46,538 bases of DNA, from NCBI GenBank assembly GCA_023131835.1, contig JAGLZA010000084.1:1-46538 (forward strand), in the 5' to 3' direction. The first letter of the stretch is position 1. Each line of letters opens with the position of its first letter. Source of the stretch: Caldifarciminota bacterium (GTDB lineage: Bacteria > Hydrothermota > UBA3072). Positions 1 to 46,538 of the stretch are shown piece by piece. The notes beneath the pieces were generated by a model. The model saw nothing but the letters and a program-made list of their open reading frames with translations, had not been told where the DNA came from and did no database searches. The translations under genes were made by a program, and so were the position numbers.

Positions 1-319
1 GGTTGGGTGGAGAGGAATTTTGCATCTTGCACTCCTTGCCCCGTTAAATATGAAATTATTTAACGGGGTGAACATTTTGCATTGGCGCGGAGCGCCTATC
101 TGTATAATCTATATCAATCAAACGGGGGTTGGGGGTTCAAGGGTGTCTTTCTCTCTCAAATTACAAATTTAAAGGGGTGGTGATGGGCTTTGCGTTCTTT
201 GTGAGAAAAAAATGGGGGGGCACGGAGGCTTGTGCCTTTATTTTACTTCTTATTAAATATCGGTCCGAGACAAAAAAACAGAGACCATAGTGAATTGGGA
301 TAAAAAATTTCGATAAATG
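1..319. other. Non-coding stretch at window start
   Basis: I see no convincing gene here. Apart from the inverted repeat at 39-68, the stretch holds G-rich text and fragments of the dispersed-repeat vocabulary found elsewhere in the window, such as 'gggttcaagggtgtc' and 'gcgttctttgtgag'. It ends at the promoter of the GGDEF gene. Confidence 0.5.
39..68. repeat. Perfect 12-bp inverted repeat (hairpin)
   Basis: The arms at 39-50 and 57-68 are exact reverse complements (CCCCGTTAAATA) around a 6-base loop. No T-run follows on either side, so it is not a classical intrinsic terminator. Short TTTTGCAT-like words flank both arms. It may be a miniature repeat, a structured RNA end or a protein site. 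The hairpin is seen directly; no role can be assigned. Confidence 0.6.
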
Positions 320-347
320 TTGACATTTTATAGAATTTTCATATAAT
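320..347 (+). promoter_or_regulatory. Sigma-70-type promoter of the GGDEF/ATPase/TPR gene
   Basis: TTGACA at 320-325, a 16-base spacer and a perfect TATAAT at 342-347. Transcription should begin near 354-356, which is at the second in-frame ATG (356). The transcript would therefore be leaderless. The first ATG (350) lies too close to the -10 box to be transcribed from this promoter. Confidence 0.75.
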
Positions 348-355
348 AAATGATT

Positions 356-3300
356 ATGGTAAGAAAAAGTTTTATAGATGACCTTACGGGATTATACAAT
401 AGAAGATATCTGCGGCACTGGATAGCAGCAGAATTAGCGAAATGCAAAAGATATAAGGTGCCATTATCCATCGCTCTAATAGACCTTGACGATTTCAAGC
501 AAATAAACGATACGAAGGGACATCTTGTTGGAGATAGGATTCTAATGCAATTTTCAGAATTTTTAAAAGAAAGGTTAAGAGACTCGGATTTGGTCATCCG
601 ATATGGAGGAGATGAATTCATTTTAACGCTCCCGAATACTGATAAAAAGCACAGTTATGCAGTTATGAAGAGAGTGCTAAAAAATGTAAAAACAAGCAAA
701 TTCATTGATATTCCTCTTTCAGCATCTTGTGGCATCTCTTCCTATCCTGAAGATGGTTCTGAATGGGAAACATTGTTCACTGCAGCAGATAGACGTATGT
801 ATCAGGCAAAAAGGGCAGATAAAGGCGGAATAGAGATTGAAGAAGTAATAGAAAGTCAATTATTACTCCCCACGCCAACGTTGGTTGGAAGAAAAGATGA
901 AATGAAACTATGCCAAACCCTGTTAAAACAGAAAGATACTGGTTTGATTGTGTTAAAGGGTGAAGCAGGTGTGGGAAAAACCAGATTAGTAAACGAAGTA
1001 ATTAAAAAGTTGCCAGATAAAATCTTATTCACAGGAGCATCTTATACTACTATGAGTCAATCCCCTTATTTTGCAATCAGAGAAGTTCTACAATCCCTGT
1101 TAACAAAACAGAGAAATATAGTTCGTGATATATTTGTTACAAAATTATCCTTGCCTCAAAGAAAGGTGATTATGAGCTTCCTTCCCGAATTGACCCATAG
1201 CTCCAGTGATATCTCCGGAGATAGGCTAATGCTGTTCGACTCTATAACAAGATTCATTGATCTCCTTTCAGATAAAATACCTCTGGCTATACTCTTTGAT
1301 GACCTTCATTGGGCATCCGAATCAACATCGGAACTGATACATTTTCTATTGAAGTCTCGAAAAAGATTGTATCCAATATTCGGGACCTATCGAATAGAAG
1401 AGATAAAAGGGACTCTTATACACAAAAAATTTCGCCTGATGGGAAGAGAAAAACTCTATAGGGAAATTTCTCTCCGTCCCCTGGATAAGGGCTCGTCCAA
1501 AGAAATGATATATACCATATTAACCCTGGAGCCATCTCCAGGCCTATTAAACTTCATCTACAAAGAAAGTGGTGGTAATCCCTTTTTCATAGAGGAAATA
1601 TTAAAGGAAATGAAGGAATCAGGCGCACTATACAGAACTAATAAAGGATATGACTTCGATAGTGATATAGATTTTCATATACCAAGAACGATAGAAGATA
1701 CCATAAACTATAAGTTATCCCTGCTTGATGATAACCTACTTAATGTTCTAAATATATCTGCTTTAATAGGGAAGGGATTTAATCCCTCTCTCCTTCACTC
1801 AACAACAGGAATAAATGAAGGTGAGTTATATGATATACTCGACCAATTAATGGAACTTCAATTCATAATAGAAGAAGAGGAGAATCTATATAATTTCAAA
1901 GAGGATGTATTTCGGCAGATTGTAGTTGACAACATTCCCAAAGGGACCAAAAAGGAACTACATGGAAAGATTGCAGATACGATCGAAAGAATAGTCACGG
2001 ATTCCCCCGAAAAAACAGAACAACTTGCCCATCACTATTATCGCTCAGGAAATAAGGTAAAAACAGTAGATTATGCTGAACGGGCAGGAGATCACGCTAA
2101 GAGTATCTACGCGCATAAAGAAGCAATAAGATTCTACAATTGGGCATTAACGGGAAAAATGGAAAACGATCACCGTGCCAGAATATGGGGAAAAATCGGC
2201 TCAGAAGCAAGAATCAAAGGAGACTATAGTTTCGCTATTGAAAGTCTTAAAAAAGCATTGAATCTCATCCCCGAAGATGGCGAAAGAGCAGTAATCTTCA
2301 AAGAGCTGGGAATTACATATAGCGATATAGGCAACCATAAGATGGCCCTTTCCAATCTACGTAAGGCAAGAAAAAACTATACCGAGAAACAAGAGAAATA
2401 TGGTTGCGACCCTGATATAGCCTGGGCATACATGGAGATTGGAAAAGAAAAATCAGCTCTCAGAAGCGCCCAGAGGGTTATAGATAAAATAGATAAAGAA
2501 CGTTTTAAGAAGGAATACTCCCTGGCTCTTAATACAAAAGCCAGCATCTATAAACGCCAGGGAAAGAAAAAGAAAGCAATAGAGATATATGAGAAATCAA
2601 GGAAAATAAGAGAAGAGATCGGATATAAAGAAGGAGTTGGCTCCATATATAATAATATGGCGGGGGTTTATCTCAACCTAAATGAACCAGATAAGGCAAA
2701 AATATACTATGAAAAAGCTCTTAAACTATATAGAGATACAGGCTTTAAGGAGGGAGAAATAATCACCCTGGGGAATCTGAGTAGTTTAGAGATAAGAATG
2801 AATGATATGGATCGCGCCGAAAAATTCTTGCGTAAAACCCTTGAGATGACAGAATGGGTAGGCGGTATAAAGAGTCAGGCTCGCCTCCTTAGATTATTAG
2901 CTCTTGTTCTGATGATAAAAGGATCAATGAAAGATGCTCTTAATCTCTATAAGCAGGCAGAAGAGAAAGCAGAACAAACTGAATCACCGGAAGCCCTATT
3001 AGCGATTTATGCACGCTTCATAATAACCTACTCAAGGTTCCTTAAGGATCCAGAAAAAGCAAGGAAATACATCGTAAAGGCAGAAAAATATCTTACAAAA
3101 ATAGATTCTGAATCTACAGCTATTAGCTTCTATATTGCCAAAGCAAGATATCATCTTGAAACCGAAGAGACTGAAGAGGGAATAAAGGTATTAAAGGAAA
3201 AACTATTTCCTTTAATGAACGAAAAAAGCGATAATTATAACCTTTATTGCCTTTATTCACTACAGTCGTTGTTTTATTCAAAGAAAGGGTGGGATAAATG

Positions 3301-3529
3301 GGGTGAACGATATCTTGAATTGTCCATGAAATATGCCAGAAAAACAAAAGACCCATCATCAATAGCAGATGTCCATCTAATGGCCGGTAGGTTCTACTTG
3401 AATCTTAAAAATCTCAAAAAAGCAAAACGCCGATTCAATGAATCCTTAAAAATTTATAAGGAATTAAGCTTTTATTGGTTTATTAAGGACACAGAAAGAT
3501 ATTTAGAAAAGGTCAAAGACGGTTGTTAA
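356..3529 (+). CDS. GGDEF domain / AAA-type ATPase / TPR signalling protein
   Basis: Residue numbers count from the ATG at 350. Residues 8-160 form a GGDEF diguanylate cyclase domain: DLTGLYNRR opening, intact GGDEF at 86-90, and an RxxD product-inhibition site (RDSD, 77-80) at the correct five-residue spacing. Cyclic-di-GMP synthesis is therefore plausible. Residues 175-480 form a STAND/AAA_16-like ATPase with Walker A GEAGVGKT (204-211) and Walker B AILFDDLHW near 313-321. The rest is about a dozen TPR-like helical repeats. There is no signal peptide or membrane segment, so it is cytoplasmic. I chose the ATG at 356 because the promoter at 320-347 would start transcription there; no Shine-Dalgarno site precedes either ATG. 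It is followed after 19 bases by a UPF0104 gene. The MalT/AfsR-like C-terminal part suggests ATP- and ligand-dependent control of the cyclase, which is inference. Confidence 0.9.
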   Translation: MVRKSFIDDLTGLYNRRYLRHWIAAELAKCKRYKVPLSIALIDLDDFKQINDTKGHLVGDRILMQFSEFLKERLRDSDLVIRYGGDEFILTLPNTDKKHSYAVMKRVLKNVKTSKFIDIPLSASCGISSYPEDGSEWETLFTAADRRMYQAKRADKGGIEIEEVIESQLLLPTPTLVGRKDEMKLCQTLLKQKDTGLIVLKGEAGVGKTRLVNEVIKKLPDKILFTGASYTTMSQSPYFAIREVLQSLLTKQRNIVRDIFVTKLSLPQRKVIMSFLPELTHSSSDISGDRLMLFDSITRFIDLLSDKIPLAILFDDLHWASESTSELIHFLLKSRKRLYPIFGTYRIEEIKGTLIHKKFRLMGREKLYREISLRPLDKGSSKEMIYTILTLEPSPGLLNFIYKESGGNPFFIEEILKEMKESGALYRTNKGYDFDSDIDFHIPRTIEDTINYKLSLLDDNLLNVLNISALIGKGFNPSLLHSTTGINEGELYDILDQLMELQFIIEEEENLYNFKEDVFRQIVVDNIPKGTKKELHGKIADTIERIVTDSPEKTEQLAHHYYRSGNKVKTVDYAERAGDHAKSIYAHKEAIRFYNWALTGKMENDHRARIWGKIGSEARIKGDYSFAIESLKKALNLIPEDGERAVIFKELGITYSDIGNHKMALSNLRKARKNYTEKQEKYGCDPDIAWAYMEIGKEKSALRSAQRVIDKIDKERFKKEYSLALNTKASIYKRQGKKKKAIEIYEKSRKIREEIGYKEGVGSIYNNMAGVYLNLNEPDKAKIYYEKALKLYRDTGFKEGEIITLGNLSSLEIRMNDMDRAEKFLRKTLEMTEWVGGIKSQARLLRLLALVLMIKGSMKDALNLYKQAEEKAEQTESPEALLAIYARFIITYSRFLKDPEKARKYIVKAEKYLTKIDSESTAISFYIAKARYHLETEETEEGIKVLKEKLFPLMNEKSDNYNLYCLYSLQSLFYSKKGWDKWGERYLELSMKYARKTKDPSSIADVHLMAGRFYLNLKNLKKAKRRFNESLKIYKELSFYWFIKDTERYLEKVKDGC

Positions 3530-3548
3530 GTATTATAAAAAATTATCA

Positions 3549-4493
3549 ATGAAATCATTTTTCAAGGAATTCTCAAAGATATTCATAACTATAATCCTTC
3601 TATATCTTCTGTTTAGAAAAATCCCGGCGGGAGATGTCTTTCGAATCATCAGGAAAATGGATTTGAGATACCTATATTTATCCATTGGGCTCATTTTCCT
3701 CTATTATGGATTCTTTGCTATAAGGTGGAGATTCCTCTTACAATCTCAGGATATAGATTTAAAGCCCGGGAGAAGCTTTTTGTATATACTTATCTCTTTC
3801 TTCTTTAATAATTTTCTACCAAGTGGGTTGGGAATGGATGCTGTCCGTTCAGCTTATGCAGGGGGCAAGAAAAACTTTGAAAAGGCCTTTGGAGCCTCCC
3901 TTATGGAACGGATATTAGGTATATCAGGAATGATGGTCATAGGCCTTTTTTCCATCTTCTCATTGAAAAGTGAATTCGCAAGATTTGGGGTTCTATATCT
4001 TTTTATAATCTTCCTTATTGGCTCAATATATTTCCTCATGGTTTCACTTAAATGGAAGTGGCTAAAGGATAAACTGCTCTCTATTAAATTCCTGAATTTG
4101 GGAGAATCATTAAGGAATGTCTATAAAGCACTCAAAATCTATAGCAAGAAAAAAAAGGTTATCCTTGCTGGTCTCGGATATTCTATATTGGTTCAGATGG
4201 CAATCATCTGGATAAATTTCTTCCTGGCACGGGGACTTTCTATGAAAATACCCTTTATTGTATTTGTTGCCTATATACCTTTGATAACAGTAATCAGCCT
4301 TATACCAATCACAATAAATGGATTGGGAATGCGTGAATCCGCCTATGTCTTCCTGTTCTCTTCTTATGGAGTTATGCAAAAGGAAGCCCTTTCACTGTCT
4401 CTGCTCTTTTTTGCTGCTTCTGTTGTCGCAAGTTCTATTGGTGGCATCCTGTTCCTCTTTGTGAGAAAACGCCAAAGAACAACAGAATGTTAG
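3549..4493 (+). CDS. UPF0104 / LPG-synthase-TM family (flippase-like) membrane protein
   Basis: A 314-residue hydrophobic protein with about eight predicted membrane helices. The family hallmark NNFLPSGLG is at 87-95, followed by a conserved Asp and Arg (D97, R100). Members of PF03706 resemble the membrane half of lysyl-phosphatidylglycerol synthase (MprF) and may flip or transfer lipids. No synthase domain is attached. The stop overlaps the thiD start by 7 bases, so the two are probably co-transcribed. It is one of three family members in the window, the others being a tandem pair at 12529-14511. Substrate unknown. Confidence 0.85.
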   Translation: MKSFFKEFSKIFITIILLYLLFRKIPAGDVFRIIRKMDLRYLYLSIGLIFLYYGFFAIRWRFLLQSQDIDLKPGRSFLYILISFFFNNFLPSGLGMDAVRSAYAGGKKNFEKAFGASLMERILGISGMMVIGLFSIFSLKSEFARFGVLYLFIIFLIGSIYFLMVSLKWKWLKDKLLSIKFLNLGESLRNVYKALKIYSKKKKVILAGLGYSILVQMAIIWINFFLARGLSMKIPFIVFVAYIPLITVISLIPITINGLGMRESAYVFLFSSYGVMQKEALSLSLLFFAASVVASSIGGILFLFVRKRQRTTEC

Positions 4494-5188
4494 TTATCTC
4501 AATAGCAGGTCTTGACCCATCAACCGGAGCTGGAATCTTAAGAGATGTATCCGTTTTTTCTTCTGAAGGATTTTCCTCTTATGCTATTCCCACTGCATTA
4601 ACCATCCAATCCCCTGAAAAAGTATTCAATATCATCCCTGTCTCTATTGATTATATAAGAGAAATGCTTGAGAGAATAGAAGAACATATTGATGGAATAA
4701 AGATAGGCATGCTTTACAACGAAGAAGTAATTAGGATAATAGTAGAATTCTTAAAAAAAAGAAACCCTCCATATGTGGTCATCGACCCTGTAATCAAATC
4801 TTCGTCAGGATATCCACTCCTCTCAAAGGAAGGAGTAAAAGCACTCAAAACCTCTCTGTTACCACTGGCGACCGTTGTAACGCCCAATAGAGAAGAGGGG
4901 AAAATTCTTTCTAATGAACAGAACCCTGAGGATATATGTCACAAACTCCACTCACTGGGGGTTCAAAACATCGTCATAACCGGTATAAACCACAGAGATG
5001 ATTACTTTTTTGATGGAGATAGCCTATCTATCATAAAGGGAAAACCTATTGATTTTTCCTTCCATGGATCAGGATGTTTCTACTCTTCTTACCTGCTTAC
5101 TCGATTAGTATCAGGGGATACACCAATTGAAGCTGCAAAAAGGTCTAAGAAGGCTATAGAGAGAATAGGTATCAATTCCTGTTGTTAG
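4487..5188 (+). CDS. thiD: Hydroxymethylpyrimidine / phosphomethylpyrimidine kinase
   Basis: A ribokinase-fold enzyme that phosphorylates HMP and HMP-phosphate in thiamine synthesis. Seen: N-terminal AGLDPSTGAG, DPVIKSSSGYPLL in the middle, TPNREEG, and a C-terminal GSGCFYSS anion-hole loop with the catalytic Cys. At 233 residues it is shorter than the usual 260-270, and the substrate segment after AGLDPSTGAG is LRD instead of the common QAD, so strict HMP specificity is not certain. It overlaps the upstream UPF0104 gene by 7 bases. thiL lies about 10 kb away. No TPP riboswitch motif was found upstream. Confidence 0.85.
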   Translation: MLVISIAGLDPSTGAGILRDVSVFSSEGFSSYAIPTALTIQSPEKVFNIIPVSIDYIREMLERIEEHIDGIKIGMLYNEEVIRIIVEFLKKRNPPYVVIDPVIKSSSGYPLLSKEGVKALKTSLLPLATVVTPNREEGKILSNEQNPEDICHKLHSLGVQNIVITGINHRDDYFFDGDSLSIIKGKPIDFSFHGSGCFYSSYLLTRLVSGDTPIEAAKRSKKAIERIGINSCC

Positions 5189-5627
5189 CCACAGAGATAG
5201 TCGCTTCGCTCCAATTGGAAATTGAAAAATGCAGATTGAAAAATTCAAAATTTAAGATAAATAAAAAACAACCTAACCCCCAACACCTAAATCCAAAACC
5301 CTAATATATGTCACAGAGACACTGAGGGCACAGAGAAATTAATATGTTGTTTCTTTCACACCCCAACACAAGAAAAAACTAAAGGGGAGAGAAGGAACAC
5401 CGAATGAAGTTTTATTAATTCTGATTTCTAAATCCCAAATCCTCTTGAACCCTTGGCCCCTTTAATCCTTGAACCCTTGTTAAAACAATTATCTGTGTTT
5501 ATCTGCGTGCATCTGCGGTTGATTTCTGTTCTCAGAGTATAATCCATGCATTCTGGTATTTACCTCCTTTTTAATAAAAACCCTTGAAAAATATGATTTA
5601 ATTATTAATATTTCTATATAATTTACA
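5189..5627. repeat. Gap filled with dispersed-repeat copies
   Basis: No gene seen. Directly after the thiD stop is a copy of the 'agatagtcgcttcgctccaa' repeat (5196-5214), also found at 8432, 15858, 20407 and 46463. A 'cacagagacac...' copy at 5309-5352 ends in 'aaattaatatgttgtttct', matching 15952-15991. From 5400 to 5480 there is 'tttctaaatcccaaatcc...cttgaaccctt', matching 8550-8615 and 20515-20577. The last stretch is AT-rich and leads into the HEAT-repeat gene. Confidence 0.7.
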
Positions 5628-5638
5628 GGGAGGCACTC

Positions 5639-8419
5639 GTAGAAAAAGAATATATATATAAATTAGTAAAAGAGATAGGGCTTGGTGTCAATTCATCCGG
5701 AGCATATCCCAGTGGCCATCCACTGATAAAGGAATATATCGAAAAGATTACTGACGGTATCAACCAACTCTCTTCTGAAAACCCTGACCTATCTTTGGTA
5801 TTATTAGAAAAGAACATAATTGTAGAAAATCTGAATATAGATACATCTGATTCACCGACCTTGAGGAATTTTACTAAGCGACTCAGACGTATTGGAGTGG
5901 ATAGTGTCACAATCGATACTGATTGTACTTATAAAGACATTGAAGGCTTTATAGAAGTAGTTGCACATCCTCCGCGAGATATAAAATTATATGATGATAT
6001 TAACACCCTGTTGATTGAAAGAAGGGTTGATAGGGTGTACTTCAATGCCGTTGAATTCAAAATAAAATCCAAGGATGAAGAATGGAGCGAAGATGGCTGG
6101 GGAGGATTGGGCATAGGAGGATTTGGTTGGGGCGGTGATGAAGAGTTTGACATAAATGGATTCATGGAAAAGGGATGTGGATTAAAAGGAGGAGAATCCC
6201 CGGGAGAGGAGGCGAGTAAAGTTACAAAGGGATTAATAAGATTATATGACCAGATAGTATCCCAATCTGGAGAAGAAGGACTAAGGGACAATGTCACAAT
6301 ATTCAATACAATAATCACTCATATGTCCCCAGAAGCAAAAAGGGAGTTATTAACAAACAAAATAAAACTAAAAAAGATATCAGAGATCATCAAATCAACA
6401 ATAATGACCTTTTCTGATGAAGAGATAATAGAGCTATTTGTCTCTAAAACAAAATTACTGGGTGTCCTTAAAGCAGGGAATTTTTTGGAGGGTCTATCAC
6501 CTGACAGATTAGACCGAATCCTACCCGAGATCAAAAAGGAATTATCATCCCTTACCATCCAGGAAGAGTATGTAAAACAACTGGAGGAAGCCCTCTGGGA
6601 AAAAGGTGGTTCAGGTAAAGAAAAGTATGGTAAGAGAGGTGGTTATGGAACAGAAAATATATCCGGATTTGTCAAACACTTTCGAGAAACCTCTGAGACT
6701 GATTATGGCAAAAAAGAAATTTCTAACTTCTTTCATTCAATATGTGGTTTAAAGAAGGGAGAAAGTAACCAGGTTGCTAAGATATTAGATGGATTTGAAG
6801 CATTCATAAAGGAATTCGAAAAACAATATAAAAAAGATGATTTGCTTAAACATACAGGTAAAATACAAAAGATATTCATGAGCGCCCCAGACCCCTTAAG
6901 AGAGAAGATATTTATGCATATTTTAGAAAGAGGTGAGCACTTACAAAAAACTATGGCAAAAATCATCTTGCCCATATCAAAAGACGAAACCATCGTTTCC
7001 GGTATAATAAAGATGTTAGATATGAATAACAGAAAACAACTAATAGGTTTTCTTTCTTCTATGGAAAGCGATAGGCTTTCTTCATTGAACAAAATTCTGA
7101 AAGCTCATCTGGAAAAAAGAGGATGGGAAGAGAAGGCAATTTCTGAACTCTGGACAGAACTAACTTCTACTCCAACAAGGGGAAAGGCTGTCTCTGCTTC
7201 TGGGAAAGAAGGACCTTCCGGCAGGGGAGGGATGGGAGATATAAGTAAAAAAGCCTATCAACGACTCTATAGGCGATTAAAAACAGGAATGGATATAACA
7301 GAGGTATCCTCTCTTTTAAAATCGTTATATAAGAGTCTTGAATCAGGTTCTCCCGAGGTGAGAATAAATACTCTAAATACTATTAAAGGAGTTCTGGTTG
7401 AACTGTTTGAAGGCGAGAAAACCACCATTCTTAAGAGAATGATAGACCAATTGAAAGAAATGTGGAAAATAGAAGAAGATCCAGAAGTATATTCCAAGTA
7501 TACAGAAATTATAGGTTATGCTGGTGTTAAAGCGGAGAATTTGGGATTTGATTTTATAGCAAAAGAAATAGTTGCACTGTTTGCAAAGGAGGTAGGGGAT
7601 ATTAAAAAAGCCGAAGCAATTATCCCTCAACTATCTGAATTCAAGATGGAAGAGGCCCGAAATGTTTTGTTTTCCCTCCTCTGGGAGGATAGAATCAGGG
7701 AGCAAGTAAAAGAAAAACTTGTGAATTTAGATCCAGAAATAACTCCATATATTATGGAATTACTGAGCGAAACTGAAGATAAAGATGTAAGACTTACACT
7801 TATGGGCATTATAGAATCCTTTGGTCTTCGCGCTTTAGATATAGTCAGGGAATATCTGAGAGACAAAAGATGGTATGTTCGACGGAACGCAGTCAGACTG
7901 CTGGGAATCATAGGAGATAGTAATATAATAGATGACATTTTAAAACTCAAATCTGATGATGAAAGGGTTCAGATAGAAATCATCAGAAGCATTAGACATA
8001 TTCTAAAAGCAGAGGCTGAGCCCTATATTATAGAATTTTTTAACTCTGATTCACCAAAGGTAGAACAATATGCAATTATGTCACTCGGGAATGTAGTTTC
8101 GGGAAAAAGCCTGCCAGAACTAAACAAGAGACTACTTGAAAAACGTTTTTCCTCATCAGCAGAACTTGAGATAAAAAAAACCCTTTGTGTTATCCTTGGA
8201 GAAGTAGGTGGAACTTCCTCTTTAAAATCACTTGGCGAAATCATTAACGCTAAAAAGATGCTTGGCAGGTCACAGTATCCCGAAGAATTGCGAATCAGAG
8301 CACTCAAAGCAGTGGAGAAGATTGGAGGTTCAGTGGCTAAAGAGATCATAGATGGATTGAAGAAGGACAGCAGTAAGAAAATAAGAGCACTTGCGGAAGG
8401 AATATCTGATTCGTTGTAA
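5639..8419 (+). CDS. HEAT-repeat protein with a non-canonical or lost start codon
   Basis: The reading frame is open from 5609 and clearly coding from about 5630, with text such as YKLVKEIGLGVNSSGAYPSG, but it has no ATG, GTG or TTG until TTG at 5795. That TTG lies inside a conserved-looking region and has no ribosome site. A strong Shine-Dalgarno GGGAGG (5628-5633) is followed after 5 bases by GTA at 5639, exactly where a start should be. I annotate from there (926 residues). The N-terminal 150 residues resemble the opening module of large HEAT proteins, with a 'Y-P-x-x-H-P-L' motif. A Gly/Trp-rich linker lies at about 153-167. HEAT-like helical repeats fill the C-terminal third, for example DKRWYVRRNAVRLLG. 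No membrane segment. Likely a scaffold; partner unknown. It stands alone, with repeats on both sides. Confidence 0.8.
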   Translation, partial: VEKEYIYKLVKEIGLGVNSSGAYPSGHPLIKEYIEKITDGINQLSSENPDLSLVLLEKNIIVENLNIDTSDSPTLRNFTKRLRRIGVDSVTIDTDCTYKDIEGFIEVVAHPPRDIKLYDDINTLLIERRVDRVYFNAVEFKIKSKDEEWSEDGWGGLGIGGFGWGGDEEFDINGFMEKGCGLKGGESPGEEASKVTKGLIRLYDQIVSQSGEEGLRDNVTIFNTIITHMSPEAKRELLTNKIKLKKISEIIKSTIMTFSDEEIIELFVSKTKLLGVLKAGNFLEGLSPDRLDRILPEIKKELSSLTIQEEYVKQLEEALWEKGGSGKEKYGKRGGYGTENISGFVKHFRETSETDYGKKEISNFFHSICGLKKGESNQVAKILDGFEAFIKEFEKQYKKDDLLKHTGKIQKIFMSAPDPLREKIFMHILERGEHLQKTMAKIILPISKDETIVSGIIKMLDMNNRKQLIGFLSSMESDRLSSLNKILKAHLEKRGWEEKAISELWTELTSTPTRGKAVSASGKEGPSGRGGMGDISKKAYQRLYRRLKTGMDITEVSSLLKSLYKSLESGSPEVRINTLNTIKGVLVELFEGEKTTILKRMIDQLKEMWKIEEDPEVYSKYTEIIGYAGVKAENLGFDFIAKEIVALFAKEVGDIKKAEAIIPQLSEFKMEEARNVLFSLLWEDRIREQVKEKLVNLDPEITPYIMELLSETEDKDVRLTLMGIIESFGLRALDIVREYLRDKRWYVRRNAVRLLGIIGDSNIIDDILKLKSDDERVQIEIIRSIRHILKAEAEPYIIEFFNSDSPKVEQYAIMSLGNVVSGKSLPELNKRLLEKRFSSSAELEIKKTLCVILGEVGGTSSLKSLGEIINAKKMLGRSQYPEELRIRALKAVEKIGGSVAKEIIDGLKKDSSKKIRALAEGISDSL

Positions 8420-9222
8420 TATAAAATAGAGAGATAGTCGCTTCGCTCCAATTGAGAAATAGTTAAATGGTTGAATGGATAAATAGTTAAATTGGAACTC
8501 CCATCACTACCCACCTTTTTTAACCGCGGATGAACACAGAAGAGAGTTTAATTAATTCTAATTTTCTAAACCCGAAATCCTAAACCCGAAATCCTAAAAT
8601 ACCCTTGAACCCTTATCACATATAACCCTACGAACCCCACGAACTCTATGAACTCAATAAACACAGTTTTTAGCCACGGTTTCTTCACGGTTTGAAGAAA
8701 GATCTTTTTTGATTCCCCTCTTCTGTAGAGACTTGATTTATCAAGCTCGAATAATGTAGGGGAAAGGTATACCTTTCCCTTTGCGGGAGCGGGAAGTCGC
8801 TCCTACAAAAGGGCGAACGCAGTTCGCCCCTACGATTACAATAAACCTATGGTATCTGAGGTGGGGGGTGAATTTCTGTGTTCATCTGCGTCAAAAAAAA
8901 TGGTTTGGGTTCTGGGTGGGACTTTCGACTGATGACGCTTGACTCACGACTCTATCTAAATCAATGAGAATCTGTGGCAAAAAAAAGGGTTCGTGGAGTT
9001 CGTAGAGTTCATTAAGTTTGTCAGTTTCGTTCCTAATTAACTATTCGGCCATTAAACTATTCAACTAATTCCTTTTACTTTCTATGCATTCTATACAAGG
9101 AATTTTAAATAAACCGTGCAGGAACCGTGGCTAAAAAGGGGATGGTGGGGGACTTTCGACTGATGACTCTTGCCTCACGACTCTATCTAAATTCGTGGCT
9201 AAAAATGGTCGGGAATAGGGTT
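8420..9222. repeat. 800-bp mosaic of repeats between convergent genes
   Basis: No gene seen. 8432-8497 is a 66-base unit almost identical to 15858-15923, directly after the HEAT stop codon. 8520-8615 matches 20466-20577. A unit near 8631-8660 (acgaaccccacgaactctat) recurs inverted near 8988-9020. A stretch of about 45 bases (gactttcgactgatgac...) at about 8919-8962 recurs directly at about 9149-9192. 'gcgaacgcagttcgcccctacg' at 8815-8836 belongs to a palindromic family also at 16150 and 39070. The region separates the convergent HEAT and alanine racemase genes. Confidence 0.7.
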
Positions 9223-10335
9223 TTATATATAAAGCCTGGGCAGCCTCTTACCCATCCTGCAGACTATCTCATAGGGTATAGTTCCAATAGTATTTGCCAT
9301 ATCCCAGGCAGTTATGAGGTGATTTACAATGATAACCTCATCACCGATTTTGACTTCTGGAATATCAGTAATATCAATCATTGTAGCATCCATAGTTATA
9401 TCTCCAATTACCTGCGCGCGCGCTCCTTTTACCATCATCCATCCCTTATTGGACAGCTTCCTGTCATATCCATCGGCATATCCTATGGGAACGACAGCTA
9501 CAGTTGTGGGTCTTTTGGCTATAAAGCTCCTTGCATAACTCACAGAATGACCGGGGGGTATGTTTTTGATAAAAGAAATCTTGCTCTTTACAGTCATTAC
9601 AGGAAGATAACCCCCTGGGTCCATATCCTTAATCGGCGAGATTCCATACAGTATCAATCCCAATCTTGCCATATCAATCACTGAATTCTTCCCTTCCAGG
9701 AAAGCGGCCGAATTTGCAATGCTTCTTACTGGAATAGAGATGCCCATTGATTCTGCTGTTTGAATAAGCGATTTAAACCTTTTGATCTGTTCTGATGTAA
9801 ATTGATAATCCACCCCAGCAACCGGAAAGTGCGACATAACACCCTCAATCTTTACCCAATCGATACTGTTTATTCGCTTCAAAAAATATATAAACTCATC
9901 AGGGGCAACTCCATATCTCCCCATTCCTGTATCTAACATAATAAAGAGTTTAACAACTTTTTTCTGCCTTTTTCCCTCCCTGTTAAGAGATTCAAGGAAA
10001 TTCCTTGAACAGACAGTGGGAAAAAGATTGTATTGAATAATTTCCTCAACCCTCTCCTCTAATTCCTGGGATAGGATCAAAACAGGTGCCCTTATCCCCG
10101 CTTCCCTCAATTCTATTCCCTCCTCAACAATTCCCACTCCAAGCCAATCCACGCCACACGCAACAGCCCTTGAGGAAATAGCCACTGCCCCATGCCCATA
10201 GGCATCTGCTTTCACCACAGCAAGCAATTTTGTACCCCCCAATTGTCTCCTTGCGGTTTCAATATTTGCCTCAAAATTAGAAAGATTTATCACAACACGA
10301 GAAGGTCGCATAGAAGGAATATAATAAAAACACAT
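9223..10335 (-). CDS. alr: Alanine racemase
   Basis: A PLP-dependent enzyme interconverting L- and D-alanine for peptidoglycan. The PLP lysine is K42 in VVKADAYGHG, the second catalytic base is the Tyr in HSVSYARS, and the protein ends with the usual CRMGKRLPR. At 370 residues it is full length. The ATG at 10335 has a weak AAGGG upstream. The in-frame ATG at 10311 (MRPSRVVINL) fits the usual family start better but lacks a ribosome site. The gene is monocistronic, with repeats both upstream and downstream. Confidence 0.95.
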   Translation of the reverse strand: MCFYYIPSMRPSRVVINLSNFEANIETARRQLGGTKLLAVVKADAYGHGAVAISSRAVACGVDWLGVGIVEEGIELREAGIRAPVLILSQELEERVEEIIQYNLFPTVCSRNFLESLNREGKRQKKVVKLFIMLDTGMGRYGVAPDEFIYFLKRINSIDWVKIEGVMSHFPVAGVDYQFTSEQIKRFKSLIQTAESMGISIPVRSIANSAAFLEGKNSVIDMARLGLILYGISPIKDMDPGGYLPVMTVKSKISFIKNIPPGHSVSYARSFIAKRPTTVAVVPIGYADGYDRKLSNKGWMMVKGARAQVIGDITMDATMIDITDIPEVKIGDEVIIVNHLITAWDMANTIGTIPYEIVCRMGKRLPRLYI

Positions 10336-10370
10336 AATTTTTCAACCCTTATAGCCTACCCCTTCATTTT

Positions 10371-10509
10371 TTTAACCACAGAGAACCTATCGCGGCAAAG
10401 CCGCTAAAATGTAAAAATCAAATATCAAAATGGAAAATTACAAATCAAAGTTCAAAATTGAATTAAAAAAAAGAAACAACGAATGCCACTAATAACACAA
10501 ATAATTTTT
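10371..10509. repeat. Dispersed repeat B, copy 1
   Basis: Shares long blocks with 12405-12521: accacagagaacctatcgcg, ccgctaaaatgtaaaaat, and gaaacaacgaatgccactaa. An extra ~25 bases are present here relative to copy 2. It contains a small GCGGC/GCCGC hairpin. Seen directly by comparison. Confidence 0.8.
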
Positions 10510-10679
10510 CATTTTTTACGGTTAGGGGAAGAGATAATTTTGCATTTTAATCTGTCATTTTGCTTTTTAATTTTTGATATTTAATTTCCAGGGAAAGCAA
10601 AAGCAAATGAGATATTTTTTGCAAAAAAACAAAAAGTTGATTGGCAATACTATATATTTTCCACCTGGCATTACTTTTA

Positions 10680-10811
10680 TCATTGCGAGTTCAACATCTT
10701 GCTCATCCCAGACGAAGCAATCTAAATTCCAAGAGATTGTTTCTCGAGGGTTATGCGGAAAGATAGAGATTGCTTCACTATGGTCAGGCAGGAAGAAAAG
10801 TTCGCAATGAC
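10680..10811. repeat. Dispersed repeat F with inverted ends, copy 1
   Basis: It starts TCATTGCGAG and ends TTCGCAATGAC, so the termini are inverted. Internal halves 'gacgaagcaatct' and 'agagattgcttc' are also roughly inverted. 39522-39610 has the same ends and core. No coding capacity. It resembles a non-autonomous palindromic element. Confidence 0.65.
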
Positions 10812-11166
10812 CAATTATTGCGTTCACACAAAAGGTAGGAGAATGTCCATTCTTTTATTTAGGTCTTTTTTTTACCAACTCTTTTGGAAATGAACCTTAT
10901 TTTTTATGTTTTTCAGAAGACGAAAGAGTCCATCCACTCCACTTTGTTCCTTCGTATTTTAGGGAGAATAAAATTTTGTAGGAGCGTTTAATCAAACGCC
11001 CCTACGAGAAGAGTGTTCTGTTAAGTTTTACAATTACTGCATTAACAGAGTTTGGGTATAAAATTTCGTGAATAGTTGGTTATAATAGATACCAATGAAT
11101 TTATTTGTTCTCACTTTGATAATATGCGTATTCTACTAAAAGACCGGAATTAAAACCAAAAATACC

Positions 11167-11955
11167 CTATAACCCTTCTAAGAAATCTCTCAATCCTTCC
11201 TCATATATATATCCAGAATCAAGAAATCCTGTGTCATGTGAACCTTTTATTTTGAGCATTTTTTTTGGCTGCAATGCAGCCTCGTAGAGTCCCGTTCCGT
11301 GGAAAAAGGGTATCAGGTCATCATCTTCACTATGAATAATGAGTTTACGTATATTTATATTGCCTATTCTTTCAATAGAAGAAAAACGATTGGATATCAA
11401 CCATTCAGGAATATGATATTTAAGGATATCATAACTCAAGTCATATATCGATTCAAAACTACTCTCTATAATTAATCCCTTTGCTTCTACCACAGTGGCA
11501 AGATAAATAGCAACAGCCCCTCCAAGAGAGCAACCATAGAGAATAATATTATCCACATCATATCCCCTCTCCCGTAAGAAGTCATACGCACCAAGAGCAT
11601 CCTGATAGAGTCCCCTCTCCGTCGGAAAACCGTTACTCTTCCCGTAACCCCTATAATCAAATATAAAGAGGCTATATCCAAGATGATGAAAAATCTCTAT
11701 AGATTCAATTCGGTGGGATATGTTACCCCTATTTCCCTGACAGAATAATATCACACTTTCTTTACTTCCTGGCACAAACCATCCATAGAGAATCACTTTA
11801 TCCCTGGACGGGAACTTTATCTCGTCAAACCCTAAACCTACATCATGTGGAGTTGATATATAATCCCTTTCTGGGATATAGATTTTTCTGTGCTCAAACC
11901 ATTTAAAGACCAGAAATGAAAAGAGCAATATCCCCAGTATAACAACCAATATCAT
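11167..11955 (-). CDS. Membrane-anchored alpha/beta hydrolase
   Basis: A 262-residue S33/Bem46-like hydrolase. Residues 1-18 are one hydrophobic segment that should anchor or export it. The nucleophile is S143 in GCSLGG. The acid and base are visible as HSEDDDLIPF and KGSHDTGF, and the oxyanion-side CQGNRGN is at about 72-78. The substrate cannot be read from sequence; esterase, acyltransferase or peptidase activity are all possible. It lies upstream of alanine racemase in transcription order but is separated by repeats, and downstream of the fmdB-type gene by 55 bases. Confidence 0.85.
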   Translation of the reverse strand: MILVVILGILLFSFLVFKWFEHRKIYIPERDYISTPHDVGLGFDEIKFPSRDKVILYGWFVPGSKESVILFCQGNRGNISHRIESIEIFHHLGYSLFIFDYRGYGKSNGFPTERGLYQDALGAYDFLRERGYDVDNIILYGCSLGGAVAIYLATVVEAKGLIIESSFESIYDLSYDILKYHIPEWLISNRFSSIERIGNINIRKLIIHSEDDDLIPFFHGTGLYEAALQPKKMLKIKGSHDTGFLDSGYIYEEGLRDFLEGL

Positions 11956-12010
11956 TTTTTGATTAATTTAAACTTCATTAAGAACTAAAAGTATCTTTAA
12001 CCCCTATCCC

Positions 12011-12241
12011 TCATACACTTTTTTTCTTCTTCTCTTTTTTATCTCCACTATTGTTACTATTTATTTTATAGTCTGTATGATAGAATCCCTTGCCCTTGAA
12101 TAATACACCAACCCCTGTCCCTATAAGCCTTCTAATCATCCCTCCACATTTCGGACATTCTTTTAAGGGTTCGTCTTTTATTCCCTGCACTTCCTCAAAT
12201 CTATAACCGCATTCCATGCACTCATATTCATAGGTGGGCAT
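12011..12241 (-). CDS. FmdB-type small zinc-ribbon protein
   Basis: A 76-residue protein opening MPTYEYEC with two Cys pairs (C8/C11 and C29/C32) forming a zinc ribbon, followed by the family's FKGKGFYHTDY motif and a Lys-rich tail. The FmdB family is named for a putative regulator of formamidase genes, but its function is uncertain. The start has a strong AGGAGG 5-6 bases upstream and a promoter at 12265-12292. Confidence 0.9.
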   Translation of the reverse strand: MPTYEYECMECGYRFEEVQGIKDEPLKECPKCGGMIRRLIGTGVGVLFKGKGFYHTDYKINSNNSGDKKEKKKKSV

Positions 12242-12264
12242 ATTCCCTCCTCATTTTTTATATA

Positions 12265-12292
12265 TTAATAAATCATTACTTGATTTTGTCAA
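12265..12292 (-). promoter_or_regulatory. Promoter of the fmdB-type gene
   Basis: On the minus strand: TTGACA (12292-12287), a 16-base spacer and TATTAA (12270-12265), followed by AGGAGG and ATG at 12241. The -35 box is perfect and the -10 box has two mismatches. Confidence 0.6.
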
Positions 12293-12404
12293 GTTTTTAT
12301 TTTCTCACCCCCCAAATTTTCAACACAAAGACACAGAGGACACAAAGCTCCTCACCACCCCTGATTTTTGTAATTAAAGAGAGACAACCCATTACCCCCA
12401 ATTT

Positions 12405-12521
12405 TTAAACCACAGAGAACCTATCGCGGCAGAGCCGCTAAAATGTAAAAATACAAATCAAAGTTCAAAAATGAATTAAAAAAAGAAACAACGAATGCCA
12501 CTAATAACACAAATAATTTTT
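12405..12521. repeat. Dispersed repeat B, copy 2
   Basis: Near-identical to 10371-10509, with the block 'gaaacaacgaatgccactaa' shared exactly and a deletion of about 25 bases. It ends 8 bases from the stop codon of the UPF0104 gene at 12529. The neighbouring gap (12293-12404) holds a 'cacaaagacacagaggacac' unit and no gene. Confidence 0.8.
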
Positions 12522-12528
12522 GAGGTTG

Positions 12529-13497
12529 TCAATTTATCTCCTCACCAGATTTAAAGTCGGCAAACAGCTTTGAGAGCGCTATACCTCCTACAATTATTCC
12601 CAGATATCCAGTGAAAAACCTCCATAGTACCACATAAACGCCAAGGATCGAACCGGGCATTAAATGATGAAATAATGCATAGGCTCCTCCCTCTGCAAAA
12701 CCACTTGCACCTGGCGTGGGCATAAAATTCAAGGCATAAGTAAGGATAATCTGAAGGACAGTTACCTCCAGGAATGAGGCATTGATGCCCAAACCACGAA
12801 GTAATAATGGAGCAGTTAAGAAATAAAAGATTAGAGAGAGCCATGACATGCCATACGCTTTAAGAAATACACCTTTTCTCCGGGTAAATTCCTTCAGAAA
12901 TACCTCCTTGAATTCAATAACTCCTTCTACGAATTTACCTTTGAAGCGTGCAGTGATCCATTCGGTCTTCGCAATGATAATAATAAAGAGAAAGGCCATT
13001 ACCCCATAGAGTATCGAAAGGTATTTGATAACACCCTGCATAATACCCGATGTGAGATGAGTACGGTAATAATACATAAAGGGAATAAGGAAAGGAAGAA
13101 CAAATGCAGACAACATACCTCGTGTAAATATTGAAGCGCTACCCTCTGGTATGGGTATTCCTTCCCGTTTACATACATATAACTGAAGCGGAATACCTCC
13201 AACCTGCATAGGTGTAATGCCACCAAGGAATAAACCTCCTAAAGTATAGTTAAAAGCTCCCATCCAGCTCATTTCCTTCCCAAGAGCCCTGATTATAAAC
13301 CTCAACCTCCAGATATCAAACAAGAAACGCAAGAAAGCAGCAATAATAGTAAGGCAAATAAACAGCGGAGAGATCAGTTGCAACCCTTCTTTTGTCTCTC
13401 TTGTAACCGTAAAAAAAAGTATTACCGTTATAGAAACACAAGTTATGAAGAGAAAGAGGCGGATCCCTCTATTTATATTACTCCTACTTATCCCCAT
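12529..13497 (-). CDS. UPF0104 / LPG-synthase-TM family membrane protein (second of pair)
   Basis: A 322-residue polytopic membrane protein. The family pattern appears as TPMQVGGIPLQLYV (in place of LPSGLG) and FMPTPGASGFAEGG in the C-terminal half. It directly follows its paralogue: the stop TAG of 13498 abuts this ATG, so they are translationally coupled. The two may act as a pair. Lipid or polyprenyl-lipid handling is the family's usual proposed role; substrate unknown. Confidence 0.85.
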   Translation of the reverse strand: MGISRSNINRGIRLFLFITCVSITVILFFTVTRETKEGLQLISPLFICLTIIAAFLRFLFDIWRLRFIIRALGKEMSWMGAFNYTLGGLFLGGITPMQVGGIPLQLYVCKREGIPIPEGSASIFTRGMLSAFVLPFLIPFMYYYRTHLTSGIMQGVIKYLSILYGVMAFLFIIIIAKTEWITARFKGKFVEGVIEFKEVFLKEFTRRKGVFLKAYGMSWLSLIFYFLTAPLLLRGLGINASFLEVTVLQIILTYALNFMPTPGASGFAEGGAYALFHHLMPGSILGVYVVLWRFFTGYLGIIVGGIALSKLFADFKSGEEIN

Positions 13498-14511
13498 CTA
13501 AAACTCTTCACTCCCTAATTTAAGGACCTTTAGAACCACAAAACCACCTATTATTGCCGCAAGATAAAAAGTAAAGAATCTCCAGAGTATCGTAAATACA
13601 CCAAGCAGGTGTTTCGCTACAAGGGGTGAAAAAAGAAGCACGAGCCCACCTTCGCTTACGCCTGTTGCTCCAGGAGTTGGAGAAAAGAAGGTAAATATAA
13701 CAACGACCAGCTGGAGAAAGGCTGCATGGATAAAGGAAACATCTACCCCTAAGCCCTTCAATAATAAAGGAGCTATAAAGAAATACGGTATAAATGCGAG
13801 GTAGGTCAAGAAAAAACTTGCCAGGGAATGCCATTTCTTCTCTACAGAAAAACGAAAAAAACCCTTCCTCATCTCTTTTATCTCTTTAAAGGTTTTGTAT
13901 GTCCATCTCGCTGCTTTTGTTATCTTCCCTTTTCTTAAAGTTACTCGATAAAAAAATCGCTCGATTACTCTTGGCTTAATCAATAAAAATGCCAACAAAC
14001 CAATAAGAACGCCATAAACAACAAAACTGTACCTCGAGAGCATACGAACAACAGGAACACTCGTCTCCTTATTAAGGATTGGCAGTAGAAAAGGCAACAG
14101 GGTTGCCATCATAACACCAAAGAAAATACCCCTTAGCAACAAAATAAGCGTTCCTCTTCCCAGGGAAACTTCTTCCTTTTTAAGAATATAGAGTTGCACA
14201 GGAAGTCCGCCTGTCTGGAAGGGTGTTACAGCAGCAAGAAAAGCCCCGGTGAGAAGAATCTCATATCCTGTCTTCATACTTGTCCATTTCCCGGTTACTC
14301 CATGGGCTAACAGTGAAATACGGAAGGAATCAAGGGTAAGATAGACCCCCCAGAGGATTATGGCACCAAAAAGATAAATAACATTCATTCTCCTCAAGGC
14401 GCTGATAGTCTCTCTGCTACCGGTGAACACTAACAACACCAACATTGTCACAACGACAAGCAATATAAATATCTTTAGACCTCTCCTCACACCATTGGAC
14501 AAAGTAGCCAT
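13498..14511 (-). CDS. UPF0104 / LPG-synthase-TM family membrane protein (first of pair)
   Basis: A 337-residue paralogue of the next gene, with the same landmarks: TPFQTGGLPVQLYIL near 95-110 and FFSPTPGATGVSEGG near the C-terminus. About eight membrane helices and a basic loop in the middle. AGGG lies upstream of the ATG. It is divergent from the HU gene across a 130-base spacer. Both members differ from the family member at 3549 in having TP(M/F)Q instead of LPSG, so they form a subfamily. Confidence 0.85.
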   Translation of the reverse strand: MATLSNGVRRGLKIFILLVVVTMLVLLVFTGSRETISALRRMNVIYLFGAIILWGVYLTLDSFRISLLAHGVTGKWTSMKTGYEILLTGAFLAAVTPFQTGGLPVQLYILKKEEVSLGRGTLILLLRGIFFGVMMATLLPFLLPILNKETSVPVVRMLSRYSFVVYGVLIGLLAFLLIKPRVIERFFYRVTLRKGKITKAARWTYKTFKEIKEMRKGFFRFSVEKKWHSLASFFLTYLAFIPYFFIAPLLLKGLGVDVSFIHAAFLQLVVVIFTFFSPTPGATGVSEGGLVLLFSPLVAKHLLGVFTILWRFFTFYLAAIIGGFVVLKVLKLGSEEF

Positions 14512-14588
14512 ATTATTTCCCTATTTGTGATCGCATAAGAGGAAGATATTGAAAAAATAAAAAAAAACAAGGTTTATCAAAAAAACCC

Positions 14589-14616
14589 TTGACATAAGGC
14601 ATATAATGATTAAGAT
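14589..14616 (+). promoter_or_regulatory. Promoter and ribosome site of the HU gene
   Basis: TTGACA (14589-14594), a 16-base spacer and TAAGAT (14611-14616). The nearby TATAAT at 14602 is only 7 bases from the -35 box and cannot pair with it. A strong ribosome site AAGGAGG (14631-14637) precedes the ATG at 14644. Confidence 0.55.
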
Positions 14617-14643
14617 TGCATCAAAGGATTAAGGAGGTATTAT

Positions 14644-14919
14644 ATGAATAAAAAAGAACTAATAGAGTTGATTGCTAAAGATGTAGGATGTGCAAAGAAA
14701 GATGCAGAATCTATGATGGAAAGTTTTGTAAAAATCGTAACCAATTCGCTGAAAAAGAAAGAGAGAGTGGTTCTCGTTGGATTTGGTGTGTTTGATGCAA
14801 AATATAGAAAACCAAGGATTGCAAGAAATCCCCAGCACCCCTCACAAACCGTTAAGGTTCCCGGAAGGAATGTTCCAATTTTCAGGGCCGGGAAAAAACT
14901 CAAGGAAGCCGTCAGGTAA
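14644..14919 (+). CDS. hup: HU/IHF-family DNA-binding protein
   Basis: A 91-residue histone-like protein that bends and compacts DNA. Seen: MNKKELIELIAKDVG start, the VGFGVF beta-turn and the intercalating-arm region RKPRIARNPQ ending KVPGRNVPIFRAGKKL. The length is exactly that of the family. In the arm, the usual T-G-E after RNP is replaced by QHPS, a modest divergence. It ends 10 bases before the thiL reading frame opens, and the two are probably one transcript. Confidence 0.95.
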   Translation: MNKKELIELIAKDVGCAKKDAESMMESFVKIVTNSLKKKERVVLVGFGVFDAKYRKPRIARNPQHPSQTVKVPGRNVPIFRAGKKLKEAVR

Positions 14920-14959
14920 GTACTGATTCGTAGATCTTTATCTTATAAAGGAACCAGGT

Positions 14960-15853
14960 ATTTTACCTGAAGATTTAGAAGATAATATTATCCAGACTCT
15001 TCGTAGGAAAAGAGTCTGGATTGGTGATGATGTTGCAATATTAAAAAATGGACTCCTATTATCCACAGATACAATAATAGAAGGAGTCCATTTTTTAGTA
15101 TCATATTTTTCCTGTAAAGATATCGGGTATAAAGCCCTCGCTGCTGCTTTAAGTGATATAGCAGCAGAGGGGGGAAAGCCCCTCTGGTATTTACTCAATC
15201 TTGGGCTCAGGAAGGATAACACTATTGACGATGTACACTCATTTATTCAGGGCATGGAAGAATTAGAAAATAAATATTCGGTAGAACTCATCGGTGGGGA
15301 TACATTCCGTTCCCCTGTGATAGTCTTGAGTATTACCGTAGGCGGAGAAGCAAGGAATCCAATCACTCGTGCTGGTGCAAATTCGGGAGATAACCTATAT
15401 ATTACAGGTAGCATTGGTGGCTCAAAGATGGGTTATTATGCCCTCAAGAAGGGAATTGATACTCCGATAAAAAGATACCACCTTAGACCTGAAATAAGGT
15501 GCAATGAGGGAGTATTACTTAATAAAAAATACAGAATAACCTCAATGCTGGATATCTCTGATGGCCTGCTCATTGATTCACACCATCTATCAGAAGAGAG
15601 CAAAAAGAGATTGGACATCGATGCGTCCAAAATCCCGATTTGTCCAGAGTGCAGGAACTTTGCAAAGGAACACTCCATTGATCTCATGGAAACGGTATTG
15701 ACCTCAGGAGAAGAGTTTGAACTATTATTCACATCCCCCGATGAAATAGACGAGGATTTTGTTCATCTCATCGGTAAGGTATCCAAAGGCAAAGGGGTTT
15801 TTGTGGACGGAAAAAAGACTCCTCCTCGAGGCTACAGACATTTTTCTCGATAA
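14960..15853 (+). CDS. thiL: Thiamine-monophosphate kinase with a non-canonical start
   Basis: Makes thiamine diphosphate from thiamine monophosphate and ATP. Family landmarks run continuously: WIGDDVAIL and STDTIIEGVHF (metal-binding Asp), ALAAALSDIAAEGG, LIGGDTFRS, then MLDISDGLL, ending FVDGKKTPPRGYRHF. The part before ATG 15254 is indispensable to the fold, so that ATG is not the start. The frame opens after TGA (14924) and contains no ATG, GTG or TTG before 15254. The best candidate is ATT at 14960, seven bases after AAAGGAA; a GTA at 14930 is the alternative. With ATT the protein is 297 residues, close to the usual 300-330. Downstream partner of HU. Confidence 0.88.
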   Translation: MLPEDLEDNIIQTLRRKRVWIGDDVAILKNGLLLSTDTIIEGVHFLVSYFSCKDIGYKALAAALSDIAAEGGKPLWYLLNLGLRKDNTIDDVHSFIQGMEELENKYSVELIGGDTFRSPVIVLSITVGGEARNPITRAGANSGDNLYITGSIGGSKMGYYALKKGIDTPIKRYHLRPEIRCNEGVLLNKKYRITSMLDISDGLLIDSHHLSEESKKRLDIDASKIPICPECRNFAKEHSIDLMETVLTSGEEFELLFTSPDEIDEDFVHLIGKVSKGKGVFVDGKKTPPRGYRHFSR

Positions 15854-16297
15854 TTAAAGATAGTCGCTTCGCTCCAATTGAGAAATAGTTAAATGGTTGA
15901 ATGGATAAATAGTTAAATCGGAATCCCCTCTCCCTTCCCATTTTTAGCCACAGAGACACAGAGAACACAGAGAAATTAATATGTTGTTTCTCCCACATCC
16001 CCACACAATAACGCACAGAGGAGACAGAGAGCACAGAAGTACATCTTAGTTCTATGCTGTTAGCTAATATCTAATATCTGACATCTGATATCTATTTATG
16101 CCACGGTCTCTTCACTGTTTTTATTCTTACACTCGAACCCTTTAATCCTATTGTAATCGTAGGGGCGACTTCCCAGTCGCGATTTGTGGGAGCGGGCTCC
16201 TGCCTGTGCGTTGCATGCAGACAGGCGTTTATCCGCGGTTAAAATTCTTCGATGAGTCGCCCAAAAGCATAACACAATCAACGCTATGAACGCAAAA
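15854..16297. repeat. Repeat-filled gap between convergent genes
   Basis: No gene seen. 15858-15923 repeats 8432-8497. 15950-15992 is the 'cacagagacacagagaacac' family, as at 5309. 16150-16235 holds 'gtaggggcgacttcccagtcgcg' and 'gtgggagcgggctcctgcct', palindromic units of the 8815/39070 family. Confidence 0.7.
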
Positions 16298-16322
16298 GAA
16301 GCCCCTGTATTGCAGGGGCTTC
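16298..16322 (-). terminator. Intrinsic terminator of the lipoprotein gene
   Basis: A perfect 10-bp stem, GAAGCCCCTG / CAGGGGCTTC, with a TATTG loop. On the minus strand it is followed by TTTTGCG and sits 34 bases after the stop at 16356. On the plus strand it is followed by TTTC, so it could work weakly in both directions. Confidence 0.75.
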
Positions 16323-16355
16323 TTTCAACATAGGTTTATTTCAGGTCTAAAAACA

Positions 16356-17090
16356 CTATTTAAATCTACGGTATCCCTCAAGGGGCTGAAATGTGTACTC
16401 AAAGGTAACACAAGAATCAACAAACACACTTGTTAGATGGAGTTTCAGATATTGGTCCTCGCCGGTTCCACCGTGACCCGGTAGTTTTACCACATAGACT
16501 GAATCTTCATAAGAATACTCTGCATTCCCATAACCACCTGTAGGAGCATAGTCAACATCCCCGGTGACCCTTTGAATCTCGCAGGTATTCCATTTGGGGG
16601 TTGTATGTGGGCTGGCAAGATCAAATGCAACATCAAGATATATATCTATCACAAGGGAATCTTCCTGCACAAAATTATACACTGTTCCATTGCCATCCTC
16701 ATCCCAACCATATCCTGAGGGCTGAGCAGATATGTCAAAGTCATAAATCGTCTGTCCTGTTTCATTCTTAACCCCGGTGGTTACACCACCAGACGCATCA
16801 CTCCTGTTATCACCCTTATAAGCCCTGAGTGTAAATGTCCCCAGAGCATTCGGGGTGACTGTTGCCTGAGCAACCGTTCCAACCGTATCAATTATATTGG
16901 TATCAAGGAAAACAATATATCCATCGATGTCCTGCGTTGAACTCTCCGTCCATCCTAATGTGATGTTCAGACCATCGGCCGAAGCGATTGCTAAATTAGT
17001 AGGTGGCTCTATCACTTCTACTGCATCCTTACCACAACCAATGGATATAAACAAAAGAATAAAAACAAATGGTAATAAAAACCTCTTCAT
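16356..17090 (-). CDS. Lipoprotein with fibronectin-III-like domain
   Basis: A 244-residue exported lipoprotein: hydrophobic signal followed by a lipobox-like FISIGC with Cys19. Residues about 27-105 read as a fibronectin type III-like beta-sandwich (PPTNLAIASADGLNITLGW). The remaining 130 residues are polar, rich in Gly, Asp and Tyr, and unrecognised. AGGGAGG precedes the start. It shares a transcript with the coiled-coil lipoprotein upstream (9-base gap) and ends at a strong terminator. Probably a surface or periplasmic adhesion or carbohydrate-binding protein, which is inference. Confidence 0.75.
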   Translation of the reverse strand: MKRFLLPFVFILLFISIGCGKDAVEVIEPPTNLAIASADGLNITLGWTESSTQDIDGYIVFLDTNIIDTVGTVAQATVTPNALGTFTLRAYKGDNRSDASGGVTTGVKNETGQTIYDFDISAQPSGYGWDEDGNGTVYNFVQEDSLVIDIYLDVAFDLASPHTTPKWNTCEIQRVTGDVDYAPTGGYGNAEYSYEDSVYVVKLPGHGGTGEDQYLKLHLTSVFVDSCVTFEYTFQPLEGYRRFK

Positions 17091-17099
17091 ATTCCCTCC

Positions 17100-17366
17100 T
17101 TATCTATGATACTTCTTCACATGTGATGTGTATCTTGCATCCAGTTTATCCAATTTCTCACTGATTCCATCAATCTTCTTTTCCAGTTCAGCAAGTTTCT
17201 TTTCAATATCCTCTATACCCTTTTTTGCCTTTAATCCTTCACCCGTCTCTATCTTCTTGGAAATCTCATCGATCTTCTTCTGCAAATTTGATATCTGTCC
17301 TGTAGGTATACCCTGGCATCCAGCAAACAAGAATAAAACCGGCAACAATAAAAACCATCTCTTCAT
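17100..17366 (-). CDS. Small coiled-coil lipoprotein (Lpp-like)
   Basis: 88 residues: signal peptide with lipobox LFAGC (Cys17), then a nearly uninterrupted heptad helix rich in Lys, Glu, Ile and Leu (about 25-75), ending HVKKYHR. Architecture resembles Braun-type lipoproteins, but the C-terminal Lys is not the last residue, so cross-linking to peptidoglycan is unproven. AGGAGG-type ribosome site and a good promoter at 17384-17411. First gene of a two-gene lipoprotein operon. Confidence 0.75.
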   Translation of the reverse strand: MKRWFLLLPVLFLFAGCQGIPTGQISNLQKKIDEISKKIETGEGLKAKKGIEDIEKKLAELEKKIDGISEKLDKLDARYTSHVKKYHR

Positions 17367-17383
17367 AAACCCTCCTTTTTTCC

Positions 17384-17411
17384 AAGATAAAAAAATTATC
17401 TAAAAAGTCAA
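17384..17411 (-). promoter_or_regulatory. Promoter of the lipoprotein operon
   Basis: On the minus strand: TTGACT (17411-17406), a 16-base spacer and TATCTT (17389-17384), about 18 bases before the ATG at 17366. Confidence 0.55.
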
Positions 17412-17430
17412 GTGCATTTAAGTTCGCACC

Positions 17431-18354
17431 CTAATGCATTCTCTCCAGAAATGCCTTTATATTCCTCATAAAAACATCCTTTCCAGCCCATCCTATCGGG
17501 GTTTGCTTAAAGATTTGTTCAAATTGCTCATCCTTTATCCCTCTCAACCATTTAATATCAGGGTTTATAAGCCAATCCATCCCGATAAAATCATCTATCT
17601 TCGTCACCTCTATATCCTCGTTAAATGGACATACATCCTGACAGATATCACATCCAAATATATATGGATTATCCGCAAGAGGAAACCAATCCGGTAATTC
17701 TCCATGATTTTCCACGGTAAGATAAGCAGTGCAACGAGTAGAATCAAGCCGATAGGGTGATATTAAAGCCTCATTTGGACATGTGGTTAGACACAAATGA
17801 CAATCTCCACAACGATCAATTAATGGAGGATCTGGTTCTAATTCAATATCCAACAGAAGTTCTCCAAGAAAAACCCAGGAACCGAACCTTTCTGTTATAA
17901 GAAGGGTGTTTTTACCTGTCCATCCAAGACCTGCCCTTTCTGCTAATTCCTTCTCTAATAGGGGACCTGTGTCTGTATAGTATTTTGCCCTTTTTGCTTT
18001 TGTTTGAGAAAGAGAAAACTCGGATAGGTTTTTTAGCATTTCACTCAAAACATAATGATAATCTCTACCCATTGCGTAACGAGATATGCACACCTCCCCT
18101 TCTCTGGGGTCAGGGAATAAACCCTGATAATAATTCAAACCTACTACAACTACACTCTTTGCCCACTGAAAGTTCTCTTGAGGATCCAATCTCTTACCTG
18201 CTGTCTTCTTAAGGTAATACATATCCGCATTCATCCCTTTCTTTAGATAATCCATATATTCTTCCTGATACACAGAAGGAGAAAGATTGGTTACCCCCAC
18301 AAGGTCAAAACCGATCTCTCTTGCTTTTTCCTTGATAATCCCTTTAGTATCCAT
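17431..18354 (-). CDS. queG: Epoxyqueuosine reductase
   Basis: A cobalamin- and Fe-S-dependent enzyme that reduces epoxyqueuosine to queuosine in tRNA. Seen: GFDLVGVTNL start, the active-site region YYTDTGPLLEKELAERAGLG, GWTGKNTLLI, and two 4Fe-4S clusters (CGDCHLCLTTCP, CDICQDVCP). At 307 residues the protein lacks the C-terminal HEAT-like extension of the longer QueG forms, which is common. No other queuosine gene is in the window. Divergent from the tRNA-Leu gene. Confidence 0.95.
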   Translation of the reverse strand: MDTKGIIKEKAREIGFDLVGVTNLSPSVYQEEYMDYLKKGMNADMYYLKKTAGKRLDPQENFQWAKSVVVVGLNYYQGLFPDPREGEVCISRYAMGRDYHYVLSEMLKNLSEFSLSQTKAKRAKYYTDTGPLLEKELAERAGLGWTGKNTLLITERFGSWVFLGELLLDIELEPDPPLIDRCGDCHLCLTTCPNEALISPYRLDSTRCTAYLTVENHGELPDWFPLADNPYIFGCDICQDVCPFNEDIEVTKIDDFIGMDWLINPDIKWLRGIKDEQFEQIFKQTPIGWAGKDVFMRNIKAFLERMH

Positions 18355-18419
18355 AAATCTCTTTTAATGCGAGGGACAAGCCCCGCACTACTTCTATACA
18401 AAAGTATTTCTAACACCAC

Positions 18420-18447
18420 TTGACAGTAAGGAATCATTAGATATTAT
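18420..18447 (+). promoter_or_regulatory. tRNA-Leu promoter
   Basis: TTGACA (18420-18425), a 16-base spacer and TATTAT (18442-18447), 10 bases before the mature tRNA 5' end. Confidence 0.7.
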
Positions 18448-18457
18448 TTAATCTAAA

Positions 18458-18541
18458 GCGGAAGTGGCGGAACTGGTAGACGCGCTGGGTTCAGGGTCCA
18501 GTGGCTTTAGAGCCGTAGGGGTTCAAATCCCCTCTTCCGCA
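18458..18541 (+). tRNA. tRNA-Leu (anticodon CAG)
   Basis: Acceptor stem GCGGAAG pairs with CTTCCGC (18534-18540), discriminator A at 18541. D-arm GGCGG AACTGGTAGA, anticodon stem CTGGG / TCCAG around TTCAGGG (anticodon CAG), a long variable arm TGGCTTTAGAGCC typical of class II Leu, and T-arm GGGGTTCAAATCCCC. CCA is not encoded. The convergent amidohydrolase gene ends only 3 bases downstream. Confidence 0.95.
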
Positions 18542-18544
18542 TAG

Positions 18545-19702
18545 TTATTTGTCAATCCGCTCAACAATATTCCCATTTACAATCGTAAGCACGCACTTCC
18601 CTTCTATTGTAAAAGGATCTCCATCAAAAACAGCTATATCTGCATCCTTACCTTCTTGTAATGAACCTATCCTATCCGCGACTCCACAGATCTTCGCTGC
18701 ATTGATTGTTACAGCCTTAAGCCCTTCCTCCCAGGGTAAGCCCTCTCTTATGGAATAGCCAACCATAAGCGGCAGAGAATTAACAGGTAGAACAGGAGCA
18801 TCTGTCATTATCGCAAAGAGTATTCCCCTCTCATAAAGAACTTTAGGCGTCTTAAACGTAATCTCCTTTAATTCCACCTTGACCCTTGCCGAAAGGGAAG
18901 GTCCTACAACAACGGAAATTCCCTTCTTGGCTATATAGTCAGCGATGAGGTGAGATTCAGTTCCATGTTCAATAACCAGATCTATGTCAAATTCATCCTT
19001 TATTCTAATAAAAGTGATAATATCATCAGCACGATGCGCATGCCCTCTGATAGGAATTTCCTTTTTTAACACCTTGATTAAAGCCTCTGATTTTGCATCG
19101 AATTCAACCTCGTTATTATCATCCTTTGGTTTTTCTTTCTTCCTGAGATAATCCTTTGCCTTCATCAGAGATTCCCTGAGGAGAGCGGCGTTAGCCATCC
19201 TTGTTGATGGAGCCTTCTTTTGTCCACTGTATACCATTTTGGGATTCTCTCCCATAGCCATCTTCATCCCTGCTGGATCTCGAACAATCCTCTCATCTAT
19301 TATCAAGGACCCGGCGGTTTTAAGAACAATATTCTGTCCCCCTATAATATTACCACTACCCGGTCCAGTTAAAAGTGCTGTTATCCCGGCAGATGTAGCA
19401 TCCTTAAAAGCAAGATCTGCAGGGTTTATTGCATCAATAGCTCTTAGATTAGGGGTTATTGGATCAGTCATCTCGTTACCATCAGCGCCTGGCTCACCAA
19501 CTGCTTCCTCATATATGCCAACATGTGTATGAGCGTCTATGAGGCCTGGTGTTACTATCTTACCCGATACATCAATTATCTCGGCATCACGCATCTCAAT
19601 ATTGGGAGCAATCTGGAGTATCTTTCCATTATCAATAAGGATATCGCATTCCTTCCTGACCTCTTCTGGTGTGTGCACTTTTCCACTCTTTAGCAATAAC
19701 AT
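18545..19702 (-). CDS. Amidohydrolase (imidazolonepropionase-like)
   Basis: A 385-residue metal-dependent hydrolase with a TIM-barrel fold. Metal ligands seen: DAHTHVG (HxH), GHAHRADD, EHGTESH and the catalytic Asp in MTDAP. The C-terminal beta-sandwich closes with DADIAVFDGDP. The N-terminal strand domain is complete. AAAGGAG precedes the ATG. The substrate is not readable; relatives cleave cyclic amides or isoaspartyl and Xaa-Pro dipeptides. Follows the cyclophilin gene by 20 bases, so probably co-transcribed. Confidence 0.88.
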   Translation of the reverse strand: MLLLKSGKVHTPEEVRKECDILIDNGKILQIAPNIEMRDAEIIDVSGKIVTPGLIDAHTHVGIYEEAVGEPGADGNEMTDPITPNLRAIDAINPADLAFKDATSAGITALLTGPGSGNIIGGQNIVLKTAGSLIIDERIVRDPAGMKMAMGENPKMVYSGQKKAPSTRMANAALLRESLMKAKDYLRKKEKPKDDNNEVEFDAKSEALIKVLKKEIPIRGHAHRADDIITFIRIKDEFDIDLVIEHGTESHLIADYIAKKGISVVVGPSLSARVKVELKEITFKTPKVLYERGILFAIMTDAPVLPVNSLPLMVGYSIREGLPWEEGLKAVTINAAKICGVADRIGSLQEGKDADIAVFDGDPFTIEGKCVLTIVNGNIVERIDK

Positions 19703-19722
19703 AATCTACTCCTTTTTTAACC

Positions 19723-20295
19723 TTATTGTTTACCCTTCATATAAACCTTACTCATTACAACATCATTTATTGGTCTATCGTTTTTATCCGTCTCTACCTC
19801 AGCAATCTTGTTGACCACTTCCATCCCCTTAATAACCTGTCCTACAATAGTATATTTTCCATCAAGGAATTTCAATGTATCCAGGCAGATGTAAAACTGC
19901 GAGCCATTCTGATCCGGTCTTGCCTTTGCCATGGCAACCGTTCCAATAAAATGACGCAGATCTTTCGAGAATTCATCCTTGATGTAGTAACCAGGTCCTC
20001 CACGTCCATCATTGGATGGATCCTCATCCTTTGTGTTTGGATCCCCACCCTGGATTACGAATCCAGGTACAACACGATGGAAGGTAGTGCCATTATAGAA
20101 CCCCTTACCTACTAACTTCATTATATTTTCTACATTAAGAGGAGCATAATCATCAAATAGAGCAAATTCAATCACTCCACAATCGGTTTTGATTACAACG
20201 ATATCATGTTCCCCTTTAGCACACTTCATCTGACAGATCCCAAGAACGGACAGAAATAATGCTAACAATATCAATACACTGCTTCTTCTACCCAT
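19723..20295 (-). CDS. Exported cyclophilin-type peptidyl-prolyl isomerase
   Basis: Start set at the ATG at 20295 because AAAGGAGG lies at the right distance before it; the upstream ATG at 20325 has none and would put a non-hydrophobic leader in front of the signal. Residues 1-20 are a signal peptide (VLILLALFLSVLG) with a Cys at its end, so it may be a lipoprotein, though the box is atypical. The cyclophilin core shows FHRVVPGFVIQGGDP, NGSQFYI and FLDGKYTIVG. It should assist folding in the periplasm. Co-oriented with the amidohydrolase. Confidence 0.9.
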   Translation of the reverse strand: MGRRSSVLILLALFLSVLGICQMKCAKGEHDIVVIKTDCGVIEFALFDDYAPLNVENIMKLVGKGFYNGTTFHRVVPGFVIQGGDPNTKDEDPSNDGRGGPGYYIKDEFSKDLRHFIGTVAMAKARPDQNGSQFYICLDTLKFLDGKYTIVGQVIKGMEVVNKIAEVETDKNDRPINDVVMSKVYMKGKQ

Positions 20296-20327
20296 AAAAC
20301 CTCCTTTTTTTTGAAAACACTTCAATC

Positions 20328-20356
20328 AGTATACTACATAACCATATTCCTGTCAA
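20328..20356 (-). promoter_or_regulatory. Promoter of cyclophilin-amidohydrolase unit
   Basis: On the minus strand: TTGACA (20356-20351), a 17-base spacer and TATACT (20333-20328). Ideal spacing with one -10 mismatch. Confidence 0.75.
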
Positions 20357-20646
20357 CTATTACCTTTACCTCTCTACCCCCCTTTTTTTAACCACAGAGA
20401 GCACAGAGATAGTCGCTTCGCTCCAATGCAAATTGCAAAGTGCAAAATTCCTCTCCACCCATCCATTTTTAACCGCAGATTAACGCAGATGAACACGGAA
20501 GAAAGTTTAATTAATCTGATTTTCTAAAGCCAAAATCCTAATCCCTAAATCCCAAATTACCCCTTGAACCCTTGGACATTTCTTTTTATTCCTTTGCGGT
20601 CTTTGCGAGTTTGAGAAAAAATAGGGTAAAGGATGTGGTGAGCACT
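20357..20646. repeat. Repeat-filled gap downstream of the che operon
   Basis: No gene or hairpin terminator seen. Contains the 'agatagtcgcttcgctccaa' unit (20407-20426) and a ~110-base unit (20466-20577) matching 8520-8615, with 'gaaagtttaattaatctgat' and 'cccttgaaccctt'. Confidence 0.65.
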
Positions 20647-23600
20647 CTAATACCTCCACCTCATATTAAAGAAAAGCCGGGTTTGGCCTGAGAAGTTATT
20701 CTCTGCAACTATAGATCCCCACCGACCAAGTCGGTATTCTGCCTGTATTTCAGATAAACCATAGGTGGACATATTGGTCCTTGCTTTAACAAACAAACTC
20801 CTCGTTATATACTTTCCAAGCACAAATTCATAGTGTCCGCTCTCCTCCTCCATCTGCATCACATCGATTCCCAATTCTTCCTTGAATCTCCTGCTAAATG
20901 TTTGTCTTATCCAGTAGTTAAAAGCTGTCTCGGCTACAGATTCCTCAATTGCTTTAAGAGATGAGAGATCTTCCCATGATAGGTTGAGATTCAGAAGAGC
21001 CATTATGTCTGTGATTGGCCGTGGAGGTTTTGAATAGAGGTCGAACTCTGGCATCCTCATAGTTCCAAACACGCCCAGAAACACTGTATCTGTAGAGTTG
21101 ATAATGGTCTTTGCTTTAATATCAATGTCTGGATTTAGCTCAGGAATATTCCTGAATTTAAACTCGCCTTTAACTACATCGAATGAGCGATAGAGATAAT
21201 AAAAATTTCCCTGTTTTACCGACAGATTTCCTGTGAGAAACAAAGGTCCAGCATCATACTTCACACCAATCTCTCCTATCAATTCCATATCAGCCATATC
21301 ATTTCGTAACCACACATTGCCAGATAAAGCATCAATACTGATGTCAAGATAAAGATTGGAAGGTCTGGCTCCCCCCTCCTCTTTTCTACTGAATGGAACC
21401 ATAATCGTTGCTCCATCGAGAACAATTCCTCCCTCTATCCCAACTCCCTTCTCATCCTTACTAATCGTTAGATCCCCATCAATTATAGCATTTACATATT
21501 GCCAATTTATTGGGGTATCTTTCATCTTAACCTTCACACTATATCCTTTTTCTCCTATATTAAACACCCCTTTAGCATCAATGAGTCCTTCCTCCAGGAA
21601 AATCTTAGACGCCTTTAAGAACGCTTTATCTCCCTCGCATTGAATATCAGCAGATAAACTCTCTATCTCAATACCCTGTTTCACGAGCAAGAGATTCCCT
21701 TTTACTACCTTGACCCTCCCAAATACCAGCGGGGCACTAAAACTACCCTTTATCATTAAATCACCATTTACAACAACATTCTTTGCATCCAGATACTCAT
21801 ATAGAGGATATAATATCCAGTTGCCCGCTTCATTTAATGCTACTTTCATATCCAAAGAAGTTTTTTCAAAGTCAACAGAACCACTGAATCGTGAGGATAT
21901 TTCTCCCTCAAATAACCTGATTTCTTTTAATAAAAGACTTTTTTCTTGATATTCAATATCAAAACTCAATGAGTCACCAATTTTCATCCCCATCCATTTA
22001 AATAGACCATCTCCTTTGAATGTAACCAGAGGGGAAGCTGAATCACCTTTAAGGATAATCGAACCATTAAGCAAACCGGAAAGGGCTTCAGGTAAAGTAT
22101 AAAAACTTTTAATAAGGCTAAGTTTAACCCTGCTAATACCTACCCTTCCGGCAAGTCCTTTCTCATTCTTTTTCAGCCACATCCTGACTTCCTCGTGTTT
22201 GCCCCCTTCAAATCTTACTTCTCCCGTTCTAAAACCACCATCCCATACAATAAAAAAGGGTGCTTTTAGCAGTAATCCTCCACTGGCATGAGTAAGTTTT
22301 AAATCTTTCACTAGAAGGCTATCATTCCTGTAGAATAGACTATATTCCAATCTTTTATCGCCCATTTTGAATAAACCATCTAAGGTATAATCTTTCTCTG
22401 TACCTTTCAATTTCCCCTCTCCCAACCCAAATATATTCCTTGCATTGAAACAAATATCCTGAAGAACATAGGTTATCTCTCCCGGAAATCCATCTCTACT
22501 CTGGGAAAGGGATATAGTTCCATTTACCAATCTAAAAAAGAAGGGTCCATACCGAAGACTATCCATAGAAAAAACTCCATATACCCTGTCCCTCACATTT
22601 AAATCAATGGAGAAAATCCCTCCCCCCTCAATTCCGAAATATTTAAGAAGAGGAGATATCTCTAAATTATCTATAAGAAAATCCCCTGTTATCAAGGTAT
22701 CATATTCCCCTTTAAATGATATCTTTCCACCATTAAAATACCCTGTGATGTGGTCAAAGAATAATCTATTTCCTCTTTTCTCAACCTTTAGATCAAGATC
22801 GCTTATATGCATATCCATCAAAATTCCACTGATAGAGGATTCTATCAGAACATTATCATTTCCATCATAAGTGAAATCAACTATTCCATTCAATTTCGAA
22901 TCAGGCAAGACTTCCTTAAACGCCTTCATATTCAGATTCCTCAAATGAAAGATACCTCTGATTCCATCACGAATCATCAGGTGGCCACCGAAACTGTTTC
23001 CCTCTATCCGGACAGAATCTCCGGTCCCCCAAAAAGAAAGGGGATTAATGTTTATCTCCTCAAGAAGTATGATCCCACTTTTTCCTTTAAAGTGCCAGAT
23101 TGAATCACGAACAAAAAGAAATTCGATTTTACCTTCTCCTTCAATATCCCATAATGGGGTCAAATCCTCAAGATACAGTATCCCTTCCCCTTCAATCCTT
23201 TCCTCAAAATTTCCAGTTATTCTTACCACCGATTTCCCCACCCTCAATGTTGATATCTCAATTCCGGTCATGCTCTTTGTTATATTTAACCTTCCGTTAT
23301 GCATATTAAAATCAAAACTATCCTTAAAAACACCTCCCATTTTGAATATATCAAGGACGATTTCTTCTCCTGTAGAAAACAACCTACCTTCCCCAGACAA
23401 CAATAATTCCTTCCCATTCCATTCAATACTACCGTTTGTAACAGAAAAACTCTCAATGAAGAAGAGCCCTGGAATCTTTTTTTCCCCTCCTTCTGTGGAA
23501 GAGGACAAAATCAGATTAAATCGCGGAGAGTTAAGAGAAACACTCTGTATCCTTCGCCTCAGAATTCCGATTGGGGTATAGAGAATTTCTGCATCTTTGA

Positions 23601-23811
23601 GAGAACCAATCTCCTTAATGACAAGAGAATCTACCTTTAATGAAGAGAGAATGCTCCATTCAATATCTCCTACACTGCTTCCTGGTGGGAGAACTGCTAT
23701 CAACCTTCCTTTCAACCATTCCTCTGCTTTTTGATGAATAAAACCAGACGATAAATGAAGGACTATGACAAGGATGACTAAAAAAGCCAGGATACCTATT
23801 CGTTTCCTCAT
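20647..23811 (-). CDS. TamB/AsmA-like translocation and assembly protein (DUF490)
   Basis: 1054 residues. One N-terminal membrane anchor (about 5-24), then a long run of alternating beta-strands of the AsmA/TamB bridge type (about 35-900), and a C-terminal DUF490 end: DIKAKTIINSTDTVFLGVFG, PRPITDIMALL, FNYWIRQTFSRRFKEELGID, ending RLFFNMRWRY. Known relatives span the periplasm and help outer-membrane insertion or lipid transport with a BamA/TamA partner. No such partner is in the window. Its start overlaps the upstream Roadblock gene by 4 bases, making it the last gene of the chemosensory operon, an unusual setting. It could instead be a diverged YhdP/AsmA-type lipid bridge. Confidence 0.85.
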   Translation of the reverse strand: MRKRIGILAFLVILVIVLHLSSGFIHQKAEEWLKGRLIAVLPPGSSVGDIEWSILSSLKVDSLVIKEIGSLKDAEILYTPIGILRRRIQSVSLNSPRFNLILSSSTEGGEKKIPGLFFIESFSVTNGSIEWNGKELLLSGEGRLFSTGEEIVLDIFKMGGVFKDSFDFNMHNGRLNITKSMTGIEISTLRVGKSVVRITGNFEERIEGEGILYLEDLTPLWDIEGEGKIEFLFVRDSIWHFKGKSGIILLEEININPLSFWGTGDSVRIEGNSFGGHLMIRDGIRGIFHLRNLNMKAFKEVLPDSKLNGIVDFTYDGNDNVLIESSISGILMDMHISDLDLKVEKRGNRLFFDHITGYFNGGKISFKGEYDTLITGDFLIDNLEISPLLKYFGIEGGGIFSIDLNVRDRVYGVFSMDSLRYGPFFFRLVNGTISLSQSRDGFPGEITYVLQDICFNARNIFGLGEGKLKGTEKDYTLDGLFKMGDKRLEYSLFYRNDSLLVKDLKLTHASGGLLLKAPFFIVWDGGFRTGEVRFEGGKHEEVRMWLKKNEKGLAGRVGISRVKLSLIKSFYTLPEALSGLLNGSIILKGDSASPLVTFKGDGLFKWMGMKIGDSLSFDIEYQEKSLLLKEIRLFEGEISSRFSGSVDFEKTSLDMKVALNEAGNWILYPLYEYLDAKNVVVNGDLMIKGSFSAPLVFGRVKVVKGNLLLVKQGIEIESLSADIQCEGDKAFLKASKIFLEEGLIDAKGVFNIGEKGYSVKVKMKDTPINWQYVNAIIDGDLTISKDEKGVGIEGGIVLDGATIMVPFSRKEEGGARPSNLYLDISIDALSGNVWLRNDMADMELIGEIGVKYDAGPLFLTGNLSVKQGNFYYLYRSFDVVKGEFKFRNIPELNPDIDIKAKTIINSTDTVFLGVFGTMRMPEFDLYSKPPRPITDIMALLNLNLSWEDLSSLKAIEESVAETAFNYWIRQTFSRRFKEELGIDVMQMEEESGHYEFVLGKYITRSLFVKARTNMSTYGLSEIQAEYRLGRWGSIVAENNFSGQTRLFFNMRWRY

Positions 23812-24287
23812 TTCTCAAACAACCTATCTAATGTGGACTCTTCGAGTTTATCTTCCCCTTCTTTCTCCCTGCGCTCAATCCTTACTACCTTTGGCTGTTT
23901 GAAAATACTATTTATCTTGTCCACAAATTTATCACCAAATAGCCTTACAGTTCCAAGAAGTGTAGGCTCCTTAAAAAACACAACGAGGATAAAAAGAGGA
24001 GTTACATCCTGGTAGAATAGCCTCCAATCTTCTCCTCTAATGTAGAATTGCTCAAAATTTTTCTCATCAATAAGTTTAGCCAACTCTCTGGTAGCATTAA
24101 AAATTCCGGTAACTAAAGCAGTCAAAGAAAATATCTTCTCTCCAAAATTAAAACCTCTATGGTCCAAAACCCCTCCACTCTTGGTAGCGAATACAACGTG
24201 ATGAGCATTGGTCTCCTCTATAAAGTGCTCAAGGAAGTTCCCAATCTCGTTCTGCATATTCTCCGACAATATTATATGCTCAGTCAC
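23808..24287 (-). CDS. Roadblock/LC7-domain protein (third of cluster)
   Basis: 159 residues with a Roadblock/LC7 fold: N-terminal helix, then HHVVFATKSGGVLDHRGF, a helix carrying FSLTALVTGIFNATRELA, and strands FYIRGEDWRLFYQDVTPLFI. A charged C-terminal tail of about 35 residues follows. In the family, MglB-type proteins regulate small Ras-like GTPases such as MglA. No GTPase gene is in the window. The start abuts the preceding gene's stop and the end overlaps the TamB-like gene by 4 bases. Function here is inferred only from context. Confidence 0.75.
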   Translation of the reverse strand: MTEHIILSENMQNEIGNFLEHFIEETNAHHVVFATKSGGVLDHRGFNFGEKIFSLTALVTGIFNATRELAKLIDEKNFEQFYIRGEDWRLFYQDVTPLFILVVFFKEPTLLGTVRLFGDKFVDKINSIFKQPKVVRIERREKEGEDKLEESTLDRLFEK

Positions 24288-24623
24288 CTATATTAATTTA
24301 GCCAATAACTTTGCTCCTCGACGTAGCCTCAACCTTACTTCTCCTGTATCAGCATTGGGCTCTGTAAGAAGCACCAGAATAAAATCCTTTCTGACTGTCA
24401 TAAAAATATTTCCATTGTTTGCCAGTGCAGAGATAGTGAAGTCAGTGGGAATCTTCATTTGCCCTTCTATCTCCTTTGTTATCTCAGCAATCAGGGCCGA
24501 AACTAATGTATCATCAATCCCCCCATCCCCAAGAAAATCAATAAGTTCCCCCTCTCTATCAGTAATTATACACCCTGATACTCCCCCGGTTGAGAGTAAA
24601 TCCTTCATTATTTCTTTCATCAA
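24288..24623 (-). CDS. Roadblock/LC7-domain protein (second of cluster)
   Basis: A compact 111-residue Roadblock/LC7 protein: GGVSGCIITDREGELID, then LIAEITKEIEGQMKI, NNGNIFMTVRKDFILVLLT, and a basic tail. This is the minimal MglB-like fold without extensions. It overlaps the upstream TPR-Roadblock gene by 4 bases (ATGA) and abuts the next gene, so all three Roadblock genes should be translated in linked fashion and may form heterodimers, which is inference. Confidence 0.75.
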   Translation of the reverse strand: MMKEIMKDLLSTGGVSGCIITDREGELIDFLGDGGIDDTLVSALIAEITKEIEGQMKIPTDFTISALANNGNIFMTVRKDFILVLLTEPNADTGEVRLRLRRGAKLLAKLI

Positions 24624-25285
24624 TCCTCTCCTAAAATATTTACAATCTTCTTAAAAACCTTTCTAATCTCATTCCCCTTACTGGCATAGAGAGTTCCTTT
24701 CTTATATAGTATAATAAGTCTAAGAGAAGATGTTCCAAACACCAATATGTTTCCTCCAGGCAATTCAAGAAAAATATTCCTTAAGTCACCCATACTAAGT
24801 TCTATAAAAGTATCTTCTATCTTTTTATATATAGAAGAGATTACAACTCCGGTATCATCCTCATTAAGGGGTAACTTTAACTCCGCCAGTATTGGAGATC
24901 CAACCTCGTCAACGAGTATAATCCCCAAAATACCCTGGATTTTTAATAGTGTATCCATTTCTCTTTTTAATAGATCGTCCAGCGATACAGTTTCTTCTTC
25001 TTCTTTTTTTACCCCAATGGACTCAAACATATTTTGCAAGTTCTTATTCCTAGGATCGATCCGCTCTGCCTTACTCAACACCTCTAATGCCATATCTGTG
25101 TTGCCCTCTTCTATATAGATACTTCCAAGTTGAAGATAAGGCTCTATCACACCCTTGTTTTGTTTTATGGCTGTTTCAAGTAGTCCTTTTGCTTCCTTAA
25201 TTAAACCGTTCTCTATATATAGATCCGCAAGGGAAATGAGAACTTCCACTGAACTAGCATCACTTCGAAGACCATCTTGATTCAT
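24620..25285 (-). CDS. TPR plus Roadblock/LC7 fusion protein
   Basis: 221 residues. The first 90 hold two TPR units (SLADLYIENGLIKEAKGLLE, LQLGSIYIEEGNTDMALEVL). After a short Glu-rich linker, residues about 105-221 form a Roadblock domain: LLKIQGILGIILVDEVGSPI, then GGNILVFGTSSLRLIILY. The fusion places a protein-interaction module on an MglB-like fold. Overlaps of 4 bases on both sides with the DUF4388 gene and the next Roadblock gene show tight operon structure. Confidence 0.75.
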   Translation of the reverse strand: MNQDGLRSDASSVEVLISLADLYIENGLIKEAKGLLETAIKQNKGVIEPYLQLGSIYIEEGNTDMALEVLSKAERIDPRNKNLQNMFESIGVKKEEEETVSLDDLLKREMDTLLKIQGILGIILVDEVGSPILAELKLPLNEDDTGVVISSIYKKIEDTFIELSMGDLRNIFLELPGGNILVFGTSSLRLIILYKKGTLYASKGNEIRKVFKKIVNILGED

Positions 25286-26295
25286 ATAAACACCTCTCGA
25301 TTTGAAATTCTCTTTTGTAACTCTTTGACCATTTCAAGATTCTCTCCTATCTCCTTTTTTCGCTCATTATCATCAGATAAAAGAATAAATACATTCCATT
25401 CAGCTATAGCTTCACTATATTTACCAATAGCAAGATAATAGTATCCTAATTCATAAATTATCCTCGGATCATTTGGATACATCCCCTTCAAAGATCGAAG
25501 TACCTTGAGCCCTTCTTCATACTGTCCCTTTTTCCATCTTCGAGAAGTCTCTTTTATCTTGATATCCACTTCCTTTTCTATACCCTCCTTTCCTTGTATG
25601 AAATCATCTATCTCTATCCTTTTCTCGGTAATGATTCCCGTCATAATCATTCCATAAAGCGATTTCAGAACAGCAAAATCCTCACCAATTTCCGAAATAA
25701 GGTCAGCAATAGTTCGTTGTCCGTTTAAAAGAGATAAGATCTTCCATTCCATTGGATCGAGATTGATTGTATCTTTTTCGCTTATATCAGAAGAAACCTC
25801 CAGAATTATATCACGAGAAGAGATAGTCTCCTTCATCTTCGATATTTCATCCATCCTTCTTGCAGCTTCCATAATTATATTTTCAATCCTCATCTCAAGA
25901 TCCAGAGATTCTGGAATATCAAAATCGACTTCCTGAAAACTGAAATATCCTGCCGTGATAGAAAAGAGAGAGTATATCACCTCCTCAGCAACCTGCTTGA
26001 AAAACACACTGAAGGTATTGGGAGTCATTAATCTTTTTTCAAGGATATAATCTATTAATTCATCTCCCTTTATAGAGGCAACATCACTCTCTTCCATAAG
26101 ATCCCGTTTACAAAACTCTCTCTTAAGTCTATTTGTAATATCAATATAAGAAAGACAACCTTTCTGAAAGTAAAGGATGTATTTCTTACCGGATACATTA
26201 TCATTTAAATCTAATATCCCACGTTTATCAGTAAGTGATATCAACTGAAATAAATCAAAAAGTCCCAAATCCTCAATGGGTGCTTCAATAGGCAT
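25282..26295 (-). CDS. DUF4388 (PATAN-type) protein with C-terminal TPR
   Basis: 337 residues. The first ~140 match the DUF4388/PATAN type: GLFDLFQLISLTDKRGIL, then YILYFQKGCLSYIDI, and GDELIDYILEKRLMT. The domain occurs in two-component and gliding or pili-control proteins of delta-proteobacteria and Thermus. Residues about 180-235 look like a winged-helix-like module (WKILSLLNGQRTIADLISEI). The last 80 hold one or two TPR units. Start overlaps the TPR gene's stop by 1 base (TAATG). Likely an adaptor or output partner of the chemosensory array, which is inference. Confidence 0.75.
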   Translation of the reverse strand: MPIEAPIEDLGLFDLFQLISLTDKRGILDLNDNVSGKKYILYFQKGCLSYIDITNRLKREFCKRDLMEESDVASIKGDELIDYILEKRLMTPNTFSVFFKQVAEEVIYSLFSITAGYFSFQEVDFDIPESLDLEMRIENIIMEAARRMDEISKMKETISSRDIILEVSSDISEKDTINLDPMEWKILSLLNGQRTIADLISEIGEDFAVLKSLYGMIMTGIITEKRIEIDDFIQGKEGIEKEVDIKIKETSRRWKKGQYEEGLKVLRSLKGMYPNDPRIIYELGYYYLAIGKYSEAIAEWNVFILLSDDNERKKEIGENLEMVKELQKRISNREVFI

Positions 26296-28934
26296 TATAT
26301 ATCCCCCGTAAGTTTTTTTAGCCGGAGAAGATTTCCAATAGCCTCTTTTGCTTTTTCTGCTTCTTTACTATCCCCTGTTTTATCAATAATCATCTCCCAT
26401 AGATTTTCAGCCATATTAAACCTTCCCATCCTGAAATAAATAGAAGCAAGGGCTTGATAAGCCTTGATATTTTTCTTATTAAAACTTATTGCTTGTTTCA
26501 ATACCGCTATTGCTTTCGAGAACCTTCCCATCTGATAATACGCCTTGCCCATCCATAGTGAAAGATTACTATCTGCTTTCAATACTCTCTTTGCCCTAAG
26601 AGCTGCATCAATAGTTCCATGGTAATCTTTCAATTTGAACCGTATCTTGACCAATAAACTGTGTATCTTAGAATTATCGGGATACAACTTTATGGCCTTT
26701 AACAGACAAGCCTCAGATTTCTTTATGTCTCCTTTCTGTATCCATATCCTTGCAAGTAACAGATAACCGGAAGCAGAAGGAGAAAGCAAAAGACTTTCCT
26801 TTACATACCTATAAGCCCAATCTCTTTTACCGGAAATAAAATAGAGAGAGGCAATCTGTGATAATATATTGGATTTCTCTTTCCAGTGGGGGCAACTTTT
26901 AAGTAGATACCTTGCTTTCTTATATTGTTTTTTATGTTCAAGGTAACGAGCTGCTATCAAATAGGAGAATGGATCGCTTGCATCTTTTTCTCTAATAATT
27001 TTAGCCATATTTCTTGCGTTTTCCCACTCGTCAATCTCTATATAAACAGTAGCAAGTATTCTCACAGCCTCTTCGTTGTAGGGTATTAGCCCTACAAGTA
27101 CATCCCTTGCTTCACCCCATAGTTTTTTCTCTTTGTATATCTTACCAAGAAGAATCAGTATTTCAGGGTTATCCGCATCATGCTGTCGGATTTCTCCTAA
27201 AAGTTCAAGTGCTTCGTTTAGTTGATTCTCTTTATACAGAGATTCCGCTCTCTTTATTACCTCGCTGATATTAATCTTCTTAGTAGGTTTATCAGCACCC
27301 TTAAATAAGTTCTCAAATATTTCTTCCTCCATAACTCCTTCTGTTACTTCCTCACGAATTTCCATCTCTTCTGTGAATTCTCTTGCAACCAATATATCCA
27401 ATTTCTCAGAATATATATCCAGTCCAAGTTTGAATCTGTTACTGGTATAGAAGGGATTTATCTCCATAGCTTTTTTAGTTGCTTCCAACGCTGCATCATA
27501 CTTGCCAATACGAGATAAAGCAAAGCCCAGATTATAGTATGCTTCAGAAAAACTATCATCTCTCTCTATAGCCTGCTGGAATTGATGTATCGCCTCCTCG
27601 AATCTCTCAGAATTTAGATAAACAGAACCAAGATGATTGTATGGTAAAGGGTATTCTTCTTTCATCTCAATCACTTTCTTAAATAGCTCTTCTGCCTTAT
27701 TGTAACTTCCTTTGGACATATAGATTAGTCCTATATTCAGATATGGATCAGGGTATTCAGGATTAAGTTCCTTTGCTCTCCGAAAACATTTGAATGCCCT
27801 GCTGGGATTGCCATAATGGTAGTTTACGACTCCAAGGTTATTCCATGAAACAGCATAGTTTTCATCCCTCGAGATAGCCTTCTCATACCAGGATATAGCC
27901 TCCTCGAGACGTCCTGATCTATGATAGGCAATACCTATGTTATTGAAAATCTTTGGAAAATCCGATTCATACTTCAGCGCGTCCGAATATGCTTCTATAG
28001 CATCAGCATTCTTACCGAGGAAAAGGTACACCTCTCCTATTTGTTCTTTAGCAAGGGAATTATCCGGGTCTTCCTTCTCTGCCTTTTTTAGTTCACTAAG
28101 AGCCTCTTCAAGCAAACCCTTGTTCTTATAGGTAAGTCCCATTGCATAATGTACGAAGAACGGTCTCTTTTCTATCTCCTCTTGAGAAACTGCGAGGGAA
28201 TCTTCGTATCCTTTCTGCCGATACATTCCCAATCCAAGGTTGGGTTCTGCCTTAGCATATCTTGGGTTTAAACTAACTGCCTTCTTTGCTAACCCCTTTG
28301 CTTTATCGAATTTACCTTCTTCTCCATATGCAAAGGCAAGCAAATAGTAGGATTCCGCATCATCAGGTTTAATTTTAATCGCCTTTTTCAATTCTCTAAT
28401 CGCCTGCGAAAATATGCCAACATTATAATATACTTCGCCAAGATGTTTATGTGCAGGGGCAAATTTATCTCTTAGACGAATTATCTTTTTAAATTGTTCA
28501 ATTGCGGATTCGTAAAAGCCAATAGCCTTACAGGTAATACCCATCTCCAATAAAGCATCTATATCATTGGATTTTTCACAAAGATACTTGCGATAATTTA
28601 TAAGTGCCTCAAAATAATTTCCCGTGTTTTTATAGGCCCGAGCCAGCTCTAACCTTGTGGTTAAATCATCTGGATTTTCATCTATCCCCTTCTTTAGATG
28701 CTCAATATCCTCATCATAGTATCCTGTTATTCGATAGATATAATCGATATTGTTCTTTGCCAGGGTAAAACGAGGTTCTATCTCCAGCGCCTTTTTCAAT
28801 TCTTCCACTGCTTCTTTGATTAGTCCTTTATTATAGTAAACAACAGCAAGATTATTGTGCGCTCCAGGATCAACTGGATTGATCTTTTTGGCAAAGAGTT
28901 TTAGTATCTTTCTTTCGTGTCCAGATATGCTCAT
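26295..28934 (-). CDS. Large TPR-repeat protein
   Basis: 879 residues made almost wholly of TPR units, roughly twenty, for example AHNNLAVVYYNKGLIKEAVE and YYLLAFAYGEEGKFDKAKGL. A break at about 500-545 is acidic and non-repetitive (EEMEIREEVTEGVMEEEIFE), separating two superhelices. No signal peptide or membrane segment, so cytoplasmic. The ATG abuts the stop of cheC. Its position suggests a scaffold for the chemosensory or Roadblock proteins. No enzymatic motif is seen. Confidence 0.85.
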   Translation of the reverse strand: MSISGHERKILKLFAKKINPVDPGAHNNLAVVYYNKGLIKEAVEELKKALEIEPRFTLAKNNIDYIYRITGYYDEDIEHLKKGIDENPDDLTTRLELARAYKNTGNYFEALINYRKYLCEKSNDIDALLEMGITCKAIGFYESAIEQFKKIIRLRDKFAPAHKHLGEVYYNVGIFSQAIRELKKAIKIKPDDAESYYLLAFAYGEEGKFDKAKGLAKKAVSLNPRYAKAEPNLGLGMYRQKGYEDSLAVSQEEIEKRPFFVHYAMGLTYKNKGLLEEALSELKKAEKEDPDNSLAKEQIGEVYLFLGKNADAIEAYSDALKYESDFPKIFNNIGIAYHRSGRLEEAISWYEKAISRDENYAVSWNNLGVVNYHYGNPSRAFKCFRRAKELNPEYPDPYLNIGLIYMSKGSYNKAEELFKKVIEMKEEYPLPYNHLGSVYLNSERFEEAIHQFQQAIERDDSFSEAYYNLGFALSRIGKYDAALEATKKAMEINPFYTSNRFKLGLDIYSEKLDILVAREFTEEMEIREEVTEGVMEEEIFENLFKGADKPTKKINISEVIKRAESLYKENQLNEALELLGEIRQHDADNPEILILLGKIYKEKKLWGEARDVLVGLIPYNEEAVRILATVYIEIDEWENARNMAKIIREKDASDPFSYLIAARYLEHKKQYKKARYLLKSCPHWKEKSNILSQIASLYFISGKRDWAYRYVKESLLLSPSASGYLLLARIWIQKGDIKKSEACLLKAIKLYPDNSKIHSLLVKIRFKLKDYHGTIDAALRAKRVLKADSNLSLWMGKAYYQMGRFSKAIAVLKQAISFNKKNIKAYQALASIYFRMGRFNMAENLWEMIIDKTGDSKEAEKAKEAIGNLLRLKKLTGDI

Positions 28935-29552
28935 TTATAGTAATTTTAAAGCTTTCAACATAGTGGATAACCCTTCAGCATCAGGTATCAACAGCAAAAA
29001 GGCTTCGAGTTCGCTCTTTGGCTCATTGAATTTAAAATGAGTCTCAACGCAGAATACATATTCTTCGTCTTCAGAGAACTCCAGATAGACACTGGAAATA
29101 ATCGCTCTAAAATCATCTCTGACAATAACCGGAACCGTCGGCAACAACATTAATCCAAGAAATTCGGAAATAGCGCTTATATATGAACTCGTAATGATAT
29201 TTGCCACCTCTTTTAAGGTTGAAGCCTCCATTTCCTCAAAAACTACATCCTCAGTTGTTTCTCTTCCTAATAATATATTGACCATTATCTTTGCGTCTTC
29301 ATCTCGCATTACAAGAAGATTCCTTCCTGTAACATCTCCAAAGAATTTAGTGAGGGCAGCTACAGTAATATTAACTTTTTCTCCCAATAAAAGAGGGGTA
29401 TTCTCAATCGGAACTACCGTTATTTTGGGCACCTCAACACCCACTTCCCTTCCCAACATCTGGGTTAAGGCTGTTGCAGCATGTCCTCCACCTATGTTTG
29501 CAGCTTCCTTTATCCCGTCTAATTGTATTTCTTCAAGATCCCGTATTTTCAT
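28935..29552 (-). CDS. cheC: CheC-type CheY-P phosphatase
   Basis: 205 residues with two complete copies of the CheC/CheX active-site pattern [DS]-x3-E-x2-N-x22-P. The first is D12, E16, N19, P42. The second is in ASTLKEVANII with its Pro at the exact spacing. CheC dephosphorylates CheY-P and, in some bacteria, binds CheD. No CheD is present in the window. A ribosome site AGGAGGAA precedes the ATG and the gene overlaps the end of cheA by 20 bases. It supplies the reset step for the CheY encoded two genes upstream. Confidence 0.9.
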   Translation of the reverse strand: MKIRDLEEIQLDGIKEAANIGGGHAATALTQMLGREVGVEVPKITVVPIENTPLLLGEKVNITVAALTKFFGDVTGRNLLVMRDEDAKIMVNILLGRETTEDVVFEEMEASTLKEVANIITSSYISAISEFLGLMLLPTVPVIVRDDFRAIISSVYLEFSEDEEYVFCVETHFKFNEPKSELEAFLLLIPDAEGLSTMLKALKLL

Positions 29553-31332
29553 ATTTCCTCCTATATCTAATACCTGGTAAATCCAGTATTAAACATGGCT
29601 CACCATCTCCCACTATAGTAATCCCCGTATACTCCTCTATTGTATTAAGAGGTGCTGGAAGTGGTTTCACCACAACATCCCGACTACCATAAAATTTATC
29701 AACGATGAGGACGAATCTATCATTTTCCACCTCAATCACCATACAGGAAAGATTGGTATTCCTTTTCTCATCATTGTGGATAATCCCCATAACATCAGAA
29801 AGGTGATAAACAGGTAATACACTATTCCTCAATATCATAACCTCCCTTAACATTAAGAAAGATAAAGAAGATTCAGAGAATGTAAATGTTTCGTCAACGA
29901 ATGTCATTGGCAGGGCAAAAAGCCGGCCACCTGCGCCAACAAGATAAACCTTTATTATTGCCATAGAAAGAGGCATCTTCATTGAAACAGTGGTTCCTTT
30001 ATTCTTTTCTGTTAATATATCTACACTACCCCCAACGGAACGTAGCGCCTCTTTAACAACATCCAGACCAATTCCTCGTCCAGAAACCCGACTTACCTCC
30101 TCACTGGTTGTGAATCCAGGTATAAAGAGGAATCTGAGGATTTCTTTTTTTGTAATAGAATCTATTTCTCCTTCCTCTAATAATCCCTTCATATATGCTC
30201 TATGGAGCACTGCTTTTTCATCAATTCCTCTCCCATCATCATTGATCTCTATTAATATATCCCCTTTTACTCTCTTTGCAGTAACTGTTATCTTGCCTAA
30301 AATAGATTTATCCAACATTTTCCTCTCTTCCTGAAACTCGATCCCATGATCAATTGCATTTCGGATAAGATGGATAAGAGGATCACTAATGCCCTCCAGA
30401 AGAGAACGATCAACCTTTATATCTGCACCATGAATATCAATAGACATTTCCTTTCCCAACTTCCCACTTAAATCCCGAACATACCGCGGAAATTTGTTAA
30501 AAATCAATGAAAGAGGAACCAGCCTTACCCTGGCAACAATCTCCTGCAAATCACCAATAGATCTATTGTGAAGTTCAAGAACCTTTTTATGTTTCCTATC
30601 CCCGTCTTCTTTTAACAATGTGGTCAACTGAGAAAAAGAGATAACCAATTCTCCAACGATGTTCTGCAAAAGATCCAGGAGAGCCACATTGACACGAATT
30701 CCACCAGTTCCACTAATAGAAGCCCTTCCTTCCTCTTCTTCTTTTATAATTTTAACCTCTTTTATCCCTTCCATTGTTTCTATCTTCTTCTTTATTATTT
30801 CGGAATTAGAGCATCTAATCCAAAAGATGTCCTCTATCTTTCCCGATTTAATATCCTCATAGGATGGGTTAATCTCCTCAATTACCTGTTCTCTCTCTAT
30901 AGCCTTTATTATGACCATCGCCCTCGCTGCCGGCATTCCAATATCCTCTTCAAGGATTATCTTAATAACAGGGGATTTTGGGGCAGATTTAACCCTATCC
31001 TTTTCAACATCCTTACCTATATTAGATATCAGTTCTTCTATAGCGTCCATTCCTTTGAACACTCTATCAATTAGCTCTTTACTCAATACCTCCCCTGACT
31101 CTTTTACCTTTTCCAGTGTCTCTTCAATCTCATGTGAAATCCTTTCGATCTCTCTATAATTCAACGTAGCAGACATACCTTTAATCGTATGGAATATCCT
31201 GAAAACCTCAGTGAGTATATCTTTATCACCCGGATCTTTCTCCAACTCAATAACCAGAGTACTCAGCCTTTCGAGATATTCACCAGCCTCTTCTTTAAAG
31301 AGATTTACATATCGCTTTATATCATCATGCAT
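29533..31332 (-). CDS. cheA: Chemotaxis histidine kinase CheA
   Basis: 599 residues. Hpt domain with phosphoacceptor H48 in FRIFHTIKGMSA, a P2-like CheY-docking module at about 115-200, a dimerisation helix pair, the HATPase domain with N-box LIHLIRNAIDHGIE, G1 NDDGRGID and G2 GRGIGLDVV, and a C-terminal CheW-like domain. All catalytic motifs are intact. The ATG abuts the cheY stop. It autophosphorylates under receptor control and passes phosphate to the CheY encoded just upstream. No CheB-like target is present. Confidence 0.97.
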   Translation of the reverse strand: MHDDIKRYVNLFKEEAGEYLERLSTLVIELEKDPGDKDILTEVFRIFHTIKGMSATLNYREIERISHEIEETLEKVKESGEVLSKELIDRVFKGMDAIEELISNIGKDVEKDRVKSAPKSPVIKIILEEDIGMPAARAMVIIKAIEREQVIEEINPSYEDIKSGKIEDIFWIRCSNSEIIKKKIETMEGIKEVKIIKEEEEGRASISGTGGIRVNVALLDLLQNIVGELVISFSQLTTLLKEDGDRKHKKVLELHNRSIGDLQEIVARVRLVPLSLIFNKFPRYVRDLSGKLGKEMSIDIHGADIKVDRSLLEGISDPLIHLIRNAIDHGIEFQEERKMLDKSILGKITVTAKRVKGDILIEINDDGRGIDEKAVLHRAYMKGLLEEGEIDSITKKEILRFLFIPGFTTSEEVSRVSGRGIGLDVVKEALRSVGGSVDILTEKNKGTTVSMKMPLSMAIIKVYLVGAGGRLFALPMTFVDETFTFSESSLSFLMLREVMILRNSVLPVYHLSDVMGIIHNDEKRNTNLSCMVIEVENDRFVLIVDKFYGSRDVVVKPLPAPLNTIEEYTGITIVGDGEPCLILDLPGIRYRRKYENTGS

Positions 31333-31698
31333 TTACAGGTTTAAAACCCTTTGGACAGCTTCAAGGACCCGTGATGGTTGAAAAGGCTTCACCACATAAT
31401 CTTTGGCACCCGCTTGAATTGCCTCAACCACCAGACTCTGATGCCCCATTGCCGATACCATTACAATCCTTGCCTCTGGATCTTTCTTTACTATTTCTTT
31501 TACAGCGTCAATTCCACTCATATCAGGCATTATGATATCCATTGTCACAAGATCAGGATTATATTCCATATATTTTTCTACTGCCTCAGATCCATTCCCT
31601 GCCTCAGCGGTAACCTCATACCCTCCCTTTATGAGAATATCCCCTAACATCTTTCTCATAAATATAGCATCATCTACTATCAAAACTTTTACAGCCAT
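31333..31698 (-). CDS. cheY: CheY-type response regulator
   Basis: 121-residue stand-alone receiver: acidic pair D9/D10, phosphoacceptor D54 in VTMDIIMPD, S82 in MVSAM and K104 in VVKPF, the complete active-site set. No output domain, so it should act by binding a target. The target is unknown because no flagellar switch or pilus motor gene is in the window. TTGAGAGAGGAGG-type ribosome site before the ATG. It lies between cheW and cheA. Confidence 0.95.
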   Translation of the reverse strand: MAVKVLIVDDAIFMRKMLGDILIKGGYEVTAEAGNGSEAVEKYMEYNPDLVTMDIIMPDMSGIDAVKEIVKKDPEARIVMVSAMGHQSLVVEAIQAGAKDYVVKPFQPSRVLEAVQRVLNL

Positions 31699-31714
31699 TC
31701 TGCAACCTCCTCTC

Positions 31715-32119
31715 TCAAATTAATTCATCCACATTAATTATTATATATTTTATCTCCCCAATTTGGACAATGCCTTTCAGATATCTGGATTCAATATCTT
31801 CTTCCAAACTGGATGGAACATCCTTAAAAGCATCAGTAGAAAATTTATGAATAGTAAGGATCTGGTCGGGCCGAAGGCCTACTACCGAATCTTTTATATA
31901 ACAGAGTATTATATCATTGGATGTTGAATTATCCTTAAAACCGAGTTTCTTCTTTATATCAACGATAGGTATAGGATCACCACGAAGGTTCATAACGCCA
32001 TCTATATATTTTTGAGCCAACGGAACAGGGGTAATTGTTACACCTTCTACAATCTCTTTAACGCTATATAGAGAAACACCAAAGAACTTTTCATCCAGGG
32101 TAAAACTCAATATTTCCAT
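31715..32119 (-). CDS. cheW: CheW receptor-kinase coupling protein
   Basis: 134 residues from the ATG at 32119, chosen because it directly follows the upstream stop (TAA, one base, ATG), has GGGAG upstream, and gives the usual CheW opening MEILSFTLDEKFFGV. The upstream in-frame ATG at 32143 lacks a ribosome site. Seen: YSVKEIVEGVTITPVP, VMNLRGDPIPIVDIKKKLG and GLRPDQILTI, the classic SH3-like double barrel. It should link the soluble receptor to CheA. Confidence 0.93.
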   Translation of the reverse strand: MEILSFTLDEKFFGVSLYSVKEIVEGVTITPVPLAQKYIDGVMNLRGDPIPIVDIKKKLGFKDNSTSNDIILCYIKDSVVGLRPDQILTIHKFSTDAFKDVPSSLEEDIESRYLKGIVQIGEIKYIIINVDELI

Positions 32120-32120
32120 C

Positions 32121-35100
32121 TTATTCAACTCCCACCCATTCATAATGTGGACAACCCAATAGATCAGGCTTAAATCCGAATATATTGGATCTAACCAGTA
32201 AAAAATTGTCAGAATGCGTAAGGAAAACCCAGGGTGCTTCTTCTACTATCATCCGCTCTGTTCTCCGGTAGAGTTTATCTCTTTTTATTGGATTTGCCTC
32301 TCTTATCCCCTTTTCTATCAGTCTATCAATATCCTTGTTGGAAAAGAATGTAGTATTCCCCCCTATTGCTATATTAGAAGAATGAAAGATAGGGAAGAGA
32401 AAAGTATTGGGATCTCCAGTGTCTGCAATCCATCCAAGCAAGAACATCTGAGTTTCTCCCTTATGTGCCTTCTTCAGGAATTCTTTCCAGGTATACTTTT
32501 CTATCTCTATATTCACTCCAATCTCAGCAAAAGAGCCTTTAAGGAATTCTGCTCTTCTAATATTGGATTCTGATTCACTAATTGCTATACTATAAACATC
32601 AGGTAGACCATTCGGATAACCAGCTTCTTTCAATAGATTCCTTGCCTTCTGTGGATTATACTCATAACCCTTTAGGTTAGGGTCGTATACAGAGAGACCC
32701 GGTGGAAATATCCCTCGCGCTATTGTCCCAAAACCAGAAAGGGTCTCTCCTATTAAAGCCTTTTTATCAACAGCATAATTCATAGCCTGCCGCACCCTCT
32801 TATCCATAAATGGCATATCTTCTCGTTTGAAATTAAAACCCAAATAATTAACATTCAAATACTCAGAACGGATAAGGCATTTTTGAATCTGTGTGTCTTT
32901 CTGAATCTTTGATATATCATCCAGGGAGATTACAGTTATATCGACCTCCTTATCCTTAAATGCCTCCAATCCATTTTCTATTTCTTTGAACATCAGACGG
33001 GAAACAAAGGGTTTGCCCATGATATAATCAGAATTAGATTCCAGCACGAGCTCCTCTTTTTCCCTCCGTTCAACAAATTTAAATGGACCCACACCCTGGG
33101 GGTCATTTTTAAAATCGCCTTCATAATCCTTAGAGAGAATGGATCCACCAATTGTTGCAAGATTTATAATGAAAGGCATATATGAATCCTTTAACCTTAT
33201 ATAGATATCACGCGAACTTCCCACCCTTATCGTATCGACTGAATCAAGTATAAATTTATTTACCCTATTTTTAACCCTCTCAAGGGAATATTTCACATCC
33301 TCAGCATCTATTTTCCTTCCACTATGGGTTAACACATTATCCTTGATTCTAAAATGCCATTCCATTGCATCATCAGAGAGGGTCCATTCCTCAACAAGCA
33401 AAGGATAGACTTTCCCTGAAAAACCAAAATCAAAAAGTCCCCGATAGATATTATGTGCTACTCTGTTAGAAACAGCATCACCAATCAGGGCAGGATCCAG
33501 AGTTAGCGGAAATCTGGGGATAGACACTCTCAACTCTGAATACTTCTCTTTCGGGATAATATTAAAAGATTGTAAATCCGACATAATCACATTCATCAGA
33601 TCTCTTTCATCAGCCATTTCATCTTCCAGATCACATATTATCTCTATATTTTTATCGCTTGTCTCGGTTATCTTATAGTATAAATCAGCAATTTCGGAAA
33701 CTATCTTTTTTTGTTCCACCATAGAGACCCGAATACCTTTAGCAGCCTCTGTTAGATATTTTGTCTGATCTACGTTTTCCTTAAATATATTCTCTCCTTC
33801 AAGAACAATATCTTTAATACGAATAATTATTCCAGTGAGTTTAACAACTAATTTATCCAATTCCCTGATTTCGTTATTTACGGGGTCAAAAAAACTCCAC
33901 ACCTCTTCTGCTATAAGTGAATATTCGCCAGATAAGGATTGCATCTCATTTGCTATTACCTCAAGTCCTACAGACTCACTTTGAACCCTCGCAGATTCTA
34001 TCTTTCCATAAAGAGAGAGTACCCTCGCCTGGTCTGACAGATCATTAGCCATTTCCACTGTTCTGCCCAGATTGGCAGAAATAGAAGATAGATTCTTCTG
34101 CATACTGGTAACCTCTTCCATTTCTCCAATTTCCCTCTCAAGAAAAGACCTCAGCCTCCCAATATTATCTACCCCTTCTTGCGACTTCTCAACCGTATAT
34201 CTAATAACATCCTCAATCTCTTTTATCTCAACACCAATCCCTTTTAACATCTCCTGTATTTCCTGTATTTCTTTCAACTCTAATTCTCCCTGAATTTGCT
34301 CTTCTTTTAGTTTTTTAATAGCTGACCAACTCTTCTGGCTCAAAAAAAGCATTGTCTTTAGGGTTAAATCTAAATGTGTTAGATTCCTGGCAAAATCGGG
34401 AGATTCCTTTTCGAGAAGAAACCGGTGGATATCTGTGTGATGCTCCATTACCTTACCTGTTGCCTCTTTTTGTTCTAACATCAGATTAATCCTGCCGGCC
34501 TTAAATGTAGATATCCTGGACAAGGATAATAACGATTTAGTGGTAATATCAATATTATGTCTTTTCTTGTTTATGTTTTCCAGTAAGTCGAGGAGCTTGT
34601 CTGTTATGTTGTTTATTTTTAAAAACTTATCCTTGAGTTCATTAGAACTAAGGTCCAGTTGCTCGGTGATTGTTTCGAATCGGGAAAGTGTTTCTTGTAT
34701 GTTTTTGAACCGATCCATTACCTTCTTTGATTCATCCCTGAGGGATTCAAGTAATTCCACCATAGTATTTACCATATATAGAGATTTCTCTGTCAACTTA
34801 CTCAGCTCATTAGCCACAACCTCAAAACCTTTTCCGGAAGCCCCTGCCTTATAGGCCTTAATTTCAGCATTCCTTGCAGTATTAGCAGAAACCTGGTTTA
34901 GATCTGAAAGTTTATCTACTATGACATCTATCGACTCTCTCGTACCCATTAGTGCTTCAAGTTTTTTACTGGTGTCGTTGGTAATATTAAGAAAATCTAC
35001 AGTTTTTTCCTGGATATCTTCAGAAAGACTTAAAACAAAAGAAAGTAACTCCTCGCTTTTCATAATGGTTGTGCTAAAACTATCAGAAGCCTCCGCAATA

Positions 35101-35273
35101 ACTGCCATAGCAGCATAGAGATTCTTTATTTTTTCCCTTATGTCCTCCAGAACCTCCGCATACTTTATTTGTTTATTAGAAACTTCTCTTAACAGTGAAT
35201 AAATACCGCTAGTTGTTTTTTTTAACTTTTTAACTTTTCCGATAAGACCTTTATCCTCTTCTGCTCTCACCAT
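32121..35273 (-). CDS. Soluble chemoreceptor fused to a family-5 solute-binding domain
   Basis: 1050 residues from the ATG at 35273; the earlier TTG at 35288 lies upstream of the likely transcription start. Residues about 10-330 form long helices with an MCP signalling tip (AEIKAYKAGASGKGFEVVA, about 136-154). A second, more diverged MCP-like hairpin follows (GKIESARVQ and EVIANEM, about 423-444). From about 578 to the end is a full SBP_bac_5 domain of DppA/OppA type: SIPRFPLTLDPALIGD, NIYRGLFDFGF, MEWHFRIKDNVLTHSGR, AMNYAVDKKALI. There is no signal peptide or membrane helix, so a normally periplasmic ligand domain seems to sit in the cytoplasm next to the receptor tip. First gene of the che operon. 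It probably senses an internal peptide or nickel-type ligand, which is inference. Confidence 0.9.
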   Translation of the reverse strand: MVRAEEDKGLIGKVKKLKKTTSGIYSLLREVSNKQIKYAEVLEDIREKIKNLYAAMAVIAEASDSFSTTIMKSEELLSFVLSLSEDIQEKTVDFLNITNDTSKKLEALMGTRESIDVIVDKLSDLNQVSANTARNAEIKAYKAGASGKGFEVVANELSKLTEKSLYMVNTMVELLESLRDESKKVMDRFKNIQETLSRFETITEQLDLSSNELKDKFLKINNITDKLLDLLENINKKRHNIDITTKSLLSLSRISTFKAGRINLMLEQKEATGKVMEHHTDIHRFLLEKESPDFARNLTHLDLTLKTMLFLSQKSWSAIKKLKEEQIQGELELKEIQEIQEMLKGIGVEIKEIEDVIRYTVEKSQEGVDNIGRLRSFLEREIGEMEEVTSMQKNLSSISANLGRTVEMANDLSDQARVLSLYGKIESARVQSESVGLEVIANEMQSLSGEYSLIAEEVWSFFDPVNNEIRELDKLVVKLTGIIIRIKDIVLEGENIFKENVDQTKYLTEAAKGIRVSMVEQKKIVSEIADLYYKITETSDKNIEIICDLEDEMADERDLMNVIMSDLQSFNIIPKEKYSELRVSIPRFPLTLDPALIGDAVSNRVAHNIYRGLFDFGFSGKVYPLLVEEWTLSDDAMEWHFRIKDNVLTHSGRKIDAEDVKYSLERVKNRVNKFILDSVDTIRVGSSRDIYIRLKDSYMPFIINLATIGGSILSKDYEGDFKNDPQGVGPFKFVERREKEELVLESNSDYIMGKPFVSRLMFKEIENGLEAFKDKEVDITVISLDDISKIQKDTQIQKCLIRSEYLNVNYLGFNFKREDMPFMDKRVRQAMNYAVDKKALIGETLSGFGTIARGIFPPGLSVYDPNLKGYEYNPQKARNLLKEAGYPNGLPDVYSIAISESESNIRRAEFLKGSFAEIGVNIEIEKYTWKEFLKKAHKGETQMFLLGWIADTGDPNTFLFPIFHSSNIAIGGNTTFFSNKDIDRLIEKGIREANPIKRDKLYRRTERMIVEEAPWVFLTHSDNFLLVRSNIFGFKPDLLGCPHYEWVGVE

Positions 35274-35279
35274 GCATAA

Positions 35280-35308
35280 AAAATACAAATAATGATGCTA
35301 TATGTCAA
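35280..35308 (-). promoter_or_regulatory. Promoter of the chemosensory operon
   Basis: On the minus strand: TTGACA (35308-35303), a 17-base spacer and TATTTT (35285-35280). The expected start falls on or beside the ATG at 35273, so the operon mRNA may be leaderless. No Shine-Dalgarno site precedes that ATG. Confidence 0.55.
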
Positions 35309-35524
35309 GGTTCTCTTTTAGAAAAAAGTAAAAAATACCAAAGCACAGGGGGTAGACACAAATCCACAATGATAGGCACAGATTTATTGAGCTTTCTATT
35401 TTTAATGATGATGGTTAAGGGAATATAGAGAAGAGGTTTAGGATTCAAGGGTTTAAGTGGACACACTACCCCCTTTTTTCTGCAGTTAATAAAAGAATAA
35501 GTAGTTGTCAAAAAATGTTTCCTC
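35309..35524. other. Spacer between the che operon and dnaA
   Basis: AT-rich and without a gene. Contains the repeat-like phrase 'taggattcaagggtttaagt' near 35438-35457. 'AATCCACA' at about 35361 is only a poor match to a DnaA box. The divergent promoters lie at either end. Confidence 0.5.
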
Positions 35525-35554
35525 TTGACATAACACCAACATTTAATAAATAAT
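35525..35554 (+). promoter_or_regulatory. dnaA promoter
   Basis: TTGACA (35525-35530), an 18-base spacer and AATAAT (35549-35554). The leader would be only about 10 bases, with weak AAGTGA before the ATG. Confidence 0.5.
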
Positions 35555-35570
35555 TAATGATAAGTGAAAA

Positions 35571-36914
35571 ATGATGAAAGGTAAAAAAGACCTAATCGAT
35601 AACTTTAACTGGAAAAAAATAAAAGGGTATCTACAAGAAGATATAAATGAATCTGCATTTAACGCCTGGTTTGCGAATGTAGATGTAGAAGCAGTAGAAG
35701 AAAATGATGTCTACTTTACAGTCCCAAACACATTTACAGAAAATTGGATAAGTGAACATTTTTTGGACAATCTTAAATCCTCGATAAAAAAAGCAACTAC
35801 CCAAAACTATAAAATTCATTTCCTTGTGAAACAAAAAAAAGAAATACAAACTCCAAGCCTATTAGATATAAGGGAGTCATCAATTGAAAGGAAAACTTTA
35901 TTACACGACAGATATACCTTTTCCTCTTTCGTAGTAGGTGATAATAATAAATTTGCTTATGCTGCAGCCACTGCAGTTGCAAATGCTCCTGGACGTGAAT
36001 ATAATCCTCTTTTTATCTATGGAGGAGTTGGGCTTGGTAAAACTCACCTACTACAAGCAATAGGAAATAAGGTCTACAAAGAGTATGCAAATCTTCACAT
36101 CCTCTATACCCAGGCAGAAGAATTTTTAAACGAGATGATCAAATCTATTCAGGAACATTCCACTGTTGAGTTCAAAAAAAGGTATCGTGAGATTGATCTT
36201 CTTCTTATAGATGATATACATTTCTTAGCAAGAAAAGAACGTCTACAGGAAGAGTTCTTTCATACCTTCAATGCACTCTTTGAAGCAAAAAAACAGATTG
36301 TCATCTCTTCAGATAGACCACCCCAGGAGATTCCTGATCTTCAAGAGCGATTGATATCTCGATTCCATTGGGGACTCACGGTTGATTTACAACCACCAGG
36401 TTTTGAAACTCGCCTCGCCATCCTTCGTGCAAAAACACAAGTGGATGAGATTCATATTGACGATAAAATCCTTGAATATATAGCCTCAAACATACATTCA
36501 AACATAAGAGAATTAGAGGGATGTTTAATAAAACTATTGGCTCATGCTTCTATATATAAAACCGATATTGATATAGAAACAGCAAAAAGGGTTTTATCGG
36601 ATATTGTTCCCGATAAGAATAAAAAACCTACTCCTGCAAGGATATTAAAGGAAGTGTCGCAATTCTATAATATTCCAGTAGCCGATATAAAGGGTAATGA
36701 AAGATCAAAAAGTATTGTGCGCGCTCGACAGGTGGCAGTTTACCTGATAAGACAAATAACCTCTCTATCCCTTAAGGAGATCGGAAGATATCTGGGAGGA
36801 AAAGATCATTCAACCATCCTTTACACTTACAGGAAGATTGATAATCTAATAAAGAAAAATGTGGAAATAAAGGGGGATATCCTGAAGATAAAAGATATCC
36901 TTAAAGGTTCCTAA
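35571..36914 (+). CDS. dnaA: Chromosomal replication initiator DnaA
   Basis: 447 residues. Domain I (about 8-85, DnaB/HobA-type interactions), a short domain II linker (86-110), AAA+ domain III with Walker A GGVGLGKT (151-158), Walker B LLLIDDIHF and sensor RLISRFHWG, and domain IV with SIVRARQVAVYLIR and the DnaA signature GGKDHSTILYTYRKI. Full length for the family with a short linker. Two ATGs in tandem open the frame; either may be used. Followed by a box-bearing spacer and dnaN in the usual order. Confidence 0.98.
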   Translation: MMKGKKDLIDNFNWKKIKGYLQEDINESAFNAWFANVDVEAVEENDVYFTVPNTFTENWISEHFLDNLKSSIKKATTQNYKIHFLVKQKKEIQTPSLLDIRESSIERKTLLHDRYTFSSFVVGDNNKFAYAAATAVANAPGREYNPLFIYGGVGLGKTHLLQAIGNKVYKEYANLHILYTQAEEFLNEMIKSIQEHSTVEFKKRYREIDLLLIDDIHFLARKERLQEEFFHTFNALFEAKKQIVISSDRPPQEIPDLQERLISRFHWGLTVDLQPPGFETRLAILRAKTQVDEIHIDDKILEYIASNIHSNIRELEGCLIKLLAHASIYKTDIDIETAKRVLSDIVPDKNKKPTPARILKEVSQFYNIPVADIKGNERSKSIVRARQVAVYLIRQITSLSLKEIGRYLGGKDHSTILYTYRKIDNLIKKNVEIKGDILKIKDILKGS

Positions 36915-37073
36915 AATGAAAAACATAGATTATTCACCACTTATACACAGGTTTATAAATAAAAAATTTGTAGGTTTTTATAGTATCCATAAATACAACC
37001 AGACTTCTCCACTTTTTCACATCCGACACTACTTCTACTATAAAATAAAATGTTTTAATATAAATAATAAGAC
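36915..37073. other. Candidate replication origin between dnaA and dnaN
   Basis: A 170-base AT-rich spacer. DnaA-box-like sites: TTATTCACC (36930-36938, one mismatch to TTATNCACA), TTATACACA (36941-36949, exact) and TTTTTCACA (37013-37021, matches TTWTNCACA). Long A/T runs lie between and after them. A 61-codon open frame here (36916-37101) is not gene-like. Several bacteria place an origin or a sub-origin in this spacer. Confidence 0.5.
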
Positions 37074-37085
37074 AGGAGGAAAAAT

Positions 37086-38165
37086 ATGTTATTTAAAGTA
37101 GAAACCGAAGATTTTTTAAAGGACTTAAGTTCGGTTATTCAGATTATCCCTAAACACACAACTTTTCCTATACTCTCAAATATTCGTATAGAAGCAGTGA
37201 ATAAAAAAATCTGTGTTTTTGGAACGGATCTTGACACATCAATTAGTTATACAACAAACCTTGTTGATATAGAAGAAGATGGGATAATGGTAATTCCTGC
37301 AAAGACTCTTTATTCGATGATGAGAGAAATAAAGGGTAAAACTACATTTACGAAAGAAGAAAGTAAGGTCAAAGTAGAATATTCTCATGGGTATTTCTTT
37401 TTACCTTTGATAGAAGAAGAGGATTTTCCTTTAGAACCTGAGATAAAAAAAGAAGATGCATGGAAGATCAATACAAAAGAGATTAAGGAATCTATTGATA
37501 AATTACTCTTTATTGTCCCTGAAGATTCTGCAAAGAGAAACATGAGTGGAATGCTATGGGAATATTCTGATGGTGTATTAAAGATGGTTGCAACTGATAG
37601 TTTTAGATTGGGTTACAAAGAGATAAAAATTGATTTTGGTGAAGAATCTTTCAGGGTGGTTATACCACCTAAGATATTAAAACAGGTCTCTTTTAGTGAA
37701 AGCAAAGAAATGTGGGTAGGAGTAGATGAAAGCCGTATCTATTATATTGGAGATAGGTTTACGATGGTTTCGAGGTTGATAAAGGTAGATTTTCCCAATT
37801 ATCAATCTGCTATACCAGAAGATAACAATAATATATTAAACATAAAAAAAGATTCTCTTATTTCTTCCCTGAGAAGAATTTCGGTATTCTCTGACGATAA
37901 GAACAAAACCGTAATATTGAATATAGGGCAAGATATTTCTCTTGGAATCTCTTCAGAGATAGGAGAAGGAAAAGAGGAATTAAAGGGAGAATATAATGGA
38001 GATGAAATAACAATTGCTTTATCTGCTTCTTATCTTATAGAAATCCTTCATAAAATAGATAGCAATGATGTAGTCTTGCGCTTTGGAAAAACTAACACAC
38101 CATTTTTGATAGAAGGAGAGAAGAAAGATACCCTGTATATATTGATGCCTGTGGTAATGGAGTAA
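37086..38165 (+). CDS. dnaN: DNA polymerase III beta subunit (sliding clamp)
   Basis: 359 residues, three clamp domains: opening MLFKVETEDFLKDLSSVIQI, then KHTTFPILSNIRIEA, GTDLDTSI, mid-domain VATDSFRLGYKEI, and C-terminal LYILMPVV ending one residue after the usual MP(V/M)R position (MPVVME). AGGAGG at 37074-37079 precedes the ATG by 6 bases. It tethers the polymerase to DNA. The canonical Arg of the MPMR end is replaced by Val, a conservative quirk. Confidence 0.97.
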   Translation: MLFKVETEDFLKDLSSVIQIIPKHTTFPILSNIRIEAVNKKICVFGTDLDTSISYTTNLVDIEEDGIMVIPAKTLYSMMREIKGKTTFTKEESKVKVEYSHGYFFLPLIEEEDFPLEPEIKKEDAWKINTKEIKESIDKLLFIVPEDSAKRNMSGMLWEYSDGVLKMVATDSFRLGYKEIKIDFGEESFRVVIPPKILKQVSFSESKEMWVGVDESRIYYIGDRFTMVSRLIKVDFPNYQSAIPEDNNNILNIKKDSLISSLRRISVFSDDKNKTVILNIGQDISLGISSEIGEGKEELKGEYNGDEITIALSASYLIEILHKIDSNDVVLRFGKTNTPFLIEGEKKDTLYILMPVVME

Positions 38166-38184
38166 AAATTAATTAGTTAAATAT

Positions 38185-38595
38185 CTATTCAATGCCAGAT
38201 AACTTATAATTATTTTCTTTAAGTAACATAGTTGTGAATCCAGAACCATTAGTTCTTTCCCATTTAATATTAGTAATATTTACTCCACAAGAGGGACTCC
38301 CCTCCTTTAGATATATGTGATCAGGTTTTATTGTTTTAACAAAATTAAAGAATTCCTCTGCTCCTTTTTTGAATTGAAGGGTTACATCTTTATTTTTATC
38401 ATTTAAGACCCTTCCATTTTTGATTGTAGATTTTGGTCTTGGAATACCCAAACCGCCGAGTATCTCTGGACAGAGAGGTATAACGACCCCTTTGTCGAAT
38501 AATGAAAGAATTTCTTCTCTTATTGAATTGCTCCCATCATAACGGGTATTCATTCCAATCAGACAGGCAGAAACCACAAAGATGGGTCTACACAA
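38185..38595 (-). CDS. DUF523 family protein
   Basis: 136 residues with the family landmarks VSACLIGMNTRYDG, PLCPEILGGLGIPRP and KEGSPSCG. The conserved Cys positions (in SACL, LCPE, PSCG) suggest metal or Fe-S binding, but no function is established for the family. It overlaps the end of rpmB by 8 bases, so it is co-transcribed with a ribosomal protein gene. Convergent with dnaN. Confidence 0.9.
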   Translation of the reverse strand: MCRPIFVVSACLIGMNTRYDGSNSIREEILSLFDKGVVIPLCPEILGGLGIPRPKSTIKNGRVLNDKNKDVTLQFKKGAEEFFNFVKTIKPDHIYLKEGSPSCGVNITNIKWERTNGSGFTTMLLKENNYKLSGIE

Positions 38596-38779
38596 CTTTT
38601 TGAACTTTACCTGCTTTTAGGCATTTTGAACAGACATAGATCCGTTTTACTTTTCCTTCTATTCTTGCTTTAACCCGATGGAGATTTGGTTTGTTTTTGG
38701 TCTTGGTTCTCCTTTTAGAATGACTGACCTTATTTCCAAATTGTGTTGTTTTTCCACATATTGCACATTCCTTTCCCAT
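38588..38779 (-). CDS. rpmB: 50S ribosomal protein L28
   Basis: 63 residues. Opening MGKECAICGKTTQFGNKVSH with the CxxC zinc-type pair, KRRTKTKNKPNLHRVKA, and a second Cys in VCSKCLKAGKV, giving a Cys-containing (C+) form. Ribosome site AGGAGG and a strong promoter (38800-38827). A core component of the large subunit. Confidence 0.97.
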   Translation of the reverse strand: MGKECAICGKTTQFGNKVSHSKRRTKTKNKPNLHRVKARIEGKVKRIYVCSKCLKAGKVQKVV

Positions 38780-38799
38780 TATTTCCTCCTTTTTTCCCT

Positions 38800-38827
38800 A
38801 TAATATATAATGTTCCACTTCTGTCAA
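38800..38827 (-). promoter_or_regulatory. rpmB promoter
   Basis: On the minus strand: TTGACA (38827-38822), a 16-base spacer and TATTAT (38805-38800), with AGGAGG and the ATG following. Confidence 0.75.
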
Positions 38828-39187
38828 TCTCTCCTCCCCCTTTTTTTGACACTGATTTTCACTGATTGAACCGATTTTTCACCAAAAAGACACAGAGGAC
38901 ACAAAGAAAAATAATGTTTTTGTTTTTCCCCACTATCCCACAAGAAAGGAAACACAAAGAAGACAAAGTACACAAAAATACATCTTAACTGATAGCTGTA
39001 TGCTAATAATGCCGCAGATGAACACAGAGATTAACCCCACACCCCAGCTACCATAGTTTTATTGGAATCGTAGGGGCGAACTGCGTTCGTCCTATCTGAT
39101 TTGGAGTAGGGATAATTCATGAATTGCCTCTACCTGTTTCTCATCTTGTGAAAAATAGGGACGGGGTTTGACATTACGGACAATTTC
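38828..39187. repeat. Repeat-filled gap upstream of rpmB
   Basis: No gene seen. 38880-39010 belongs to the 'cacagaggacacaaag' family, with 'gtacacaaaaatacatctta' parallel to 16039-16050. 39068-39095 is 'aatcgtaggggcgaactgcg', of the palindromic family at 8815 and 16150. Confidence 0.6.
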
Positions 39188-39313
39188 CTATTCTTCAGAT
39201 CCGTTTTCTCTAAACCTTTCTACCCGGTTCCGGATGGTCTTAGGATGTAAATCTTTGGCCTTTCTATTTGAGATGGATATTTCTTGTCAGCATTCACAAT
39301 TACTGCATACCAT
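39188..39313 (-). pseudogene. Decayed helix-turn-helix-like ORF remnant
   Basis: The frame from ATG 39313 to TAG 39188 reads MVCSNCEC, an in-frame TGA, then KAKDLHPKTIRNRVERFREN. The second half looks like a helix-turn-helix module of a transposase or regulator, and AAAGGAT precedes the ATG. The adjacent frame is open over the same bases (HLGTVRSDIEKLKDRKWYAV), suggesting a frameshifted older gene. The family is not identified. Confidence 0.3.
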
Positions 39314-39521
39314 TTTCTATCCTTTAGTTTTTCTATATCACTGCGCACTGTTCCTAGATGCTTAAGAGAACATCTGTATTTGAAGTTTTATCCCATGAGT
39401 TTCCATAATACAAAACTTATTAAGGGAAAGGGAATAAATTAAAGGAATATTTCGTTGTAATAAAACCTGAAAGTATTCGTATAAGACATTAATTCTCGGT
39501 TGGGAAAGGCTGAGTTAAAGT

Positions 39522-39610
39522 GTCATTGCGAGGAGCGAAGCGACGACGCAATCTCGGGGTGGAGGAGATTGCTTCGCATAAGAAGAGCGAGGAGAGAAAC
39601 TCGCAACGAC
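39522..39610. repeat. Dispersed repeat F with inverted ends, copy 2
   Basis: Starts GTCATTGCGAG and ends CTCGCAACGAC, so the ends are inverted. Core 'gcaatctc...gagattgc' is also palindromic. Same family as 10680-10811, shorter here. Confidence 0.75.
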
Positions 39611-39657
39611 CAAATAGGGGTTTTGGCACAGCGTTGGGAAAACGCTCCCAACATAGT

Positions 39658-40068
39658 TTATGGTTCTTTTTCTACCTGATTCTTAAATTCTTCTAAGTCT
39701 TCTATATTATTTTGAAGGTATTCATGAACTTCTTTTGGGTCTATTTGCCAGTAAAGGTGGACAAGTTTATTTCTGAATCTTGCAATTCTTATAAATTTTT
39801 CCGATAGTTCCATTGGAATTATATTATTTTATCCAAGTATTCTAAATACTTCGCTAAAACTTCCAACATGTCCAAGATGCTTTCTTGCAATTATATGATT
39901 GCCAATATTTATGCAAGATTCAATCGCTTTCTGAAATGCCCTTTCTATAAAGTATTGAATTTCCTTATTTGTGAGATATTCTTTGAGAGGAATATCCTTC
40001 TTTGAACTTAGATGCTTCAGTTCTTCGTTTAGAATGTCTAATTGTTGATTGATTTTATCTTTATCCAA
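39658..40068 (-). pseudogene. hepT: HepT-like toxin gene (DUF86) broken by an in-frame TAA
   Basis: From the ATG at 40068 the frame gives 79 residues of HepT character (IQYFIERAFQKAIESCINIG), then TAA at 39829-39831. The same frame continues without a break for 56 more codons, including the HepT signature R-x4-H-x-Y in RFRNKLVHLYW, and ends at 39658. The full reading is 136 residues, the normal HepT length. So a single base change (for example GAA or AAA to TAA) probably killed it. HepT is normally paired with an MntA nucleotidyltransferase antitoxin. No mntA is seen upstream. A separate restart at ATG 39813 is possible but lacks a ribosome site. Confidence 0.85.
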
Positions 40069-40212
40069 TTTTGGGGTTAAGGAGTGGGGTGAAACAATAT
40101 GGATTGGATTCCACGGATCTCATTACATTATTACTTGACTTTAGTGGCTTTGATTCTATAATAATATTAGCTACTATAAACTTCAAAAACAAAAGGATGT
40201 TAGGGACTTATT

Positions 40213-40614
40213 ATGTTGTACAAAATCCTTGCGGATATGATCGTGATAATCCATTTTGTCTGGATATTATTTATGCTGTTGGGTTTTGTACTTAGTCTAT
40301 GGGGGTTCTTTTGGAAGAACTTTTTTGATTGGTGGCTATTTAGGACACTCCATATTTGTGGTATAGCCTATGTTGCGCTTTTGGCATCTTTAAGACAATA
40401 CTGTCCTTTAACGATATTTGAAAATACTTTGAGGGCAAGATATAATCCCGAATTAATTTATCCCGGCTCGTTTATGGTTCATTATATCGAGAAGTTAGTT
40501 TATCCGGATGTTAAGCCATTGGTTCTACTGATACCAACAACATTTATCGCCGTTTTTACAGTGTTTGTTTTCATAATCAAACCACCTACGAAGATAAGAA
40601 GAATATTTAGATAA
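40213..40614 (+). CDS. DUF2784 membrane protein
   Basis: 133 residues, four predicted membrane helices. Family landmarks: MLYKILADMIVIIHFVWILF, the CPLT motif in RQYCPLTIFENTLR, and FMVHYIEKLVYP. Function of the family is unknown. No clear ribosome site. It is convergent with the Ig-like gene, with only 4 bases between stops. The 144 bases before it hold no supported gene. Confidence 0.85.
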   Translation: MLYKILADMIVIIHFVWILFMLLGFVLSLWGFFWKNFFDWWLFRTLHICGIAYVALLASLRQYCPLTIFENTLRARYNPELIYPGSFMVHYIEKLVYPDVKPLVLLIPTTFIAVFTVFVFIIKPPTKIRRIFR

Positions 40615-40618
40615 TCTA

Positions 40619-42148
40619 TCAATCCTTTCTTTTTGTTATTGTCATTTTTACGCTTCCCCAGCCCAGGATTTTTCTGTCTTTATGAAGAATTGCATAGATT
40701 GTTACTGGTTGTTCCGTTGTTCCCTCCGGGAGTAGATATGCATAAAATTTCCATCTCTTTAAGTCCCTTCTTATAATCCTTCCTGCTTGTTTTGGGACTA
40801 CCTGCCAGATTACTCCATAATCTCCGACGACAGGACTTATATTAACCGGGGTACTGAATCCCTCTATTAGTTTATTATCGGTGAGGGGAATGGAGAGTAT
40901 TATATTTGATATCTTTGATACAAGCACAAATGCTTTTCCTGGTTTTATATTTATGTTCTCTACTGGTTCTGCTATGATAAAGCCAGAACCACCCTTTCTG
41001 GCCCTGAATCTTCCATCCTGTGATATAACTCCTAAATCCTCTGGGATTACCTTCCAATGGATTGGTATATTTTCATTTATTCTAAAGACCTGTTCTTCAC
41101 CGATCTGTAGTTCTCTTAAAGAAGGTGTTATGGTTAATTCTCTTTCAATCTTTGGAACTATTGATATCCGGGCTGAACCTGCTCCGCCTCCAAAGCGGTC
41201 CGGAATAATTGCGACTACCCTTCCATTAATAGGAAATCTTCCTGCATAGAAGGTTCCGTCTTTCCTGATTATACCACATCGTTTTGGAATAACCTTCCAG
41301 AGAATAGGTATATCCCTGACTGTTTTATCGCTATCTATCTTTATTTGGAATCTTGTTCTTTCTCCTGGATGCAGGGTTACCTTCTCTGGTATGACCCTCA
41401 CCTTCAATTTTCCAGAGATTACGACTACAGCCCGACCTATCCTTATTACTTCACCTTCTTTTATTGATGCTGTTACAACAGCCTTTCCGGGTGATTTAGC
41501 GTAGAATAGACCATTTTCATCTATTGCCCCTATGTCTTCTGGCTTTATATTCCATTTGACTTCTTTTCTCTCTTTGATGGAAAACTGTATCTTTTCACCT
41601 GTTTTTATCCTGATGAATTGAGGGGTAATCTTCAAAGGTTCTGTAAGTCCTTTTACTCTGAGGAAGGCAGATAGAATTTTTTTGTTATCCAATATGACAA
41701 CTATTCGCCCCATTCCTGGCTTTCTGGCTTTAAACCGCCCATCGCTGATATCACCTAATTGTTCTGGTATCACTTTCCATTTTAGGGGTTTTCCGTTCTT
41801 TACCTTGAAGATGATCTCTTCTCCAGGCTGGACAATTGCTGAGTTTGGTATAATTTTTGCTTTTTTGAAGTTGGCAATGTGTATATAAGCATAACCCTTG
41901 ATTATTGTTCCATCAACCTTGGTTTTGCATTTTAGTATCCCTTTACCATCCCTTTTTGGGATAAATTTGCTACCTGATATCCTCCCAAGATCAGGAGGAA
42001 CGACATCAAATTCAACCCGTGTTTCAATCCGTTCCCCTTCCTTATTTATTACAATAACATCAAAAGGGATGTTCTCTCCAACCCTGCCCGCAATCGGGTT
42101 TGGTGAGATATGAAGTCCTATAGATATTATTAACAGGATAAACATCAT
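40619..42148 (-). CDS. Exported protein with six Ig-like (Big) repeats
   Basis: 509 residues. A short N-terminal hydrophobic signal is followed by six copies of a repeat with core W-x-V-x-P-x3-G-x-I-x3-G-x-F, for example LKWKVIPEQLGDISDGRF, ILWKVIPKRCGIIRKDGTF and IHWKVIPEDLGVISQDGRF. The first copy (VEFDVVPPDLG) lacks the Trp and the last (VIWQVVPKQAG) ends the array. Each unit is about 85 residues and starts with a P-x-G-E-x-x-x-F strand. This is a bacterial Ig-like fold, likely surface or periplasmic. Translationally coupled to the anti-sigma gene (4-base overlap), so it belongs to the sigma/anti-sigma operon. Ligand unknown. Confidence 0.85.
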   Translation of the reverse strand: MMFILLIISIGLHISPNPIAGRVGENIPFDVIVINKEGERIETRVEFDVVPPDLGRISGSKFIPKRDGKGILKCKTKVDGTIIKGYAYIHIANFKKAKIIPNSAIVQPGEEIIFKVKNGKPLKWKVIPEQLGDISDGRFKARKPGMGRIVVILDNKKILSAFLRVKGLTEPLKITPQFIRIKTGEKIQFSIKERKEVKWNIKPEDIGAIDENGLFYAKSPGKAVVTASIKEGEVIRIGRAVVVISGKLKVRVIPEKVTLHPGERTRFQIKIDSDKTVRDIPILWKVIPKRCGIIRKDGTFYAGRFPINGRVVAIIPDRFGGGAGSARISIVPKIERELTITPSLRELQIGEEQVFRINENIPIHWKVIPEDLGVISQDGRFRARKGGSGFIIAEPVENINIKPGKAFVLVSKISNIILSIPLTDNKLIEGFSTPVNISPVVGDYGVIWQVVPKQAGRIIRRDLKRWKFYAYLLPEGTTEQPVTIYAILHKDRKILGWGSVKMTITKRKD

Positions 42149-42879
42149 CCCTCCTTATAGAATAAAATAGATTGTATTTGTGGATCTCCCAATGATAGAT
42201 AATGTATTCCCTTTTCTAATAGAGGTAGGGAATCGCTGTGGATATATAGAATGTTTGAATCCGATGAATGAATTTTTATATTCTCTCCATCTATTTTTAA
42301 ATCTATCTTTTTTGTGGGTTCTCTTAATATGATAACTATTTCAAAGTCATCTCCCACCACTGAACCTTCTTCAGGAAAGACAAGACGTGTTTCCTCAAAG
42401 AATGAGACATATTCCTTTTTCTTATCTATGTCTTCTTTTACCACTTCTATCTTCTTGTCCCTGGTTACTTTTTCTGGTTGTTTTTTCGGAGGTATTGGTT
42501 CCTCTGAATCTCTTGTATATTCTATGGGTGCTTGTTTCTCCATATCTTTAGAAATAGGGTGGGAAGAATCCTTGATGAAATTGAATACAACGAGGGTGAG
42601 GATAAATAGAGCTGCTGTACCAATTGCGATATATCTCCATTCTACTCTCGCTACTCTTTTTTGTGAGGTTTGGCTAATTATTGTTCCTATTAGATCCACC
42701 GGAACATTGATTTCTTCTATGGAGTTTTTTATTAGTTTAACGGTTCCTTTCTTCTCTTGAAGCATTCTTCTGCATTCAGCGCATTCTCTCAGGTGCTCTC
42801 TTACCTTTTTTTCTTGCTTTCTTGAGAGTTCTCCGTCAATATAGCCCTGTATCAACTCACCAATATGTTTGTCCTTCAT
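42145..42879 (-). CDS. Zinc-binding anti-sigma factor
   Basis: 244 residues. N-terminal zinc anti-sigma (ZAS) motif H29-x3-C33-x2-C36, one membrane helix at about 82-102, then an exported C-terminal domain with a Lys/Glu/Pro-rich linker (GDSEEP and EKVTRDKK) and a beta-rich end. The layout is cytoplasmic sigma-binding, membrane, periplasmic sensor. It overlaps the ECF sigma gene by 4 bases. It should hold the sigma factor until an envelope signal arrives. Confidence 0.9.
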   Translation of the reverse strand: MKDKHIGELIQGYIDGELSRKQEKKVREHLRECAECRRMLQEKKGTVKLIKNSIEEINVPVDLIGTIISQTSQKRVARVEWRYIAIGTAALFILTLVVFNFIKDSSHPISKDMEKQAPIEYTRDSEEPIPPKKQPEKVTRDKKIEVVKEDIDKKKEYVSFFEETRLVFPEEGSVVGDDFEIVIILREPTKKIDLKIDGENIKIHSSDSNILYIHSDSLPLLEKGIHYLSLGDPQIQSILFYKEG

Positions 42880-43385
42880 TTTTTTCCTCTATAAAGGTTT
42901 GTAAGGGTTGAAACACTACGATGAAGTCTTGATCTCACCGTCCCAATTGGGATATTTAGTATGTCTGCTATAGTAGAATAATCTTTCCCTTCGTAATATC
43001 TAAGGATAAGAACATCTTGATGTTTTTCAGGAAGATTCTGGATGAGTCTTTTTACAAGTTCCTTGTCGGCTCTTTCAATGACTCCCTTTTCCGGGTTAGA
43101 ATTTGTGTTTGACAAGAAGATATCATCGATTGGTATTGTCTTATAACGAGCTGCCCTTTTTCTGTATTGAAAAACTCTATTCAAAGCAATTCTGTACAGC
43201 CAGGTATAGATGGATGAATCTCCCCGAAAATGATCAAAGGCATTCCATGCATTCATAAAGACATCCTGGGTGAGATCACTGGTGTTTTCATAATCTCCAG
43301 TCATATTGTATATCATTCTAAATATTCTCGGGGTATATTCTTTCACTATCTCCTCAAACCTTTTCCTTTGTTTTTTTTTCCACAT
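42876..43385 (-). CDS. ECF-type RNA polymerase sigma factor
   Basis: 169 residues. Region 2 at about 20-85 (DLTQDVFMNAWNAFDHFRGD then TWLYRIALNRVF), linker, and region 4 at about 115-165 (LPEKHQDVLILRYYEGKDYS, IGTVRSRLHRS). No extra domain. It overlaps its anti-sigma gene by 4 bases and follows the FecR gene by 13 bases. It probably directs transcription of its own operon, but no family-specific promoter could be confirmed. Confidence 0.95.
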   Translation of the reverse strand: MWKKKQRKRFEEIVKEYTPRIFRMIYNMTGDYENTSDLTQDVFMNAWNAFDHFRGDSSIYTWLYRIALNRVFQYRKRAARYKTIPIDDIFLSNTNSNPEKGVIERADKELVKRLIQNLPEKHQDVLILRYYEGKDYSTIADILNIPIGTVRSRLHRSVSTLTNLYRGKK

Positions 43386-43398
43386 TTCCGGGTTCCGT

Positions 43399-44580
43399 TC
43401 ATCTATTAATTTCCCGTTTCAATCGATAGATGTCCTCTTTTATTCTGTTGTAATCAGCTATGGTTCTCTTTATCTGATGCTGCAATTTCTTAACTCTAAC
43501 CTTTCTCGCTTTTGTGAGTTTGAGCGCTTCTTTCGCCCTATCCTTGATTTCCATATTTAGATATTTTTCTGATTCTATTTCTTTTACGATTCGATAATCT
43601 TTTTCTGCTTCAGCCACAACTCGGTCCAGTGTTCTTGTCGGGATGGTTTTTATCCTGGTATCAATTTGTTTCATCAATATCTTGGCCACTGAGAGTATTT
43701 GCATTGCTTCGAATCTCTTGTGCTCACTGATATATTCAACCAATTCCTTTCTTTGTTTTGATAGTTCACCGACCATTTCGCGTAAGTCTATTACTAAAGG
43801 TTCAATTTTTATAAGGAGAGGATTTTTCATTCTCAAGCCATATCTGATATCCTGTAACTGTTTATCTATTAAACCCTGTTTCTTTTGTATTTTCTCATAC
43901 CTTTTTTTGAGTTCACCTATTTCGGCTCTGTACTCTTCTGTAAGATTTAATCTCCTCGCAAGAGTATATCCCTGTTTGATCAAAAGAGAAGATCTCATGA
44001 TATTCCCTCTTTCTAACGCTATTTCTATTCTCCTTATAATATCCTTTAGATGTTTTTCCTTCCATCTGTTCCAGCGTTCTAATTCTTCGATCTTAAATTT
44101 CTGTATCTTTAGAGGCAATCCTCTTTTTATTAGAGCCATTCTTTCTCTTTCAAGTAGAGCTTCTGAACCTGTCAAAAATTCTCGTATTTTTACCTTGCCC
44201 GATATGACCTTAACCTCTGATTTATCTTCTTTATAAGACACGGTGAATTCTGTTCCTCTTATCCCGGATACGGAAATAGGACTATTTATTTCAAAGCTCT
44301 GTCCCCTTAATAGACTCTTAACCTTTGCCCAGACCCTTCCTATGGACAGAAATATATTCCTATTTTTACCACTTGTTGTAGTTATACGTGAATTCTCATC
44401 TATAAGCAGGCTACTACTATCAGAGTACAGTATTTCTGCTTTACTACTATCTTTTACGATGATGGTATCCTTTTCTTCTATTTCCATACCAAAATATGGG
44501 ATGAACGTGCTATCTCCTCTCTTGATTTCAACATCATTGGTATAGAAATTCAATACTGTAGAGATAATCAATAATATCAT
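43399..44580 (-). CDS. FecR-domain periplasmic protein with coiled-coil tail
   Basis: 393 residues. A short signal (MILLIISTVLNF), then a FecR domain at about 18-135: DTIIVKDSSKAEILYSD, GRVWAKVKSLLRG, SPISVSGIRGTEFTVSY. The rest (about 165-393) is highly helical and charged, with coiled-coil character (KKRYEKIQKKQGLIDKQL). FecR domains couple outer-membrane events to ECF sigma factors. Here it sits between the beta-barrel gene and the sigma gene, fitting a surface-signalling role. Confidence 0.85.
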   Translation of the reverse strand: MILLIISTVLNFYTNDVEIKRGDSTFIPYFGMEIEEKDTIIVKDSSKAEILYSDSSSLLIDENSRITTTSGKNRNIFLSIGRVWAKVKSLLRGQSFEINSPISVSGIRGTEFTVSYKEDKSEVKVISGKVKIREFLTGSEALLERERMALIKRGLPLKIQKFKIEELERWNRWKEKHLKDIIRRIEIALERGNIMRSSLLIKQGYTLARRLNLTEEYRAEIGELKKRYEKIQKKQGLIDKQLQDIRYGLRMKNPLLIKIEPLVIDLREMVGELSKQRKELVEYISEHKRFEAMQILSVAKILMKQIDTRIKTIPTRTLDRVVAEAEKDYRIVKEIESEKYLNMEIKDRAKEALKLTKARKVRVKKLQHQIKRTIADYNRIKEDIYRLKREINR

Positions 44581-44624
44581 TTTTCCTCCTCTTTTTTAGA
44601 TAAACATACTTTCAAATGGTTCCA

Positions 44625-46133
44625 TTAAAATGCATATTCATAGATGATTCTAAGAGAATGTTGTTCATAGTTTTTTTCTTTAATCGAAGGATAGTAGGAT
44701 ATCTCCAGATAACCATAACGCCAGAGTTTAATACTTGCATTCAAGTCTACTTCTAAACAGATATATTCACTCTCCTTTGAGATAGATCCTCCGATTGAGA
44801 TACTGTGATCAGCGGGATACCAGTAGAGATTGGAAGACAGGTTGAGGGATGTTGTGCTATATAAGGAGAGATATCTGTTAAAACTTATGAGATTATTTAT
44901 ACGTATATCATCACCAAACATTAATTCAAAACCTACTGCACCATATTGATACTCTTCTCCTTCAAATTCCGGATATTTTACCCATTGGTATTCTAAAAGA
45001 GGTGAGAAATAAGATAGGAGGGTTAATTGGAAACCCTGATTGAGAGAAAGACCAAATTTACCCTCCTTTTCATATATTAACCAGTCAAAATCAGTATAGA
45101 GTGTATTCCATTCGTATATTCCTGAGAGAAAAAGAGATAACCTGTTCGTATAAAGATATGGGTTTCCAAGGATTAGATAGCCTTCTGATACCTTTCTTGC
45201 TCCTATTTTAATGTTGTTGAAATTTTTTTCATAAGTGAGTTCTCCTTCAATTGCAGTTCCCTTTATAAGGGTATCCGTAAATAGATTATTATTGCCCATT
45301 GAATATCCACCTTTTAATGTGAGCGAGAGTTCTTCTATCATCTTCCACTTTAACTCTGGAGAGATAACCAGAGATTGTTTTGGGTCAACAATAGTGAATC
45401 CCGTTATTTCTGATGTATCGTCCTTTGCCCAGTATATGGTGATATCTGGTATTATTTTTTTAGTATTTAGTCCTATCTTTCCTCCGTAATAATAGCGAGG
45501 ATATTCTGCAAAAAGTGAATCATAAGCGGTTGAATAGAGAAAAAAGGGGGTCAAGGATAAATATTCTATATCTATATCTCCCATAACTCCAAATCCTCCT
45601 GGCGAGTAGATAGTAAGTTCATCGAGAAAGGGATAAATGTAGCCAGCCTCAAGATGTCCCTTGGTTCCGTAGTAACTGAGGTAAGGATACCATCCTGATG
45701 GATAATCGGGATCACTTGTAATGGAAAGGTTGAAAAAATGTTCCCCCTTTGAAAAGGAGATGTCCAGTCCATAGATAGGACTACTTTCCTCTGGATAGGT
45801 GGTATCTCTGTAGTATGTACTCTGAAAGCCAAGGGATAAATTGCCACCCATATCCAGTGGCAATACATCCTTTTTTTTAATTACTATAAATCTCCATTCC
45901 TTAAAATTTTCGTTAACTTGAAGTTTAATAGTATGTTCTCCAGGGTATATATTGTTTATCTGTTTATAGAAATAATCCCCATCTTTTTCTCCTTTTATAA
46001 TTTCTTCATCGAGGTAAACTATTATGGATTTGGGATCTACTGGTGGTTCAAAGATAATAGATATATCAAAAGGGACATTTGTAGTGTCTTCAGGGGAAAG
46101 GAGGAATATTGCAGATAGAATTAGTTCTAACAT
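44625..46133 (-). CDS. Outer-membrane beta-barrel protein
   Basis: 502 residues. A short signal peptide (MLELILSAIFLLS), an Ig-like strand segment at about 18-85, and then about 14-16 amphipathic strands with aromatic-rich alternation (SLGFQSTYYRDT, GAVGFELMFGD). It ends in aromatic F (HSLRIIYEYAF), the signal for BAM insertion. No TonB box or plug domain is seen, so it is not a typical TonB receptor. First gene of the FecR/sigma/anti-sigma operon. No convincing promoter or ribosome site was found in front of the ATG. Confidence 0.8.
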   Translation of the reverse strand: MLELILSAIFLLSPEDTTNVPFDISIIFEPPVDPKSIIVYLDEEIIKGEKDGDYFYKQINNIYPGEHTIKLQVNENFKEWRFIVIKKKDVLPLDMGGNLSLGFQSTYYRDTTYPEESSPIYGLDISFSKGEHFFNLSITSDPDYPSGWYPYLSYYGTKGHLEAGYIYPFLDELTIYSPGGFGVMGDIDIEYLSLTPFFLYSTAYDSLFAEYPRYYYGGKIGLNTKKIIPDITIYWAKDDTSEITGFTIVDPKQSLVISPELKWKMIEELSLTLKGGYSMGNNNLFTDTLIKGTAIEGELTYEKNFNNIKIGARKVSEGYLILGNPYLYTNRLSLFLSGIYEWNTLYTDFDWLIYEKEGKFGLSLNQGFQLTLLSYFSPLLEYQWVKYPEFEGEEYQYGAVGFELMFGDDIRINNLISFNRYLSLYSTTSLNLSSNLYWYPADHSISIGGSISKESEYICLEVDLNASIKLWRYGYLEISYYPSIKEKNYEQHSLRIIYEYAF

Positions 46134-46137
46134 AGTA

Positions 46138-46326
46138 TCAGGCTATATGTTTAAAGTTTCTAAATATATTTTCGAAAAGAAATAATTCCATTTGCATAAT
46201 CTTTATGCCAAAATTGAACCACTCTTTGATATTCAAGGCTATCAGAACCTTATTTTTTCTTGTTTTAACAATAAAGCAGAACCCTCTCACGCCCAATAAT
46301 TCAATTCCGAGAATTCTTGTTTTCAT
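46138..46326 (-). pseudogene. Possible decayed start of an MBL-fold (UPF0282-like) gene
   Basis: A 62-residue frame opens MKTRILGIELLGVRGFCFIV then KTRKNKVLIALN. This resembles the start of metallo-beta-lactamase-fold proteins of the UPF0282 type, which read 'ILG-ESLGVRGL-C-V-T---KILIDPG'. Here the LIDPG is altered to LIALN and the frame stops before the metal-binding HxHxDH. So I read it as a truncated remnant. It ends 4 bases before the barrel gene. It could instead be a short chance frame. Confidence 0.4.
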
Positions 46327-46374
46327 TTTGAAACTATATCAATTCTTCTTCAGATTGTCAAGGTTGAGATATCC

Positions 46375-46538
46375 CACACCCCCCATTTTTTTAACCACAG
46401 AGAACGGAGAGGGCGCAGAGCCCAACCACTCCCCTTTTATTTTAAGGTTTTTAGGGGACACAGAGATAGTCGCTTCGCTCCAATTGAAAATTGAAGAATG
46501 TTCACCACAGAGACACAAAGGACACAAAGAAAAATAAT
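46375..46538. repeat. Dispersed-repeat copies at the window end
   Basis: 'tttttttaaccacagagaac' at 46386-46405, the 'agatagtcgcttcgctccaattg' unit at 46463-46485, then 'cacagagacacaaaggacac' to the end. No gene seen. Confidence 0.6.

Follow-up and report, generated by a model that had tools for sequence, protein, structure and literature searches.

The window analysed here, a stretch of 46,538 nucleotides, encodes a chemoreceptor in which two different MCP-type signalling hairpins are joined, within a single open reading frame, to a complete solute-binding domain of family 5 (SBP_bac_5). The protein carries neither export signals nor membrane helices, its layout is conserved across distant relatives, and its gene heads a chemosensory operon and accompanies CheA through the phylum. 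With moderate confidence we interpret it as a soluble cytoplasmic chemoreceptor, the fixed partner of a single CheA, which senses an internal solute and controls type IV pili. The features are collected in Table 1.

Table 1. Features of the receptor gene and of its operon (positions in the window; residue numbers refer to the receptor)
Feature	Position	Strand	Basis or remark
Double-hairpin chemoreceptor with SBP_bac_5, 1050 aa	32121..35273	-	Frame, Pfam, AF2
Hairpin 1 (PF00015), residues 2-288	34410..35270	-	Pfam, genome scan, structure match, AF2
Tip 1, residues 134-154, family motif RNAxIxA[YF]xAGxxGxGFxVxA	34812..34874	-	Invariant columns
Inter-hairpin loop, residues 289-293	34395..34409	-	Midway between tips; AF2
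Hairpin 2 (PF00015), residues 294-567	33573..34394	-	Genome scan, hhalign, AF2
Tip 2, residues 420-447, family motif LSLYxxIEAAR	33933..34016	-	Invariant columns
SBP_bac_5 domain, residues 580-1050, DppA/GbpA-like fold	32124..33536	-	Pfam, sequence, AF2, Foldseek
Asp951	32421..32423	-	Aligned with DppA Asp408 (peptide amine anchor); invariant, 29/29
cheW	31715..32119	-	Likely start one base past receptor stop; longest frame 31715-32143
cheY (response regulator receiver)	31333..31698	-	Pfam
cheA	29533..31332	-	Only CheA found in the source genome
cheC/cheX-type phosphatase	28935..29552	-	Pfam
TPR protein, 879 aa	26295..28934	-	Operon-conserved
DUF4388 (PATAN) + TPR protein	25282..26295	-	Present in most of the operons
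TPR protein, 221 aa	24620..25285	-	Operon-conserved

Domain layout of the receptor

The frame runs on the minus strand from an ATG at 35273 to a TAA at 32121-32123. In Pfam searches MCPsignal was matched by two stretches (E 2.1e-19) and SBP_bac_5 by residues 621-968 (E 2.9e-75). The SBP_bac_5 match (PF00496) is complete and above the cut-off, covering positions 1-366 of the 368 in the profile with 254 bits. When the hairpins were scored separately in a whole-genome scan, both passed PF00015 (47.1 and 34.8 bits; curated cut-off 34.6 bits). An earlier note on this DNA had read the frame as two MCP-like hairpins followed by a complete C-terminal SBP_bac_5 domain, and the profile matches bear this out. 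The AF2 model (mean pLDDT 85.9) consists of four long helical arms of about 130-145 amino acids each, with breaks, followed by the SBP fold; the helices span residues 2-142, 144-288, 294-327/334-429 and 437-567.

The two hairpins and their tips

The best solved match of hairpin 1 is the soluble receptor 3g67 (E 1.3e-5), which we take to be a Thermotoga maritima-type receptor. Among solved structures hairpin 2 weakly matches an aerotaxis receptor (E 6e-4) and Tsr (E 4e-3). The profiles of the two hairpins align end to end with the tips in register (hhalign probability 99.4%, 260 columns), as would be expected from an internal duplication.

In the family alignment, the hairpin region has invariant columns in the two tips only: Arg134, Asn135, Ala136, Ile138, Gly144, Gly147, Gly149, Phe150 and Ala154 in tip 1, and Tyr422, Glu426 and Leu447, with Leu421 nearly invariant, in tip 2. 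Both tips were compared with the canonical sequence LALNAAxEAARAGExGxGFxVVA, the contact positions being numbered as Leu380, Asn381, Glu385 and Arg388 of Tsr. Tip 1 has retained the Asn and the AG..G.GF part; at Leu380, Glu385 and Arg388 it has Arg, Lys (in most members) and mostly His, Lys or Gln, respectively. Tip 2 has retained the Leu, the Glu and, in most members, the Arg; it has Tyr at Asn381, and the glycine part is gone. The two tips thus preserve different parts of the consensus that in the canonical tip makes the CheA/CheW and trimer contacts. The earlier note saw divergence in the second hairpin and thought that it may be a regulatory copy without a signalling role. The complementary loss speaks against this, as an argument rather than a measurement: both tips have diverged, and both contain the most conserved positions of their hairpins.

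Chemoreceptors are taken to be homodimers with the same tip on each subunit. In the model of the present protein the arms are equal and the loop lies midway, which suggests that one chain works as one receptor 'dimer'. The two hairpins would most likely lie side by side with their tips together, giving a dimer with two different tips, and in such a permanent pair each tip could lose a part that the other keeps. A turn at mid-length is favoured by the AF2 helices and by the indels of the family, which are of many sizes and cluster at residues 276-345, around the inter-hairpin loop. An AF2 rerun with the hairpins only gave a pLDDT of 84.3 and a pTM of 0.63. In Foldseek searches the hairpin model returned ordinary chemoreceptor chains and generic coiled coils only, a result that fits a pseudodimer and a rod alike. 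A more far-reaching picture, somewhat less likely than not, is an asymmetric single-chain 'dimer': the two hairpins would form one four-helix bundle, the tips would divide trimer contact and CheA/CheW contact between them, and one cytoplasmic family-5 domain would read an internal amine or peptide and, by way of the CheA that in most carriers is the only one, steer type IV pili.

A different arrangement is offered by DosM (Vibrio cholerae cluster I, F9 class), a soluble cytoplasmic receptor whose two signalling domains lie at opposite ends of a long rod (PMC7534058). On this model two chains would be paired over their full length, with tip 1 and tip 2 at opposite ends, so as to link two layers of CheA/CheW within a cytoplasmic sandwich array, and with the SBP domains in the middle of the rod. 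The break at mid-length is compatible with a rod, and the unlike tips could be two specialised ends. However, 98% of the DosM homologues are without a sensor domain, and they accompany a triple CheW (PMC9321776). This mark of the F9 class was not found in the operon or elsewhere in the source genome, whose four CheW domains each stand single in their frame, one of them inside CheA. Moreover, the clustering of indels of many sizes at the midpoint is loop-like, and each end of a rod would join two identical half-consensus tips; the complementary tip loss is therefore mildly against a rod, where like tips meet. We regard the rod as doubtful.

The solute-binding domain

The closest solved sequence relatives of the SBP domain include HbpA/GbpA, 5u4o and DppA. 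Foldseek returned 5u4o (E 3.6e-34), GbpA with glutathione and DppA, and the domain has the full two-lobe fold. In the alignment to 1dpp, Asp408 of DppA, which anchors the peptide amine, corresponds to Asp951, while the position of Arg355, which anchors the peptide carboxylate in DppA, is occupied by Glu or Asp in most members of the family. The substitutions R383D and D436R of PDB entry 8z1z appear to affect these same two DppA anchor residues, at a constant offset of 28. Because the carboxylate-anchoring Arg is replaced, a plain dipeptide is doubtful as the ligand. Judged from the aligned residues, and speculatively, the ligand might carry an amino group and be something other than a plain dipeptide; as a further speculation, two acidic anchors could suit a ligand that is positively charged at both ends. 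NCBIfam gave a weak match to SgrR.

The loss of one dipeptide anchor could also mean that the domain no longer senses a solute and serves as a structural or protein-docking module, for instance for a TPR or pilus protein, so that its partners tune the receptor; three TPR/PATAN proteins encoded in the operon could be such partners. Yet the domain retains its complete two-lobe fold, and even relatives with about 23% identity have kept the SBP motifs and Asp951. We consider a docking role unlikely.

The relatives contain other SBP_bac_5 matches of about 690 aa, which were set aside on the strength of the case in the source genome (L107:1777-3822, contig C52). This protein is exported and lipoprotein-like, combines SBP_bac_5 with a TonB domain (PF03544) at its C-terminus, and is not a receptor; SBP_bac_5-matching frames of similar length recur in relatives.

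Cytoplasmic location

The highest Kyte-Doolittle mean of the receptor over 19 residues is 1.35, and the N-terminus is charged, with no hydrophobic stretch found. Signal peptide, lipobox and transmembrane helix are absent from the receptor, as they are from nearly all orthologues; the earlier note was right on this point. One orthologue (L016) has a hydrophobic segment (mean 2.01) near the inter-hairpin loop. In its near relative L014 the value is only 1.42, and we therefore read the segment as a packed helix, not as a membrane helix.

Solute-binding proteins are as a rule extracytoplasmic (PMC9602780), which would fit a receptor that is exported and whose SBP domain acts outside the cell. The lack of a hydrophobic N-terminus or membrane helix led us to reject export, and the cytoplasm is where MCP tips and CheW/CheA are located; we regard this explanation as highly improbable.

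Orthologues and pairing with CheA

The layout was found in about 30 independent metagenome-assembled genomes (MAGs), most of them 23-55% identical, and the order hairpin 1, hairpin 2, SBP is kept in about 30 frames of 1040-1140 aa. Although the source genome is a MAG of 537 contigs, an assembly chimera, which the earlier note had named as a danger to its reading, or a mis-called frame is ruled out for practical purposes by these independent assemblies with identical full-length layout and often identical neighbours.

Among 60 genomes of the same phylum 28, including the source genome, have a long co-linear match, with 27-55% identity in the relatives. One further genome (G050) has a 1035-aa frame of which the SBP part alone was aligned. 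The named records with orthologues comprise WOR-3, Stahlbacteria, TA06, some labelled Cloacimonadota, one Edwardsbacteria and one UBP2. The orthologue at L053 has one MCP stretch in Pfam and no profile match to hairpin 2. Two such receptors are present in at least one genome, G016, where a second frame of 1076 aa, matching a hairpin and the SBP domain, lies at G016:C13:5833-8832. Relatives of the receptor were not found on viral contigs.

CheA (PF02895) was detected in 28 of the 60 genomes, in one copy except for two in G017. The receptor is present in all 28 of these genomes; as the genomes are related, these are not 28 independent events, but they cover many families. It is present in one of the 32 genomes without CheA (G025, 77% complete). 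Further MCPs are encoded in the source genome. One has several hydrophobic segments and lies beside cheW genes, another is a GAF receptor whose N-terminal half is hydrophobic, and a third has a canonical tip. The double-hairpin protein is thus not the sole receptor but the one that always accompanies the kinase.

The operon and its likely output

The operon has the order receptor-cheW-cheY-cheA-cheC-TPR-PATAN/TPR-TPR, which is maintained in distant loci (L040, L042, L046 and L049). A PATAN match was not found in the operons of L041, L050, L052 and L054, and a cheW match beside the receptor was not found in, for example, L036, L038, L039, L044 and L047; in some relatives the receptor gene lies away from both cheW and cheA. 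No transporter domains were detected among the scanned operon proteins. This conservation and the linkage to cheW, cheY, cheA and cheC agree with the proposal of the earlier note that a family-5 domain is covalently joined to a cytoplasmic receptor.

On the other side the operon is adjoined by divergent dnaA and dnaN (35571-38165 in the window), an arrangement also seen in L027 and L028. Longer DnaA-like frames (586-665 aa) occur near the receptor gene in L038 (2077-4071), L047 (4119-6113) and L054 (15838-17595).

CheR and CheB of the source genome are encoded away from the receptor operon. They lie in a cluster without CheA (L108:7881-17757, contig C94) that encodes a small GTPase, a DnaA-domain ATPase, a PATAN-TPR protein, CheR, CheD, CheB, a TPR protein, an ExeA-like AAA protein, two CheW and a membrane MCP. 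The GTPase may be MglA-like, to go by weak Ras/Gtr1 matches. Near this cluster, at C94:34745-35773, is pilT. CheR and pilT are 5-8 kb apart on one contig in the source genome and in G001-G009, and pilT adjoins the receptor gene itself in G014 and G019. Of 20 genomes tested, 19 have pilT and 17 PilM. Flagellin and FlhA are absent from the receptor-bearing genomes among these 20; G010 alone has them, and it carries no receptor. Since flagellin and FlhA are missing and pilT is present, in many cases near the CheR cluster or next to the receptor, the system probably acts on twitching motility by type IV pili. In Synechocystis the pilus extension motor PilB is bound by PATAN domains, as summarised in PMC10519157 with reference to Han et al. 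2022.

Proposed mechanism

We infer the following course of signalling. The SBP_bac_5 domain would bind a small cytoplasmic solute that bears an amine, a short peptide or peptide-like molecule being the likeliest candidate, and the adjoining helix 437-567 would carry the closure of the cleft to the tips. These in turn would govern how active the CheA/CheW complex encoded alongside is. CheA would then phosphorylate CheY, which CheC would reset, and the PATAN/TPR proteins together with the MglA-like GTPase may relay the signal to the type IV pili. In this way the receptor probably lets the cell steer its crawling on surfaces by internal sensing.

If this is true, a covalent receptor with two tips would separate the residues of trimer contact from those of kinase coupling. 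A binding protein that serves as an internal sensor and is fixed to a group-wide CheA suggests that surface motility is steered by the internal nutrient state, not by external gradients alone; the solubility of the receptor makes this idea testable.

Comparison with known systems

In the papers searched we found no account of a fusion of PF00015 with PF00496 or of a cytoplasmic SBP_bac_5 MCP, none of the clostridial proteins described below, and no description of the combined layout or of its fixed pairing with CheA. An archaeal survey lists SBP_bac among the ligand-binding domains of chemoreceptors, with no detail (PMC9680633). The remark of the earlier note that it knew of no described system of this layout thus holds for the combination, whereas its parts are known: single-hairpin SBP_bac_5 receptors in clostridia and the double signalling domain of DosM.

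The clostridial proteins are ten frames of about 830 aa with one canonical hairpin and a C-terminal SBP_bac_5 domain, again without a transmembrane helix, in Caloramator, Thermobrachium, Alkalithermobacter and Clostridium tunisiense, some of the carriers, among them Thermobrachium celere, Caloramator and Clostridium tunisiense, being cultured (the frames include those at loci L068, L069, L072, L075, L077, L081, L083 and L093). They differ from the present receptor in their single hairpin, in that a che operon was not found alongside, and in forming a separate clade of the SBP tree. The separate clades disfavour one shared origin; since the tree is unrooted and its sample of standalone SBPs biased towards high scorers, independent fusion in WOR-3 and in clostridia is favoured, not demonstrated.

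Two cytoplasmic proteins show other parts of the proposed scheme. FrzCD, of the Frz system of Myxococcus xanthus, is a cytoplasmic receptor that operates without flagella and acts on the GTPase MglA and on pili, as proposed here; unlike the present receptor it is built with a single hairpin and lacks a solute-binding domain. In the cytoplasmic protein SgrR a family-5-type binding domain serves as the internal sensor, but SgrR is a DNA-binding regulator, not a chemoreceptor. To our knowledge none of the receptors of the Chp and Pix/Pil/Tax systems is a double-hairpin SBP fusion. These systems are CheA pathways that steer twitching, and the pilus motor is a target of PATAN proteins (PMC10519157). 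DppA, GbpA and HbpA are relatives of the C-terminal domain by sequence and fold, but they are exported components of transport systems, whereas the domain described here is cytoplasmic and has the counterpart of DppA Arg355 replaced.

The principle of the fusion is not unique, as the clostridial joining of a hairpin to SBP_bac_5 and the two signalling domains of DosM illustrate. DosM shares with the present receptor a soluble cytoplasmic chain with two signalling domains; the receptor differs in its SBP_bac_5 domain, in its single-domain CheW and CheC, in hosts without flagellar markers and, probably, in a parallel topology in place of the DosM rod.
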